In this document: in pieces, positions 1 to 64,000 of the stretch | How positions within the stretch are numbered: the first letter of the stretch is position 1 | Layout of the letters: the number at the start of each line of letters is the position of its first letter | From: Methylobacterium sp. AMS5 | GTDB lineage: Bacteria > Pseudomonadota > Alphaproteobacteria > Rhizobiales > Beijerinckiaceae | Length of the DNA: 64,000 bases | NCBI RefSeq assembly: GCF_001542815.1 | Contig: NZ_CP006992.1 | Location: 2,175,501 to 2,239,500, forward strand | Direction: 5' to 3' | Made by a program: the position numbers and the translations under genes | The notes under the pieces: generated by a model | Told to the model about the DNA's origin: nothing | Seen by the model: the letters and a program-made list of their open reading frames with translations, nothing else | Database searches by the model: none

Positions 1-320
1 TCGCCCTCACCATGCCCGATCCGGCCGCGCTTGGCGACGCCACCGGGAGGGCGATCAACGGATCTTGGCGGACGGGCCGCGCCGAACTTGTGTACGATGA
101 TTGAAGCCGCCCAAGGGTGGGGCGGCGGGGCATGTGTTGAGGCCACTCGCCTTTCGATAAGATTTCGTCGCAAGCTTTCGGTCAGCATCGCGGTGTGTGC
201 TTTCGAACGGTGCAACCGCTCGCGCCGCAGCACAAAGGGCGGCGGATGCGCATGCGTTACGCTGATTCGGTAGGCGGAAGCATGTGGGCGACCTCGATGA
301 GCTCGGAAGGCCTTCACGCG
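1..320. other. Non-coding stretch upstream of the kinase gene
   Basis: I see no convincing gene here. Short open frames exist but are Arg/Gly/Ala-rich with no recognisable domain. The last 40 bases form the leader of the kinase gene, including a GGAAGG ribosome-binding site around 305-310. A possible upstream ATG at 282 would add 13 residues to that gene. Confidence 0.5.
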
Positions 321-2102
321 ATGAACGACGACGACTGGCTCGAACTCATCCCCGACGAGGCCGCGGAAGCGCCGACCCGAGCCGGAACCTGGACCATCGC
401 GGTGGTCGACGACGATCCGGCCGTCCACGAGGGCACCCGCTACGCGCTCGCCGGCTACAGCCTCGACGGGCGGGGCCTCGACATCCTCTCCGCCTATTCG
501 GCGCAGGAGGCGCGGGCGCTGCTGGCCGAGCGGCGCGACGTCGCCATCGTGCTGCTCGACGTGGTGATGGAGACCGACGATGCCGGACTGAGGCTCGTCG
601 ATTACATCCGCCGGGAGCTGAAGGAGGAGACCGTCCGCATCATCCTGCGCACCGGCCAGCCGGGGCAGGCGCCGGAGCGGCGCGTGATCGTCGATTACGA
701 CATCAACGACTACAAGGCGAAGACCGAACTCACCGCCGACAAGCTCTTCACCAGCCTCACCGCGGCGCTCCGGGCCTACCAGCAGCTCCGGCGGCTCGAC
801 GAGACCCGGCGCGGCCTGGAAATCATCATCGACGCCGCGCCGATGCTGCTCGACCACAAGTCGATGCAGCGGCTCGCCGAAGGGGTGCTGACCCAGGTCG
901 CCTCGCTCCTCAACGTCGATTGCGCCGGCATCCTGGTTCTGCGCGAGGATGAGGATGCCGCCGACCGGCGGGAGGGCGGCTTCTGCGTGCTGGCCGGCTC
1001 GGGGCTCTATGGCGGCTATGTCGGGCGCGATCCCGGCTGGCCGCTCGATCCCGGCATCCAGCCCCTGGTCGAGCAAGCTTTCGCGGCGCGCCGCCACAGC
1101 TTCGGCGACGGCCTCTCCACGCTCTACGTCCAGACCGCGAGCGGCAGCGAGATCGTCGCGCTGATCGACACCGACCGCCCGCTCTCCGATACCGACCGCG
1201 CGCTCATCACCCTGCTGGCGGGGCGCCTCTCGGTCGCCTTCGACAACGTGATTCTCTACGAGCGGCTGCAGCGCGCCAACGTCACCCTGGAGCAGCGGGT
1301 GGTCGAGCGCACCGCCGAACTGATCCGCGCCAACCGCCGCCTCGATATGCAGCGCTCGGACCTGCGCCGGGCCAACAGCCTCAAGACCGAGATTCTGGGC
1401 ACCATCGCCCATGACCTGAAGAATCCGCTCTCGGTGATCCTGGGCCGCTCCGAGATGCTGACCGACCTGATCGGCCTCGATCAGGGGGAGGCATCCGGCG
1501 CGGAGAAGGCGCGGGCGGCGATGCTGACCCAGGTCGAGCACATCCGCACCTCGGCGACCCGCCTGATCGACATGATCGACAGCCTCATGGCCGACGCCAT
1601 GAACGACGCCCTCGACATCACCCTGCGGCGCGAGCCCGTCGATCTCGCCGGCCTCGCCCGCGAGGTCTGCGAGGCCAACCGTCCGCTGGCCGAATCGAAG
1701 GGCCAGAGCCTGAACACGGATCTGTCCGCCCCGCTCTCGCTATGCGGCGACGCCGAACGGCTGCGCGAGGCGCTCGACAACCTCGTCTCGAACGCGATCA
1801 AGTATTCCTATCCCGGCGGCGCGATCACGGTGAGCGTGCGGGAGGAGGGGGGCGACCTCGTCTGCGCGGTGGCCGACCAGGGCCCCGGCCTGTCCCCGGA
1901 GGATGCCGGCCGCCTGTTCGGCCGCTACCAGCGCCTCTCGGCCAAGCCCACCGGCGGCGAGGGCTCGACGGGGCTGGGCCTCTCCATCGTCAAGCGCATC
2001 GCCGAACTCCACGGTGGCCGCGCCGAGGCGTTCTCCGACGGACCGGGGCAGGGCGCCGTGTTCTCGATGCGGTTCCCGAAGGAGGCGGTGGGGGTGCCGT
2101 AG
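321..2102 (+). CDS. Receiver-DUF3369-histidine kinase hybrid
   Basis: A cytoplasmic two-component protein of 593 residues with no membrane segment. The N-terminal receiver domain (about 25-140) shows the acidic triad at 30-32, the likely phospho-acceptor Asp80 in LLDVVM and the conserved Lys in DYKAK. A DUF3369 (GAF-like) region follows to about residue 310. Next come a short coiled coil, a HisKA dimerisation domain with the phospho-accepting His364 in TIAHDLKNP, and an HATPase domain with N-box NLVSNAIKY, DQGPGL and GSTGLGLSI. Receiver before kinase is typical of DUF3369 proteins, which probably take phosphate from another kinase and pass it on. The signal and target are unknown and no partner regulator is adjacent. 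The start at 321 is chosen for GGAAGG ten bases upstream; ATG 282 is the alternative. Confidence 0.88.
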   Translation: MNDDDWLELIPDEAAEAPTRAGTWTIAVVDDDPAVHEGTRYALAGYSLDGRGLDILSAYSAQEARALLAERRDVAIVLLDVVMETDDAGLRLVDYIRRELKEETVRIILRTGQPGQAPERRVIVDYDINDYKAKTELTADKLFTSLTAALRAYQQLRRLDETRRGLEIIIDAAPMLLDHKSMQRLAEGVLTQVASLLNVDCAGILVLREDEDAADRREGGFCVLAGSGLYGGYVGRDPGWPLDPGIQPLVEQAFAARRHSFGDGLSTLYVQTASGSEIVALIDTDRPLSDTDRALITLLAGRLSVAFDNVILYERLQRANVTLEQRVVERTAELIRANRRLDMQRSDLRRANSLKTEILGTIAHDLKNPLSVILGRSEMLTDLIGLDQGEASGAEKARAAMLTQVEHIRTSATRLIDMIDSLMADAMNDALDITLRREPVDLAGLAREVCEANRPLAESKGQSLNTDLSAPLSLCGDAERLREALDNLVSNAIKYSYPGGAITVSVREEGGDLVCAVADQGPGLSPEDAGRLFGRYQRLSAKPTGGEGSTGLGLSIVKRIAELHGGRAEAFSDGPGQGAVFSMRFPKEAVGVP

Positions 2103-2389
2103 GGGCGGACCCAACGGCCTGACCATGCAGGACGGCTTCCGATCCGGTCTGGGCCGTCACGATATCCAATTCCGGCCATTCCACCGCACCGGTTCTCCAG
2201 GGATGGCGCTTGATAACGTTCTTTTTGGATGGTCCTTGCCGATCATCCAAAGCAGACCGCAGCCTATGGTGTGCCAGGGCACACCCAAACGGACTGGCGT
2301 CGGCGGCCGCGTGGGGTGGAAGTGATGACGGTCAAGCCGGCGTTGGCATGCGTCCGGACAGGGGGCGCCAGCGGTGCCTTCAGGCGGCC

Positions 2390-3409
2390 TCAACTGCGGG
2401 CAATGGCGACCCTGTTGTCATCCAGGATCATGAAGCGGATGCCGGCACGACGCAGGGCCGCAATGGCTTTCCGGCGAGAGTGGGAGCCCCGGCTATCGGC
2501 ATCCTCCTCAAGGCGCCGCACCGTCGAGAGCGACAAGCCGCTTGCCTGCGCCAGCATCGTCATCGACCAGTCGAGCAGGGCTCGAGCGGCGCGCAGGTGG
2601 TGACCCTCCACTAGCTGTTCCAGGCCTATGCGCATCAGGTCCGCCACCAGCGGCGGAGCGCCGAGCGCAGCGGGATAGAGGATCCCGTTGCGCTCGATCA
2701 AGCGCCCGCGCTCGTCAAAGACTGGGACTGAAAGCACCCGATAGCGCTCAGGTTCGCGGTTGCGAAGGTGATGCAGCGGCGCCGCTTGGAACATCTGCTC
2801 GGCTTGGCGCTGTGCGATGCTGTCGATAAACGCCGCGCGCTCGGCCGGCGCCACGTCGGCATAGGGATCGGCGATGATATCTTCCATCGGGCGCCCGGAA
2901 AACTGCGCCGCCTCGGGCGGAAAGTGATAGGTCCCGTCGAGATCGACGGGGATGAACAGGATGCGGGACGCAGCCAGCAAAGCGCTGCGCCGACGCTGAT
3001 CGGTCTGGCGCAGCCGTAACAGGGCGGCTGCATCGGTTACGTCCAGGACGATGCCGGCGGCGGCCCGCGGTCGGCCCTCCGGCGTCAGATGCAATTCGGT
3101 GCGCATCGTGATCGTGCGCAGCGTTCCGTCCGGTCGCGCGATCCGGATCTCGCGCTTTGGCAGGACGTGGCCCTGCAGGAGATCGGCGGTGCTCGCCAAG
3201 TAGAACCGGTCTGCGGGATGGACGAGATCAGTGAGCAGGCTGTAGCTCGCGCGGGTCTGCGTGGGATCGAGCCCGAGCAGGCGGAAGAGGCCGGGCGACC
3301 AAGTCTGCTGCCCGGAGGCGAAGATCCAGGCCCAACTTCCCGTCAGCCCGTCATCCTCGATCAGCCGAAGGAATTCTGCCGGAGCGAAGGACAAATTGAG
3401 TGGATGCAT
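2390..3409 (-). CDS. PAS-domain transcriptional regulator with C-terminal HTH
   Basis: A 339-residue protein with two PAS-like regions. The first (about 20-125) reads GSWAWIFASG...WSPGLFRLLGLDP and ends in a PAC-like segment; the second (about 140-235) is weaker. The C-terminus (about 265-335) resembles a Cro/C1-type helix-turn-helix: ARALLDWSMTMLAQASGLS, STVRRLEEDA, then AIAALRRAGIRF. It looks like a one-component sensor-regulator that binds DNA in response to a ligand, redox state or protein seen by PAS. The signal is unknown. AGGA sits just upstream of the ATG. An IS5 copy starts 55 bp upstream, so the native promoter is probably separated from the gene. Downstream lies a 287-bp non-coding gap. 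Confidence 0.75.
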   Translation of the reverse strand: MHPLNLSFAPAEFLRLIEDDGLTGSWAWIFASGQQTWSPGLFRLLGLDPTQTRASYSLLTDLVHPADRFYLASTADLLQGHVLPKREIRIARPDGTLRTITMRTELHLTPEGRPRAAAGIVLDVTDAAALLRLRQTDQRRRSALLAASRILFIPVDLDGTYHFPPEAAQFSGRPMEDIIADPYADVAPAERAAFIDSIAQRQAEQMFQAAPLHHLRNREPERYRVLSVPVFDERGRLIERNGILYPAALGAPPLVADLMRIGLEQLVEGHHLRAARALLDWSMTMLAQASGLSLSTVRRLEEDADSRGSHSRRKAIAALRRAGIRFMILDDNRVAIARS

Positions 3410-3463
3410 AAAGTCCTGGTGTAGGCAGTCTGCGACGCACGCGCGCCTTGCTGGATAGTACTA

Positions 3464-3479
3464 GGCTCTGGACTCATAA
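3464..3479. repeat. IS5 terminal inverted repeat (low-coordinate end)
   Basis: Sixteen bases, GGCTCTGGACTCATAA, matching the inverted end at 4279-4294 with one mismatch. The adjacent target dinucleotide TA is at 3462-3463. Confidence 0.88.
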
Positions 3480-4227
3480 CCAATAGCTGACGGTGGCTGC
3501 GATGGAGACGGCGGCGAGATAGTTGGTTGCGAGCCTGTCGTATCGTGTGGCAACGCGACGGAAGTCCTTGATGCGACCGAACATACGCTCGATGGCGTTG
3601 CGGCCTTTGTAGAGGACTGGCGAGAAGCACGGCTTCCAGCGCCGATTGGATTTCGGCGGGATGTTGGGGGCGGCTCCCGTCGCCTCGATCTGCCGACGGA
3701 TGGCGTCGCTGTCGTAGCCTTTGTCGGCGAGCAGGATGCGGCACCGGGGCGAACGCTCGAGGAGTAAGGCTCCTGCCTTGCAGTCCGCGACCTGTCCGCC
3801 TGTCAGCAGGAAAGCAAGCGGGCGGCAGAACCGGTCGGTGAGCGCATGGATTTTGGTCGTGCGCCCGCCCCGCGAACGGCCGATGGCCTGATTATGCTCC
3901 CCCTTTTCCGCCGGATGCGCAGCGATGCGCCTTCACGGCCGAGGAATCGATGAGCACCTGCGAGGGTGGGCCGCCAGCCTTGGCCAGGGTCTCGAACAGA
4001 TCGGTCCAGACCCCCTTGGCCGCCCACCGCACGAAGCGATTGTAGAGCGTCTTTCTTGGACCATAAACCTCGCGTGGCGCATCCGCCCAACGCCCGCCCG
4101 ACTTCAGCACGTGGATGATGCCGCTGATCACCCGACGGTCATCGACGCGATCCTTGCCTCGCGCATCTGTCGGCAAGTGCGGCTCAATCTTCGCAAACTG
4201 TGCGTCCGTCAGCCAAAACTCGTCCAT
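3474..4227 (-). CDS. IS5-family transposase, two frames joined by frameshift
   Basis: A DDE transposase encoded in two frames. The first part (4227 down to 3892) starts MDEFWLTDAQFAKIEPHLP, has the first catalytic Asp in LIDSSAVKAH, and stops soon after an A4G5 run (reverse complement of 3899-3907). The second frame continues HNQAIGRSRGGRTTKIHALTD, supplies the second Asp in LLADKGYD and the Glu in NAIERMFGRIKD, and ends AATVSYWL with TGA at 3474-3476. Two-frame transposases are usual in the IS427 group and are made by slippage on such a run. The frame change needed here is +1 (equivalently -2). AAGGAGG five bases upstream fixes the start at 4227. Confidence 0.85.
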
Positions 4228-4278
4228 CCGATCCTCCTTCATCACAAAGGAATCACGGACACTCCTGCCAAGCCAAAT

Positions 4279-4294
4279 TTATGGGTCCAGAGCC
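4279..4294. repeat. IS5 terminal inverted repeat (high-coordinate end)
   Basis: Sixteen bases, TTATGGGTCCAGAGCC, the inverted partner of 3464-3479. The second copy of the TA target duplication follows at 4295-4296. Confidence 0.88.
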
Positions 4295-4530
4295 TAAGTC
4301 GAGTGCCGCTGCGCCGGGTTGTAAAAGCGCTCGATGCCCTTGGCGGCGTCCGCCCGAATCCGGTCCCGACTACGTAACATCCCGCCTACGGGCAAATGCT
4401 TCCGGCCGCAGTGCGGAAGCCTGTTTCCCACCCTCAGCAGCCTTTGAGCGGTCAAGCTGTTTGCGCTTCGATCTCAGCGGAGGCGCCGCGCCCTTCCCGC
4501 ATGGGACGACCGGGATGTTCGTGCCCCGCC

Positions 4531-5547
4531 TCAGCGAAGCCCTGCAAAGACCTCGAACGAGGCGCGGATGCGGGCCTCTTCGATCCCGTCCACGATGAAG
4601 ACGAGGCGGGACGTGCGCGGGCCGTCCGACCACGCCGCCATATGCGTCGGCGGATGGACGAGGTGCTGCACGCCGTGGACGGCCACAGGGCGCGCCTCGC
4701 CGGCGAGGTCGAGGATGCCCTTGACCCGCAGGATGCGGTGGCCGTGACGGTTGAGCAGCATCGACAGCCAGATCCCGAAGCCGGTCCAGTCGATCGGCCG
4801 GTCGAGCGTCACGGAAAAGGAACGGATCGTCTCGCCGTGGCGATTCGGATCGTGCCGGTGATGCCCGTGGTGGCCGTCAGGATGCGAGTGACTGTGGTCC
4901 CCTTCCGGCTCTTGAGTCGGAGCGAGCCCGGTCGCATCGGCCATCAGCCAGGCCGCGTCCCACGCCGCGCCGTGAACGTCCACGACTGCCGCGGCCGGGT
5001 TCAGCGCGGCGAGGCGGTGGACGAGCGCGTCGAGCGCTTCCGGCGTCACGAGGTCGCCCTTCGTCACGACGATCCGGTCGGCGGCCGAGATCTGCTTGGT
5101 CATTTCCGGCCGGCGCGCGATCTGATCCGCGGCGTTGAACGCATCGACCGTCGCCACGATGCTGCCGGGGGCGAGGTGATGGGACAGCACGGGATCGGCC
5201 CGGAGGGTCGAGAGGATCGGGAACGGGTCGGCGAGCCCGGTCGATTCGATCACGAGCCGGTCGAAGGCCGGCACGAGGCCGCGCGCCCGCTTCGACAGGA
5301 GATCGCGCAGAGCCTCCGACAGCTCGCCCCGGATGGTGCAGCAGACGCAGCCCGATTGCAGCAGCACCATCGTCTCGTCGATCCGCTCGACGAGGTGGTG
5401 GTCGAGGCCGACTTCGCCGAACTCGTTGATGAGGACGGCGGCGCCCGAAAGCGCGGGATCGGACAGGAGCCGGCGCAGCAGCGTGGTCTTGCCCGAGCCG
5501 AGAAAGCCGGTCAGCAGGTTCACCGGCAGGAGGGCGGGCGCTGTCAT
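4531..5547 (-). CDS. COG0523 (CobW/ZNG-type) metal-handling GTPase
   Basis: A 338-residue G3E-family P-loop GTPase. The Walker A motif is GFLGSGKTT at about 14-22, the CxCC metal motif is GCVCC at about 66-70, and a strikingly His-rich loop (HSHSHPDGHHGHHRHD) lies near 228-245. A CobW C-terminal domain follows. Members of this family insert or traffic metals, most often zinc, and the His-rich loop fits metal storage or transfer. The ATG overlaps the stop of the upstream 108-residue gene by four bases, so the two are translationally coupled and end an operon begun by a deacetylase. I infer that it metallates that deacetylase. Cobalamin or nitrile hydratase roles seem less likely because no such genes are nearby. 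Confidence 0.85.
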   Translation of the reverse strand: MTAPALLPVNLLTGFLGSGKTTLLRRLLSDPALSGAAVLINEFGEVGLDHHLVERIDETMVLLQSGCVCCTIRGELSEALRDLLSKRARGLVPAFDRLVIESTGLADPFPILSTLRADPVLSHHLAPGSIVATVDAFNAADQIARRPEMTKQISAADRIVVTKGDLVTPEALDALVHRLAALNPAAAVVDVHGAAWDAAWLMADATGLAPTQEPEGDHSHSHPDGHHGHHRHDPNRHGETIRSFSVTLDRPIDWTGFGIWLSMLLNRHGHRILRVKGILDLAGEARPVAVHGVQHLVHPPTHMAAWSDGPRTSRLVFIVDGIEEARIRASFEVFAGLR

Positions 5548-5870
5548 GCCGAGCGGTGCATATGGGCGAGAAGCCCCTCGTCGAGCGGGTCGAAGGCTCG
5601 CCCGGAGAGTTTTTCCGCCGTCGGCCAGAGATGGGCGAGGGTGTCGATCATCTCGACCTTGCCGGTCGCCGTGGCGAGCACGTAGGCACGCCCCTGGAAG
5701 TCGGAGAGGGTCAGCCGGTAGGCGGACAGGATCCGGTTCGCGAGGCGGATCCGCCGCGTTCTTTCCAGCCGGCGCTCGCGGGCCGTATCGTTGCGCGAGT
5801 AGGTGCCGGGGCGTGGGACGGCATCCGTCCAGTGCGTCTCGATGCCGAGCACGCCGCAGAGCGAGCACAT
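5544..5870 (-). CDS. Conserved small protein with N-terminal CxxC
   Basis: A 108-residue soluble protein beginning MCSLCGVLG, with one Cys-x-x-Cys pair and a basic, Arg-rich middle (about 30-50). I do not recognise a named family. It sits 22 bases after the deacetylase gene and overlaps the COG0523 GTPase start by four bases, so the three genes are almost certainly one transcript. The CxxC together with a metal-GTPase partner suggests a metal-binding accessory, but this is inference only. Confidence 0.65.
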   Translation of the reverse strand: MCSLCGVLGIETHWTDAVPRPGTYSRNDTARERRLERTRRIRLANRILSAYRLTLSDFQGRAYVLATATGKVEMIDTLAHLWPTAEKLSGRAFDPLDEGLLAHMHRSA

Positions 5871-5892
5871 GGGCTTTCCCTTTCGGCTCCGG

Positions 5893-6774
5893 TCAGGCCT
5901 GACGCGGGAAACGCTGGGCGAAATCGTCGGCCATCTCGTTCATGGTCACGAACCGCACGCCCTCGTGGCCCTTCATGTACGCGAACAGGCGCTCCAGCAT
6001 CAGCAGCACCTGGGGCCGGCCGGCGACGTCCGGATGGATCGTCATCGGGAAGACGGCGTAGTCCATCTCGCGGTAGACCCAGTCGAACTGGTCGCGCCAC
6101 ATCTGCTCGATGTCGCGCGGGTTGACGAAGCCGTGGCTGTTGGGCGCCTTCTTGATGAACATCATCGGCGGCAGGTCGTCGAGATACCAGTTGGCCGGGA
6201 TCTCGATGAGGCCGGTCTCGTGTCCGCGCTTCAGCGGTACCATCCAGTCGGCCGGCTTTCCGGCGTAATCGATCTTCGTCCACTGGTCGCCGACCCGCAC
6301 GTAGTAGGGCGTGAAGTCGTCGTGCATCAGCGAGTGATCGTATTTGATGCCGCGTTCGAGCAGGAGTTCGTTGGTGACGTTGGAGAACTCCCACCAGGGC
6401 GCGACGTAGCCCGTCGGACGCCGGCCGGAGAGCCGTTCGACGAGGTCGATGCACTTATCGAGAACCTCGGTCTCCTGCTCGCGCGTCATCGCGATCGGGT
6501 TCTCGTGGCTGTAGCCGTGGATGCCGATCTCATGCCCGGCATCGGCGACCGCCTTCATCTGCTCGGGGAAGGTCTCGATCGAGTGGCCGGGGATGAACCA
6601 CGTCGTGCGGATGTCGAGGCGCTTGAACAGCTTCACGAGGCGCGGTGCGCCCACTTCGCCGGCAAAGAGCCCGCGCGAGATGTCGTCCGGCGAATCCTCG
6701 CCGCCGTAGGAGCCGAGCCAGCCCGCGACCGCATCGACGTCGATGCCGAAGCCGCAGAGAATGTCCTTTGCCAT
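5893..6774 (-). CDS. Polysaccharide deacetylase family (PuuE-like) hydrolase
   Basis: A 293-residue NodB-homology metal-dependent amide hydrolase with no signal peptide, so it should act in the cytoplasm. The metal Asp lies in FGIDVDA near residue 8, TTWFIPGHS follows, and the metal histidines are in [12 protein letters not shown] near 90-100. Later motifs are APWWEFSN and FPMTIHPD. Cytoplasmic members of this branch include cofactor-free allantoinase PuuE and cell-wall deacetylases, so the substrate (ureide, amide or sugar) cannot be fixed. It is first in an operon with a CxxC protein and a COG0523 metal GTPase, which supports a metal-dependent enzyme with its own metallochaperone. The start is the ATG giving [10 protein letters not shown]. 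Confidence 0.8.
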
Positions 6775-6950
6775 CGGTCGCGTTTCCCTATGCCGTTCTG
6801 GGCGAGATAAATGTCTCTCACAAAACTCCCGCCGTGCTGTCATCGCCCGAGCGAGAACGCAAAGAGACCGGGAATTTTGTGATTCACTCCAAGGCGTCGG
6901 GATCGAACGGCGATGACGGTTGCGTTTCGTCCGGCGTCCTCACTCGGACT

Positions 6951-7658
6951 TTACCGGAACGGACCGATCAGGCGCTCGTACGCGGCTTCGGCGGGACCGT
7001 AGCTGCTTCCCGCGAGGTCGCACAGCAGCCCACGGTCGCGGACGGTGATCAGAGCACGCTTGGCCTGGATCGCGCCGTAGCCTTCGAGCGCCTGGATCGC
7101 CAGCGTCACGGTCGATCGCTGCGTCGCCAGCATGATCGACAGGAAATCGTGGGTGAGCGAGAGATCGTTGCCCACCAGCCGATCATGCGCCATCAGGATC
7201 CAGCGGGCCAGCCGCTCCTCGACGGAGTAGGCGCCGTTCGACATCGCCGTCTGGCTTATCGTCATCATCACCGTGTGAGTGTAGCGCAGCAGCAGGTCGT
7301 GCAGGGCGGGGCTGCTCCGGAGGGCGTCGCGGAACGCCTCGGCCCCGATCCGCAGCCAGGGGCCGCCGACCTGGACCAGAAGCTCGTGCGTGGCGTGATC
7401 CACCTTCAACACGCTAGCCGTGCTGACCATGCCCTCGGAGCCGAAGCAGCCGACCTCGATCCGCCGCCCCTCACCGGTGACGGCGACGTTCGACGACAAT
7501 CCGGCTTCCGGAAAGTAGACGAAGTCCAGCGGATCCCCGACGGACCAGAGGATGTCGCCTCTTTGAACCTGGACACGCTCGAACTGCGGCAGGAGCTGTT
7601 CCAGCTCGCTGGGTGGCAACGCCTGAAGTAGGCGATTTCGTGGTGATGATACACCCAT
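6951..7658 (-). CDS. Crp/Fnr-family transcriptional regulator
   Basis: A 235-residue regulator with an N-terminal cyclic-nucleotide-binding beta-roll (about 15-120: RGDILWSVGDP, YFPEAGLSS, IEVGCFGSEGM), a dimerisation helix (about 125-150) and a C-terminal winged helix-turn-helix (LARWILMAHDR..., then LATQRSTVTLAIQALEGYGAI). No Fnr-type Cys cluster is visible, so it is not an obvious oxygen sensor. This subgroup (EGMVSTASVL pattern) is common in Rhizobiales with mostly unknown ligands. It stands alone. The start is the ATG giving MGVSSPRNRLLQ; upstream in-frame sequence is low-complexity and probably not translated. Confidence 0.82.
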   Translation of the reverse strand: MGVSSPRNRLLQALPPSELEQLLPQFERVQVQRGDILWSVGDPLDFVYFPEAGLSSNVAVTGEGRRIEVGCFGSEGMVSTASVLKVDHATHELLVQVGGPWLRIGAEAFRDALRSSPALHDLLLRYTHTVMMTISQTAMSNGAYSVEERLARWILMAHDRLVGNDLSLTHDFLSIMLATQRSTVTLAIQALEGYGAIQAKRALITVRDRGLLCDLAGSSYGPAEAAYERLIGPFR

Positions 7659-7909
7659 CGCTGGTTCCAGCCCCTCTCGCGTTCCTGCGGAAACGCAGGC
7701 CCTTGAACGTTGCGTTCGATGTTCCCGGACGGCGCACGGGCCGGCGCGACCGGACGATGCTCGCTCCCCTTGTTTTTGCATTATCCTTTTCCGAAGGCCG
7801 GCAACCACCTTTCGGGATGATGCTCTCGCGGAATCCGCGTTGGGGCGGTGGCTCTCCGGGCGACGATTCGGCATTCTTCAGGCCGACTTCGACCCGCGAA
7901 GCCGTGCCG

Positions 7910-9106
7910 TCATCCCCGCGCCGAGGCCTCGGCCGGCCGGGACGCCCGGCCGGTAACCCTTCGCCGTCCGGCCCGGCGGCGCAGCACATAGAGCGTCAGC
8001 CCGGTCGCGAAGAAGCCGGGGAGCGCGAGCGCCGCGAGGCAGAACAAGAGGGCGACGGGCGCGCCGAAGAAGCGCCCGCGATGCACTTCCAGCATGTTGT
8101 CGGCGATACGCGCGCCGAGGGCCGAGTCGGCGGCGCGCTTGTCGGAGAGCCGGACGCCGGTGCGGGCGTCGTAGGTGGTCTCGTTGCGCAGGTTCGAATC
8201 CGGGGCGTACCAGCGGATGCGGATCGCTGCGGCGTCCGGCCCCGGCAGGGTCAGGGTCGCGAGGGAGGCCGTGCGCGTGGCCCTAAACTCCGCCCAGGCG
8301 GTGTCGATGGCCGATGTCCCATCCGGCATCTTGCCATCCGCGATGTTGCCATCGGGGGGCTTGCCGCCGGGCGCGCGCTCTGCGGCCCGCGCCGGGGGGG
8401 CCGGGCCGGTCAGAAGCCATGTCGCGCCCGCGCGGTACCATTCATAGGACCACCACAGGCCCGACAGGGCGCTCACCGCGTAGACCGGCAAGAGCCATGT
8501 CCCGGCGACCGCATGCAGGGACCACCAACGGGCCCGGCCGGGCCGGGCGAGGTTCGGCCGGAGCCAGACCCGCCAGCCGTGCCGGCCGGGCCAGCGCAGA
8601 TACAGCCCGCTGCCGAGGAAGAGGAGCAGAGCGAGGGTGCAGGCGCCGGTGATCGTGCGGCCCCAGCCCTTGCCCTCGCCGGGAAGCAGCAGCCAGCGGT
8701 GCAACGCCCGCACGGTGGCGAAGAACGCCTCGAGCCGCACGGGGCCGAGCAAGGACCCGTCGGCGGGGTCGGCGTAGACGGGCGAGGGCCGCCCGCCCGC
8801 CCGGTCGCGGGCAAAACGCGCCACGGCGCTTTGAACGGGATCGCCCGAAAGGGTCAGTGCGGAGACGCGCCGTCCCGGAAGCTGCGCCTCGATCCGTGCC
8901 GCCAGGGCCGAGGGCGTGAGCGGCGGCCGGTCCTGCGCCGACGAAACCTGCATCCGGTCGCGGTTGGCGAAGGCGGTGATCGCCTCTTCGTAGCTCATCA
9001 GCGCGCCCGTGAGGCCCGTCAGCGCGAGCACGAGCCCGGCGGTGAGGCCGAGCGCCCAGTGCAGGCGAAACAGAACGGTGCGGGCGGGAGAGAAGGCTGA
9101 CGGCAT
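7910..9106 (-). CDS. PepSY-associated inner-membrane protein (iron-siderophore utilisation type)
   Basis: A 398-residue inner-membrane protein of the PepSY_TM family. The first helix lies at about 15-38 (LGLTAGLVLALTGLTGALMSYEE); later helices are near 150-170, 195-215 and 355-380. PepSY-like periplasmic loops lie between (about 60-135 and 245-345). It is 47 bases downstream of a TonB-dependent siderophore receptor and surely co-transcribed. Family members encoded beside such receptors are thought to reduce or release iron from ferric siderophores in the periplasm or at the inner membrane. That role is inferred from the pairing. A low-complexity Pro/Gly stretch sits near 230-250. Confidence 0.82.
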   Translation of the reverse strand: MPSAFSPARTVLFRLHWALGLTAGLVLALTGLTGALMSYEEAITAFANRDRMQVSSAQDRPPLTPSALAARIEAQLPGRRVSALTLSGDPVQSAVARFARDRAGGRPSPVYADPADGSLLGPVRLEAFFATVRALHRWLLLPGEGKGWGRTITGACTLALLLFLGSGLYLRWPGRHGWRVWLRPNLARPGRARWWSLHAVAGTWLLPVYAVSALSGLWWSYEWYRAGATWLLTGPAPPARAAERAPGGKPPDGNIADGKMPDGTSAIDTAWAEFRATRTASLATLTLPGPDAAAIRIRWYAPDSNLRNETTYDARTGVRLSDKRAADSALGARIADNMLEVHRGRFFGAPVALLFCLAALALPGFFATGLTLYVLRRRAGRRRVTGRASRPAEASARG

Positions 9107-9153
9107 GACGCTCCGAGAATGGACTCGTCCGATGATCCGGTGAGGCCGGCGCC

Positions 9154-11337
9154 TCAGTAGCGCGCCGTCAGGCTGGCAAGCACCGTCAGGGGCGCACCGG
9201 GCTGATTGTTGAACGCGTTGAACGGCTGCTCGATGTAGCGCCGGTCGGTGAGGTTGCGGCCGTTCACGGCGAAGCGCCAAGTCGGGTCGATCTCGTAGAA
9301 CACGGTCGCGTCGAGGCGGGCATAGGCGCCGACCTTGTAGGTGTTGGTGATGTCGCCGAAGCGCTCGCCGACATAGGTCAGGCCGCCGCCGAAACCCCAA
9401 CCGTGCAGGGGGCCGCCCTGGAACTGGTAGGTCGACCAGACGCTGGCGCTGAAGACCGGCGCCGCCGGCAGGCGGTTGCCGATGGCGACGGTCGCATCCT
9501 TCGTGACCTCCGCATCGAGATAGCCGATGCCGCCGATGATCTTCCAGCCCGGCAGGATCTCGCCGGCGATGTCGCCTTCGAACCCCTGCGAGCGCTGCTC
9601 GCCGGTGATGATCGAGAAGCCGGTATTGACCGGATCGGACGCGGCGACGTTCGCCCGCAGGATGCGGAAGGCGGCGGCACTCACCGTGAGCCGGTCGGGG
9701 ATCAGGTCGAAGCGGGCGCCGACCTCCACCTGCTCGCCGGTCTCCGGGGGCGGGCTCGCGACGTTGAGGACGTTGGCGGTCTGCGGCACGAAGGAGGTGG
9801 TGTAGCTGCCATAGAGCGTGAGCGGCTCCACCGGCCGCCAGACGAGGCCGACCCGCGGTGAGACCCCGGTGAGGTTCTGCTCCGGCGGGATCGTCCGCGT
9901 GGTCGGGGTGCGCTGGAAATAGAGCTGGTCGGCCGTATCGAAACGCACGCCGAGCACGAGCTGCAGGCCGGGAAAGAACTCGATCTGGTCCTGCAGGTAG
10001 AGGCCGAACAGGCTGAGCTTCTGCCGCAGGTCGCTCTGCAGGGTGAGCGTGCCGATTTGCGGCACTGAGCCCCGGATCGGGTTGAGGAAGGAGACCGAGG
10101 TCGCGGCCCCCTGCGTCGTGAACGGATGGCGGAAGCCGTCCACGATCTCGAAACCGGCCAGGGCGGTGTGGCGGAAGCCGAGGGGATCGATGAAGCGCCC
10201 GACGGCCTCGGTCCGGCTGTCGATGGAGTGATAGATCGATTCGCCCTCGGTGAGGCGCCGCGTCACCGTGGTCCCGGTGGCGTTCACGCCCGTCGCCCGG
10301 GTCGCCAGGAGATTGAACGAGCCCCACTGGCCGTTGATCGTCTGCCGCAGGGTCAGGTTCTCGTTGACGTCGTGCTCGGCCAGCAGGGTGATCGCGTTCG
10401 CCTCGCCGTAGTAGCGCGACCACGGCTCGCCGTAGAAGCGGCGGACGTTGTCGAGCGGCACCCGGCCGCGCAACGCGATCAGGCCCTCGTCGTACTGGCT
10501 GTGCTGGCGGGTGAACTCGGCGTTGAGGTAGACCCGCGTCGAGGCGTCGGGCGTCCAGACGAAGGCCGGCGCGAAGAAGTGCCGGGAGTTTTCCGGGCCG
10601 CCGAAATCGCGGAAGGTCGCCTCGTTCTGCGTGCCGAAGCTGAAGCGTGCGGCGAGCCCCTCCACGCTCGGGATCGCGCCCGAGACCGAGCCCTGCACCC
10701 GGCGGAAGCCGAACGAGCCGCCCTGGACCGTCAGGTCGGCGGACGGCGTGAGGGTCGGCTGGCGGGTGACGATGTTGATGAGGCCGCCGGGATCGCCCTG
10801 GCCGTAGAGCACCGAGGCCGGGCCTTTGAGCACCTCAATCCGCTCGACGTTGGCCAGATCGCGCTGCGTCGGCTGAAACGTGTTGGCCGGGTTCAGCACC
10901 AGCCCGTCGATGGCGTAGGTCTGGGTGCGGAAGCCGCGCAGGATGTAGGTGTCGGAGCGGCCCTGGATCGTGCCCCCCGGCTGGACGTTGCTGACATTGG
11001 TGAGCGCGTCGGTCAGGCGCACGGCCTGCTGATCGACCAGAACCTCGCGCGGGACGACCTGGATCGATTGCGGCGTGTCGCGCAACGCCGTGTCCGTCCG
11101 CGTCGCGGTGGCCGAGCGCGCGGCGCGGTATCCGACGACGGGACCGCTCGCCCGCTCGCCGCTGCCCGTGACCGAGAGTTCGGACAAAACGGCCTCGGCG
11201 CCCTCCGGGGGGACGGTTTGCGCATGGACGCTCAACGGCCAGAGAAGGGCGAGGCCGAGCAGGGCGCGCGAGCCGGTGACGATCGCAGCCGACCCCGGAG
11301 TGACGGGATGCACTCTTCCCTGCGCTGCGTTGCTCAT
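9154..11337 (-). CDS. TonB-dependent siderophore receptor
   Basis: A 727-residue outer-membrane ferric-siderophore transporter. A signal sequence (helix ALLGLALLWPLSVHAQ) ends around residue 40. A TonB-box-like segment ELSVTGSGE follows, then the plug domain (about 75-190: RDTPQSIQVVP, LRGFRTQTYAIDG, ERIEVLKGPASVLYGQGDPGG). A 22-strand-type barrel ends with the aromatic residue in LTARY, needed for BAM insertion. The pattern matches the FhuA/FcuA/FpvA group (hydroxamate or mixed siderophores), but the ligand cannot be read from sequence. No FecR-type N-terminal signalling domain is present. It heads an operon with a PepSY protein. The AT-rich leader probably carries iron-dependent control. 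Confidence 0.9.
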   Translation of the reverse strand: MSNAAQGRVHPVTPGSAAIVTGSRALLGLALLWPLSVHAQTVPPEGAEAVLSELSVTGSGERASGPVVGYRAARSATATRTDTALRDTPQSIQVVPREVLVDQQAVRLTDALTNVSNVQPGGTIQGRSDTYILRGFRTQTYAIDGLVLNPANTFQPTQRDLANVERIEVLKGPASVLYGQGDPGGLINIVTRQPTLTPSADLTVQGGSFGFRRVQGSVSGAIPSVEGLAARFSFGTQNEATFRDFGGPENSRHFFAPAFVWTPDASTRVYLNAEFTRQHSQYDEGLIALRGRVPLDNVRRFYGEPWSRYYGEANAITLLAEHDVNENLTLRQTINGQWGSFNLLATRATGVNATGTTVTRRLTEGESIYHSIDSRTEAVGRFIDPLGFRHTALAGFEIVDGFRHPFTTQGAATSVSFLNPIRGSVPQIGTLTLQSDLRQKLSLFGLYLQDQIEFFPGLQLVLGVRFDTADQLYFQRTPTTRTIPPEQNLTGVSPRVGLVWRPVEPLTLYGSYTTSFVPQTANVLNVASPPPETGEQVEVGARFDLIPDRLTVSAAAFRILRANVAASDPVNTGFSIITGEQRSQGFEGDIAGEILPGWKIIGGIGYLDAEVTKDATVAIGNRLPAAPVFSASVWSTYQFQGGPLHGWGFGGGLTYVGERFGDITNTYKVGAYARLDATVFYEIDPTWRFAVNGRNLTDRRYIEQPFNAFNNQPGAPLTVLASLTARY

Positions 11338-11681
11338 AGTGGTTCCGATGCGAGAGCCGGCTCCACGGAACCAGCACGGCGCGTTTACATATGTGGCTTT
11401 GCAGTCCGCAAGCGTATGATTGTCTATTTTGCAGGATTATTTCGATGGAGATCATGTCGTTGCGGCGGAACAACAATTTATTCCAAGTCTAAAGTAGAAA
11501 CGAATCTGCGCCGGCCGCATGGCTTGGAAGTCATCGTTCGAACGGGATTCTGCGCCGCCGATGTCCGGGCCGTTCGGCGGCGGCGTCGCCCCGATGGAGC
11601 GCCGCTCGCCTCGCTTGCGCTTTCGTGTCTACAATCGCCACTACGATCCTCGCGCGATTGCCACGGCCGGGGCGCACCGAC
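11338..11681. promoter_or_regulatory. Divergent intergenic region, AT-rich promoter area
   Basis: It separates the minus-strand siderophore receptor from the plus-strand membrane protein. The part at about 11385-11515 is clearly more AT-rich than the surroundings and probably holds the receptor promoter. I looked for a palindromic Fur- or Irr-type box and cannot assign one with confidence. A GTG at 11625 could extend the downstream gene. Confidence 0.4.
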
Positions 11682-12182
11682 ATGCGACGCCTTCTCAAGT
11701 TCCTGCACACGATGGGGGCGGTCGGGCTGATGGGGGCGATGGCCTGCCTCGTCATCCTCCTGAGCCACACCCCGCCTCCCGCCTCGCTCGCCGGCTACGC
11801 CCTGATGCGCGGGGCGATGGGCTCCGTCGCGACATGGATCTTCCTGCCCTCGCTCGGCCTGACGCTGATCTCCGGGCTGCTGGCGGTCGCGCTGCATCCG
11901 GGCTTTCGCGAGGCGGGGTGGGCCTGGGTCAAGCTCGCCACCGGCGTGCTGGTGTTCGAGGGCGGCTTCGTCGGCATCCAGGGGCCGATGCAGGAGGAGG
12001 CCCGGCGCAGCGCCGCCGCGCTCCGGGGCGAGATCGATCCCGCCACCCTCACGGGCGCGCTGGCGGCCGAGAGCAACACCCTCTGGGTGATCCTCGCCGT
12101 CGCGGTCGTCAACGTCGTGCTCGGCATCTGGCGGCCGCGCATCCTGCGGCTTCCGCGCCCCGACGTGTCACGGCCGGCCTGA
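11682..12182 (+). CDS. DUF2269-like integral membrane protein
   Basis: A 166-residue protein with four predicted membrane helices: about 10-28 (MGAVGLMGAMACLVILLS), 47-68, 73-92 and 138-157 (LWVILAVAVVNVVLGIW). The short soluble loop between helices 3 and 4 is acidic. It resembles DUF2269-type small membrane proteins of unknown function. It starts a plus-strand run with a sulfite-oxidase-fold molybdoprotein and a flavin reductase, so it might be a membrane partner for that redox pair, which is inference. GTG 11625 is an alternative start that adds 19 residues. Confidence 0.6.
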   Translation: MRRLLKFLHTMGAVGLMGAMACLVILLSHTPPPASLAGYALMRGAMGSVATWIFLPSLGLTLISGLLAVALHPGFREAGWAWVKLATGVLVFEGGFVGIQGPMQEEARRSAAALRGEIDPATLTGALAAESNTLWVILAVAVVNVVLGIWRPRILRLPRPDVSRPA

Positions 12183-12329
12183 CGGCGTTTCGGCAAGACG
12201 CCTCGGGAACAGGGGTCGGCGCGGAACGCTTTCGGGCGAAGCTCCGTTGCCGCTCCTGGGGTTCGTATTGGATCGAGGGAGGCGGTGCGCCGGCACGGCT
12301 CCCGGCAGATGGGACGGCGGAGGAGCGTG

Positions 12330-12935
12330 ATGGCGACGCGAGGCTTTACCGGGCGGCCCCCCGCCGCGGCGATCCGCGAACGGCTCCCGCCGGGTCAGTA
12401 CCTCACCGACGATTTCCCCGTGCTCCAGCTTGGGCCCACGCCGCGGGTTTCGACCGAGGGCTGGCGCTTCACCCTGCGCCAGGGCCCGCGACCGCTGGCG
12501 AGCTGGACTTGGGAGGAGTTCGCGCAACTGCCCCGCACCCGTTGGAGCGGCGATATCCACTGTGTGACCAAGTGGTCGAAGTTCGATACCGCCTGGGAGG
12601 GCGTGAGCTTCGACGACATCCTGGCGGCGGCCGGTCTCGAGGCGCCGACGGGCTTCCTTCTGGCCGAAAGCCACGACGACTACACCACCAACCTGCCGGT
12701 GGCGGATCTGACCGGCGGCAAGGCGATGGTGGCGACCCATTACGACGGCAAGCCGATCCCGCCCGACCACGGTGGTCCCGCCCGTCTCCTCGTACCGCAT
12801 CTCTATTTCTGGAAGAGCGCCAAATGGGTGAAGGGTCTGCGCTTTACCGAACGCGACGAGGCCGGGTTCTGGGAACTGCGCGGCTACCACATGTACGGCG
12901 ACCCCTGGCGTGAGCAGCGTTTCAGCGGCGACTGA
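12330..12935 (+). CDS. Sulfite-oxidase-fold molybdopterin oxidoreductase
   Basis: A 201-residue protein of the sulfite oxidase/YedY (MsrP) molybdopterin domain family. The Mo-ligating Cys is in SGDIHCVTKWSKFDTAWEGV near residue 74, followed by the family pattern SFDDIL, LLAESHDDYTTNLP, PHGGPARLL-type (here DHGGPARLLVPHLYFWKSAKWVKG) and GFWELRGYH. It has no Tat signal or haem domain, so it is probably cytoplasmic, unlike E. coli MsrP. The next gene encodes a ferredoxin-reductase-type flavoprotein and begins just after this stop, suggesting a two-component electron chain. The substrate is unknown. GGAGGA upstream supports ATG 12330. Confidence 0.85.
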   Translation: MATRGFTGRPPAAAIRERLPPGQYLTDDFPVLQLGPTPRVSTEGWRFTLRQGPRPLASWTWEEFAQLPRTRWSGDIHCVTKWSKFDTAWEGVSFDDILAAAGLEAPTGFLLAESHDDYTTNLPVADLTGGKAMVATHYDGKPIPPDHGGPARLLVPHLYFWKSAKWVKGLRFTERDEAGFWELRGYHMYGDPWREQRFSGD

Positions 12936-12948
12936 AGGATTGCCCGAC

Positions 12949-13680
12949 GTGAACGGCATCGCGCCCTCGCCCTCGCCGTCACCCTGGCGGGAAGTGACGA
13001 TCCGGGCGATCACGCCCGTGACGCCGCGGGTGAAAAGCTTCCGCTTCGACCCCCTGGATCGCCCGCACCGGGCCGGCCAGCACGTCGATGTGCGCCTCAC
13101 CGCGCCCGGCGGCTACCGGGCGCAGCGCAGCTACTCCATCGCCTCGGCGCCGGATGATCCCGCCGGCATCGAACTGATGATCGAGGGGTTGGAGGCGGGC
13201 GAGGTTTCGGGCTTCTTCGACACCGTGGCCGAGGTCGGCGACACGATCGAGCTGCGCGGTCCTCTCGGCGCGTTCTCGTGGAGTCCGGCGGATGGCGGGC
13301 CGGTGCTGCTGATCGGCGGCGGCTCCGGCATCGTGCCGCTGCTGGCCATGGTGCGCGAGCGGACCCGGCACGCGCCCGAGGTGCCGATGCTGCTGATCTA
13401 CTCCGTGCGCAATGCCGCCGAGGCCATCGCCCGGGCGGAACTCGCCGCGCTCTCCCGCGACGAGACCGGCTTCGACCTGACCCTGCTCCTGACCCGCGAG
13501 GGGCCGACCGCGGGCCGGCGCATCGACCGCGTGATGATCGACACAGCGATCGAGTGCCTCGGCATGCCGCGCCACGTCTTCGTCTGCGGCGGCAACGGCT
13601 TCGTCGGCGCGGTCGCCGATCTGCTGGTGGATGCGGGCGTGAAGCCGGGCCTGATCCGCACGGAGCGGTTCGGCGGCTGA
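12949..13680 (+). CDS. Ferredoxin-NADP reductase family oxidoreductase
   Basis: A flavin/NAD(P)H reductase of 243 residues. The FAD-binding barrel (about 10-105) carries the RSYSIAS motif, and the NAD(P)-binding domain (about 110-240) carries LLIGGGSGIVPLLAM and a C-terminal CGGNGFV. There is no 2Fe-2S domain. It follows the molybdoprotein gene and probably shuttles electrons between NAD(P)H and that enzyme. A GTG at 12949 with GAAGGA nine bases upstream is my preferred start; a GTG at 12910 would overlap the upstream gene by 26 bases and add 13 residues. Confidence 0.85.
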   Translation: MNGIAPSPSPSPWREVTIRAITPVTPRVKSFRFDPLDRPHRAGQHVDVRLTAPGGYRAQRSYSIASAPDDPAGIELMIEGLEAGEVSGFFDTVAEVGDTIELRGPLGAFSWSPADGGPVLLIGGGSGIVPLLAMVRERTRHAPEVPMLLIYSVRNAAEAIARAELAALSRDETGFDLTLLLTREGPTAGRRIDRVMIDTAIECLGMPRHVFVCGGNGFVGAVADLLVDAGVKPGLIRTERFGG

Positions 13681-13858
13681 CGTCGTTCCGGTTCGGGTGT
13701 CCGGAGAGGGAAGGGCGCAGAGATCGGCCTTCCGAAGCACGGTTGCCTGCCTGTCCGAGGCAGGCCTGCGAGGGAGCCGGCCCGGATCGGAACCGGCTCT
13801 GTCCACTCACGCGAACGCGCCCGTTTCGCCGAACCGGTCTCCCGGTCCGGCGGCGCAC

Positions 13859-14236
13859 TCAGCCTTCCTCGTCGCCATCCGTATCGTTGTCGATCAGATC
13901 GGAGACGTCGTCGTCGCCATCCTCTTCCTCGAGGAAGGTGTCGTCGTCCGCTCCCCCGGCGGCGTTGTCGCCACCCTCTTCGTCGTCCACGGCGATATCG
14001 GCATCGTCCTCGCTGGCCTCGGCCTCGTCGAGGGAGACGATCTCCGGGCCGCTCTTCTCGTCCTCGTCCTCGTCCTCATCCGTGGCGCGGCTGGCGACGG
14101 GCGGGGCGACGCGGGACGTCGCGACTTGGTAGATCGTGCCGCATTTCGGACAGGTCGCCGGATCACGGTCGAGATCGTAGAACTTGGCACCGCAATTCAT
14201 GCACTGGCGTTTGACGCCGAGTTCCGGTCTAGCCAC
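13859..14236 (-). CDS. TIGR02300/FYDLN acidic zinc-ribbon protein
   Basis: A 125-residue protein with an N-terminal zinc ribbon (Cys12-x2-Cys15 and Cys29-x2-Cys32) enclosing the family hallmark AKFYDLDRDPATCP. The C-terminal two thirds is almost entirely Asp/Glu (DEDEDEDE and similar). It is conserved in alphaproteobacteria, commonly beside aroA and cmk as here, with aroA diverging about 0.8 kb away. Function is unknown. The acidic tail is a nucleic-acid-mimic or chaperone-like feature, which is speculation. Confidence 0.88.
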   Translation of the reverse strand: MARPELGVKRQCMNCGAKFYDLDRDPATCPKCGTIYQVATSRVAPPVASRATDEDEDEDEKSGPEIVSLDEAEASEDDADIAVDDEEGGDNAAGGADDDTFLEEEDGDDDVSDLIDNDTDGDEEG

Positions 14237-14415
14237 GGCTGCGCACCTCTGGGGACGGATAACGGAAAGGATCCGGGGGAGGGGCCCCGTTAGTCGCAGC
14301 CTCCGTCCATGTCAAACGCCGTATCGCGTGTCATGCCGCGTTGTGCGCCGAGCGGCTTGTCGAAGGGCGAAGCCGGGCGCTGGCGAGAACGGTTGCGACG
14401 AAGGATGGGGCGGTG

Positions 14416-14682
14416 TCAGGCGCGACGCGCCCACTTGTTCTGCCGCCGCTCGACGGTGACCCGCAGGAGCCGGCCGAACGGCGTATCGCCCACCCGTCCG
14501 TCGCGGACGAACCCATGAAGGACGGCTTCAAGGGCGACGATGCGTTCGCTGGGGTGGCGATAGGCGCTCTCGAGTTCGTTCAAGGCTTCGAGAATGCATG
14601 TTCCAGCCGCCGAATCGGCGATGGCCGAAGCATGATCAACCTTGCGGAGGCATTGGCGCACGGGCGTCATCGGCAGCACCAT
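14416..14682 (-). CDS. Hypothetical protein
   Basis: An 88-residue product beginning MVLPMTPVRQ. The middle part (ALNELESAYRHPSERIVALEAVLHGF) has balanced composition and helix-like spacing, unlike typical antisense frames in this GC-rich DNA. The end is basic (VERRQNKWARRA). No family is recognised and no clear ribosome-binding site is seen. A start at 14670 or 14748 is possible. It lies between the FYDLN gene and aroA. Confidence 0.4.
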   Translation of the reverse strand: MVLPMTPVRQCLRKVDHASAIADSAAGTCILEALNELESAYRHPSERIVALEAVLHGFVRDGRVGDTPFGRLLRVTVERRQNKWARRA

Positions 14683-17092
<2,410 letters not shown>

Positions 17093-17115
17093 GAGGTCCG
17101 CCCGTCTCGCCGAGT

Positions 17116-17451
17116 TTACCCGCCGAGCCAAGTTTCTCCGTGGAGCCAAGCCTCCACCCGCGCCGCGAGGATCTGCGGATCGCCTGAGAGATGCAGGCGC
17201 TTGGTGCGGGAGGCCTCCCCGGAGATCAGCGTGACCTCCGCCTTCCGCAGCCCCAGGCTCTTGGCGACGAAGGCGGTCAGCGCCGCGTTGGCGGCGCCCT
17301 CGACCGGTGGAGCCGCGACCCGCAGGGACAGGACCGGCCGTCCGCTCGCCTCCGTGCGGACGCCGTCGAGTCCGGTTCGGCTGGCTCGCGGTGTCAACCG
17401 CACCGCCAGGACAAGGCCGTTCGCCTCGAGGGTGAAGGGGCTTTGCGTCAT
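17116..17451 (-). CDS. DUF167/YggU family protein
   Basis: A 111-residue protein of the DUF167 (YggU) fold, with the signature LAVRLTPRASRTGLDGV and VAAPPVEGAANAALTAFVAKSLGL. Function is unknown, although the family is nearly universal. It is often encoded after a YggT membrane protein, but none is present here. It runs convergently to cmk with a 23-base gap. A perfect inverted repeat lies about 80 bases upstream of its start. Confidence 0.85.
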   Translation of the reverse strand: MTQSPFTLEANGLVLAVRLTPRASRTGLDGVRTEASGRPVLSLRVAAPPVEGAANAALTAFVAKSLGLRKAEVTLISGEASRTKRLHLSGDPQILAARVEAWLHGETWLGG

Positions 17452-17937
17452 GAAGGTCTCGCGGGCTCCGCTGCTCGATCGGGCGGATATGCTCCCGTGC
17501 CGACGCGTATCCGTCCTGCCGAGCGGATTGTCATCGGGACAATCAGCGGACCATCGGTTCGGCTTGCGCTCATGCGCGCTGCGCCCCCCGGCGGCGCGTT
17601 CGCGGTGATCCTCGGGCCTGCGCGGCGCGCGGCAGCCTCGAAGGTCAGTGGGGCCGGGGTCCAGGGGCACCCGCAAGCAGCCTGAGAACACCCGTCCGCA
17701 GGCCGCCTCGCCTCCGACGCGGGCCCACCGCCGCTTCGCCCGTGTCCAGGCCTGAACCGGGCGTTCGATCGGATCCCGTGCGGATGGGCTCTACGCCGGC
17801 TTGACCTCAATGCTTGAGCTTGTCACCGAGGCAAGTTCAGTTGTGCGCAATATACAGATTGGGGATTGAACAAGTGGAGTTGGCGGCTGGGGATGCGCTT
17901 GCGCCGTTCGGGGCGGGCTGATAGCGGGTTGTACGCT
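17452..17937. other. Intergenic region between DUF167 gene and tRNA-Thr
   Basis: No gene is supported in these 486 bases; the open frames are Arg/Pro-rich. It holds the inverted repeat at 17526-17544 and must include the tRNA promoter near its right end, where the sequence becomes more AT-rich (about 17835-17875). Confidence 0.45.
17526..17544. promoter_or_regulatory. Perfect inverted repeat upstream of DUF167 gene
   Basis: GATTGTC-ATCGG-GACAATC is a perfect 7-5-7 palindrome, a typical dimer-operator shape. It lies 75-93 bases upstream of the DUF167 start. No regulator can be assigned. Confidence 0.3.
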
Positions 17938-18013
17938 GCCGGTTTAGCTCAGTTGGTAGAGCAACCGCCTTGTAAGCGGTAGGTCGCGAGTTCGAGTCCC
18001 GCAACCGGCACCA
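17938..18013 (+). tRNA. tRNA-Thr (anticodon TGT)
   Basis: A 76-base cloverleaf with the acceptor stem GCCGGTT paired with AACCGGC, D-arm AGCTCAGTTGGTAGAGC, anticodon stem CCGCC/GGCGG-type around the loop CTTGTAA (anticodon TGT, reading ACA), a T-arm containing GTTCGAGTC, discriminator A and an encoded CCA. No integrase gene is adjacent. Confidence 0.95.
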
Positions 18014-18263
18014 TTCCGCCCGCGATCTTGCAGACATGTCGGGCAGCGCGCGAGCACTGTCCCCGTCGGCGGCTGGCCTGTCCAAGATGCGGCGCAGGAC
18101 AAAAATCTTTACCTTCGCGTGAGGCCGAGACCAAGAGCGCAGCATTTGCGCCCTTTCCGCAACTTTCAGAGTTGTAACGGATGATGGTGCATTTGGAAAA
18201 GGTTTGAGGCTCTTTCCGCAGGCGGCTGACGTGTTCGGCCACGGCGTGAGGGCCGTCATCCGG

Positions 18264-19562
18264 ATGGGGGCGTTCGGACGTATGCGGAAATCGCTGAGTT
18301 TCACGCCGCCGGATCTGCAGGAGGCCCGGCCGGAGCCGGTGCGCCGCCGCTACGTCTTCTACATTCCCGGCTATGATCCGGAGGCGAAGACCCGCTACCG
18401 GCTGCTCTTCGTGCGGGAATGGGCCCGCTACACCAAGCGGTTCGGCGGCAGGCGGGAGATCTCCCGCGCGCAGTCGAGCGAGGACGGGCTGGTCCAGAGC
18501 TGGACCGTCAGTGCGCCCGAGCAGGGCGACGGAGCGGAGACCCGCTACGACGTGCTTTTGTGGGACGACATCGTCGCCGCCGACTTCGCCCGTTCCCGCT
18601 TTCTCAGCGTGGCGCTTCTCGTCGCCGGCACCCTGCACATGATCCTGAGCGGCCTGCTGTTTCGCTTCTACCGGCTGCACTGGAAATACGGCAACGTCAT
18701 CCTCTACCCCTTCGTGATGGTGATCCTGCTCACCGCCCTGTCCCTCGTCATCGGGGGGGCGGTGCATGCCCATCTCGGCGACGGATTCGGTCACAGCCTC
18801 CGATGGCCGCTCTGGGTCTCGCTGCCCCTGGCGGTGGTCGCGGGCATCGTCTGGATCAAGGCGATCGAAGCCTTCCTGAACCGCGTCTTCTTCTGGCAAC
18901 TCCTGAACGACTGGGTGTTCAACTGGCAGCACGGCCAGGGCTGGCGGCCCGATTACGAGCGCCGCCTCGATGCCTTCGCTGCGCATATCCTGTCCGCCCT
19001 CGCGGCGCGGGCCGCGGCGGGGGAGGCGACCGACGAGGTGATGATCGTCGGCCATTCCTCCGGCGGGCTGACGGCGGTCGAGGTTGCGGCCCGCGTGCTC
19101 GCCCGTGACGGGACGATCGGCATCTCCGGCGCCAACCTGTCCCTCGTAACGCTCGGATCCGGTCTGCCGCTCGTGGCGATGCAGCCGGCGGCCACTCGCC
19201 TGCGGGCGGAGATCGCGGGCCTCGTCACGGAGCGGCGCATCGTCTGGTGCGATTTCCACGCGCCCCAGGATTGGATGAACTTCCCCGGCTTCAATCCGCT
19301 GCTCCACCTCGGCCTCGACCTGCACGGGCAACCGGTCGCCAATCCCCTCGTGCGCTCGGCGCGCTTTCGCGACCTGATCTGCCCGGAGACCTACCGGCGG
19401 GTACGCTTCCGTCCCTTCCGGATGCATTTCCAGTTCCTTCTCGCGAACGAGCGGCCCGGCGCCTACGATTTCTTCGCGATGACCTTGGGCCCGCAGCGGC
19501 TGCGCGAGCAGGTGCTCGCCCCCGCTGCATGCCCCGAACGTGAGCCCGCCCTTCCGCTCTGA
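18264..19562 (+). CDS. Membrane-anchored alpha/beta-hydrolase-like protein
   Basis: A protein of about 432 residues that mixes a hydrolase-like domain with membrane helices. An N-terminal strand (RRYVFYIPGYDPEAKTRY) resembles the first strand and oxyanion region of an alpha/beta hydrolase. Three or four helices lie near 110-135, 145-165 and 180-205. The nucleophile elbow follows in VMIVGHSSGGLTAVEVAARVL (Ser in GHSSG). The C-terminal part is soluble. It looks like a lipase/esterase-type enzyme at the inner membrane, but the acid and His residues cannot be assigned by eye. A glycosyltransferase gene follows 36 bases downstream, so both may act on a lipid or envelope component. ATG 18282 is an equally possible start. 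Confidence 0.7.
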   Translation: MGAFGRMRKSLSFTPPDLQEARPEPVRRRYVFYIPGYDPEAKTRYRLLFVREWARYTKRFGGRREISRAQSSEDGLVQSWTVSAPEQGDGAETRYDVLLWDDIVAADFARSRFLSVALLVAGTLHMILSGLLFRFYRLHWKYGNVILYPFVMVILLTALSLVIGGAVHAHLGDGFGHSLRWPLWVSLPLAVVAGIVWIKAIEAFLNRVFFWQLLNDWVFNWQHGQGWRPDYERRLDAFAAHILSALAARAAAGEATDEVMIVGHSSGGLTAVEVAARVLARDGTIGISGANLSLVTLGSGLPLVAMQPAATRLRAEIAGLVTERRIVWCDFHAPQDWMNFPGFNPLLHLGLDLHGQPVANPLVRSARFRDLICPETYRRVRFRPFRMHFQFLLANERPGAYDFFAMTLGPQRLREQVLAPAACPEREPALPL

Positions 19563-19598
19563 TCCGGTCCGTCCGGACGCCAGCCGGCACTGAGGTCG

Positions 19599-20861
19599 AT
19601 GCAGGCTTTCATCGTTGCCGTCGGCAGTCACGGCGATGTCCTGCCACTCCTTGCGATCGCGGCCGAGCTGCGACGGCGGGGGCATGCGATCACGCTGGCG
19701 GCGCCCGCTCCGTTCGCGGCCATGGCCGCCCGGGCGAATCTGCCGTTCTTCGCCCTCGGGACGGAGGACGACTACCGGCTCGCCGCGACCGAGACCGAAC
19801 TCTGGCGACCCTGGCGCGGCGTTGGAGCGATGTTCCGCCATGTCTCGGCGGCGACCGAGCCGGTCTATGAGTGGCTCGCCAGGGAGGCACGGCCCGGCGA
19901 GAGCATCGTACTCGCCTCGACGCTGGCGCTCGGGGCGCGGGTGGCTCAGGAAAAGCTCGGGCTGGACGTTGTCACGGTGCATCTCATGCCGTTGCTCGCC
20001 CGGAGCCGCACCGATCCGCCGATCCTGCCCGGCCTCCCGCTCTCCGAGCGGCTGCCGGCGCGCTTCCGGCATTGGATCGGACGCGGGGCCGACCGTTTCG
20101 TGATCGGGCCCGCCGCCCTGCCGGCCCTGAACGAATTTCGCGCGAGGCTGGATCTGCCGCCGGTGCTCCGGCTCCGCCGCTGGTGGAGCAGCCCGCAGCG
20201 CGTCCTGTTCGCCTTTCCGCGATGGTACGCCGCGCCGCAGCCGCACCGGATGCCCCAATCGCTGCAGGTCGGCTTCCCGCTCGCGGATCGCTTCGGCGAT
20301 GTCGCCGAGCCGGAGCCCGCCGTCGCGCGCTTCCTGGACGAGGGGCCGCCGCTGGCCTTCACCTACGGATCGGCGATGTCGGGGAGCCAGGGCTTCTTCC
20401 GCACGGCGCTGCGGATCTGCGAAAGGCTCGGACGGCGCGGCCTCCTCCTGGCGCCGCAGGGCGGCCAGGTGCCGACGGACCTGCCTGCGGGCATGCTGCA
20501 CGTCCCCTACGCTCCGTTCAGCCGCGTGCTACCGCGCTGCGCGGCGCTGATCCACCATGGTGGGATCGGTACCGTCGCACAGGCGCTCGCGGCCGGAATC
20601 CCGCAACTGGTGGTGCCCGTCGCCTTCGATCACTTCGACGAGGCGCGCTGGCTGCAACGGCTCGGTGTCGGCACTTCCTTGAGCCGCCGCCGCTTCACGC
20701 CGGCCCGCGCGACGTCCACTTTGCGCCGGCTGCTGACCGATCCGCACGTCGCCCAGGCCTGCGCGGCGGCCAAGGCACGGATGGCGCAGGAGGATGGCGT
20801 CGGGGAGGCCTGCGACGCGGTCGAAGCCTTCGCTCGAACGGTCCGATCGTCCGCTGCCTGA
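19599..20861 (+). CDS. GT1-family glycosyltransferase
   Basis: A 420-residue UDP-glycosyltransferase-like protein (two Rossmann domains, GT-B fold). The N-terminus VGSHGDVLPLLAIAAELRRRGH binds the acceptor. The C-terminal donor site carries LIHHGGIGTVAQALAAGIPQL and PVAFDHFDEARWLQRLG. This branch glycosylates hydrophobic acceptors such as sterols, rhamnolipid precursors or macrolides. Being in tandem with a membrane hydrolase suggests a lipid or hopanoid-like acceptor, which is inference. It converges with the creatininase-family gene, leaving only five bases between stops. Confidence 0.86.
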   Translation: MQAFIVAVGSHGDVLPLLAIAAELRRRGHAITLAAPAPFAAMAARANLPFFALGTEDDYRLAATETELWRPWRGVGAMFRHVSAATEPVYEWLAREARPGESIVLASTLALGARVAQEKLGLDVVTVHLMPLLARSRTDPPILPGLPLSERLPARFRHWIGRGADRFVIGPAALPALNEFRARLDLPPVLRLRRWWSSPQRVLFAFPRWYAAPQPHRMPQSLQVGFPLADRFGDVAEPEPAVARFLDEGPPLAFTYGSAMSGSQGFFRTALRICERLGRRGLLLAPQGGQVPTDLPAGMLHVPYAPFSRVLPRCAALIHHGGIGTVAQALAAGIPQLVVPVAFDHFDEARWLQRLGVGTSLSRRRFTPARATSTLRRLLTDPHVAQACAAAKARMAQEDGVGEACDAVEAFARTVRSSAA

Positions 20862-20866
20862 TGCCG

Positions 20867-21643
20867 CTATAGCGAAAACCGATCGACCTCCTCCAGCAGC
20901 CGCACGAAGGCCTGCGCGCCGTAAGCGAGGGCGGCCTCCCCCGCTTCCGCCGTGCCGAGGCGGGCGTCCCCGAGAGCCCCGGACGGGTGGAGGTCTTCCG
21001 TCTTCCAGGCGAAGGCCGCCGGGCGGCCGGCGCGCAGCAGCGCGAAGTCGCGCTCCATCGCCACCGTGCGGGGCTCGAAATCCTGGATGTGTTCCTGCCG
21101 CACGAGGTCGGGCCGCAGCGCCAGCATCAAGGCGGTCTCGATGCCGCCGGCATGGATGCCGTGGCGGATCTCAACGGGCGGAAACAGCCCCTCGGGCAGG
21201 CCGAGCCGGCTCCACGAGGTTGTGACCGCGACCATCCCGAGTCGGCTGCGCAGCTCGCCCGCGACGAGGTCGATGAGCGCGCTATTGCCGCCGTGGGAGG
21301 AGACGATCACGAGCTTCGTGCAGCCCGCCCGGTGCAGACTCGCGCCGATCTCGGTCCAGGCCGCAAGCGCTGTCGGCGCGGTCAGGGTCAGCGTGCCGGG
21401 GAAGGAATCGTGCTCATCCGACTTGCCGACGGCGTGGACCGGCAGGAGCAGCACGTCGAGCGCCTCCGGCACCTGCGGTGCGACCCGCGCGAGATAGCCT
21501 TCCGCGATCAGGGTGTCGGTGCCGAGCGGCAGGTGCGGCCCGTGCTGCTCCACCGCGGCGACCGGCAGGACCGCGATGGTTCGGCTCATGTCGCGGGCAC
21601 GGATCTCCGCCGTCGTCAGGTCGAGCCAGGATCGCGCCGGCAT
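20867..21643 (-). CDS. Creatininase-family metal amidohydrolase
   Basis: A 258-residue member of the creatininase superfamily with metal ligands in LPVAAVEQHGPHLPLGTD (Glu and His), HSFPGTLTL, SSHGGNSALIDL and the C-terminal Glu in HAGGIETALML. The family includes creatininase, formamide amidohydrolases and MftE of mycofactocin maturation; no mycofactocin genes are near, so the substrate remains open. GGAG eight bases upstream supports the ATG at 21643; further in-frame upstream ATGs have poor context. Confidence 0.85.
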   Translation of the reverse strand: MPARSWLDLTTAEIRARDMSRTIAVLPVAAVEQHGPHLPLGTDTLIAEGYLARVAPQVPEALDVLLLPVHAVGKSDEHDSFPGTLTLTAPTALAAWTEIGASLHRAGCTKLVIVSSHGGNSALIDLVAGELRSRLGMVAVTTSWSRLGLPEGLFPPVEIRHGIHAGGIETALMLALRPDLVRQEHIQDFEPRTVAMERDFALLRAGRPAAFAWKTEDLHPSGALGDARLGTAEAGEAALAYGAQAFVRLLEEVDRFSL

Positions 21644-21791
21644 GCTGTCATCTCCGTTGTCGCGGGTCGAGCGCCGCGCCGGCTCGTTCATGCGCTCCCG
21701 GCTTCCATCGAGCGGAGACCGCATCAACCACGCGTTAGTCAAGCTGGCTTAACGGTCGCCGGATTGCGTCCATCGCCATTGCCGAATTGCC

Positions 21792-22733
21792 ATGAACACT
21801 TTTCCTTATAACAGGCTTGGCGTGATGCCCTCCGACCCCGGTGCGGCGAATGACGACTCGTCCGAGGCGATGCGCCGGGAATTGGCCCGCCTGCGGGAGA
21901 TGCTGGAGCAGAACTCGGACTGGATCTGGGAGGTCGATGCGCAGGGGCGCTACACCTACGCCTCGCGCCAGTGCGTCGCTCTGCTCGGCCGCGAGCCGGA
22001 GGAGGTGTTGGGTCGCACACCCTTCGACTTCATGCCGCCGGACGAGGCCGAGCGGGTGGGCCGGATCTTCGGCGCCATTGCCGCCGAGCGGCGGCCCTTC
22101 ACCCAGCTTCTCAACCGCAACCTGCGCAAGGATGGCAGCCTCGTCGTGCTGGAAACCAGCGGCGTGCCGCTGCTCGGTCCCGACGGCGCGTTGCGCGGCT
22201 ACCGCGGCATCGACCGGGATGTGACCGAGCGGGAGGCGGCGAACGAGCGGCTCCGCCATCTCGCCCGACACGACGACCTCACGGGCCTGCCGAACCGGAT
22301 GTATCTGCGTGGGCATCTCGCGAAGCAACTGGCCGCCGGACAGCGCCCCGGCGTGCTCTGCCTCGATCTCGACGGCTTCAAGCCCGTCAACGATCGCCTC
22401 GGCCACGCCGCGGGCGATCGCGTTCTGACGGAGATCGGCCGCCGCCTCGCCGAACTGGCGGCTTCGCGGGGCCTGTTCGCGGCGCGGCCCGGCGGCGACG
22501 AATTCGTTCTGATCGTGCCGGACGGCGTGGACCTGTCGCCCGAGGCCGTTCGTGCGGTCATCGCTGCACCCATCGCCGTCCACGCCGAGACGGTGCGGAT
22601 CGGCGCCAGTCTCGGCCTCGCTTCGGCACAGGGCCCTGAGGACACGGTCGATGCCCTGCTCGCGCGGGCCGACCGTGTCCTCTACGAGGCCAAGGAAGCG
22701 GTCAGGCGGGCTGGCGTCAGCGACGGCGGCTGA
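21792..22733 (+). CDS. PAS-GGDEF diguanylate cyclase
   Basis: A 313-residue soluble signalling enzyme that makes cyclic di-GMP from two GTP. A PAS domain with PAC (about 30-150: SDWIWEVDAQGRYTYAS, LLGREPEEVLG) is followed by a GGDEF domain (about 155-305) with HDDLTGLPNR and an intact active site RPGGDEFVL. The usual inhibitory RxxD site before the active loop is not seen, so product inhibition may be weak. No EAL domain is fused. A second in-frame ATG (MPSDPG) could also start it. The 3' end overlaps the opposing gene by 17 bases. Confidence 0.88.
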   Translation: MNTFPYNRLGVMPSDPGAANDDSSEAMRRELARLREMLEQNSDWIWEVDAQGRYTYASRQCVALLGREPEEVLGRTPFDFMPPDEAERVGRIFGAIAAERRPFTQLLNRNLRKDGSLVVLETSGVPLLGPDGALRGYRGIDRDVTEREAANERLRHLARHDDLTGLPNRMYLRGHLAKQLAAGQRPGVLCLDLDGFKPVNDRLGHAAGDRVLTEIGRRLAELAASRGLFAARPGGDEFVLIVPDGVDLSPEAVRAVIAAPIAVHAETVRIGASLGLASAQGPEDTVDALLARADRVLYEAKEAVRRAGVSDGG

Positions 22734-23133
22734 GGAGCCAGCCGAGGCCGAAGGCCGCCGCGGCGACCAGTGCCAGGGTCGTGCCGCGGTTCTCTTCCGC
22801 CTGCGATGCGAGGGCGCGACCGCGCCGGTTCGCCTCGTCGCGCAGATGCCGCCCGCGGGCATGGGCCTCGTCGTGGAGGTGGCGACCCCGTTGCGCGGCC
22901 TCGTCACGCAGGTGCCGGCCGCGGGAGACCGCTTCGTCGGCGAGACGGTAGCCGTCCTCGTAGATGTCCTCGGCCCGCTCGCGGGTCCGGCCATAGGCCG
23001 ACTGCGCCACGCCCGCGACCTGTTCGTAGGCACCCTCGACCTGCGGACGGGCCCGGCCTGCCACGGCGCCGAGCACGGTGCGACCGCGGCCCTTGAGGTT
23101 GCGGAAGCGGCCCTCGATCTGGTCCCTGTTCAT
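22717..23133 (-). CDS. CsbD-like/YqjD-like stress protein with 11-residue repeats
   Basis: A 138-residue protein. The N-terminus (MNRDQIEGRFRNLKGRGRT) matches the CsbD start. The middle holds four consecutive 11-residue repeats (residues 66-109, unit like DEAxxRGRHLR). The end has a membrane helix (TTLALVAAAAFGLGWLL) followed by SRRR. The helix and tail resemble ElaB/YqjD ribosome-tethering proteins. The repeats should form an amphipathic helix, as in LEA-type desiccation proteins. A CsbD-type gene lies 130 bases away. Probably a general-stress protein; that is inference. Confidence 0.72.
   Translation of the reverse strand: MNRDQIEGRFRNLKGRGRTVLGAVAGRARPQVEGAYEQVAGVAQSAYGRTRERAEDIYEDGYRLADEAVSRGRHLRDEAAQRGRHLHDEAHARGRHLRDEANRRGRALASQAEENRGTTLALVAAAAFGLGWLLSRRR
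22807..22938 (-). repeat. Four 33-bp coding repeats (11-residue helix repeats)
   Basis: Residues 66-76, 77-87, 88-98 and 99-109 of the host protein share Asp-Glu-Ala at positions 1-3 and Arg-Gly-Arg at 6-8. The first three also share His-Leu at 9-10; the fourth reads Ala-Leu there. Eleven-residue periodicity is typical of LEA and apolipoprotein-like amphipathic helices. Confidence 0.8.
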
Positions 23134-23195
23134 GATAAATTCCTTTTGATCAAATGACTGCCGAGCCCACCCAATGATGGGGCCCGAAACGAAGA

Positions 23196-23219
23196 AGCCG
23201 CACCCGGTCGGGTGCGGCT
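23196..23219 (-). terminator. Stem-loop downstream of the CsbD gene
   Basis: AGCCGCACCC pairs perfectly with GGGTGCGGCT around a four-base loop. Reading on the minus strand, a short T-rich tract (TTCTTC) follows. It lies 45 bases after the CsbD stop and likely terminates that transcript before the next minus-strand gene. Confidence 0.6.
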
Positions 23220-23264
23220 CCGGCCGTCGGATCTTGGATCGGAAAGTCCCGCCGGCCTCGTGCC

Positions 23265-23468
23265 TTAGAGCTTGCTCTTCACCGCATCGGCGGCGTTCTT
23301 CACGCCCTCCTTGGCCTCGCCGACGGTGCGCTGGGTCTTGCCCTCGAGCTCCTGCGCCTTGCCTTCGGCCTGCAGCTTGTCGTTGCCGGTCACATTGCCG
23401 ACGCCCTGCTTGACGTTGCCGGCGACTTCGTTGGCAGCGCCCTTGATCTTGTCGGTCGTGCTGCTCAT
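23265..23468 (-). CDS. CsbD-family stress-response protein
   Basis: A 67-residue protein with the full CsbD pattern: MSSTTDKIKGAANEVAGNVKQ, VTGNDKLQAEGKAQELEGK and a Lys-rich end. CsbD proteins are small, hydrophilic and helical, and are induced by general stress in many bacteria; the biochemical role is unknown. GGAGAAACGCG just upstream provides the ribosome-binding site. Confidence 0.88.
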   Translation of the reverse strand: MSSTTDKIKGAANEVAGNVKQGVGNVTGNDKLQAEGKAQELEGKTQRTVGEAKEGVKNAADAVKSKL

Positions 23469-23771
23469 CGCGTTTCTCCGTTCATGGGTCTGACGCCGCG
23501 TCGCGACGCTCTCGGCACACTGAACGGCAGCTTCGATCGCTTGGTTCCACTCCTATGATGCGGCGTGCATCGGCGCACACACGCTGGCCGTGGCCTTCAT
23601 GGCGGCCAACGCGGTGGCCGCGTTCAAAAAATATCTGCGCGGTGGCCAAATATTTTCCTGTCAGCGCTTGGGTCACGAGCGGTTACGTATGCGGTATCCA
23701 AAATTCCAATATGGCTAAGCCGGGCACCCGTTCCGGTCCGCCAAGAAGACGTGAGTTCGAGGGACCGCTCC
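23469..23771. other. Intergenic region upstream of oxlT
   Basis: No gene is supported in these 303 bases, although an open frame runs into oxlT. It contains an unusual AT-rich tract at about 23625-23720 that should hold the oxlT promoter. Confidence 0.45.
23628..23656. promoter_or_regulatory. AT-rich inverted repeat upstream of oxlT
   Basis: AAAATAT and ATATTTT form an inverted pair separated by 15 GC-rich bases. They stand out from the GC-rich background about 120-145 bases before the oxlT ATG. It could be an operator or activator site for the oxalate genes; no regulator gene is next to it. Confidence 0.3.
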
Positions 23772-25082
23772 ATGGCCGTTCAAGCCGCCGATCCATTACC
23801 CGGCGCTAGCGCTTATTCCGCCTCGCGCGCCGATTCGCCTCTGGGCGGGCGCTGGGGACAGCTCATCCTCGGCGTGCTGTGCATGTCGATGATCGCCAAC
23901 CTGCAGTACGGCTGGACGCTGTTCGTCAATCCGATCAACGACAAGTACCAGTGGGGCAAGCCGGCGATCCAGGTCGCCTTCACGATCTTCGTCCTCACAG
24001 AGACCTGGCTCGTGCCGATCGAGGGCTGGTTCGTCGACAAGTACGGCCCGAAGGTCGTCACCCTGTTCGGCGGCGTGCTCTGCGCCATCGGCTGGGCGAT
24101 GAACTCGGTCGCCGACTCGCTGTGGTTCCTGTATCTGGCCGCCGCCATCAGCGGCATCGGTGCGGGCGCGGTCTACGGCACCTGCGTCGGCAACGCCCTC
24201 AAGTGGTTTCCCGACCGCCGCGGTCTGGCCGCCGGCCTCACCGCCGCGGGCTTCGGCGCGGGCTCGGCCCTCACCGTCATCCCGATCGCCGCGATGATCC
24301 GCGACAGCGGCTACGAGCAGACCTTCCTCGCCTTCGGCCTCGGCCAGGGCATCGTCGTGATGGTCGCCGCTCTGCTGCTCTCCTCGCCGAGCGCCGCCTA
24401 CAAGGAGCGGATGCTGGCCGGCCGCGTGTCCCCCAACGCGACGAGCCGCCGCCAGTACTCGTCGGCCGAGATGGTCCGCACCCCGGTCTTCTGGCTGATG
24501 TACGCGATGTTCGTGATGATGGCCGCCGGCGGCTTGATGGCGACGGCCTCGCTCGCGCCCATCGCCAGGGACTTCCAGGTCGATTCGATCCCGGTCTCGC
24601 TCATGGGCCTGACCCTGCCGGCGCTGACCTTCGCGCTCACCATCGACCGGGTGCTCAACGGCGTGACCCGGCCGGTCTTCGGCTGGATCTCCGACCGGAT
24701 CGGGCGTGAGAACACCATGTTCGCCGCCTTCATGATCGAGGGTGCCGGCATCCTGGCGCTCGGCATGTTCGCCCACTCGCCGATGGCGTTCGTGCTGCTC
24801 ACCGGCCTGGTGTTCTTCGCCTGGGGCGAGATCTACTCGCTGTTCCCCTCGACCTGCGCCGACACCTACGGCGACAAGAACGCCACCGCCAATGCCGGCC
24901 TGCTCTACACCGCCAAGGGCACGGCCTCGCTGATGCTGCCGGCCTTCCTGGCGATCCAGACCGCGACCGGCTCCTGGCAGAACGTGTTCTACCTCGCCTC
25001 CGGCATGGCCTTCGTCGCCGGCTTCCTCGCGCTCTTCGTCTTGAAGCCGATGCGCGCCCGCTTCGTGGCCCGCAACCAGTGA
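23772..25082 (+). CDS. oxlT: Oxalate/formate antiporter (MFS)
   Basis: A 436-residue major-facilitator transporter with 12 predicted helices, of the OxlT family. The first helix reads LILGVLCMSMIANLQYGWTLFVNPI, and the N-half carries WFVDKYGPKVV (MFS signature loop 2-3), GAGAVYGTCVGNALKWFPDRRGLAAGL and FGAGSAL. OxlT exchanges extracellular oxalate for intracellular formate at the inner membrane. It begins the oxalate block and its stop overlaps the next gene (GTGA), so the genes are coupled. The start is the ATG giving MAVQAADPLP. Confidence 0.88.
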   Translation: MAVQAADPLPGASAYSASRADSPLGGRWGQLILGVLCMSMIANLQYGWTLFVNPINDKYQWGKPAIQVAFTIFVLTETWLVPIEGWFVDKYGPKVVTLFGGVLCAIGWAMNSVADSLWFLYLAAAISGIGAGAVYGTCVGNALKWFPDRRGLAAGLTAAGFGAGSALTVIPIAAMIRDSGYEQTFLAFGLGQGIVVMVAALLLSSPSAAYKERMLAGRVSPNATSRRQYSSAEMVRTPVFWLMYAMFVMMAAGGLMATASLAPIARDFQVDSIPVSLMGLTLPALTFALTIDRVLNGVTRPVFGWISDRIGRENTMFAAFMIEGAGILALGMFAHSPMAFVLLTGLVFFAWGEIYSLFPSTCADTYGDKNATANAGLLYTAKGTASLMLPAFLAIQTATGSWQNVFYLASGMAFVAGFLALFVLKPMRARFVARNQ

Positions 25083-25858
25083 CGGAGGCGACCGTGACGC
25101 GCTGGATCGGCTTCGTCCACGACGGCGAGCCCGGCTTCGGCCGGCTCGACGGAGAGCGGATCGCGGTCTGCGAGGGGGACCTGTTGGGCGAGAACAGATC
25201 CACGGGGCAGGTGCTGGCGCTCGCGGATGTGAGCGTCGGCCTGCCCTGCCGGCCCTCGAAGATGATCGCTCTGTGGAACAACTTCGGGGCGCTCATGGAA
25301 AAGCAGGGCCTGTCGCGGCCCGAGGCGCCCCTGTTCCTGATCAAGCCCGCCAACACCTACCGGCCCTCCGGCGCAACCGTGGCGGTGCCGGAGGCGGCGG
25401 GCCGGGCGCTCTACGAGGGCGAACTGGGCATCGTGATCGGCAAGCGGGCCCGTGATCTCACCGAGGAGGAGGCCGCTGGCCACGTCTTCGGCTTCACCTG
25501 CGTGAACGACGTCACCGCTTCGGCGATCCTCAAGGCGGATGCGAGCTTCACGCAGTGGACCCGCGCCAAGGGCCTCGACGGCTTCGGGCCGTTCGGTCCG
25601 GTCATCGCCACCGGGCTCGACCCTGCGGCGCTGACCGTGCGGACCCTGGTGAACGGTCGCGAACGTCAGAACTTCCCGATCGGCGACATGCTGATCCCGG
25701 TCCCCCGGCTCGTGGCGCAGCTCTCGCAGGGCATGACGCTGGAGCCGGGTGACGTGATCGCCTGCGGTACCTCGGTCGGGTCGGGGCCGATCCCCAAAGG
25801 CGCAACGGTCGAAGTGGTGATCGAGGGCGTTGGAACGCTCTCGAACCGGTTCGATTAA
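25079..25858 (+). CDS. Fumarylacetoacetate hydrolase-family protein
   Basis: A 259-residue FAH-superfamily enzyme (hydrolases, decarboxylases and isomerases of 2-oxo acids). Metal ligands are in ALYEGELGIVIGKRARDL (Glu-x-Glu-type) and FTCVNDVTASAI, with RAKGLDGFGPFGPVI and GDVIACGTSVG later. Typical short (single-domain) members open or decarboxylate 2-hydroxy-dienoates or oxaloacetate-like acids. Its place between the oxalate transporter and oxalyl-CoA reductase suggests a C2-C4 acid substrate, but its role in oxalate metabolism is unproved. The start is GTG 25079, overlapping oxlT; GTG 25094 is possible. Confidence 0.82.
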   Translation: MTEATVTRWIGFVHDGEPGFGRLDGERIAVCEGDLLGENRSTGQVLALADVSVGLPCRPSKMIALWNNFGALMEKQGLSRPEAPLFLIKPANTYRPSGATVAVPEAAGRALYEGELGIVIGKRARDLTEEEAAGHVFGFTCVNDVTASAILKADASFTQWTRAKGLDGFGPFGPVIATGLDPAALTVRTLVNGRERQNFPIGDMLIPVPRLVAQLSQGMTLEPGDVIACGTSVGSGPIPKGATVEVVIEGVGTLSNRFD

Positions 25859-25962
25859 AGTCACGCTCAAGCAAAAGTGGTCTCCGCGGCCGGACGGAAC
25901 CGGCCTCGAACGGCGTTTCAGAACAAAGCCGGCGGAGCGGAAACGGCAGCACGGGTGAGAAT

Positions 25963-26970
25963 ATGAGCATCGCGATCGTCGGCGCCGGCGCCATCGGCGG
26001 ATATCTCGGAGTCAGGCTGGCGGAGGCCGGCGAGGACGTGACCTTCATCGCCCGCTCCAACGCGGCGGCGATCCAGGCGGACGGCATGCGCCTGATCGAG
26101 GAGGACGGCACCGAGATCCACTCCACATCCGTCAAGGCGACCCGCTCCATGCAGGAGGCGGGCGTGCACGAGGTCGTGCTGCTGACCGTGAAGGCGCATC
26201 AGGTCGGCCCGATCGCCGCGGACCTGCATCACCTGATCGGTCCCGACACCGTCGTGGTGACGATGCAGAACGGGATTCCGTGGTGGTATTTTTTGGGTGG
26301 ATACAGTGGAGACCATGCCGGCACGCGGCTGGAAAGCGCCGATCCCGGCGGGTTGATCGCCGACCATCTCGACCCCAGGCACATCATCGGCTCGGTGGTC
26401 TATCCGGCGACCGTTCTCACCGATCCCGGCACCGTGAAGGTGATCGAGGGCAACCGCTTCGGTCTCGGTGAACTCGACGGCTCGAAATCGGAGCGGGTGC
26501 TCGCCCTGTCGCAGCGCCTCGCCAAGGCCGGTTTCCGCGCGCCCGTCACCAGCGATATCCGCGCCGAGATCTGGCTCAAGCTGTGGGGCAATCTCAGCTT
26601 CAACCCGATCTCCGCACTCACGCACGCGACGCTGGAAGACATCTGCCGCTTCCCCGACACGCGGGCCATCGCGGCCGAGATGATGCGCGAGGCCGAGGTC
26701 ATCGCCAATCGGCTCGGCGTCACCTTCCGCCTCGGCATCGACAAGCGCATTGCGGGGGCCGAGAAGGTCGGCCCGCACAAGACCTCGATGCTGCAGGACG
26801 TCGAGGCCGGCCGGCCGATCGAACTCGAAGCCCTCGTCGGCTCGGTGATCGAACTCGGCCGCCTCACCGGCACCCCGACCCCGCATATCGACACCGTCTT
26901 CGCCCTGATGCGGCTCCTGGCCCAGAGCCTGGAGCGTGCCAACGGCCGCCTCGCGATCCAGGGAGCATGA
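25963..26970 (+). CDS. panE2: PanE2-type ketopantoate reductase homolog, probable oxalyl-CoA reductase
   Basis: A 335-residue NADPH-dependent reductase of the ApbA/PanE family. The Rossmann motif VGAGAIGGYLG is at the N-terminus, HEVVLLTVKAHQ follows, then QNGIPWWYF, and the C-terminal domain includes AEIWLKLWGNLSFNPISALTHATLEDIC. True PanE makes pantoate. From memory of work on M. extorquens AM1, a paralog called PanE2 reduces oxalyl-CoA to glyoxylate, feeding oxalate carbon to the serine cycle. The flanking OxlT transporter and oxalate-CoA ligase make that function likely here. GAGAATATG precedes the start. Its stop overlaps the ligase start (ATGA). Confidence 0.8.
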   Translation: MSIAIVGAGAIGGYLGVRLAEAGEDVTFIARSNAAAIQADGMRLIEEDGTEIHSTSVKATRSMQEAGVHEVVLLTVKAHQVGPIAADLHHLIGPDTVVVTMQNGIPWWYFLGGYSGDHAGTRLESADPGGLIADHLDPRHIIGSVVYPATVLTDPGTVKVIEGNRFGLGELDGSKSERVLALSQRLAKAGFRAPVTSDIRAEIWLKLWGNLSFNPISALTHATLEDICRFPDTRAIAAEMMREAEVIANRLGVTFRLGIDKRIAGAEKVGPHKTSMLQDVEAGRPIELEALVGSVIELGRLTGTPTPHIDTVFALMRLLAQSLERANGRLAIQGA

Positions 26971-28553
26971 CGATGCTTCTGCCCGAACCTTCCGCCCTTC
27001 TCCCCACCGATTCCAAGGAGGCCAGCGTGCCCGCGACGACTCTTCACGAGCTGATCCAGGCCGGCGCCGATGCGGCCCCCGCCCTGTCGAGCCCCGGCGG
27101 CGTGCCGCTGACGTTCCAGGCCCTGCGGGCGCTGACCGAGCGCACGGTCGCCGACCTCAACGCCCGCGGCATCGGCCGCGGCGACCGCGTCGCGATCGTG
27201 CTGCCGAACGGATCCGAAATGGCCGCCGCCTTCATCGCAGTGGCCGCCGGCACCACTTCCGCGCCGCTCAACCCGAGCTACAAGGCCGACGAGTTCGAGT
27301 TCTACATGAGCGACCTCGGGGCCAAGCTCCTGCTGGTCGCGGAGGGCTCCGAGTCGCCGGCCGTCGCCATCGCGGAGAAGCTCGGCGTGTCGGTGGCCCG
27401 CCTGCGGCCGACCCCGGAGGAGGGCGCCGGCAGCTTCACGCTGCATTTTGCCGGCGAGAGCGCCGGTCCGGCGGCGAAGAGCGGACCCGCCGGTTCGGAC
27501 GACATCGCGCTGGTGCTGCACACCTCCGGCACCACCTCGCGGCCGAAGATCGTGCCGCTGACGCAGGCCAATGTCTGCGCCTCGGCGCGCAACATCCGCA
27601 CCGCGCTGGCCTTCGGGCCCGAGGATCGCGGCCTCAACATCATGCCGCTGTTCCACATCCACGGCCTGATCGCCGGCATCCTCGCCCCGCTCTCGGTCGG
27701 CGGCCAAGTGTCCTGCACGCCGGGCTTCAACGCGCTGAAGTTCTTCGGCTGGATGGATGAGGTGCGCCCCACTTGGTACACCGGCGTGCCGACCATGCAT
27801 CAGGCGATCCTGGGCCGGGCCGCGCGCAACCGGGAGATCATCGCGAAGAACCCGCTGCGGTTCATCCGCTCCTCCTCCTCGTCCCTGCCGCCGCAGGTGA
27901 TGAAGGAGCTGGAGGAGACCTTCGGCGCGCCCGTCATCGAGGCCTACGGCATGACCGAGGCCGCGCACCAGATGGCCTCGAACCCGCTGCCGCCCAAGCC
28001 CCACTATGCGGGCTCGGTCGGCCTCGCGGCGGGCCCGGAAATCGCGGTGGTCGATATGGACGGCGAGCCGCTGCCCGCGGGCGAGACCGGCGAGATCGTC
28101 ATCCGCGGCGACAACGTGATGAAGGGCTACGAGAACAACGACAAGGCCAATGCCGAGGCCTTCACCAAGCAGGGCTGGTTCCGCACCGGCGACCAGGGCG
28201 TGCTGTCGCCCGAGGGCTACCTCTCGATCACCGGGCGCCTCAAGGAGATCATCAACCGCGGCGGCGAGAAGATCAGCCCTCGCGAGGTCGACGAGATCCT
28301 GATGGACCACCCGGCGGTGTCGCAATGCGTCACCTTCGCGGTACCGCACGACAAGCTCGGCGAGGATGTGGCCGCCGCGATCGTTCTGCGCGAGGGCGTC
28401 GAGGCGGTGGAGAAGGATATCCGCAGCTTCGCCTCGGAGCGTCTGGCCGCCTTCAAGGTGCCGGCCAAGATCCTGATCCTCGACGAGATCCCAAAGGGCG
28501 CCACCGGCAAGCTCCAGCGCATCGGGCTGGCGCAGAAGCTCGGGCTCGTCTGA
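26967..28553 (+). CDS. Acyl-CoA synthetase, probable oxalate-CoA ligase
   Basis: A 528-residue ANL-superfamily adenylating enzyme. Motifs in order: AMP P-loop LHTSGTTSRPK (about 178-190), NIMPLFHIHGL, SSSLPPQVM, EAYGMTEAAHQM, GWFRTGDQG and the catalytic Lys in PKGATGKLQR near the end. Overall it resembles yeast Pcs60 and plant AAE3 oxalyl-CoA synthetases more than fatty-acyl-CoA ligases. It would convert oxalate plus CoA and ATP to oxalyl-CoA for the reductase encoded just upstream, with which it overlaps by four bases. A strong bidirectional terminator lies about 80 bases after its stop. Confidence 0.82.
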   Translation: MTMLLPEPSALLPTDSKEASVPATTLHELIQAGADAAPALSSPGGVPLTFQALRALTERTVADLNARGIGRGDRVAIVLPNGSEMAAAFIAVAAGTTSAPLNPSYKADEFEFYMSDLGAKLLLVAEGSESPAVAIAEKLGVSVARLRPTPEEGAGSFTLHFAGESAGPAAKSGPAGSDDIALVLHTSGTTSRPKIVPLTQANVCASARNIRTALAFGPEDRGLNIMPLFHIHGLIAGILAPLSVGGQVSCTPGFNALKFFGWMDEVRPTWYTGVPTMHQAILGRAARNREIIAKNPLRFIRSSSSSLPPQVMKELEETFGAPVIEAYGMTEAAHQMASNPLPPKPHYAGSVGLAAGPEIAVVDMDGEPLPAGETGEIVIRGDNVMKGYENNDKANAEAFTKQGWFRTGDQGVLSPEGYLSITGRLKEIINRGGEKISPREVDEILMDHPAVSQCVTFAVPHDKLGEDVAAAIVLREGVEAVEKDIRSFASERLAAFKVPAKILILDEIPKGATGKLQRIGLAQKLGLV

Positions 28554-28630
28554 GGCTTCCGCCTGATCCGGGGGCCGCCCGCGGTTGCCCGGATCGCTTT
28601 GCCGACCGAAGCATGGGTCGGAATCAAATG

Positions 28631-28665
28631 AGAAAGGGCCGGCGGATGAACCGCCGGCCCTTTCT
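28631..28665. terminator. Bidirectional intrinsic terminator
   Basis: A perfect 15-bp stem (AGAAAGGGCCGGCGG with CCGCCGGCCCTTTCT) around a five-base loop, GC-rich inside with A/T tracts on both sides. It separates the plus-strand oxalate block from the converging minus-strand small genes and should stop transcripts from either side. Confidence 0.85.
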
Positions 28666-28689
28666 GCGTTCTCGCCGAGTGCGAAAAAC

Positions 28690-28971
28690 TCAGTTCCGGG
28701 CGGCCATCATGTCGTGGGACAGGACGGTGAGCTTGCCGATCAGGCTCGCCACGTCGCCGTGGGCGCAGGACCACTGCGTGCCGATGGCGCTGCCGTCGTT
28801 CGAGACCGAGACCACGGCGACCGAGCGCAGCTTGCCCTCGCGGGCGAGCTTGAGCTGATCCTGAAGCACCTCGATGATCGAGGCGACGTTCTCGTCGGCT
28901 ACCGCCTCGGCGGCGGCAGCGGGGAAGGGGACTACGGCGGCGTCGTTGAGGGCGCGATCGAACTTGGACAT
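28690..28971 (-). CDS. Conserved hypothetical protein
   Basis: A 93-residue soluble protein. The C-terminal part (about 30-90) shows an alpha/beta pattern, VLQDQLKLAREGKLRSVAVV, SNDGSAIGTQWSC and SLIGKLTVLSHDMM. Similar small proteins occur in many proteobacteria and in phage-like regions without a known role. Its ATG directly follows the stop of the 75-residue gene upstream, so the two are co-translated. Confidence 0.65.
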   Translation of the reverse strand: MSKFDRALNDAAVVPFPAAAAEAVADENVASIIEVLQDQLKLAREGKLRSVAVVSVSNDGSAIGTQWSCAHGDVASLIGKLTVLSHDMMAARN

Positions 28972-29199
28972 TCAGGCAACTCGACGATGCTTGAGGGAGG
29001 TGCGGCCGAGAGGTCCGGCCTGGAGACGATCCACGAGGAAGGCGAGGCGATCGGGCAGGGCGCCGTCCTTATCGACGGACAGGCGCTTGCCGATGGCGGA
29101 GGCGACACCTTTGGTCACCCGGCTGACGACGGGCCGCTCAAGGCAGGATACCGTCTGCAGTCGGTCCGTTCGGTTCGGGTCGGCGCTCGGATCAGCCAT
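28972..29199 (-). CDS. Small hypothetical protein
   Basis: A 75-residue product, MADPSADPNRTDRLQ at the start and basic at the end (LGRTSLKHRRVA). GAGGAAGCG immediately upstream is a strong ribosome-binding site, and the stop abuts the next ATG, which supports a real gene. The motif IGKRL...LPDRLAFLVDRL faintly recalls NepR-type anti-sigma factors, but the spacing does not fit (see rejected items). No function can be assigned. Confidence 0.5.
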   Translation of the reverse strand: MADPSADPNRTDRLQTVSCLERPVVSRVTKGVASAIGKRLSVDKDGALPDRLAFLVDRLQAGPLGRTSLKHRRVA

Positions 29200-29341
29200 C
29201 GCTTCCTCGCTCTCGGACGATTGCATGAGCTGATCCTGCGCGCCGCATCGCGTCATGAAAATGGCACCGGACCGGCCACGCTTGCGCATTTCCCTGGCTG
29301 TGACGTGAAAGCGACACTTGCCGGGGCCGGTCCGGACACGC

Positions 29342-29707
29342 TCAACGCGGATCCTGCCAGCCGGAACGGACCGGTGCGGCGGCGCTCGCGCCACCGGTGG
29401 TCATCGCCCGCGGCGCCTCGGAGCGGGCGACCGCCGGCTCGGCCATCGCCGCGCGGCGGGGCGCACGGACCGAGCGGCGCAGGGCGGCGCGGCGCTTGCG
29501 GGTGGAACGGGGACGCGCGCTGCTGTTCGAGCCGATGAAGCCACCGGCCACCGCCCCCACCACGGCGCCGACCGGCCCGGCCACGAGCGCACCGGCCACG
29601 GCGCCGGCTCCGACACTCATCGCCGTCCGGTTCTCGGCCTGCGCGGGTGCGGACATGCCTGCGAGCAGCAAAAGGCCGGCACAGGCGCCGAGGCAGGTTC
29701 TTCGCAT
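29342..29707 (-). CDS. Exported glycine-zipper protein
   Basis: A 121-residue protein with a clear signal peptide (MRRTCLGACAGLLLLAG...APAQA, cleavage near residue 24). A Gly/Ala/Val zipper follows (AGAVAGALVAGPVGAVVGAVAGG, in two pieces), then a basic Arg-rich tail. Glycine-zipper segments of this kind are membrane-inserting; the tail may bind the cell wall or nucleic acid. GAGGGG nine bases upstream supports the start. Function is unknown. Confidence 0.68.
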   Translation of the reverse strand: MRRTCLGACAGLLLLAGMSAPAQAENRTAMSVGAGAVAGALVAGPVGAVVGAVAGGFIGSNSSARPRSTRKRRAALRRSVRAPRRAAMAEPAVARSEAPRAMTTGGASAAAPVRSGWQDPR

Positions 29708-29838
29708 CCGGTTCGTCCCCTCGAAAAGCACTTCGAGGACGCCCTTGACGTTCGATCTTGACGAAAGGTTGACCTGATTTTGTTTCGTGACTTGGCCGTA
29801 TAGACGAAGACGAAGGCTGAATTCGCGTTTGTTCTTGC

Positions 29839-31041
29839 TCAAGCCTGGCCGCTGGCCGCGAGCGACCGGCGCAATCGAAGGACCAGCGGAACGATGGCGA
29901 GCGCCGTGGCGGCGGCAGCCAGGAGGCCGACGGCCGGGCCGGCCCTGTCGCCCAGCGCCCCGTAGGCGATCGGCGCGAGGCCGCCCGATCCGATCACCGC
30001 GGTGTAGAACAGCGCGAACGCCCGGCCGACATCCCCCCGCGGCGCGAGATCCGGCACCGTCCCGTAGAGCACCGAGGAGGTGCCGTTGAGGACGAGGCCG
30101 AGGAGCGGCAGCAGGGCCAGGGTCGGCCCGAGCGGCAGGACGTGGAGCGCGGCGATCCCCAGGGCGGTGGCCGTCTCTGTCGCGACGACGCAGGGCACGA
30201 TGCCGAGCCGCTCGCCGAGCCAGCCGCACACCGCCTTGCCGAAGGCGCCGCCGGAAAACACGAGGGCGAGGGCGAGCCCGGTGGTCGTGCCCGTGCCGCC
30301 CTTCGCCTCCAGCAGGAAGGGCAGGAACAGCAGGGTCCCCATCCGCGTGGCGGTATCGAGAGCGCCGACCGTCATCAGGAGCGCGAAGCCCCGGCCCTTC
30401 CCACCGCTCCCGCCGGCGCGCGGGGGGGCGGCGGCCAGCGATCCCCGCGGCAGGACGAGGACGAGCGCCAAAGCCGCGGCGAGGCCGACCGCCGCCATCA
30501 GCCCGGCGACCGGCCGCCACGCCATCACCCCGAGCAGCAGCGCGACGGCGACCGGAAACACCGCCTTCCCGAGATCGCCGGCGAAATTGTAGATCCCGAG
30601 CGGCCCGCGCGCGGCGCCGCCATAGGCCTGCGCGACGAGGAGCGAGGCGCGGGGATGCTGGAGGCTCGCACCGATCCCGGCAAGCACCAGGCCGGCGCAG
30701 AGCCCGAACAGGCTGCCGCTCAGCGCCATGACGCCGAAGCCCGCCGCGGCGACGAGGGTCGAGACGGTAAGGCTCACGCGGATCGGCCAGCGCGCCGCCA
30801 GCCGGTCGGCGGGGATCTGCAGCCCGCCCATGGTCGCGTAGTAGAGGCTGCGCAGGACAGCGAGCCCGGCATAGCCGAGGCCGAACTCCGTCTGCCAGAC
30901 CGGCAGCAGCACGTAGAGCAGGTCGGTGTAGCCGTCGTGCAGGGCGTGGGCGAGGCAGGCCCCGCCGAGGCTGCGCCGCTTGAGGTCGGGGCTCGCGCGA
31001 TCCGCTCGCTGGAATCCATCGAGTCGAAGGGCCTGGCTCAC
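29839..31041 (-). CDS. MFS transporter
   Basis: A 400-residue major-facilitator protein with about 12 helices. It resembles the Fsr/fosmidomycin-resistance and sugar-exporter-like branch: AHALHDGYTDLLYVLLPVWQ in helix 1, LRSLYYATMGGLQIPADRLA, and FGKAVCGWLGERLG in loop 8-9. The substrate is unknown. It diverges from a LysR-type regulator gene about 118 bases away, the classical arrangement in which the regulator controls the transporter. Confidence 0.82.
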   Translation of the reverse strand: MSQALRLDGFQRADRASPDLKRRSLGGACLAHALHDGYTDLLYVLLPVWQTEFGLGYAGLAVLRSLYYATMGGLQIPADRLAARWPIRVSLTVSTLVAAAGFGVMALSGSLFGLCAGLVLAGIGASLQHPRASLLVAQAYGGAARGPLGIYNFAGDLGKAVFPVAVALLLGVMAWRPVAGLMAAVGLAAALALVLVLPRGSLAAAPPRAGGSGGKGRGFALLMTVGALDTATRMGTLLFLPFLLEAKGGTGTTTGLALALVFSGGAFGKAVCGWLGERLGIVPCVVATETATALGIAALHVLPLGPTLALLPLLGLVLNGTSSVLYGTVPDLAPRGDVGRAFALFYTAVIGSGGLAPIAYGALGDRAGPAVGLLAAAATALAIVPLVLRLRRSLAASGQA

Positions 31042-31158
31042 ACGAAAATCTCCGGCTGCGATTGCGCGGCGATCCTAGACTTGTGAGTTTTGCGCGATGA
31101 GAGCCAATCGCCTCACGGGTTCCGTGCGGTTTGCTCACGGATTGCGAGGGCGAGGGAC

Positions 31159-32061
31159 ATGCGCCGGTTACCGCCGCTGCACGCGTTGCAGGTGTTCGAA
31201 GTCGCCGCCAGGGCCGGCAGCTACGCGCAGGCCGGGCTCGAACTCGGGCTGACCCACGGCGCGGTGAGCCGGCAGGTCGCCGCCCTGGAGACGTGGCTCG
31301 GCCAAAGGCTTTTCGTGCGGGTCGGGCGACGGATGGTGGCGACCCCGGCGGCACGCGTCTTCGCCGAGGAGATCAGCCTGTCCTTCGATCGGCTCACGGC
31401 GGCGGCGGAAGCGTGCGGACGGCCCCAGGCGCCGCGCGTTCTGCGGGTCAGCGCGCCCGCAACCTTCGCGATGCGCTGGCTGATCCCGCGCCTCGACGAC
31501 TTCCATGCGGTTCGTCCCGGCACGGAGGTCAGGGTCACCACCACGACGACCTTGCAGGATGCGCTGCGCGGCGGGTTCGACCTCGCGATCCGGCGCGGCC
31601 CCGAGCCCTGGCCACAGCACCGCGCCGTGCCATTCCTGACGGAGACCGACACGCTGGTGGCAAGCCCCGCTTTGCTGCGGGACAAACCGCTCGCGACGTT
31701 GCGCGACCTCGACGCTCACATCCTCCTCGGCACCGAGACCCGGCCGGGGGATTGGAGCGACTGGCTGACGGCCGCCGAGGTGACGCTTCCCGGCGGCGTG
31801 CGCCGCCGGGTCTTCGACCACTTCTTCGTGACACTTCAGGCGCTTGAGGACGGTGCAGGCCTCGGCATCGGGCCGTTTCCCGTGCTCGATCGGATGGTCG
31901 CTGCGGGCCGGCTCGTCGCGCCTTTTCCGGAAATCCGGGTCGGGCGCGCCGCCTACTTCGCTCTGACGCCGTTCGATGCCGACAAGTCGCCCGCGCTCAC
32001 CGCCTTCGTCGACTGGCTCGTGGCGGAGGGCGAGCGGCCGGGGCTCACAATTCCCCGGTGA
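31159..32061 (+). CDS. LysR-family regulator (GcvA-like)
   Basis: A 300-residue LysR-type regulator. The N-terminal winged HTH reads LHALQVFEVAARAGSYAQAGLELGL, with VSRQVAALETWLGQRLFVR; the effector domain (about 90-295) has the GcvA-like start LRVSAPATFAMRWLIPRLDDF. It diverges from an MFS transporter, which it probably regulates. CGAGGG just upstream supports the ATG. The 3' end overlaps the opposing tautomerase gene by 17 bases. Confidence 0.86.
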   Translation: MRRLPPLHALQVFEVAARAGSYAQAGLELGLTHGAVSRQVAALETWLGQRLFVRVGRRMVATPAARVFAEEISLSFDRLTAAAEACGRPQAPRVLRVSAPATFAMRWLIPRLDDFHAVRPGTEVRVTTTTTLQDALRGGFDLAIRRGPEPWPQHRAVPFLTETDTLVASPALLRDKPLATLRDLDAHILLGTETRPGDWSDWLTAAEVTLPGGVRRRVFDHFFVTLQALEDGAGLGIGPFPVLDRMVAAGRLVAPFPEIRVGRAAYFALTPFDADKSPALTAFVDWLVAEGERPGLTIPR

Positions 32062-32434
32062 GGAACTGCGCCCGGCCGTGCCCGAACGACCAATCCTCGT
32101 CGGTGTTCTCCACCGTCGAGACCATCACGTCGGCGGGGGCGATGCCGCAGGCAGCCTGCAACTTCTCGGTCAGCAGCCGGTAGAACAGCTCCTTCTTCTC
32201 ACGTCCGCGCGGCCGGGTGATCATCTGCACCACGACCACATCCCGCGTGCGGGGGATGTCGAGGCCGGTATCCTCCACGATCATCCGCGAGGGCTTGTGC
32301 TCGGTCACGATCTGGTAGCGGTCGCCCGGCGGCACCTGAAAGGCTTCGAGCATCGCCTCGTGCGCGGCGTCGAGAAGCGCCTTCAGTTCCGCGTCGCTGC
32401 GGCCCTCAATCAGGTCGAAACGCATCAAGGGCAT
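32045..32434 (-). CDS. Tautomerase-superfamily protein
   Basis: A 129-residue member of the tautomerase superfamily (fused-type monomer of two beta-alpha-beta units). Removal of Met would expose the catalytic Pro in MPLMRFDLIEG. Later segments are PPGDRYQIVTEH and KKELFYRLLTEKL. Members isomerise enol/keto acids or dehalogenate. A substrate cannot be inferred. It stands between a LysR gene (convergent) and a CoA-ester lyase gene (divergent). Confidence 0.78.
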   Translation of the reverse strand: MPLMRFDLIEGRSDAELKALLDAAHEAMLEAFQVPPGDRYQIVTEHKPSRMIVEDTGLDIPRTRDVVVVQMITRPRGREKKELFYRLLTEKLQAACGIAPADVMVSTVENTDEDWSFGHGRAQFLTGEL

Positions 32435-32694
32435 GGGATTCTCCAGAATGAAGCGTCGTCCCCAACGGGGAAACGAGGCCGAAATACGGATCGGGCGCGT
32501 CGCCCAAGATCCGAGATCCGGACGGCGGCGCCGCAAGGCGAGGTTGCGCCCTCTGGCGGTTGCCGGGCGCTCGCGGTTAAATAGCTTCGCTTCCGGCCGC
32601 TTCCAACCGATCGGGATTGTTCGTATTATGCATTCAAACGAGGGTGGGGAGCGGCGCGCCGGGCCCCTCACCGGCCCCTGGGAGGAGACGAGAC

Positions 32695-33585
32695 ATGTCC
32701 GATTTGCGGTTGCGCCGCAGTGTTCTCTACATGCCGGGATCGAACCAGCGGGCGCTGGATAAGGCGAAGACGCTGCCCGCCGACTCGCTGATTCTGGATC
32801 TCGAGGACGCCGTCTCCATGGAGGAGAAGGAGATGGCCCGCGATCAAGTCTGCGCCGCGGTGAAGGGCGGCGGTTACGGCCATCGCGAACTCGTGATCCG
32901 GGTGAACGCGCCGCAGACGCCCTGGGGCGACGGCGACCTGCGCGCGGCGATCCAGGCCAAGCCCGACGCGATCCTGATGCCGAAGGTGTCCTCGCCCGCC
33001 GTGCTGGAAAGCGTGGCCGACGCGCTGGAGGCGCTCGACGCCCCCGATTCCATCGCCGTCTGGGCGATGATCGAAACCCCGGCGGCGATCCTCAACATTC
33101 ACGAGATCGCCAAGGCGCGTCGCGACCGCCGCAACCGCCTGACCGGTTTCGTGCTCGGCACCAACGATCTGGCCAAGGACACCTGGGCGCAACTGGTGCG
33201 TGGGCGCGTGCCGATGCTGCCCTGGATGATGCTGACCCTGGCCGCGGCCCGCGCCGAGGGGCTGATCGTCCTCGACGGCGTGTGGAACGACATCGCCGAT
33301 CCGGAGGGCTGTCGCGAGGAGTGCCGGCAGGCGCGCGACCTCGGCTTCGACGGCAAGACGCTGATCCACCCGAACCAGCTCGAGCCCGCCAACACCTCCT
33401 TCGCTCCGACGGAGGAGGAGGTGCGCCGCGCCCGCCTCGTGATCGAGGCTTTCAACCTGCCGGAGAACGCCAAGCGCGCGGCGATCAAGGTCGAGGGCCG
33501 CATGTACGAGCGCCAGCATATCGGTGTGGCCCGCCGCGCCGTGGTCTGGTCCGAGACCATCGCCGCCCGCGACGCTGCTGCCTGA
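32695..33585 (+). CDS. HpcH/HpaI (CitE-type) CoA-ester lyase
   Basis: A 296-residue TIM-barrel lyase of the citrate lyase beta/malyl-CoA lyase family. Motifs: RSVLYMPGSNQRALDKA, DSLILDLEDAVSMEEK (Mg ligands), VIRVNAPQTPWGDGDL, ILMPKVSS, WAMIETPAAILN and GFDGKTLIHPNQL. It would cleave or hydrolyse a CoA thioester such as malyl-CoA, beta-methylmalyl-CoA or citramalyl-CoA. Methylotrophs use malyl-CoA lyase in the serine cycle, but the serine-cycle enzyme MclA has a different N-terminus, so this is more likely a paralog (thioesterase-like Mcl2 is one option). GGAGGAGACGAGAC precedes the ATG; a terminator follows closely. Confidence 0.83.
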   Translation: MSDLRLRRSVLYMPGSNQRALDKAKTLPADSLILDLEDAVSMEEKEMARDQVCAAVKGGGYGHRELVIRVNAPQTPWGDGDLRAAIQAKPDAILMPKVSSPAVLESVADALEALDAPDSIAVWAMIETPAAILNIHEIAKARRDRRNRLTGFVLGTNDLAKDTWAQLVRGRVPMLPWMMLTLAAARAEGLIVLDGVWNDIADPEGCREECRQARDLGFDGKTLIHPNQLEPANTSFAPTEEEVRRARLVIEAFNLPENAKRAAIKVEGRMYERQHIGVARRAVVWSETIAARDAAA

Positions 33586-33591
33586 AACGCG

Positions 33592-33624
33592 AAACGGCCG
33601 CGCCCGGATGGGGCGCGGCCGTTT
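33592..33624 (+). terminator. Intrinsic terminator after the CoA-ester lyase gene
   Basis: A 14-bp perfect stem (AAACGGCCGCGCCC with GGGCGCGGCCGTTT) and a five-base loop, starting seven bases after the lyase stop. The A- and T-tracts on either side let it serve the opposing Gly/Tyr-rich gene as well. Confidence 0.85.
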
Positions 33625-33654
33625 CGTTGTCAGAGGCTGTCAGGCCTGAAAGAC

Positions 33655-34041
33655 TTACCAGCCGTAGCCGTAATCGTAGGCCGGGCCGCCCCAGGAATAG
33701 CCACCGTAGGCACGACGCGGCGCGTAGTAGCCGCCATCGTAATAGCCGACGTTGCGGTAGCCGTACCCGTAGGCGGGACGGGCATAGCCATATCCGTAAC
33801 CGGCGACCGGGCGGGCATAGCCGTAGCCACCGCCGTAACCGTAGCCATCACCATAGCCGCCGTAACCGTAGGCATTCGAGGCGGCCGCACCGACGAGCGC
33901 GCCGGCCGCGAGGCCACCGATGACGCCGGCCGCGATCGCGCCGCCGCCGCCACGGCCGCGCCAGCGGGCCTCGGCATCGGTCGAGGACAGGGCGCCCACG
34001 CCGAGGACGGCCACGGCAGACAGAATCGCAAGCTTCTTCAT
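33655..34041 (-). CDS. Exported Gly/Tyr-rich repeat protein
   Basis: A 128-residue secreted or periplasmic protein. The signal peptide MKKLAILSAVAVLGVGALSS ends near STDAEA. A Gly/Ala hydrophobic stretch (AIAAGVIGGLAAGALVGAAA) follows, then a low-complexity tail built of Gly-Tyr dipeptides, some with Ala-Arg-Pro inserts (GYGYARP, twice). Such proteins are common in Rhizobiales; they may be surface or envelope-associated and have no known biochemical role. GGAGAGACTTC precedes the ATG. Confidence 0.75.
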   Translation of the reverse strand: MKKLAILSAVAVLGVGALSSTDAEARWRGRGGGGAIAAGVIGGLAAGALVGAAASNAYGYGGYGDGYGYGGGYGYARPVAGYGYGYARPAYGYGYRNVGYYDGGYYAPRRAYGGYSWGGPAYDYGYGW

Positions 34042-34266
34042 GAAGTCTCTCCGAGAACGGTGGATCATCGATCCATTGGCACCCCAACGGGTACGGCCTG
34101 GATTCGGTTCACTCCCGATGTGCCGAAGCTCACGCTACGTCCTGTCGCATGAACGAAGCGGCAAGGGGCCGTTCATCCAATCGTCAGGATCGAACTACGA
34201 ACCCGTGAACGGGGTCGGGCACGGCGGATCTTCGGCCTAACCTTGGCCATAGCGTGCGCTCAGCGC

Positions 34267-34941
34267 TCAGCGTCGGCCGCCGACTTCGTCGAGGTGTTCC
34301 AGAAGCATCGCCGGGTCGTCGTAGACCCTGACGGCGCCGGAGCGTTCCAACTCTTCCGTGCCGTATCCACCCGACAGCAGGCCGACTCCGAGCCCGCGAC
34401 AGCGGCGGGCCGCCAGCATGTCCCAGATCGAATCGCCGACGATCACCGCGTGCTCGATCGGTGCGTTCAGCCGCTCGGCGGCGGCGAGGAACAGGTCCGG
34501 ATCGGGCTTGGCGTATTTCACGAGGTCCCGCGTCACCACCGGCACCTGTCCGGGATCGACGCCGAGCGCGACGAGGTTGTGGCCCGCGGTCTCCATTCGG
34601 CCGCTGGTGGCGATGGCCCAGGGGATGCGGTTCTCGGTCAGCGTCGCGAGCAGTTCCCGGGCGCCCGGGAGAGGCACCACGCCCTTCGAGAGCCGGCCAT
34701 AGGCCTCCGCGTGCAGCCGCCGCAGCCGGTCGATCCGTTCCGGGTCGATGGCGAGCCCGGTCTCGCGCAGGAGCTGGTTGGTGAACAGCCCCCCGCTCAT
34801 CCCGATCTTGCGGTGAATGCGCCAGACCGAGAGCGGAATCCCCTCCGCGTCGAGCGCCTCCTTCCAGGCGAGCACGTGCTGGTAGACGCTGTCGACCAGC
34901 GTGCCGTCGAGATCGAACAGGAAGACGGTTTCGATGCGCAT
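34267..34941 (-). CDS. HAD-superfamily phosphatase (beta-phosphoglucomutase/Gph-like)
   Basis: A 224-residue haloacid-dehalogenase phosphatase. Motif I FLFDLDGTLVDS gives the nucleophilic and general-acid Asp, motif II is IATSGR, motif III the Lys in KYAKPDPDLFL, and motif IV VIVGDSIWDMLAA. A helical cap lies between motifs I and II (about 20-85). Substrates of this subclass are small phosphorylated sugars or phosphoglycolate; none can be chosen. It diverges from jetA with about 126 bases between starts. Confidence 0.86.
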   Translation of the reverse strand: MRIETVFLFDLDGTLVDSVYQHVLAWKEALDAEGIPLSVWRIHRKIGMSGGLFTNQLLRETGLAIDPERIDRLRRLHAEAYGRLSKGVVPLPGARELLATLTENRIPWAIATSGRMETAGHNLVALGVDPGQVPVVTRDLVKYAKPDPDLFLAAAERLNAPIEHAVIVGDSIWDMLAARRCRGLGVGLLSGGYGTEELERSGAVRVYDDPAMLLEHLDEVGGRR

Positions 34942-35067
34942 GGAGCGACTCCATCGGTGGCGGTCACCGAGACAACGGTCGCATGCCCCGGTCGATGCAT
35001 GGGGGATGGCGCTGCGCGAGCATTGACCGGCGGCGTCCGAGCGGGTTGTGGTCGCGCCCATCCCGTC

Positions 35068-36480
35068 ATGCTGTTCACCCATCTCGCCGACGACCTCTTC
35101 CGACCGCTCGCCTCGCCGAGCCGCGCCTTCAACGCGGCCCTGCTGCTGCACCTGCACGCCCGCGTGTTCGGCGACGCCGCCGAGCCCTTGCGCAAGAGCG
35201 AGCTTCTGGCGGCCATCGGCGACTTTTCCGCCGGCTGGAGCCAGGCCGAGATCGCCGACGACGAGGCGACACCCGTCGATCCGATCGAGCGGCGCTCGGC
35301 GGTGTTCCGGCGGCTGATCGAGGCCGGCTGGCTGGTGGAGCGGCGCGAGCGCTACGTGCCGGTGGTCGATTTCGACCCCGATGCGCGGCTGCTGATCGAG
35401 GAACTGGCCCGGATCGAGCGCGGCGAGACCCGCTCCTACGGCGGCGCGGTGCTGGAGGTGCTGAGCGCGCTGGAGAGCGCCATCGCCAGCCCGGCCGACC
35501 GCTCCGAGGCCCTGCGCAACGCGGCCAAGGCCTCGCGCACCTTCCTCGGCCACCTGCGCGGCTTGGCCGGCGCCATGCGCAAGCTCGAAGAGCGCATCCT
35601 GCGCGAGCCCGATCTCAGCGCGGCCTTCCGGCTCTATTTCGAGGAATTCGTCGAGCGCCACCTCGTCTCCGACTACCGGACCCTGCACACCCGCTTCAAT
35701 CCGTTCCGCTTCCGCTCCGGCATCGTGCGCGAGGCGGGGCGCGCCTTGCGCGATCCGCTGACGCTCCGGGCGCTGGCCGACGGCAATCTGCGCGAGGGCC
35801 GCGCCGCCGACATCACCGCGGCCGAGAGGATGGTGCGTACCGACCTCGTCGAAATCCTCTCGATCTTCGAAGGCCTCGACCCGCATCTCGACGCGGTGGC
35901 CGACGTGGTGGCGCGGCTTGAGCGGCGCATCTCGGCCGCGCTCCGCTACCGCGATCCGCGCGATTCCGCCCGGATCGAGCGGGCGGCGGCGGCGCTCCGC
36001 GCGGTCGGCGCAAGCGAGGACGACCTCGCCGGCCTGCCCTTGCCGCAGATCTCGCTCTTGCGCCCGCCGATCGGCCCGCCGCAGCTCACGAATCCGCGCA
36101 TGCCGCGCCGGATCATCGAGTACGAGCCCCTGCCGGAGATCGACATCGATCCGGCGATCGAGGCCTTCATCGCCGCCAAGGACGAATTCCGCCGCCGCAT
36201 CACCGTGACGCCAGAGCGCATCGTCGCCTATCTCGACGCCCGGCTCGCTCAGGCGAAGGCCCTGCGCGGCTCGGACATCCAGGTCGATGACGTCGATGCC
36301 TTCGTCGTCTTTCAGCGCCTGCGCGAGATCGACGTTCTGTTCGACGGCGTGCTGCGCAGCCGCTACCGCGTCGCCCGGATCGAGGGCCGCGTCTCCAACG
36401 GCTGGCTCGACTGCCCGGACTTCATGATCGAGCGCATACCGCCCCCCGCCGCCCGGCGCGGAGCCGGCAAAGCAGGCTGA
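35068..36480 (+). CDS. jetA: Wadjet/MksF-type kleisin JetA
   Basis: A 470-residue protein of the JetA (type I Wadjet) family, the kleisin-like subunit (MksF/MukF analogue) of an SMC complex. The N-terminal winged-helix region matches the family (LADDLFRPLASPSRAFNAALLLHLHARV; then RSAVFRRLIEAGWLVERRERY). The middle is helical (about 110-330) and a C-terminal DNA- or head-binding part follows. Wadjet complexes extrude DNA loops and restrict small circular plasmids. jetB follows 12 bases later, but the SMC gene jetC is 5 kb away and no jetD nuclease is present. No strong ribosome-binding site precedes the ATG. Confidence 0.82.
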   Translation: MLFTHLADDLFRPLASPSRAFNAALLLHLHARVFGDAAEPLRKSELLAAIGDFSAGWSQAEIADDEATPVDPIERRSAVFRRLIEAGWLVERRERYVPVVDFDPDARLLIEELARIERGETRSYGGAVLEVLSALESAIASPADRSEALRNAAKASRTFLGHLRGLAGAMRKLEERILREPDLSAAFRLYFEEFVERHLVSDYRTLHTRFNPFRFRSGIVREAGRALRDPLTLRALADGNLREGRAADITAAERMVRTDLVEILSIFEGLDPHLDAVADVVARLERRISAALRYRDPRDSARIERAAAALRAVGASEDDLAGLPLPQISLLRPPIGPPQLTNPRMPRRIIEYEPLPEIDIDPAIEAFIAAKDEFRRRITVTPERIVAYLDARLAQAKALRGSDIQVDDVDAFVVFQRLREIDVLFDGVLRSRYRVARIEGRVSNGWLDCPDFMIERIPPPAARRGAGKAG

Positions 36481-36492
36481 ACGGACAATCCG

Positions 36493-37128
36493 ATGCTCGA
36501 ACCCTTCCGCGCCATCCTCGACGGCGAGGAGACGCCCCCGCCCGGCAGCGCCGCGCCGAGCGAGGAGGAACTGACCCGCGCGCTTCAGGTGATGCTGAAG
36601 AGCCAGTGCATCTACGCCGCGACCACCGGAATCGGCCGCTCCTACGAACTCGCGCGGCACTACGCGCCGTTCTTCCGCGACTACTTCGCCTGCCTCGGCT
36701 ACCGCTTCGAGGTCGCCCACCGCGATCAGATGGTGTTCCTCGCCCTGCCGCCCGATGGCGTGCGCCACGACGCGCAAGGGGAACGCCTGCGCAAGGACGA
36801 GACGCTGGTGCTGCTGGCGCTCCGGCTCGCCTACGAGGAGGGTCTGCGCGACCACCGCGTCTCCACCGACGGCACGGTGGAATGCACCACCGACGACATC
36901 GCCGACGCGATCCGCTCCGCCGCCCGCGCCGAGCCGCCGGACGAGGCGCGCCTGATCGAGATCCTGCGCCTGTTCGCCCGCAAGGGCGCCCTGCGGCTGG
37001 GCGAGCGCGACCGGGCCGAGCGGGTCACGCCGTTGATGGTGATGCCGGGCATCACCGTGCTCTCGCCGGATGCCTGGATGGATCAGGTTCGCGCCTGGGC
37101 CTCCGCCGGGGAGGGAAGGGGGGCCTGA
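36493..37128 (+). CDS. jetB: Wadjet/MksE-type subunit JetB (DUF4194)
   Basis: A 211-residue winged-helix protein of the DUF4194 family, the KITE-like subunit (MksE) that binds the kleisin. Characteristic stretches are VMLKSQCIYAATTGIGRSYEL, YFACLGYRFEVAHRDQMVFLAL and RKDETLVLLALRLAYEEGLRD. It is twelve bases downstream of jetA and clearly co-transcribed. In standard Wadjet operons jetC starts immediately after this gene, often overlapping; here a minus-strand LysR gene overlaps its 3' end by 46 bases instead. Confidence 0.82.
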   Translation: MLEPFRAILDGEETPPPGSAAPSEEELTRALQVMLKSQCIYAATTGIGRSYELARHYAPFFRDYFACLGYRFEVAHRDQMVFLALPPDGVRHDAQGERLRKDETLVLLALRLAYEEGLRDHRVSTDGTVECTTDDIADAIRSAARAEPPDEARLIEILRLFARKGALRLGERDRAERVTPLMVMPGITVLSPDAWMDQVRAWASAGEGRGA

Positions 37129-38045
37129 CTCTCGGCCTGGGCCCAGGGCGCGGTGGAGAAGGCCCGTTCCAGGAAGGCGATCAGTGCCGAGACCCGGGCC
37201 GGGCGCGGCAGGCCCGGCGGCATCACGAGGTTGAGGGCGATCGGCGGCGGCTGCCAGTCCGGCATCACCCGCTCCAGGCGGCCCGACTTCAGATCCTCCC
37301 AGATCGTGAAATCCGGCTGCACCGCGAGGCCGAGCCCGGCGCGCAGGGCCGGCGCCAGGGCGTCGGCGTTGTTGGCCCGTAGCGGGCCTTCGGGCACGAT
37401 CGTCACGGTTTCGCCGGCACTGTTGGTGAAGGGCCAGCGGTCCGGGGTCGGCAGGTAGGCGTAGCCGAGGCAGGCGCGGGCCTTCAGATCCTCGGGATGT
37501 TGCGGCGGTCCATAGCGTTCGAGATAGGCCGGCGTCGCCACGAGCGAGCGGCGCACCCCGCAGAGCCGCCGCACCCGGAGCGAGGAGTCGGGCAGCGCGG
37601 CGATGCGCAGACCGAGATCGAACCCGCCGCCGACAAGATCGACCAGCGCGTCGGACAGGTGCAGATCGACCGAGACCTCGCGGTGCGAGGCCAGGAATTC
37701 CGGCAGCACCGGCGCGAGATGAGCAACCCCGAAGGACATCGGGGCCGCGAGCCGCACCCGCCCCCGCGGCACGCCGTTGGCGTCGAGCGCGCGGGCTTCC
37801 GCCGCCTCGCCCGCGGCCAGCAACCCCGCCGCGTCCTCGCGTGCGAGACGGCCGGCTTCCGTGAGCGCGAGGCGGCGGGAGGTGCGGTGGAACAGCCGCG
37901 CGCCGAGCCGGCCCTCCAGCCGCGCCACCGCTTTGGAAACCGTCGCCTTCGACAGCCCGAGTTCGTCGGCCGCACGGGCGAAGGAGAGGGCGTCGGCCAC
38001 CACCGCGAACACGGCCCAGGCCTCAAAATCGGGAAGTTTCGCCAT
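37083..38045 (-). CDS. LysR-family regulator
   Basis: A 320-residue LysR-type regulator. The winged HTH reads FAVVADALSFARAADELGLSKATVS, then LEGRLGARLFHRTSRRLALTEAG; the effector domain (about 90-300) is of the common CrgA/DsdC-like subtype. It diverges from an MhqO-like dioxygenase and MhqD-like hydrolase pair, which it probably controls in response to quinones or electrophiles. Its 3' end runs 46 bases into jetB on the other strand, suggesting that it arrived or was rearranged against jetB. Confidence 0.85.
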   Translation of the reverse strand: MAKLPDFEAWAVFAVVADALSFARAADELGLSKATVSKAVARLEGRLGARLFHRTSRRLALTEAGRLAREDAAGLLAAGEAAEARALDANGVPRGRVRLAAPMSFGVAHLAPVLPEFLASHREVSVDLHLSDALVDLVGGGFDLGLRIAALPDSSLRVRRLCGVRRSLVATPAYLERYGPPQHPEDLKARACLGYAYLPTPDRWPFTNSAGETVTIVPEGPLRANNADALAPALRAGLGLAVQPDFTIWEDLKSGRLERVMPDWQPPPIALNLVMPPGLPRPARVSALIAFLERAFSTAPWAQAESQAPLPSPAEAQART

Positions 38046-38180
38046 TGCTCAAATCCGGAAACGATGCGTTTCAATCGTTTCCATTTTCAGGCGAGCAGGC
38101 AAGGGCCAGATTGCGCTCACACCGATCGCAGCCCGGACATGGATCCCCGTGGCGATCCTCTCGAACAGGAGACCCGCACC

Positions 38181-39110
38181 ATGAGCGCGCACGGCATTCA
38201 CCACGTCACGGCGTTTGCGAGCGATACGGCCCGCACCATCGACTTCTACACCCGCGTGCTCGGCCTGCGGCTGGTGAAGAAGACCGTCAACTTCGACGAT
38301 CCGGGCACCTACCACCTCTATTTCGGCGACGAGGCGGGCGCTCCCGGCACGATCCTCACCTTCTTCCCGATCGCCCAGGCGGCCCCCGGCCGCGTCGGCA
38401 TCGGGCAGGTATCGGAGGCCGCCTTCCGCGTGCCGCGCGCTTCCATCGGTGCCTGGACGCACCGCTTCGTTTCGCTGAACGTCTCGCATGAGGCGCCGGT
38501 GACGGTCTTCGGCGAGACGGTGCTGCGGTTCCGCGATCCCGATGGGATGCCGCTGGCGCTCGTCGGCGTCGAGGGGGCGGAGGCCGAGCCGGCCTGGACC
38601 TTCGAGGACATCGCGCCGGAGACCGCGATCCGCGGCTTCCACGGCGTCACCCTGCTCCTGCGCGGGGCGGAGGCGACCGCCGCGATCCTCACCGACGTGC
38701 TCGGCTTTGCGGAAGCCGCCCGCGAGGGCAGCCAGATCCGGCTGACGAGCGGGGCGGGCCTCGGCGGGTTCGTGACGCTTCGGGCGGTCGGCGACTTCCT
38801 GCCCGGCCGGCAGGGGGCGGGCTCGATCCACCACATCGCCTTCCGTGCCGCCGACGACGCGGCGCAGGCGGCGATGACGGAGCGGCTGAGCGATCGGCAC
38901 GGCCTGTCCGTGACCGAGCAGCGCGATCGGCAGTACTTCCGCTCGGTCTACTTCCGGGAGCCCGGCGGCGTGCTGTTCGAGATCGCCACCGACGCGCCGG
39001 GCTTTGCGATCGACGAGCCGGTGGCGGAACTCGGGACCGCGCTGAAGCTGCCGCCCTTCCTCGAGCCGCATCGCGGGCGGATCGAGGCGGTGCTGCCGAA
39101 GGTCGCCTGA
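38181..39110 (+). CDS. MhqO-like ring-cleaving dioxygenase (VOC family)
   Basis: A 309-residue tandem glyoxalase/VOC protein. Metal-binding positions are visible in GIHHVTAFASD (first module), GFHGVTLLLR, SIHHIAFRA and the Glu in GVLFEIATD (second module). It aligns with B. subtilis MhqO/MhqA, hydroquinone-type ring-cleaving dioxygenases that remove quinones and aromatic electrophiles. An MhqD-like hydrolase follows 76 bases later and a LysR regulator diverges, so this is a compact quinone-resistance module. AGGAGACCCGCACC precedes the ATG. Confidence 0.86.
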   Translation: MSAHGIHHVTAFASDTARTIDFYTRVLGLRLVKKTVNFDDPGTYHLYFGDEAGAPGTILTFFPIAQAAPGRVGIGQVSEAAFRVPRASIGAWTHRFVSLNVSHEAPVTVFGETVLRFRDPDGMPLALVGVEGAEAEPAWTFEDIAPETAIRGFHGVTLLLRGAEATAAILTDVLGFAEAAREGSQIRLTSGAGLGGFVTLRAVGDFLPGRQGAGSIHHIAFRAADDAAQAAMTERLSDRHGLSVTEQRDRQYFRSVYFREPGGVLFEIATDAPGFAIDEPVAELGTALKLPPFLEPHRGRIEAVLPKVA

Positions 39111-39186
39111 ACCGACCGCACGCCTTCGCGTCCGCCCGGAATCGATCCGGGCGGTCGCACTTTCCTCAGACGGAACGGAGACAGCC

Positions 39187-39816
39187 ATGACGAACGGCGT
39201 CACCTTCGACTTCATCCACCGCTTCGAGCCCGGCGCAGACGAGCGTGCGCCGCCGCTCCTGCTGCTGCACGGCACGGGCGGCGACGAAAGCGACCTGCTT
39301 TCCCTCGGCCGCGCGCTCTCGCCCGGCTCCGCGCTGCTCTCGCCCCGCGGGCCGGTTCTGGAGAACGGCATGCCGCGCTTTTTCCGCCGTCTCGCGGAGG
39401 GCGTGTTCGACGAGGCGGATGTCCGCCGCCGGGCCGGAGACCTCGCCGCCTTCGTCGCGCAGGCGCGGGCGGCCTACGGGCTCGCCGCGCCGGTGGCGGT
39501 CGGATTCTCGAACGGGGCCAACATCGCCGCAGCGACCCTGCTCCTGCACCCGCAGGTGCTGGCGGGGGCGGTTCTGCTGCGGGCGATGGTGCCGCTCGCC
39601 GAGAGCCCGCCGGCCGACCTCGCCGGCCGCCCGGTGCTGCTGCTCTCGGGCGCTCTCGACCCGATCGTGCCCGCCGAGAATGCCGAACGGCTCGCCGCGC
39701 GTCTTCAGCAAGCGGGCGCGGCGGTGACCCACACGGTCAATCCGGCCGGTCACGGCCTGTCCCAGGCCGATCTGGCCGCCTCCGGGACGTGGCTCGCCAA
39801 GAATTTTGGCGGCTAA
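39187..39816 (+). CDS. MhqD-like alpha/beta hydrolase (carboxylesterase)
   Basis: A 209-residue alpha/beta hydrolase of the phospholipase/carboxylesterase (YodD/MhqD) group. LLLLHGTGGDESDLL gives the oxyanion region, the nucleophile is in VGFSNGANIAAA (Ser in GFSNG), the acid Asp in SGALDPIVP and the His in NPAGHGLS. In B. subtilis MhqD is induced with the ring-cleaving dioxygenase by quinones; the same pairing occurs here. The product is cytoplasmic. Confidence 0.87.
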   Translation: MTNGVTFDFIHRFEPGADERAPPLLLLHGTGGDESDLLSLGRALSPGSALLSPRGPVLENGMPRFFRRLAEGVFDEADVRRRAGDLAAFVAQARAAYGLAAPVAVGFSNGANIAAATLLLHPQVLAGAVLLRAMVPLAESPPADLAGRPVLLLSGALDPIVPAENAERLAARLQQAGAAVTHTVNPAGHGLSQADLAASGTWLAKNFGG

Positions 39817-39897
39817 GCTTCCCGCGACAGGGCCTGTCCGGAGCGGGGATCGGGGACTCGGCGTGACATAACCGATGTGGCGGGGGCATCGCCCCCG

Positions 39898-40863
39898 TCA
39901 CGTGGCCTGACTCGGTGCTTGCCCCGTCACACCCAGGTGCAGCCTCCAGGTTTCACCCTCGACCGGCATGCCGAAGCCGGTATGAGTCGCGGTCTCGACG
40001 CAGGTGAAGCCGTGGCGGGCATAGATGCGCCGGGCGCTTTCCAGAACCGTATGGGTCCACAGCGTGAGGCGGGAATAGCCCGTGTCGCGGGCGAAGCCGA
40101 TGCAGGTCTCGACGAGCGTCTCGCCGATGCCGCGGCGGCGGGCGAAAGGCTCGACATAGAGGAGGCGCAGCCGGGCGGTGCCGCCACCTTCATCGGTGAG
40201 GAAAACGGACCCCGCCAGGAGGCCGTCGATCTCCGCGATCCAGCACTGCTCGCGCTCCGGCTTGAAATTTCTCAGGAAGTCGGTGGTGGTCTCGCCCTCG
40301 GTGATTTCCAGGCCGCGGCCCCAACCGTGGCTCCGGGCGTAGAGCATCGATTGCCGGGCCGCGATCAGGCCCATATCGCCCGTGCGGAACGGGCGGATCG
40401 CGAAGCCCGGAACCGATTCAGGTCGCAGCAGCAGGCGCACGCGCGCCATCGCCTGCGCCAGATCCGCCCTCTGGACGGAATCGAGCTCGCCGACGAGGCT
40501 GGCCACGGCCGCGCGCTGCCGTCCGTCCAGGCCCTCGAATGCGCTGCGCCCGGCTTCGGTCAGTCGGATCGGCCGGGCACGCGCATCCGCGCCGCGGGCA
40601 CGGGTGATCCAGCCCCGCTGTTCGAAGCGGGATAGGATCCGGCTGACATAGCCCGCATCCATGCCGAGCGTTGCCTGCACCGCGGACGCGGTGAGCGGCT
40701 TCTCCGCCCGGTCGTGCGTCGCGATCTCGAACAGCAGGCGTGCGTCCGGAAGCGTGACGTCGCAGCCGAGAAACTGATCGTCAAGCGCGCCGACGAGTCC
40801 GGTGTAGAACCGGTTGAAGCGGCGGACCGTGGCGATGACGTCGTCGGCGCTGACATCCTTCAT
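39898..40863 (-). CDS. MarR-GNAT fusion regulator/acetyltransferase
   Basis: A 321-residue two-domain protein. The N-terminal MarR-type winged helix (about 5-145) has TASAVQATLGMDAGYVSRILSRFEQRGWI. The C-terminal GNAT acetyltransferase (about 155-315) has the acetyl-CoA loop LLYVEPFARRRGIGETLVE. Such fusions are frequent in alphaproteobacteria; the acetyl acceptor is unknown. The start at 40863 (MKDVSADD) is preferred because a palindromic operator lies just upstream; a TTG at 40902 would place that operator in the coding sequence. Probably autoregulated. Confidence 0.83.
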   Translation of the reverse strand: MKDVSADDVIATVRRFNRFYTGLVGALDDQFLGCDVTLPDARLLFEIATHDRAEKPLTASAVQATLGMDAGYVSRILSRFEQRGWITRARGADARARPIRLTEAGRSAFEGLDGRQRAAVASLVGELDSVQRADLAQAMARVRLLLRPESVPGFAIRPFRTGDMGLIAARQSMLYARSHGWGRGLEITEGETTTDFLRNFKPEREQCWIAEIDGLLAGSVFLTDEGGGTARLRLLYVEPFARRRGIGETLVETCIGFARDTGYSRLTLWTHTVLESARRIYARHGFTCVETATHTGFGMPVEGETWRLHLGVTGQAPSQAT

Positions 40864-40884
40864 GACCACAACGTCGACGAGAAA

Positions 40885-40899
40885 GTTGACGGAGTCAAC
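40885..40899. promoter_or_regulatory. Palindromic operator of the MarR-GNAT gene
   Basis: GTTGAC-GGA-GTCAAC is a perfect 6-3-6 inverted repeat located 22-36 bases upstream of the ATG at 40863. That is where a MarR-family protein would bind to repress its own transcription. Binding is inferred. Confidence 0.45.
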
Positions 40900-40902
40900 C
40901 AA

Positions 40903-41342
40903 ATAGACGGTCAGTCTGAGGTGAGCGGTATCGCCGTCGGCGAAAGCGGGGGCGCCGAGAGGTGCCTCGGGACCCCTTCCTTCCCAAATCCGTCTGATCC
41001 ATCCGGAATGGCGGATTTGGGCTTCGCTCAGGCGCCGCCCAGAATGAATGGCACGGGTGCTGCCTGGATCGTCCGGGAGCCGTACCGTTTCGGCGACGGC
41101 CGGATACGCGGATCTGCGGATCGATACGCAGCGGCACCAACACGATGCCTTCCCGGCCGGACGCGCGACCTTAGGGTGACCGGTTCGTTAACGATGCCGT
41201 TCGATAAACGGGAACCCGCAAAATCCGCCTAGTTTTAAGCCAAGTGACCCTTTGCGCGCATGCGTTCGCGGCGGTAACCTAAGGAAAGATTTCGTCAAAA
41301 CGGCTCTCAGGTGCCGATCCGGCAGGATAGGGTCATGATCCC
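40903..41342. other. Intergenic region
   Basis: No gene is supported in these 440 bases. Divergent promoters for the MarR-GNAT gene and the small plus-strand membrane protein should lie here; the right part (about 41190-41345) is relatively AT-rich. Confidence 0.45.
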
Positions 41343-41570
41343 GTGCTAGCGATCCCGCTTCTCGTTATTGTCGGACTATTGATCGGCTTGTTTTATCACT
41401 GGGGGATGCTTGCCGTTGCGAGCTTCTTTATCATCGTCGTGCGGATCATTTATCACTTCCACAACGGCCAGCTGGTGCTGGCCGACCTGTTGATGATCGC
41501 CGCCTCCCTCTGCGCGCTGCAGGGCGGTTATGTTTTGGGAGGCTATATCGCTTGCAGGAAAGACCTCTGA
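41343..41570 (+). CDS. Small membrane protein
   Basis: A 75-residue protein that is mostly hydrophobic. Helix 1 is about 3-22 (AIPLLVIVGLLIGLFYHWGM), helix 2 about 23-40 (AVASFFIIVVRIIYHF) and helix 3 about 46-68 (ADLLMIAASLCALQGGYVLGG). It begins with GTG and has the hydrophobic pattern of a real inner-membrane peptide. No family is recognised. It converges with a second tiny membrane protein. Confidence 0.6.
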   Translation: MLAIPLLVIVGLLIGLFYHWGMLAVASFFIIVVRIIYHFHNGQLVLADLLMIAASLCALQGGYVLGGYIACRKDL

Positions 41571-41576
41571 TCGGCG

Positions 41577-41735
41577 TCAGACCCAGATGATACTGCCTGC
41601 AACCCACGATGCCGTTCCCCATAGAACAATCGAGGCGACAATAAACAGAACACCGTAAGTCAGGCGTGTACGGTCGGCGGGCATTTCAGTGATCGAAGTG
41701 CTGGGCGGTCGGGGGCGCATCTTGTCGTATGGCAT
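41577..41735 (-). CDS. Tiny single-helix membrane protein
   Basis: A 52-residue product with a basic N-terminal tail (MPYDKMRPRPPST) and one membrane helix (YGVLFIVASIVLWGTASWVAG). It converges with the small membrane protein gene, six bases between stops. An upstream ATG at 41783 could add 16 residues. Function is unknown. Confidence 0.45.
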   Translation of the reverse strand: MPYDKMRPRPPSTSITEMPADRTRLTYGVLFIVASIVLWGTASWVAGSIIWV

Positions 41736-42116
41736 GGATCGTATTGGGTTTGCGTCAAAATCGGCGGTTCTCGCATGTGTCAAAATACGCAGGGGGCGTG
41801 GAATGGCAGTAATCGAACCGGTTTCATAAACCTGCCGTTGCAGAAGATCTGTGCCAGTTGTTCCGCGAGTGGTGCCCGGACGCTTCGCCGAATGGCCCTG
41901 GTCTCGGATCGATACGGCCCCGTCAAATCACGGGTCGGTGATTGCTGTATCGATGCCGGCGGCCGCCCGGACCGGTCGTGGTCCGGGGCTGAAGCACCCT
42001 CAGATTGTGACGATCGAGCGCCGCTCGTCGCCTGCCGCGATCCCGCCCTTGCGTGCGGGAGGCGTAGCGTCCATTGCGCTGTCTCTCGTTCAACCTCGGG
42101 ATAAGCGGCCGGGCCG
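41736..42116. other. Intergenic region upstream of jetC
   Basis: No gene is supported. It separates the tiny membrane protein from jetC and must carry the separate jetC promoter, but I cannot identify one. No sequence resembling the end of jetB or another jet gene remains here that I can see. Confidence 0.45.
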
Positions 42117-45100
42117 GTGTACCGCCTCACCGACATTGCGATCTCGAATTGGTACCTCATCCGGCGCGAGCAGATCCGGATTCGGGGCGCGGCCGCGCTC
42201 GTCGGTCCCACGGGCGCGGGCAAGTCGACGATCTTCGATGCGGTCGGCACGGTGCTGGCCGGCAACAATGCGAGCCGGCTCGCGCTCAACGCCTCCGCCT
42301 CGGGCCGCAGCGCACGGACGGTGCGCGACTACTGCCTCGGTTGGATCAGCGACCCGGCCGAGGGCGGGCGCCCGACGCGCGAGGCCTGCGAGACCCTCAT
42401 CGCGCTCGTGTTCGAGAATCCCGCGAGCGGCCGCATCGTCACGGTCGGGCTGGCGCTCGCCGCCCGTTCCGAGGAGCCGAAGGAGGAGACGCTTTCGCGC
42501 TTCATCGCCGTCGGCCACCGTTTCGAAATCGCCGATTACGTGCGCGAGACGAGCGAGGGCAGCTTCGTCGCGCCCTGGGCCGAGATCGCCACCGACCTCC
42601 GCCGCCGGGCCGACACGTTCGAGGAGTTCCGCACCTCCGGCGAGCGCTTCACCGCCGCCGTGCTGGCGACCCTGCGCGAGGGGGCGGCCGTGCCCGATCC
42701 GCGCCAGTTCCTGCGCACCTTCTCCAACGCGGTGGCGTTCAAGCCGATCTTCGACACCAGCGCCTTCGTGCGCAGCTTCGTGCTGGAGGCCGAGCCGCTC
42801 GATGTCGCCCGCATCCGTCAGTCGATCGAGACGTGGCGGCGCCTGCTGGAGACCATCGAGGAGTTGGAGAAGCGCCTCGCCCACCTCTCGCGCATCTGTG
42901 CGCGCTACGAGGGTTGGGCACGGGCGAGCCTCACCGCCGCCCTCGACGAGATGCGCGCCGCCGGCGCCGATCTGCGTCGCCGCATCCTCGACCATGCGGA
43001 GGCCCGCCGCCTGCTCGCCGAGACATCGGAGCGCCTGCGCATCGCCCGCGAGAGCGTGGCGACGAGCCAGGGCTTCGTGCGCGAGATCGACAGCGAGATC
43101 GCCGCCCGCAAGGCGCTGATCGTCGGTAGCGTCGCGGAGGCGCGGCTCGCGGCCTCTCATGCCGGTCTCGCCATGGTCTCCCGCGACCGGCGCGACCTGA
43201 CCAACCGCCTCGCCGGGATCGTCGGCCTCGTGCAGGATGCCGGCCGCCTCAGTGCCCTTGCCGGCCCCCTGCGCCGGATCGATCTTCAGGCAGCGCGCAT
43301 CGTCGAGGCCTGCGCCCGCTCGGGGCTCCGCCGCGAGGCGCCGCCGGAGGACATTTTACGGGTCGACGGGCCGTTGAAGGGGCTGCTGGACGGCCTCGCG
43401 CAGATGCCGGACGTGTCTGGCACCCTGGAAGAGGAGGCGGAAGACCTCGCCCTCAAGGCCCGCGAGCGCGAGAACGAGGTTCGCGGCCTCGATGGGCAGG
43501 TGAATGCCGGCCGTTCCTCGGCGGCACGCCTGTCCTCCGACACGGAGGCGTTCCGCGAGGAGTTGGGCCGGCTCGGCATCGAGGCGGCGCCGATCTGCGA
43601 ACTCGCCGAGATCGTCGATCCGAAATGGGGCCCGGCCCTCGAAGGCCTGCTCGGCCGCGCCCGCGAGGCCCTGGTGGTCGAGCCCGACCGGCTGGACCGC
43701 GCCTTCGCCCTGCTCGAGTCCCGAAAAAACCAGTTCTTCCGCTGTCTCCTGGTAAAGACCACTGATACGGCGCGGCGCGCCGCGCGGCGCTTCGATGACG
43801 GGCCGATGGGCCTGATCGAGACCGACAGCGACCACGCCGAGGCCTTCCTCGCCGCGCGGCTCGGCGGCTACGATCTCGCGCCCGACGATGCGGCGCTCCG
43901 GAACATGAGCCGCGCCGTGGCGCCGAGCGGGCGCTCGACTTCGGGCATGGCCTATTCGGTCGTGCGCCCCGTGCCGCTGATGATGACCCGCGGCCAGCGC
44001 GGGCCCACCGCCGAGACCCGCCGCCGCCTCGACGAGGCGCGCGAGGAGGCGCGGACCCTGCGGGCCGAGGCCACGGTGATGCGCGAGGCCGCCCGGATCG
44101 CCGCGCTGCTGCGGAGCCGACTGGCGGAAGCGCCGATCGATCTCGAGGCTCTGCGCGCCGAGGCCGACGCCATCGAGGGCCGCCGCCGCAGCCTCTCCAC
44201 CGAGCAGGAGACCGTCGCCCGCGCCGATGCCGGCGTGATCGAGGCGGAGCTGAAGGAGCTTCAGAAGGAGCGCTCGGCCTATCTCACCGAACTCGTGCAG
44301 GTGCTGGAGCCCAAACGCGACGCCGCACTCGCGGAGGAGGCCGGACTGAAGGCCCGTGTCGCGCAAGGGAGGGAGGCGGCGCGCGCCGCGTTCCTGGCCT
44401 ACCGCACGGCGCTCAAGCGCTGGACCTCCGGCGACACCGTCCGCATCCGCCTCACCGGCACCGTTCCCGCCGACGTACCGGACACGGTGGCCGGGATCGC
44501 CGCGGCACGGGCGGACCGCGCCGCGCTCGACACCAAGGCGCTGGCGTCGCTGGCCTCGCAGGCCCGGGCCTCCGCCCGCGAGGCCGCCGACAGCGTGCGC
44601 AACCAGGGCCGCGCCGCCGAGCGGGATCTTGCCGAGTACTGCGCCGCGTGGCGCGTCGAGAACCCGCTCGGTTCGGGCGAGCAGCCGGCCTCGTTCGGCT
44701 ATGCCTGGGCGACCCGCGAGCGCGACGAGGTGGCGGGGCACGAACTGCGCCGCTACCGCGACCAGTCGCTCCGGGCGGAGGCCGAGATGCGCCGCCTGAT
44801 GACCGAGGATCTGCTGACCCGGCTCGCCGACAAGTTCGAGCGGATGCGGGCCCGGCTCGACGCCCTCAACGAGCGGCTGGCGTCGCAGACCTTCACCGGC
44901 CAGACCTACGCCTTCGAGGCGGAGGTGGACCGCCGCTACGCCGCCGTCCACGCGCTCGCCACCGAAGTCGCGCGCTCGCCCGACGCGGCGCAGGCGGTGC
45001 TGCCGAGCCCCGACAATGGGACGGATGGCGGACCGGATAACAGCCCGCTCGCGGCCGCACTCGCCGAGATCACGGCGCTGATCGAGGGCGAGGAGAACGC

Positions 45101-45596
45101 GGCGCGGCTGGCCGATTACCGCAACTACTTCGTCTACGAGATCGGCATGCGCGACCGGGCGGGCAACCGCACCACCCTGTCGAGCCGGGCGCTGCGCGGG
45201 TCGGGCGGCGAGGCGCAGGCGCCGTTCTACGTCGCGATCGCCGCCTCCATGGCCTCCGCCTACTATCCCGGCGACCGCCCCGGCGACGAGACGCCGGGCC
45301 TAGGCCTCTGCCTTCTCGATGAAGCCTTCTCGAAACTCGACGTCCGCAACAGTCAGTCGCTGGTCGATCTCTTCCGCGCCTGGGGCCTGCAGCTCCTCAT
45401 CGCAGCGCCCGAGGACAAGCGCACGACGCTGACGGAAGTGATGGATACGGTCGTCACCGTGTACAAGAGCCCGGATCTCGGCTCGGTCCGAATCGAGGCC
45501 GAACATCCGTTGGAAACCGCCAAGCGGGCGCTGGCCGAAATCAACCCGGATCGGCGCGGAATCGACGCGTTCCGCCTGCCCAGCGCCGCCGAATAA
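42117..45596 (+). CDS. jetC: Wadjet/MksB-type SMC ATPase JetC
   Basis: An 1159-residue SMC-like motor ATPase of the MksB/JetC family. Walker A is LVGPTGAGKST (residues 28-38), long Ala/Arg/Glu-rich coiled coils run from about 280 to 480 and 640 to 960, and a hinge-like globular part lies near 500-620 (ICELAEIVDPKWGPALEGLLG). The ABC signature is RGSGGEAQAP (about 1025-1035) and Walker B GLCLLDEAFSKLD (about 1060-1072). All catalytic motifs are intact. In Wadjet it drives loop extrusion with JetA and JetB. Here it is detached from jetAB by 5 kb and lies directly upstream of rpsL. It starts with GTG and has a weak ribosome-binding site. Confidence 0.85.
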   Translation: MYRLTDIAISNWYLIRREQIRIRGAAALVGPTGAGKSTIFDAVGTVLAGNNASRLALNASASGRSARTVRDYCLGWISDPAEGGRPTREACETLIALVFENPASGRIVTVGLALAARSEEPKEETLSRFIAVGHRFEIADYVRETSEGSFVAPWAEIATDLRRRADTFEEFRTSGERFTAAVLATLREGAAVPDPRQFLRTFSNAVAFKPIFDTSAFVRSFVLEAEPLDVARIRQSIETWRRLLETIEELEKRLAHLSRICARYEGWARASLTAALDEMRAAGADLRRRILDHAEARRLLAETSERLRIARESVATSQGFVREIDSEIAARKALIVGSVAEARLAASHAGLAMVSRDRRDLTNRLAGIVGLVQDAGRLSALAGPLRRIDLQAARIVEACARSGLRREAPPEDILRVDGPLKGLLDGLAQMPDVSGTLEEEAEDLALKARERENEVRGLDGQVNAGRSSAARLSSDTEAFREELGRLGIEAAPICELAEIVDPKWGPALEGLLGRAREALVVEPDRLDRAFALLESRKNQFFRCLLVKTTDTARRAARRFDDGPMGLIETDSDHAEAFLAARLGGYDLAPDDAALRNMSRAVAPSGRSTSGMAYSVVRPVPLMMTRGQRGPTAETRRRLDEAREEARTLRAEATVMREAARIAALLRSRLAEAPIDLEALRAEADAIEGRRRSLSTEQETVARADAGVIEAELKELQKERSAYLTELVQVLEPKRDAALAEEAGLKARVAQGREAARAAFLAYRTALKRWTSGDTVRIRLTGTVPADVPDTVAGIAAARADRAALDTKALASLASQARASAREAADSVRNQGRAAERDLAEYCAAWRVENPLGSGEQPASFGYAWATRERDEVAGHELRRYRDQSLRAEAEMRRLMTEDLLTRLADKFERMRARLDALNERLASQTFTGQTYAFEAEVDRRYAAVHALATEVARSPDAAQAVLPSPDNGTDGGPDNSPLAAALAEITALIEGEENAARLADYRNYFVYEIGMRDRAGNRTTLSSRALRGSGGEAQAPFYVAIAASMASAYYPGDRPGDETPGLGLCLLDEAFSKLDVRNSQSLVDLFRAWGLQLLIAAPEDKRTTLTEVMDTVVTVYKSPDLGSVRIEAEHPLETAKRALAEINPDRRGIDAFRLPSAAE

Positions 45597-45984
45597 CAGC
45601 CGAGCCGCCGATCACCGTCCGGACGGCCGATCGGACGCCCGTTCATCGAACTTTATCCTCTCCGGGCATTGACGGGCCCGGCCACCCCGCGTAGAAGCGC
45701 GCCACTCCGGTGGATCGAGAGTCGCTTTCGGGTCGAGGCCAGGGGCTTCGGCGACCGTCGTCAGACCGATACCGGCATCACACCCTGACGTATTCGTCAG
45801 ATCAGCGGGTAAGAACGCGTCGTTCACGGCGTGATCCTCTGCCTCACCATCGTCAAAGGCCTTGATCGGCCTCTGGCGCTATTCGTTTTGCCGCGGGTTC
45901 GCCCGGGGCCCGGCCGCTCCGCAAGGGGCTTCGACAGGTTTCAGACGGTGGCCGCCCTGCGCGGCCGGATGAAGAGGGCACAGG
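45597..45984. other. Intergenic region between jetC and rpsL
   Basis: No gene is supported in these 388 bases. They should contain the str-operon promoter; one candidate is at 45669-45697. Confidence 0.45.
45669..45697 (+). promoter_or_regulatory. Candidate sigma-70 promoter for the str operon
   Basis: TTGACG, a 17-base spacer and TAGAAG form a plausible -35/-10 pair. Initiation there would give a leader of about 280 bases before rpsL. The leader length is long, so this is only a candidate. Confidence 0.35.
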
Positions 45985-46356
45985 ATGCCGACGATCAACC
46001 AACTGATCGCCCAGCCGCGCAAGGCGCAGAAGGCGCGCAACAAGGTGCCGGCGCTCAACGCCTGCCCGCAGAAGCGCGGCGTCTGCACGCGCGTCTACAC
46101 CACGACCCCGAAGAAGCCGAACTCGGCGCTTCGTAAGGTCGCCAAGGTGCGCCTGACCAACGGCTTCGAGGTGATCGGTTACATCCCCGGTGAGGGGCAC
46201 AACCTTCAGGAGCACTCCGTGGTCATGATCCGCGGCGGCCGCGTGAAGGACCTTCCGGGTGTGCGCTACCACATCCTGCGCGGCGTGCTCGACACGCAGG
46301 GCGTCAAGAACCGCAAGCAGCGCCGTTCGAAGTACGGTGCAAAGCGTCCGAAGTAA
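45985..46356 (+). CDS. rpsL: 30S ribosomal protein S12
   Basis: The 123-residue S12 protein of the decoding centre, starting [15 protein letters not shown]. The loop [18 protein letters not shown] and the later [12 protein letters not shown] carry Lys at both positions where streptomycin-resistance substitutions arise, so the sequence is of the sensitive type. It leads the str operon (rpsL-rpsG-fusA-tuf) in the standard order, but its upstream neighbour is jetC rather than rpoC. Confidence 0.97.
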
Positions 46357-46462
46357 GAATCTCCGGACGGCCATTTCCACGGCCTCGCAAGGATGTCGCC
46401 GGCGTTTACGCTCAAGGCGGCCTGCGCGAGGCGCTTAAGTCGATTAATCTGAGAGCAAACAG

Positions 46463-46933
46463 ATGTCCCGTCGTCACTCTGCCGAGAAGCGCGAGATCAT
46501 CCCGGACGCCAAGTACGGCGACGTCGTTCTGACCAAGTTCATGAATTCCATCATGTACGAGGGCAAGAAGTCGACCGCCGAACGGATCGTCTACGGCGCG
46601 TTCGACATCGTCGAGAACCGCGCCCGCGCCAACCCGATCGAGGTGTTCCGCGCCGCGCTCGACAACGTCGCCCCGGCGATCGAGGTCCGCTCCCGCCGCG
46701 TCGGCGGCGCGACCTACCAGGTTCCGGTCGAAGTCCGCACCGAGCGCCGACAGGCTCTCGCGATCCGCTGGCTGATCCAGGCCGCCCGCGGCCGCAACGA
46801 CCGGACCATGATCGAGCGTCTCTCCGCCGAGCTGCTCGACGCCGCCAACAACCGCGGCAACGCGGTCAAGAAGCGTGAAGACACCCACCGGATGGCCGAG
46901 GCCAACCGCGCCTTCTCGCACTACCGCTGGTAA
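46463..46933 (+). CDS. rpsG: 30S ribosomal protein S7
   Basis: The 156-residue S7 protein that nucleates folding of the 16S rRNA 3' domain. It starts [12 protein letters not shown] and includes [16 protein letters not shown] and [23 protein letters not shown]. It follows rpsL after 106 bases in the str operon. Confidence 0.97.
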
Positions 46934-46996
46934 TTCGCCTGTCGAGCGCGGCCACCGGGCCGCGCTCCAAGCCCGCTTTCTCCCGGAGAGACCCCG

Positions 46997-49072
<2,076 letters not shown>

Positions 49073-49125
49073 CGCGAACGCGTCAAACTTCCCCGAACAA
49101 CGACACTGACGATTAGGAGGCCCTG

Positions 49126-50316
<1,191 letters not shown>

Positions 50317-50395
50317 CCGCAAGCATCATCGACAGGGGACGTAAGAGGGGCGGGCCCTCGCGCCCGCTCCTCAACGTTTCCGCCGAGGTCAGGTC

Positions 50396-50704
50396 ATGAA
50401 CGGTCAGAACATCCGCATTCGCCTTAAGGCGTTCGATCATCGCATCCTCGATGCGTCCACCAAGGAAATCGTCTCGACCGCGCGCCGGACCGGCGCGCAG
50501 ATCCGGGGCCCGATCCCGCTGCCGACCCATATCGAGAAGTTCACGGTGAACCGTTCGCCGCACATCGATAAGAAGTCGCGCGAGCAGTTCGAGATGCGCA
50601 CGCACAAGCGGGTGCTCGATATCGTCGACCCGACGCCGCAGACCGTGGACGCGCTGATGAAGCTCGACCTCGCCGCTGGCGTGGACGTGGAGATCAAGCT
50701 CTAA
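50396..50704 (+). CDS. rpsJ: 30S ribosomal protein S10 (NusE)
   Basis: The 102-residue S10 protein, starting [16 protein letters not shown] with the flexible loop around [21 protein letters not shown]. It also serves as NusE in antitermination. It opens the S10 operon. A GC-rich hairpin lies just upstream, at about 50347-50374. Confidence 0.97.
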
Positions 50705-50754
50705 GTCCGCGTCGGATTTAGAGCTTACCGTTTCATCGCGCGAGGGAGAGACCT

Positions 50755-51495
50755 ATGCGCTCAGGCGTCATCGCACGGAAGGTCGGCATGACCCGCGTCT
50801 TTACAGACGCTGGCGAGCATGTGCCCGTCACTGTGCTCCAGATTGATCAGTGCCAAGTCGTGGCACACCGCACGACCGAGAAGGATGGCTACGTCGCCCT
50901 CCAGGTCGGCGTCGGCAAGGCCAAGGTAAAGAACGTGTCGCAGGCCGAGCGCGGCCGCTTCGCGGTCGCCAAGGTCGAGCCCAAGAAGAAGCTCGCCGAG
51001 TTCCGCGTGTCCGAGGACGCGCTGATCCCGGTCGGTGCCGAGATCACGGCCGACCACTTCATCCCGGGCCAGTTCGTCGACGTGACGGGCACCAGCACGG
51101 GTAAGGGTTTCGCCGGCGGCATGAAGCGCTGGAACTTCGGCGGTCTGCGCGCCACCCACGGCGTGTCGATCTCCCACCGCTCGATCGGTTCGACCGGTGG
51201 CCGTCAGGATCCGGGCAAGACCTTCAAGAACAAGAAGATGCCGGGTCACATGGGCGTCGAGCGCGTGACCACGCAGAACCTCAAGGTCGTCCGCACCGAT
51301 CCGGAGCGCGGCCTGATCCTCGTCGAAGGCGCCGTCCCCGGTGTCGCCGGCGGCTGGATCCAGGTTCGCGACTCGGTCAAGCGCAAGCTGCCGGCCGATG
51401 TGCCGCTGCCGGGCAAGTTCCGTGAGAACGGCTCTGCCGGCGCGTCCCAGGTCGAGGCGGCCCCCGAGGCTCCGGCGTCCGAGGAGAACGCGTGA
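50755..51495 (+). CDS. rplC: 50S ribosomal protein L3
   Basis: The 246-residue L3 protein near the peptidyl-transferase centre. It starts [16 protein letters not shown], has the family motif [12 protein letters not shown], and the methylated-Gln region [19 protein letters not shown]. The C-terminus has a 25-residue Ala/Glu-rich tail beyond the core, as in other Rhizobiales. Its stop overlaps the rplD start by one base. Confidence 0.97.
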
Positions 51496-52115
51496 TGAAA
51501 CTCGATATCACCACGCTCGACGGCGGCTCCGCCGGCTCGGTCGAGCTCAACGAGGCGATCTACGGCCTCGAGCCGCGCGCCGACATCCTGCAGCGGATGG
51601 TGCGCTACCAGCTCGCCAAGCGGCGCGCCGGCACGCACGCCGTCAAGAACCGCTCCGACGTCGATCGCACCTCGAAGAAGCTGTACAAGCAGAAGGGCAC
51701 CGGCAACGCCCGTCACGGCGCTGCCTCCGCTCCTCAGTTTCGCGGCGGCGGCCGGGCCTTCGGTCCGGTGGTGCGCGACCACAGCCACGACCTTCCCAAG
51801 AAGGTCCGCGCTCTGGCGCTCAAGCACGCCCTCTCGGCCAAGGCCAAGGCTTCGACCCTGATCGTCGTCGACGACATCAAGGTCGACAACCACAAGACCA
51901 AGGCCATGATCGAGCGTTTCGAGAAGCTCGGTCTGTCGAGCGCGCTGATCATCGGCGGCTCTGAAGTGGACGAGAACTTCGGCCGCGCCGCCCGCGCCAT
52001 TCCGAAGATCGATGTGCTGCCCGTCCAGGGCATCAACGTCTACGACATCCTGCGCCGCGACACGCTCGTGCTGACGCGCGCCGCCGTCGATGCGCTGGAG
52101 GAGCGTTTCAAATGA
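51495..52115 (+). CDS. rplD: 50S ribosomal protein L4
   Basis: The 206-residue L4 protein lining the exit tunnel. The extended loop is [25 protein letters not shown], in two pieces. ATG 51495 overlaps the rplC stop; a GTG three bases earlier would add one residue. The stop overlaps the rplW start by four bases. Confidence 0.97.
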
Positions 52116-52408
52116 GTGCCGATCCGCGCCACTACGACATCATCGTCTCCCCCGTGATCACGGAGAAGGCGACGAACCTCACCGAGCAGAACAAGGTCGT
52201 CTTCCGGGTTGCCCCGAAGGCCACCAAGCCGCAGATCAAGGAAGCGGTCGAGCGTCTGTTCGACGTCAAGGTCACGGGCGTGAACACGCTCACGACCAAG
52301 GGCAAGAAGAAGTTCTTCCGCGGGCAGCGCGGGCAGCGTTCGGACGTGAAGAAGGCGATCGTGACCCTCGCCGAGGGTGATACGATCGACGTCACGACCG
52401 GCCTCTGA
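52112..52408 (+). CDS. rplW: 50S ribosomal protein L23
   Basis: The 98-residue L23 protein at the tunnel exit, docking site for trigger factor and SRP. Recognised by [16 protein letters not shown] near the start and [18 protein letters not shown]. It overlaps rplD by four bases. Confidence 0.97.
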
Positions 52409-52433
52409 GACTTGAAGCGTTAGGATCAAGCCG

Positions 52434-53270
52434 ATGGCCTTGAAGACATTCAAACCGGTCACGCCGAGCCTGCGCCAGCTCGTGCTCGTCGATCGCCGTG
52501 AGCTCTACAAGGGCAAGCCGGTGAAGGCGCTGACCGAGGGCAAGAGCTCCTCGGGCGGCCGCAACAACCTGGGCCGCATCACCGTCCGCTTCCGCGGCGG
52601 TGGCCACAAGCGGGTCCTGCGCAACGTCGACTTCAAGCGTCGCGAGAACCTCAACGTTCCCGCGACGGTGGAGCGGATCGAGTACGATCCGAACCGGACG
52701 GCGTTCATCGCGCTCATCACCTTCCCCGATGGGAAGCAGAGCTACATCATCGCCCCCCAGCGCCTGTCGCCGGGTGACAAGGTGATCGCCGGTGAGAGCG
52801 TCGACGTGAAGCCGGGCAATGCGGCTCCGATCGGCTCCATGCCGGTGGGCACCATCGTCCACAACGTCGAGCTGAAGATCGGCAAGGGTGGCGCGATCGC
52901 CCGCTCCGCCGGCAACTACGCTCAGATCGTCGGACGCGACCAGGGCTACGTCACGCTGCGCCTGAACTCGGGCGAGCAGCGCCTGGTGCACGGTCAGTGC
53001 TTCGCGACCGTGGGTGCGGTCTCGAACCCGGACCACATGAACATCTCGCTGGGCAAGGCCGGCCGTAACCGCTGGCTCGGCAAGCGCCCGCACGTTCGCG
53101 GCGTTGCCATGAACCCGGTGGACCACCCGCACGGCGGCGGCGAGGGTCGTACCTCGGGCGGCCGGAACCCGGTCACGCCCTGGGGCGTGCCCACCAAGGG
53201 GAAGAAGACCCGGTCCAACAAGCGGACCGACACCTTCATCCTGTCCAGCCGCCATAACCGCAAGAAGTAA
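52434..53270 (+). CDS. rplB: 50S ribosomal protein L2
   Basis: The 278-residue L2 protein needed for subunit joining and peptidyl transfer. The C-terminal motif [19 protein letters not shown], including the key His, is intact. The N-terminal part has [23 protein letters not shown], split across the RNA-binding domain. Confidence 0.97.
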
Positions 53271-53275
53271 CAGCC

Positions 53276-53554
53276 ATGGCACGTTCCCTCTGGAAAGGGC
53301 CGTTCGTCGACGGCTACCTCCTCAAGAAGGCCGACGCCGCCCGCGGCGGCAGCCGCAACGAGGTCGTCAAGATCTGGAGCCGTCGCTCCACGATCCTTCC
53401 GCAGTTCGTGGGCATCACCTTCGGTGTGCACAACGGACACAAGCATATCCCGGTCTACGTCACCGAGGAGATGGTCGGTCACAAGTTCGGCGAATTCTCG
53501 CCGACCCGCACCTTCCCCGGTCACGCGGCCGACAAGAAGGCAAAGAGGCGCTGA
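53276..53554 (+). CDS. rpsS: 30S ribosomal protein S19
   Basis: The 92-residue S19 protein of the 30S head. It starts [18 protein letters not shown] and ends with [19 protein letters not shown]. Five bases separate it from rplB and one from rplV. Confidence 0.97.
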
Positions 53555-53555
53555 G

Positions 53556-53939
53556 ATGGGCAAGCCTGCCACCCCCCGCGCGCTCCCCGAGAACGAGGCG
53601 AAGGCCGTCGCGCGGATGCTCCGCGTGTCGCCCCAGAAGCTCAACCTCGTGGCGGCGTTGATCCGCGGCAAGAAGGTCGATACGGCCCTTGCCGATCTCG
53701 AATTCTCCCGCAAGCGCATCGCCCGCGATGTGAAGAAGTGCCTGGAGAGCGCGATCGCCAACGCCGAGAACAACCACGATCTCGACGTGGACGATCTCGT
53801 CGTCTCCCAGGCCTTCGTCGGCAAGGCGCTGGTGCTCAAGCGCTTCCACGCCCGTGCCCGCGGTCGCGGCGCGCGCATCCTGAAGCCCTTTGCGAACCTC
53901 ACGATCGTGGTTCGCGAAGTGCGCGCTGAAGCGGCCTGA
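53556..53939 (+). CDS. rplV: 50S ribosomal protein L22
   Basis: The 127-residue L22 protein of the exit tunnel. Family segments are [19 protein letters not shown] and [20 protein letters not shown], the latter carrying the tunnel loop. The start is the ATG one base after the rpsS stop; in-frame sequence further upstream belongs to the rpsS region. Confidence 0.96.
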
Positions 53940-53950
53940 GGAGTTTACCG

Positions 53951-54697
53951 ATGGGTCAGAAGATCAATCCGATCGGCCTGCGTCTCGGCATCAATCGGAC
54001 CTGGGATTCCCGCTGGTTCGCCGAGAAGGGCGAGTACGCCAAGCTGATGCATGAGGACGTGGCCATCCGCGCCGCCCTCATGAAGCAGCTCAAGCAGGCC
54101 GCCGTCTCGAAGATCGTCATCGAGCGCCCGCACCGGAAGTGCCGCGTCACCATCCACTCGGGCCGTCCGGGCGTGGTGATCGGCAAGAAGGGCGCGGACA
54201 TCGAGAAGCTGCGCAAGCTCGTCGGCACGATGACCAAGGCCGACGTGACCATCAACATCGTCGAGGTGCGTAAGCCCGAGATCGATGCCACCCTGGTGGC
54301 CGAGTCGATCGCGCAGCAGCTCGAGCGCCGTGTCGCCTTCCGTCGCGCCATGAAGCGCGCCGTGCAGTCGGCCATGCGTCTCGGCGCCGAGGGCATCCGC
54401 ATCAACTGCGCCGGCCGTCTCGGCGGCGCGGAAATCGCCCGCACCGAGTGGTACCGCGAGGGCCGCGTGCCCCTGCATACGCTTCGTGCGGATGTCGATT
54501 ACGGCACCGCCACTGCCTTCACGACCTACGGGACGTGCGGCATCAAGGTGTGGGTGTTCAAGGGCGAGATCCTCGAGCACGACCCGATGGCGCAGGATAA
54601 GAAGGCCCAGGAAGAGGGTGGCCGTTCCGGCGGGCGCCGCGAGCGTGACGGTGATGACCGGGGTGGCCGCGGCCGCCGCGAGCCGTCGCACGCCTGA
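53951..54697 (+). CDS. rpsC: 30S ribosomal protein S3
   Basis: The 248-residue S3 protein at the mRNA entry channel. It starts [20 protein letters not shown] and carries the KH-domain loop [18 protein letters not shown] charged Arg/Gly/Asp-rich C-terminal tail (about 215-248) extends past the core, as often seen in Rhizobiales. Confidence 0.97.
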
Positions 54698-54730
54698 CGC
54701 TCGATCAAGCAGAAATCTTGAGAGGCTGCC

Positions 54731-55144
54731 ATGCTGCAACCCAAGAAGACCAAATTTCGTAAGCAGTTCAAGGGTCGCATCAGTGGCGCGGCCAAGGGCG
54801 GCTTCGAGCTGAACTTCGGCCAATTCGGCCTCAAGTGCCTGGAGCCCGAGCGCATCACCGCGCGGCAGATCGAGGCGGCCCGCCGCGCGATTACCCGCGA
54901 GATGAAGCGTCAGGGCCGGGTGTGGATCCGGGTGTTCCCGGATCTGCCCGTCACCGCCAAGCCCACCGAGGTCCGCATGGGCTCCGGTAAGGGTGCGCCG
55001 GAATACTGGGCGGCCCGGGTTCACCCCGGCCGCATCATGTTCGAGGTGGATGGCGTTGCCGAGGACATCGCCCGCGAGGCCCTGCGCCTCGGAGCCGCGA
55101 AGCTGCCGGTGCGCACCCGCGTCATCCAGCGCATCGCTGATTGA
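54731..55144 (+). CDS. rplP: 50S ribosomal protein L16
   Basis: The 137-residue L16 protein near the A-site tRNA elbow. It starts [16 protein letters not shown] and includes [16 protein letters not shown], the segment with the hydroxylatable Arg in some bacteria. Confidence 0.97.
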
Positions 55145-55156
55145 TAGGAAGAGATC

Positions 55157-55372
55157 ATGAAGTCCGACCAGAGACTGTCTGATCTGCGCGCTCTGTCGGC
55201 GGATCAGCTTTCCGACGAGCTCATCAGCCTGAAGAAGGAGCAGTTCAACCTGCGCTTCCAGGGCGCGACGGGCCAACTTGAGAACGTCGCCCGGGTCCGT
55301 GAGGTCCGCCGCGACATCGCCCGTGTCCGCACGCTGCAGCGTCAGAAGACGCTGGACGCGGCCAAGGCCTGA
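55157..55372 (+). CDS. rpmC: 50S ribosomal protein L29
   Basis: The 71-residue L29 protein, a two-helix protein by the tunnel exit. It contains [18 protein letters not shown] and the family stretch [18 protein letters not shown]. Twelve bases after rplP and eleven before rpsQ. Confidence 0.96.
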
Positions 55373-55383
55373 GGAGATTCCAC

Positions 55384-55650
55384 ATGCCCAAGCGCGTCCT
55401 TCAAGGCGTCGTCGTCAGCGACAAGACCGATAAGACCATCGTCGTGAAGGTGGAGCGTCGCTTCACCCATCCGGTGATGAAGAAGACGGTTCGCCGTTCG
55501 AAGAACTACCATGCGCACGACGAGGCCAATACGGCCAAGATCGGCCAGACGGTGTTCATCGAGGAGTCCCGTCCCTATTCCAAGACCAAGACCTGGAAGC
55601 TGGTCGAGGACCAGGCTGCGGCGGCCGAAGCGGCCGGCACGGCGGCTTAG
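55384..55650 (+). CDS. rpsQ: 30S ribosomal protein S17
   Basis: The 88-residue S17 protein that binds the 16S 5' domain. It starts [20 protein letters not shown] and has [19 protein letters not shown]. It is unusually the last gene of the S10 operon: rplN, which nearly always follows, is missing, and an intrinsic terminator lies 28 bases after the stop. Confidence 0.97.
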
Positions 55651-55677
55651 TAGCCTTCTCCATAAGAGTGACGGTGC

Positions 55678-55708
55678 GGGCGTGGAGCGTGAGCTCCGCG
55701 CCCGTTTT
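55678..55708 (+). terminator. Intrinsic terminator after rpsQ
   Basis: GGGCGTGGAGC pairs with GCTCCGCGCCC (one G-U pair) around a GTGA loop and is followed by GTTTTCG. It ends the str-S10 transcript directly after rpsQ and shows that the operon break here is functional rather than an assembly artefact. Confidence 0.82.
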
Positions 55709-56216
55709 CGTTCGTCTGCGGGAAACGGGAGCTGCATGCCCGCGGCGTGCTGCCTCCGCCCGGCGGTCACGATGCCACGCTTGGCTAGGCTGTCGTTCTT
55801 GGTGAGCTGAGGCGCGGATCCGTCGGCCCTGCCGATTGGTCGGCCGTAGACGTGTGGCAGGGGCGAGAGGCGCTGCCGTGCTCTCGATGCCGGCGCATTT
55901 ACTGCGCGTTCGGCCGAGCAGGAATTTTCAAGTGCTGCCCGTGTGGAAGGACGCGCGCAGGCCTCGAAACGTGAGCCGGCAAGCACGCAAACGATGAGGG
56001 AGCACATCCAAAGCATATCAAAAGATCGGTCGGGATCTTGAAATATTGCGCAGAGGCACTATATAACAGCTAATATACAACAATTTGGTAGTTTTAGAGA
56101 TAACTGTTTAAATCTAGTGCTTTTGTAAGCTGCTCACATTCTGGTTTTTGCCGTTCGATCGACAAGCTCCATGAAGGGCCCTGCGAAGATGCAGCGGCTC
56201 CTGAAGGAGCGCAGGA
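55709..56216. other. AT-rich gap at the ribosomal-cluster breakpoint
   Basis: No gene is supported in these 508 bases. The right part (about 56015-56160) is markedly AT-rich, unlike its surroundings, and contains a small palindrome (AAGATC-GGTCGG-GATCTT, 56022-56039). It probably holds the promoter of the AAA+ ATPase gene and may mark foreign DNA or the scar of the rearrangement that removed rplN from behind rpsQ. Confidence 0.5.
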
Positions 56217-57620
56217 ATGTCCCGAAACTTCGATCAAGCCTGGGAAGCCCTCGTCGACCATTTCGGTGCCGAGCAGATCAACGGCATCACGAGTTCACGC
56301 CGGCAGTTCGGCGACCATCTTTTGCCGGATGCCCAAATCGCGATCGCGGCGCAACTTGTGCCCCATAAGCCGACGCTGCTCGGGGTCCACCAGTTCTACG
56401 AACACATCGCTCTCACGATCTCCGGCCTTCTTGTTCGCAGCGGCGAGTATCGGATCCCGATTACGCCGCTCCAGTACCAGGACATGGATGTGGGGGAGGA
56501 CGATCCGTTCGCGGCTCTGAACAATGGCCTTTGGCTGTTCCAGGTGGAGGGCCGCCCAGCCGCGATCCTCCTCTCCCGCTACATCGACTATTCGGTGCGA
56601 TCGAGATTTTCGCAGGTCGAGATTGCCACGATGCCGGATCCGGCATCGCTCCAGTTCGCAGCCGGTTTCCTCTCGGAGATCGAGGCGGCAGGAGCACGGT
56701 CAACGCTCTACCGTGGCAAGGTACTCTCCTTCGAGGCCGCGAGCGACAGTTCCGGCATGCGCGCACCGATGCAGGTTCACCGGTTGCCCCGCATCCCTCA
56801 TGAGGCGGTCATCCTCGGAGCGGACGCGATGGAGCGCCTCGACCGGCACGTCTTCGAGTTCGACCGGCACCGGGAGGATTTGAAGCGGCTCGGCCAATCC
56901 ACCCGTAAGGGCATCCTCCTCTACGGTCCCCCGGGCACCGGCAAGACCCACATCGTCCGCTACATCGCTTCGAACCTGCCGACACGAACGGCGATCTTGA
57001 TCACCGCCGAGCAGGTCAAGATGCTCGGCCGCTACATGTCGCTCGCACGCACCCTCCAGCCCAGCATCGTCGTGCTGGAGGATGTCGATCTAGTCGGCCG
57101 CTCCCGCGAGGGCATGAACAGCCCGAATACCGAGGTGCTCCTCAACCGTCTGCTCAACGAGATGGACGGCTTGCACGACGACGCCGATGTCCTGTTCATC
57201 CTCACCACCAACCGTCCCGAGGAGATCGAGGAGGCTCTGGCCTCGCGCCCGGGACGCGTGGACGAGGCGATCGAGATCGCAAACCCCGACGCGGCCTGCC
57301 GCGCTCGGCTTGTCAGCCTCTATGGAGAGGCCCTCGATTTCGAGGAGAGGGCGATCGATGCCGTCGTCACCCGATCGGAGGGAGCGAGCGCTGCGTTCAT
57401 CAAGGAGATGGTCCGTCGTCTCGCGCAAGCCACCATCGCCGCGGGGGCGGGCAACCGGATCACGGTCGCGACGGTCCAATCCGTCCTCGGTGAGGCCGTC
57501 GGCAGCCGCAACCGCATCGGTCGCCGCATCATTGGCCTGGCGTCCGGCGCGCCCGAGCGTGCGGGAAAGCAGGCGCCACCCTTCGACGGTTGTGGTGACG
57601 ATCTCTCGATCGGCCGCTGA
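56217..57620 (+). CDS. AAA+ ATPase (FtsH/Cdc48-like single AAA domain)
   Basis: A 467-residue soluble ATPase. The N-terminal 190 residues form a domain I do not recognise. The AAA module has Walker A LYGPPGTGKTH (residues 235-245), Walker B IVVLEDVDLVG (about 282-292), sensor 1 FILTTNRPEEIE and an arginine finger in ASRPGRVDEAIEI. A helical lid follows. The core resembles Cdc48/FtsH-type unfoldases, but no protease or membrane domain is fused. It sits at the point where rplN should follow rpsQ, behind an AT-rich leader. Function is unknown; ribosome-related or protein-remodelling roles are only speculative. A short GCAGGA precedes the ATG. Confidence 0.78.
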   Translation: MSRNFDQAWEALVDHFGAEQINGITSSRRQFGDHLLPDAQIAIAAQLVPHKPTLLGVHQFYEHIALTISGLLVRSGEYRIPITPLQYQDMDVGEDDPFAALNNGLWLFQVEGRPAAILLSRYIDYSVRSRFSQVEIATMPDPASLQFAAGFLSEIEAAGARSTLYRGKVLSFEAASDSSGMRAPMQVHRLPRIPHEAVILGADAMERLDRHVFEFDRHREDLKRLGQSTRKGILLYGPPGTGKTHIVRYIASNLPTRTAILITAEQVKMLGRYMSLARTLQPSIVVLEDVDLVGRSREGMNSPNTEVLLNRLLNEMDGLHDDADVLFILTTNRPEEIEEALASRPGRVDEAIEIANPDAACRARLVSLYGEALDFEERAIDAVVTRSEGASAAFIKEMVRRLAQATIAAGAGNRITVATVQSVLGEAVGSRNRIGRRIIGLASGAPERAGKQAPPFDGCGDDLSIGR

Positions 57621-57796
57621 GTTAAGTCACCGACCAGCGAGCGGCATGGTGGGGTCGGCATCGTCGGCGCCGTTCCTGCGATGGCTGGACGGGGCGTGAG
57701 ACGCGCTTGCTCAACCGGCTGGTGCACCGCGCCCCGCCCGCTCCAGGTGCCCCTGGGCGCCCCGACACAGCCGTGAGGGTGGGCGCACCCCGCCGC

Positions 57797-58255
57797 TCAG
57801 CCTTTCCGCTTCGGATCGCGGTTTCCGGCGGCGCGGATCAGGCCGGCGAGACCGGCTTCGATCACCATGTCGGCCGCCTCGGAGGGGGTGAACCAGCGGG
57901 CATCGCGCTGGCCGCGTTCGGGAAACTTCTTGAGCTGCTTGCGCACCTCCAGAGGAAACACCTTCACTTGGCAGAGAACCGCGTCGCGGTTCTTCAGGCG
58001 CTTCTCGTAGAGATAGAAACCGATCGGCCGCTTGCCGACGCGGCCGACGATGCCGGCCTCCTCATAGGCCTCCTGGGCAGCCGCTTCGAAGGGTTTGCGC
58101 CCCTTCATCGGCCAGCCCTTCGGGATGACCCAGCGGCGGGTCTCACGCGACGTGACGAGCAGAACCTCCGTGCCACCCTCCGGTGTCCGGCGCATCGGCA
58201 GCACGCCGACCTGGGGCCGCGCTTCGCGGCTGCTATCGATCGGGCCCGCCGTCAT
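57797..58255 (-). CDS. NUDIX hydrolase (DIPP-like)
   Basis: A 152-residue NUDIX pyrophosphatase. The Nudix box spans GWPMKGRKPFEAAAQEAYEE then AG, containing the catalytic Glu cluster. It resembles diphosphoinositol-polyphosphate/Ap4A-type bacterial members (RRWVIPKGWP before the box). It would cleave a nucleoside-diphosphate-linked compound; the exact substrate is open. It lies in the inserted segment between the two ribosomal blocks. Confidence 0.85.
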   Translation of the reverse strand: MTAGPIDSSREARPQVGVLPMRRTPEGGTEVLLVTSRETRRWVIPKGWPMKGRKPFEAAAQEAYEEAGIVGRVGKRPIGFYLYEKRLKNRDAVLCQVKVFPLEVRKQLKKFPERGQRDARWFTPSEAADMVIEAGLAGLIRAAGNRDPKRKG

Positions 58256-58499
58256 GCTGCTGAAACGCCCTGCGGCCGGCGCGGTTCGCGCTCAGCGTTT
58301 GCCGCCGGGTCTGCTCCGAGCGGGCGCAGACGAGGCCAAACTTCCTTGAAAGATTGATGACGGGAAGGCACGTCGCTGCGATCGGGGCTGCCGTCGCATC
58401 CAGACGATGAGCGACAGGGGTCACTAGCGGAATCGTGGGCAGCAACTCAATCGAAATTTACCCGGCAAAATGGACTGGAGCCGAGGCGTGACGGCTCGA

Positions 58500-58964
58500 T
58501 CAGCACGCCGTCGAGAGGTTTTCGATGAGCGCATTCAGGTCGGCCCGCATGGCCTGGATCTCGGGCTCCGACATGTTGAGCTGACACATGACGGACTGGC
58601 GTACGGCGATCGCCTCCGAGCGGAGAGCACGGCCTTGATCGGTCAGCGCGATCTCGACCTCGCGCTCGTCGGATTGACGACGATTGCGATTCAGCAATCC
58701 GCTCGTCTCCAGCCGTTTGAGCACCGGCGTGAGCGTGCCGGAATCGAGCCGAAGGCGCCGGCCGATCTCGGAGACGGTGACGCCGTCGTTCTCCCAGAGC
58801 ACGAGAAGCACCAGATATTGCGGGTAAGTCAGCCCCATCCGTTCCAGCATCGGCCGATAGGATTTCGTCATCCGGTGGGCCGCGGCGTAGAGCGCGTAGC
58901 AGAGCTGATTGTCCAGCAGCAGCGGGTCCCTCAGTACTTCTGCGCTCTCGTTGGGAGCATTCAC
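58500..58964 (-). CDS. ohrR: OhrR-type peroxide-sensing MarR regulator (2-Cys)
   Basis: A 154-residue MarR-family repressor. Cys22 in [14 protein letters not shown] is the reactive Cys of OhrR proteins, and Cys127 (SVMCQLNM) matches the second Cys of the Xanthomonas-type 2-Cys sensors. A winged helix with [23 protein letters not shown] binds DNA. OhrR senses organic hydroperoxides or hypochlorite by a disulfide switch and normally controls an adjacent ohr gene, which is absent here. The last residue is also a Cys. It likely regulates itself and a distant ohr. Confidence 0.88.
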
Positions 58965-59092
58965 GGTTCACATCCTGCCGTTCGACAACGCCTTCCGGCC
59001 TGCCGCACCGGGGAAGGGGCGCCGGCTTGCCGGTGATCCTCAACCCTGCCGCGCACCCGACGATAGCGGATGCAACACGGCAAGGCACATGC

Positions 59093-59100
59093 ACAATTGT
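59093..59100. promoter_or_regulatory. Possible OhrR-type operator
   Basis: ACAATTGT is an AT-rich perfect palindrome in otherwise GC-rich DNA, 129-136 bases upstream of the ohrR start. OhrR operators contain ACAATT/AATTGT half-sites, so it is a candidate, although the spacing and flanks do not match the full consensus. Confidence 0.3.
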
Positions 59101-59175
59101 CCCAGTGGCGACGTCCCGGCGCTTTCTCCACCGCCGGTTCGGACACCCGCTTTTAGCGCTCCCGGTCGAACACGC

Positions 59176-59198
59176 AAAAAGGCGGCCGTATGGCCGCC
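59176..59198 (-). terminator. Intrinsic terminator after rplQ
   Basis: On the minus strand GGCGGCC pairs with GGCCGCC around a four-base loop and runs into five T. It lies 54 bases after the rplQ stop and ends the alpha operon just before the ohrR region. Confidence 0.8.
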
Positions 59199-59251
59199 CT
59201 TCGCTCCGATCATAATGTCACGCGTTCCCCCGCAATGTGCGGGACCCAACC

Positions 59252-59668
59252 TCAGGCGGCGTCGGCCGTCTCGACCGAGGTCGGGCCGGAATCCTTGCCC
59301 CGGGCGTCGACGTCACGATCCACGAACTCGATGACGGCCATGGGAGCGTTGTCGCCGTAGCGGAAGCCCGCCTTCATGATGCGGCAGTAGCCACCCGGAC
59401 GCGACTGGTAGCGCGGGCCGAGGACCAAGAAGAGCTTCTTGACCATGTCCGCATCGCGGATCTGGGCCATGGCGAGGCGGCGGGCATGGATGCTGTCGGT
59501 ACGGCCGAGCGAGATCAGCTTCTCGATGACCGGACGCAGATCCTTGGCCTTCGGCAGGGTGGTGACGATCTGCTCGTGCTTGATCAGCGCGGCCGACATG
59601 TTGGCGAACATCGCCTTACGATGCTCGGTGGTGCGATTGAAGCGGCGACCGCGATAGCCGTGACGCAT
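59252..59668 (-). CDS. rplQ: 50S ribosomal protein L17
   Basis: The 138-residue L17 protein near the tunnel exit. It starts [20 protein letters not shown] and includes [20 protein letters not shown]. It is the final gene of the alpha operon, here on the minus strand and therefore facing the S10 operon. Confidence 0.97.
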
Positions 59669-59778
59669 GGTGGCTGGTCCTTCTCAGTCACGGCCGCCGT
59701 GCCACGGTACGGCCGAGTGCCCCAGGGGCTGTTTTCAGAAAATCCGCGTAACCCAGCGGCGGGATTTCTTTCGGGAGT

Positions 59779-59805
59779 GCCCGCCCCGGCTTTGCTGGGG
59801 CGGGC
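59779..59805 (-). other. Hairpin between rpoA and rplQ
   Basis: GCCCGCCCC and GGGGCGGGC form a perfect 9-bp stem around a nine-base loop within the 235-base rpoA-rplQ gap. No T-run follows on the minus strand, so it may be an RNA-processing or attenuation element rather than a full terminator. Confidence 0.4.
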
Positions 59806-59903
59806 GGTCGCGCCGACCCAGCGGCTCAGCACCGGGTCCCGAGGCGGCCGAACAAACGACGCCGTGCAGCGCCGCTCAATCAGGCCAGGGGCGGCTTCGC
59901 CCC

Positions 59904-60923
59904 TCAGTAGTGTTCTTCGAAGCGCTTGGCGAGATCCTCGATGTTCTCCGGCGGCCAGCCGGGAACGTCCATGCCGAGGTGCAGGCCCATGCCGGCGAGC
60001 ACTTCCTTGATCTCGTTGAGCGACTTGCGGCCGAAATTCGGGGTGCGCAGCATCTCGCCCTCCGACTTCTGGATGAGGTCGCCGATATAGACGATGTTGT
60101 CGTTCTTCAGGCAGTTCGCCGAACGGACCGACAGTTCGAGCTCGTCCACCTTCTTGAGCAGCGCCGGGTTGAAGGGGAGCTGCGGCGCGAGCGGCGCCGC
60201 CTCTTCCTTGCGGGGCTCCTCGAAGTTCACGAAGACTTGGAGCTGGTCCTGGATGATGCGGGCGGCGTAGGCCAGCGCATCCTCCGGCGACACGGCGCCG
60301 TTGGTTTCGAGCGTCATCGTCAGCTTGTCCTTGTCGAGATCCTGGCCCTCGCGGGTGGTCTCGACGCGGTAGCTGACCTTGGTCACCGGCGAGTACAGCG
60401 CATCGACCGGGATCAGGCCGATCGGCGCATCCTCGGGGCGGTTGTGCTCGGCCGGGACGTAGCCCTTGCCGGTGGCGACCGTGAACTCCATGCGGATCTC
60501 GGCCCCGTCGTCCAGGGTGCAGATCACGAGGTCGGGGTTCAGGATCTGGATGTCGCCGACGGCGCCGATGTCGCCCGCGGTGACGAGGCCCGGGCCCGTC
60601 TTGCGCAGGGTCATGCGCTTGGGCTGATCCGTCTGCGAGCGGATGGCGATGGTCTTGATGTTGAGGACGATGTCGGTCACGTCCTCACGCACGCCGGGGA
60701 TGGACGAGAACTCGTGCAGCACGCCGTCGATCTGGACGGAGGTCACGGCGGCGCCCTGAAGCGAGGAGAGCAGCACGCGGCGCAGGCTGTTGCCGAGCGT
60801 CGTGCCGAAGCCGCGCTCGAGCGGCTCGGCCACGACGGTGGCGACCCGCTTGGGATCGTCGCCGGCCGTCACCTGCAGCTTGTTCGGCTTGATGAGCTCT
60901 TGCCAGTTCTTCTGAATGACCAC
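59904..60923 (-). CDS. rpoA: RNA polymerase alpha subunit
   Basis: The 339-residue alpha subunit. The N-terminal assembly domain starts [15 protein letters not shown] and has [20 protein letters not shown]. The C-terminal domain binds UP elements and activators ([38 protein letters not shown]). It begins with GTG. A metallo-beta-lactamase-fold gene separates it from rpsK, an unusual position because rpsK and rpoA are normally adjacent. Confidence 0.97.
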
Positions 60924-61021
60924 GGTCCTACCTCTTGCCAAACCCGCGCCGCCGGCGTCCCGGAAAGCGCTACGGCCGGCCCTGGAATGCTCTGGGAGCA
61001 TCCGGACCGGTCCCCAAAAAT

Positions 61022-61903
61022 CTAAGGCTGCTCGCCCGCCACCCAGAGAGCGGGAACGAAGCGGTAGCCCGCGCCGTCGCGGGCCACGTATCCCAGCGCC
61101 GGAAACTCGAGATGCGAGCCGGCGATGAGGGTTCTCTCCGTCGCCACCTCGTCGAGCACGCGCTTGCGAGTCGCCCGGGCCTGATCCCCGTCCACATCGA
61201 AGGCGACGCCCGCCTCCGGCTGCTTGAACTGGATCGCCGGCATATGCACCACGTCGGTCCACATCAGCAGGGACTTGTCCCCCGATACGATCCGCATGCC
61301 GCAATGGCCGGGCGTGTGGCCGGGCAGCGGAACGGCGGTGATGCCGGGAACCAGCTCACCACCCTCGTGCTTGCGCAGCCGCGCACCGTAGGGCGCCACC
61401 GCCTTGCGGGCGTTCTCGAAATACGGCTTGGCCTCGTCCGGCGCCCGCGACAGCGCCGCATCGGGAAGCCAGTGCGCGGCTTCCGTCGCATGCACGACGA
61501 GTTCCGCGTTCGGGTAGGCCGCGCTGCCATCCGCCTTCACCAGCCCGCCCGCATGATCGGGATGGAGATGGGTCAGGAGCACGGTCTCGATCTCCTCCGG
61601 CGCGACGCCGGCGAGCGCGAGGGCGGCGGGCACCCGGCCCATGGTGTCGGGGCCGAAATGGCCATACCCGGAATCGATCAGCACCGGCTTGCGGCCGGCG
61701 CCGGTGACGAGGAACGCGTTGAGCGTGACGACCGGAGCCTCCGGGCGGAAGCCGGCGCGCTGTAGAGCGCCGGCCTCGTCCTGAGGGATACCCGTGACGA
61801 GATCGAGGGAGCCCTGAAACCAGCCGTCGTTGAGCGCGGTGACTGTGAGGTCGCCGAGGTTCCAACGCAGCGCGCCGGGTAGGGGCTTCGATCTGTCCGC
61901 CAT
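61022..61903 (-). CDS. Metallo-beta-lactamase-fold hydrolase inserted in the alpha operon
   Basis: A 293-residue MBL-fold enzyme with the metal motif [11 protein letters not shown], later His in [12 protein letters not shown] and Asp in LLMWTDVVH. It resembles the AttM/quorum-quenching-like and YtnP-type lactonase/hydrolase groups, with no signal peptide. It lies between rpsK and rpoA on the same strand, spaced 37 and 98 bases from them, so it would be co-transcribed with core translation and transcription genes. No functional tie to them is evident. Probably a lineage-specific insertion. Confidence 0.82.
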
Positions 61904-61940
61904 GGGCTTCTCCGCTCGGGGATGCTCCGGTGTCGTGCGA

Positions 61941-62330
61941 TCAGACGCGGCGGCGCTTGCGCGGCCGGCAGCCGTTATGCGGGATCGAGGTGACGTCGCG
62001 GATCGAGGTCACGGTGAAGCCCGCGGCCTGGAGCGCACGCAGAGCCGACTCACGGCCCGAACCGGGGCCGGAGACCTCGACCTCGAGGGTGCGCATGCCG
62101 TGCTCGGACGCCTTGCGGGCCGCGTCCTCGGCGGCAACCTGGGCCGCATACGGGGTCGACTTGCGCGAGCCCTTGAAGCCCATCGCGCCAGCCGACGACC
62201 ACGAGATCGTGTTGCCCTGCGCGTCGGTGATGGTGATCATCGTGTTGTTGAACGAGGCGGCGACATGCGCCACGCCCGAGACGATGTTCTTGCGTTCGCG
62301 CCGGCGGACGCGGGTCGGTTCCTTAGCCAT
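61941..62330 (-). CDS. rpsK: 30S ribosomal protein S11
   Basis: The 129-residue S11 protein of the platform. It has [21 protein letters not shown] and the conserved end [15 protein letters not shown], where the Asn-Gly can isomerise to isoaspartate in other species. The start is the ATG giving [11 protein letters not shown]; an upstream in-frame ATG would add seven residues. Confidence 0.97.
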
Positions 62331-62500
62331 CTTTTCGCTTTCGTCCTTCAATCACGCCCGTACTTCCAGGCGCTCGGGATTCTTTTGTCACTTGGGCGCG
62401 TCCGTCGTGCAGACCCGTCCCGCTCAACCATCGACGGCCGGGGGGCACCCAGCGCGACGGAAAGAAGGCAGAGCAAAGCACGGCCTTCCCATGCCAAAAA

Positions 62501-62869
62501 TTACTTCTTCTTGCCGGCGATCGGCTTCGCCTTGCCCTTGCGGGTGCGGGCGTTGGTGTGGGTGCGCTGGCCGCGGACCGGGAGCTGCTTGCGGTGACGC
62601 AGGCCGCGGTAGCAGCCGAGATCCATCAGGCGCTTGATGTTCATCGAGACTTCGCGGCGCAGGTCGCCCTCGACGATGTAGTCGCGGTCGATGGCTTCGC
62701 GGATCTGAAGCACCTCGGCGTCGGTGAGCTGGTTCACCCGGCGCTCGGCCGGGATGCCGACCTTCTCGGTGATCTCCTCGGCCTTCTTCGGGCCGATGCC
62801 GTGGATGTACTGGAGCGCGATGACGACGCGCTTGGCGGTCGGGATGTTGACGCCGGCGATACGAGCCAA
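62501..62869 (-). CDS. rpsM: 30S ribosomal protein S13
   Basis: The 122-residue S13 protein that contacts the P-site tRNA and the 50S subunit. It begins at a TTG codon ([20 protein letters not shown] follows) with GGAGAGAACATC upstream, and ends [15 protein letters not shown]. The TTG start matches the length of homologs; no ATG nearby gives the correct N-terminus. It opens the alpha operon on the minus strand. Confidence 0.95.
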
Positions 62870-63031
62870 GATGTTCTCTCCATGTGGCGGGCGCGATCGG
62901 CCACGCCTCGGCGGATGAAAGCGCGCGTCCGGTGGAGGCCGGCCCCTGCGCGCCGCCCAGAACGACAAATCGGCCCGAAAGCGCGCTCCGTGAGGCGCCC
63001 CGAACCACATCCCGCTTGGACGAAGGGGGTC

Positions 63032-63060
63032 CGCCTAGCGCGGGCCGGATAACTTGTCAA
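63032..63060 (-). promoter_or_regulatory. Probable promoter of the alpha operon
   Basis: Read on the minus strand, a perfect -35 TTGACA, a 17-base spacer and TAGGCG lie about 160 bases before rpsM. Together with the terminator after adk this indicates a separate rpsM-rpsK-rpoA-rplQ transcript. Confidence 0.5.
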
Positions 63061-63114
63061 CGCTTTGAAAACCGGAATACGGTCCACAGCCGGTAAGACC
63101 GTCGCCGAGGCATG

Positions 63115-63149
63115 AAAAAGCCCGCCCCGTCGGAACGGGAGGCGGGCTT
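63115..63149 (-). terminator. Intrinsic terminator after adk
   Basis: On the minus strand AAGCCCGCC...GGCGGGCTT forms a long stem with a bulged A and runs into TTTTTC. It begins 25 bases after the adk stop and ends the spc operon. Confidence 0.8.
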
Positions 63150-63173
63150 CGAGGTCTGCGCGGTGCCGAGGCT

Positions 63174-63776
63174 TCAGGAAGAGGCCGTCTCGCGGAAGCT
63201 GTCGAGGAGGGCGGTAACATCCCCGGTCACGGCATCGATCGGCTTCATGCCGTCGATCTTCCGCAGCAGACCGGTGCCGGCGTAATAGTCGGAAAGCGGA
63301 GCGGTCTGCTTCCTGTAGGCGTCGAGCCGGGTCTTGAAGACCTCCGGCGTGTCGTCCTTCCGCACAGGCTGGCCGCGGGCGGCGGTCTCCTCGGCGCGCT
63401 TGGCGATGCGGCCGACGAGGGCGGTCTCGTCGACGACGAATTCCACCACCGCGTCGAGGGCGATGCCCTTCTCCGCCAGCATGGCGTCGAGGGCCTTGGC
63501 CTGTTCGACCGTGCGGGGGAAGCCGTCGAGGATGAAGCCGTTCTTGGCGTCGGCTTCCTCGATGCGGTCGGCAACGATGCCGACCACGATCGCGTCGGAC
63601 ACGAGGCCGCCGCTCTCCATGATCGCCTTCGCTTCCAGTCCGACCGGCGTCCTGGCGGCGACCGCGGCGCGCAGCATGTCGCCGGTCGAAAGCTGCGGAA
63701 CGCGGTAGCGCTCCACGATACGCTCGGACTGCGTACCCTTCCCCGCACCCGGCGGTCCGAGCAGAATGATCCGCAT
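63174..63776 (-). CDS. adk: Adenylate kinase
   Basis: The 200-residue enzyme interconverting ATP + AMP and 2 ADP. P-loop [16 protein letters not shown] at the N-terminus, AMP site [20 protein letters not shown] and a short LID without the four-Cys zinc site ([18 protein letters not shown]). The short form is usual in alphaproteobacteria. It follows secY, the standard spc-operon order, on the minus strand. Confidence 0.97.
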
Positions 63777-63931
63777 AGCGTCTCCCCGTCCTCAAGGCCC
63801 GGCGCCGGGCTCGTTCTTCATGGGCGGCGCGCCCACCTTCCTGAGGCCGCGCCGTCGTCACAACGCTGTGATGCGCAATTCCGAACTGCGCGTCCACCAA
63901 ACCTTTGTCGAAGGCTGCCTTTCGGGGCGCC

Positions 63932-64000
63932 TCAGCGGCGCCGCGTCGTAGAGGCGCCACGCAGCTTGGCCTTCTTCACGAGGCCCTCGTACTGATGCGC
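63932..64000 (-). CDS. secY: Preprotein translocase SecY, C-terminal end (partial)
   Basis: The last 22 residues of SecY, reading AHQYEGLVKKAKLRGASTTR and two more Arg before the stop. The pattern matches the cytoplasmic tail of alphaproteobacterial SecY, and the position just upstream of adk is the expected one. The rest of the gene, a ten-helix channel, lies beyond the window. Confidence 0.78.
   Translation of the reverse strand, partial: AHQYEGLVKKAKLRGASTTRRR

Follow-up and report, generated by a model that had tools for sequence, protein, structure and literature searches.

A nuclease-less JetABC complex of the type I Wadjet kind as the probable sole SMC condensin of Methylobacterium groups A, B and D

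The MukBEF complex of E. coli folds the chromosome and serves its segregation by loop extrusion. One part of a review of such complexes holds that MukBEF took over from Smc-ScpAB and that MksBEF arose through loss of JetD, and proposes that both stem from defence complexes (PMC10586767). The locus described here, from Methylobacterium sp. AMS5, carries the JetA, JetB and JetC genes of a type I Wadjet system without the JetD nuclease. This nuclease-less type I JetABC is probably the sole SMC condensin of Methylobacterium groups A, B and D, acquired on the stem of these groups, where Smc-ScpAB was lost.

The window, that is the whole stretch of DNA that was analysed, comprises 64,000 nucleotides, and positions are counted from its first letter. 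The jetA gene (35068..36480, forward strand) encodes a kleisin-like type I Wadjet protein of 470 aa (PF18982, E 9.6e-66; PADLOC JetA1 model PDLC00466, 747 bits); its start, placed by the position of the PADLOC match, corresponds to residue 276 of a longer mechanical ORF (34243-36480). It is followed after a gap of 12 bp by jetB (36493..37128, forward strand), encoding a KITE/MukE-like protein of 211 aa (PF13835, DUF4194, E 3.2e-18; PADLOC JetB1, 392 bits). A preliminary description of this DNA had proposed jetA and jetB as adjacent genes, and these profile scores place 35068-37128 in the type I JetA and JetB families. The SMC motor is encoded by jetC (42117..45596, forward strand, GTG start), a protein of 1159 aa matched over its full length by the PADLOC JetC1 model (PDLC00506, 1970 bits). 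Sequence similarity to solved JetC chains is weak (best E 1.8e-11) and covers, as had been claimed, an intact set of motor motifs, all on the forward strand: Walker A, GPTGAGKST (42204..42230); the ABC signature, SGGE (45201..45212); and Walker B, LCLLDE (45306..45323; aligned as LLDEAF), for which PF13558 (SbcC/RAD50-like) gives E 3.3e-19. A mid-protein stretch (43455..43853, forward strand) aligns to residues 428-559 of the PDB JetC, weakly when taken alone (i-Evalue 0.95), and from its position is probably the hinge. JetA and JetB have no PDB sequence match at E 0.01; the predicted structure of JetB is of low confidence (mean pLDDT 54.7), and its best fold matches are PDB JetB and MukE at non-significant E values. 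Among the features of type I Wadjet, the window thus holds JetA, JetB and JetC with intact ATPase motifs, and both JetD and a contiguous jetABCD operon are absent.

JetC scores 33.3 bits against SMC_prok_B (TIGR02168), for which the cut-off is 567.35, and the Pfam, PADLOC and SMC_prok_B scores together rule out an ordinary Smc-ScpAB set misread as Wadjet. The label MukB-like is taken from the PADLOC model descriptions and implies no orthology to MukB, MukE or MukF. An IFDR motif at the JetB N-terminus is linked with JetD docking in part of the same review (PMC10586767). It is not seen in the JetB of the window, nor near the JetB start in six JetD-bearing loci that were read, which makes it uninformative as a mark of docking.

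Between jetB and jetC lie genes for a LysR-type regulator outside the complex (37083..38045, reverse strand, sharing 46 bp with the end of jetB; PF03466, E 4.4e-41) and for three unrelated proteins: a VOC/glyoxalase-fold protein (38175..39110, forward strand, start approximate; PF00903, E 3.8e-20, at residues 233-352 of ORF 37497-39110), a carboxylesterase-like protein (39187..39816, forward strand; PF00561, E 2.4e-11; PF02230, E 1.5e-09; 139.7 bits against NF047577, MhqD, under its cut-off of 325) and a MarR-GNAT fusion (39898..40902, reverse strand; PF00583, E 4.3e-15; PF12802, E 3.5e-10). None of the four is a known DNA-folding factor. The preliminary description was right in placing jetC some 5 kb behind jetB and too generous in counting at least six intervening genes; Pfam backs four, to which unsupported short ORFs can be added.

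Of 111 Methylobacterium genomes, 91 have JetC, and the identical 91 have JetA. Eighty-four of the JetC matches are full-length open frames, six are interrupted by a frame break or the end of a contig, and one contains a TGA. The 71 named JetC loci belong to Methylobacterium, Methylorubrum, or Methylobacteriaceae/Beijerinckiaceae MAGs. A family sample of 149 genomes yielded full-length JetC in six and JetA in six, all within Methylobacterium; in a further 20 the JetC matches obtained at E 1e-3 did not exceed 22.5 bits. In a class sample of 385 genomes JetC was found at E 1e-40 in six, two of them Methylobacterium. In 76 of the 91 genomes jetA and jetC share a contig and strand, at a distance of 0.7 to 12.4 kb; in 14 they are on separate contigs, and some of these separations may be due to breaks in the assembly. 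In the remaining genome (G186) jetA is about 2.5 Mb from jetC on a single 5.5 Mb contig, with jetB adjoining jetC. The loci read show all three genes together, jetA apart from jetBC, jetAB apart from jetC, or all three apart. The arrangement of the window, also found in other Methylobacterium, is therefore not the constant separation of jetAB and jetC that had been raised for a synteny check; arrangements range from contiguous to 2.5 Mb apart.

The presence of JetABC is mirrored by the absence of Smc-ScpAB. At E 0.001 every one of the 111 genomes yields some SMC_prok_B match, and those over the cut-off occur in 14, namely 13 without JetABC and M. hispanicum (G168). Five more JetABC-negative genomes (G149, G156, G247, G248 and G251), mostly draft contigs, contain SMC as strong pieces; the genome of G247 is a single contig, and its SMC pieces adjoin one another across more than one frame. 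Of the 20 JetABC-negative genomes, 18 thus have canonical SMC. As for the last two, G108 has neither JetABC nor SMC, and G152 shows just a 72-bit SMC piece, situated where a contig ends. Among the JetABC genomes apart from M. hispanicum the best SMC match reaches 52.5 bits (cut-off 567), and in the AMS5 genome itself 28.5 bits; this search scored the best few candidates per genome, and SMC was readily found elsewhere. ScpA follows the same pattern, being present in 18 of 111 genomes (M. hispanicum and 17 of the 20 JetABC-negative ones), with no match in the 90 other JetABC genomes. JetABC and native Smc-ScpAB are complementary in 109 of 111 genomes, and no case of native co-occurrence was found. 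Because gain and loss form one event on a single branch, the 111 genomes cannot be counted as independent trials, and the tiny p of Fisher's test, which reflects this one phylogenetic event, is not meaningful.

Native co-occurrence in M. hispanicum is ruled out by sequence identity. Its SMC shares 36-38% identity with those of the genus and family in long alignments and 45-49% in short ones; those SMCs are 57-91% identical to the copy in genome G213, two of them via partial alignments. The closest relatives of the M. hispanicum SMC are unnamed proteins at 80-93%, followed by others at 42-44% and by Rhodospirillales-type proteins at about 37%, and its ScpA and ScpB are 33% and 36% identical to the native ones. 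Judged by these identities the set is foreign, and it may be a contaminant or a transfer. As a second check, a Methylobacterium SMC was used as query against 5.8 billion proteins. Among the best 120 of 7,993 matches, the named Methylobacterium proteins were from species such as M. tarhaniae, M. currus, M. frigidaeris, M. nonmethylotrophicum, M. nodulans and M. crusticola, followed by Microvirga at 60-63%. The best 120 JetC proteins included those of M. thiocyanatum, M. zatmanii, M. suomiense, M. organophilum, M. soli, M. mesophilicum and others. No species is named in both sets of 120, many entries of which are nameless. In M. aquaticum MA-22A the smc gene is on a 1.57 Mb replicon.

The direction of change can be read from the family. 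Of 142 sampled genomes of the family that lie outside Methylobacterium, 126 have SMC at E 1e-40; SMC is therefore probably ancestral. The other 16 have neither SMC at this threshold nor a full-length JetC. Thirteen SMC-less genomes were listed, nine of them at least 98% complete (G013, G024, G039, G054, G063, G068, G069, G086 and G111). Four of the nine belong to one genus (g13), no listed member of which has SMC; one g13 genome matches Lichenihabitans psoromatis at 100% (plasmid). These Lichenihabitans-type genomes have no JetC by the model used and may possess a different complex or none at all. The genera of the other five include listed SMC-bearing members, so that gaps or sub-threshold pieces are possible there. 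Loss of SMC without a JetABC substitute may accordingly occur, for example in Lichenihabitans.

Group membership of the genomes was assigned provisionally, on the basis of their species names, and the species tree is that of published work. In the relevant portion of one phylogenomic study, group C (M. aquaticum, M. nodulans and relatives) is basal and groups A, B and D fall together (Leducq et al., 2022; PMC9364378); a portion of a second likewise has group C basal and A/B/D monophyletic (Alleman et al., 2025; PMC11833323). Since basal group C has SMC, these topologies, as far as those portions of the two studies go, put both the gain of JetABC and the loss of Smc-ScpAB on the A/B/D stem. In G247 (locus L180) scpA and scpB lie within nagZ-scpA-scpB-tatB-tatC, and nagZ, scpA and scpB stand together in all eight ScpA loci read. 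An emptied scpAB site in a JetABC genome was not located. A Methylobacterium record from a leaf has tatABC with no scpAB upstream, a weak observation, since this record may or may not come from a JetABC genome. In M. haplocladii (G130) a parS-like site with one mismatch lies about 8 kb from jetAB; it was sought after the fact, with 0.002-0.03 such sites expected by chance in the 2.35 Mb examined, and hints that ParABS persists.

The suggestion in the preliminary description that the complex had turned into a condensin for chromosome upkeep gains indirect support from this distribution, Smc-ScpAB being absent where JetABC is present and present in nearly all other genomes. From the complementarity we infer a condensin role. 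JetC, JetA and JetB would form an SMC-kleisin-KITE complex of the type I Wadjet/MksBEF kind, acting without JetD, and by analogy with these families the JetC dimer would extrude DNA loops in an ATP-driven manner, folding the chromosome and aiding its segregation. The complex would have been acquired on the A/B/D stem with JetD already gone or being lost, and Smc-ScpAB would have disappeared on the same stem. Among the papers listed by a literature search, no essentiality, localisation or Hi-C results for these genes were found.

Alternatively, JetABC could be an auxiliary of the chromosome or of a large replicon, Smc-ScpAB having been lost for other reasons and segregation being covered by ParABS and other factors. 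The Lichenihabitans-type genomes, which score no SMC without having this JetC, are in keeping with such a course, as is the fact that the nearest readable locus outside the genus is on a 1.3 Mb Rhizobium plasmid. It is nevertheless unlikely in view of the complementarity with native Smc-ScpAB in 109 genomes and the lack of a single native co-occurrence.

It is still less probable that JetABC remains a defence complex, restricting plasmids with an unlinked or unrelated nuclease, although the proteins are by sequence members of type I Wadjet and other Alphaproteobacteria have complexes of like kind with JetD adjoining jetC. The absence of jetD from the window extends to the whole AMS5 genome (5.6 Mb, four contigs, completeness 100), which has no match to JetD_C (PF09983), and to the genus, where none of 111 genomes has a match over the cut-off and six sub-threshold matches score 10.5-12.8 bits; none was found in the 149 family genomes either. 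The positive control for this search, Corynebacterium glutamicum, was positive. As a local control, 93 loci were searched at E 1e-4 with the JetD from a JetABCD operon of Erythrobacter (JetD_C, E 5.4e-20); it recovered its own locus and five others with distant JetC (L171, L174-L177), always adjoining jetC, and gave no match in the Methylobacterium loci. The idea that jetD might be supplied from elsewhere in the genome is not supported by these searches. Nor was a second JetABC operon found, the AMS5 genome yielding a single JetA and a single JetC match. A hidden effector linked to jetC was rejected too: among 984 ORFs of at least 100 aa around 27 loci, none is common to groups A, B and D. Twenty of these ORFs match between groups A and D, and those read are partly ABC-transporter ATPase-like and stand at differing places. 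A defence role also fits poorly with the occurrence of congruent JetA and JetC in 91 of 111 species, which is not patchy, with the megabase separation that the jet genes tolerate, and with the want of a neighbour shared by A, B and D. The AMS5 genome does maintain a 117.7 kb RepC contig, which is large for a Wadjet target and so not decisive.

The three subunits have evolved in step. Over 53 non-duplicate loci of the genus (four second copies of genomes or species and two outgroup loci being left out), distances correlate at r = 0.97 for JetA-JetC, 0.96 for JetB-JetC and 0.97 for JetA-JetB, values reached by none of 999 permutations. Compared with six extorquens-group relatives, the jet genes of the window have dN/dS of 0.03-0.27 and, within this group, are under purifying selection. 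In a mobile defence cassette one would expect linkage to persist, whereas the jet genes of Methylobacterium, scattered yet correlated and selectively maintained, act like core genes. That the set is a decaying remnant is scarcely credible, for despite the missing JetD and the broken gene order the JetC motifs are intact, dN/dS is low, and JetA and JetC are retained together in all 91 genomes with either, in agreement with the earlier view that the set is not decayed.

The origin of the complex was approached with a quick JetC tree of 64 chosen sequences, which carries SH-aLRT support alone and several long branches. The Methylobacterium JetC clade has support 100, and its sister comprises Aureimonas, Antarcticirhabdus, Rhizobium, Agrobacterium and unnamed sequences (support 100; join 98). 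The five JetD-bearing JetC sequences in the tree fall outside both clades. One sister-clade locus was read, that of R. leguminosarum plasmid pRlX5 (L169, 1.3 Mb); JetABC is present, no JetD occurs within 6 kb, and the gene behind jetC is FeeM-like. A Salipiger plasmid set at 33% identity shows no JetD either. The lack of JetD beside both plasmid sets indicates that loss of the nuclease probably preceded the arrival of the complex in Methylobacterium and possibly took place on a large plasmid, and the nuclease-less JetABC of the Rhizobium plasmid suggests that such a complex is able to serve some other purpose. More tentatively, and with somewhat less than even confidence, a nuclease-less Wadjet-I lineage, at first resident on large plasmids or chromids of Alphaproteobacteria, could represent a third kind of bacterial condensin, which entered the A/B/D ancestor and displaced Smc-ScpAB outright in a recent repeat of the presumed passage of MukBEF from defence to housekeeping; the sister lineage (Aureimonas, Antarcticirhabdus, Rhizobium) may then be a second takeover.

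Taken together, the findings suggest that, in most of the Methylobacterium examined, a defence system has been put to housekeeping use. The step to MukBEF and MksBEF lies far back, whereas the Methylobacterium case seems to be restricted to a section of a single genus. Close relatives continue to rely on Smc-ScpAB, and the laboratory organism M. extorquens is among the species concerned. How a plasmid-cutting machine turns into a safe chromosome organiser, and how segregation works without Smc-ScpAB, thus become testable. For annotation, reliance on Wadjet models by themselves may lead to a housekeeping complex being scored as an anti-plasmid system. Among the papers listed by a literature search, no earlier report of JetABC replacing Smc-ScpAB in Methylobacterium was found, though the tables of the founding 2011 MksBEF paper may mention it.

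Among known systems, type I Wadjet (JetABCD/MksBEFG/EptABCD) is homologous in JetA, JetB and JetC by Pfam and PADLOC; the Methylobacterium set differs in being without JetD, in not forming one operon, in being kept across most of the genus and in coinciding with the absence of Smc-ScpAB. The MksBEF of P. aeruginosa is likewise nuclease-less and MukBEF-like, but this organism, according to part of one study, has SMC besides MksBEF (PMC7485682), whereas JetABC is the sole SMC-kleisin complex found in the Methylobacterium genomes that carry it. In contrast to enterobacterial MukBEF, JetC is by model score a full-length type I Wadjet JetC, and the replacement is limited to part of one genus. With the Smc-ScpAB of group C the complex shares an SMC-kleisin-KITE architecture and a presumed function, but it belongs to a different gene family, as the SMC_prok_B score of JetC (33.3 against 567.35 bits) indicates.

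Within the window, rpsL-rpsG (45985-46933) lies directly downstream of jetC, and the same arrangement is found in the extorquens-group loci that were read; rpsL was not seen within the available flanks of the group A and group D loci. A parS-like site with one mismatch is present at positions 79-94 of L066, a locus of M. haplocladii (G130), with jetAB approximately 8 kb away, which suggests that ParABS is retained in this JetABC-containing genome. The other contigs of the AMS5 genome (G000 contigs C2-C4; loci L184-L186) are 117.7, 25.6, and 20.5 kb long: the first encodes RepC, the second an IS110-type transposase as well as a type II/IV secretion ATPase, and the third carries a phage tape-measure gene.

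Searches of the Methylobacterium genome G108, an assembly of roughly 200 contigs, for JetABC, SMC and ScpA found none of them, reflecting either an assembly gap or a third state with neither system. M. hispanicum (G168; loci L178 and L179) carries a foreign Smc and ScpAB set alongside a normal JetABC; contamination of this genome is listed as 4%, and the foreign set is either a contaminant or a horizontal gain. Elsewhere in the family, none of the four listed genomes of genus g13 (G013, G054, G086, and G111, each 98-99% complete) scores the canonical SMC model SMC_prok_B at E 1e-40, nor does the JetC model PDLC00506 find a match in them; G086 is matched to Lichenihabitans psoromatis. SMC at the same threshold is also absent from G024, G039, G063, G068, and G069 (completeness at least 98%), whose genera include other listed members that do score it, and these negatives represent either gaps or real losses.

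In M. bullatum mbul2 (L173) JetABC lies on a record named 'plasmid 1' which, at 2.83 Mb, is of chromosome size and is perhaps mislabelled, or perhaps a second large replicon. On the Rhizobium leguminosarum plasmid pRlX5 (L169), JetABC is followed by FeeM-like, AbiEii-like, and DUF4262 genes, and JetD was not seen nearby. Sister-clade JetC proteins with 41-42% identity occur in Antarcticirhabdus and several Aureimonas species (P0071, P0075, P0078, P0083), with some of the corresponding genes located on multi-megabase contigs. These occurrences of JetC may constitute a second condensin replacement.
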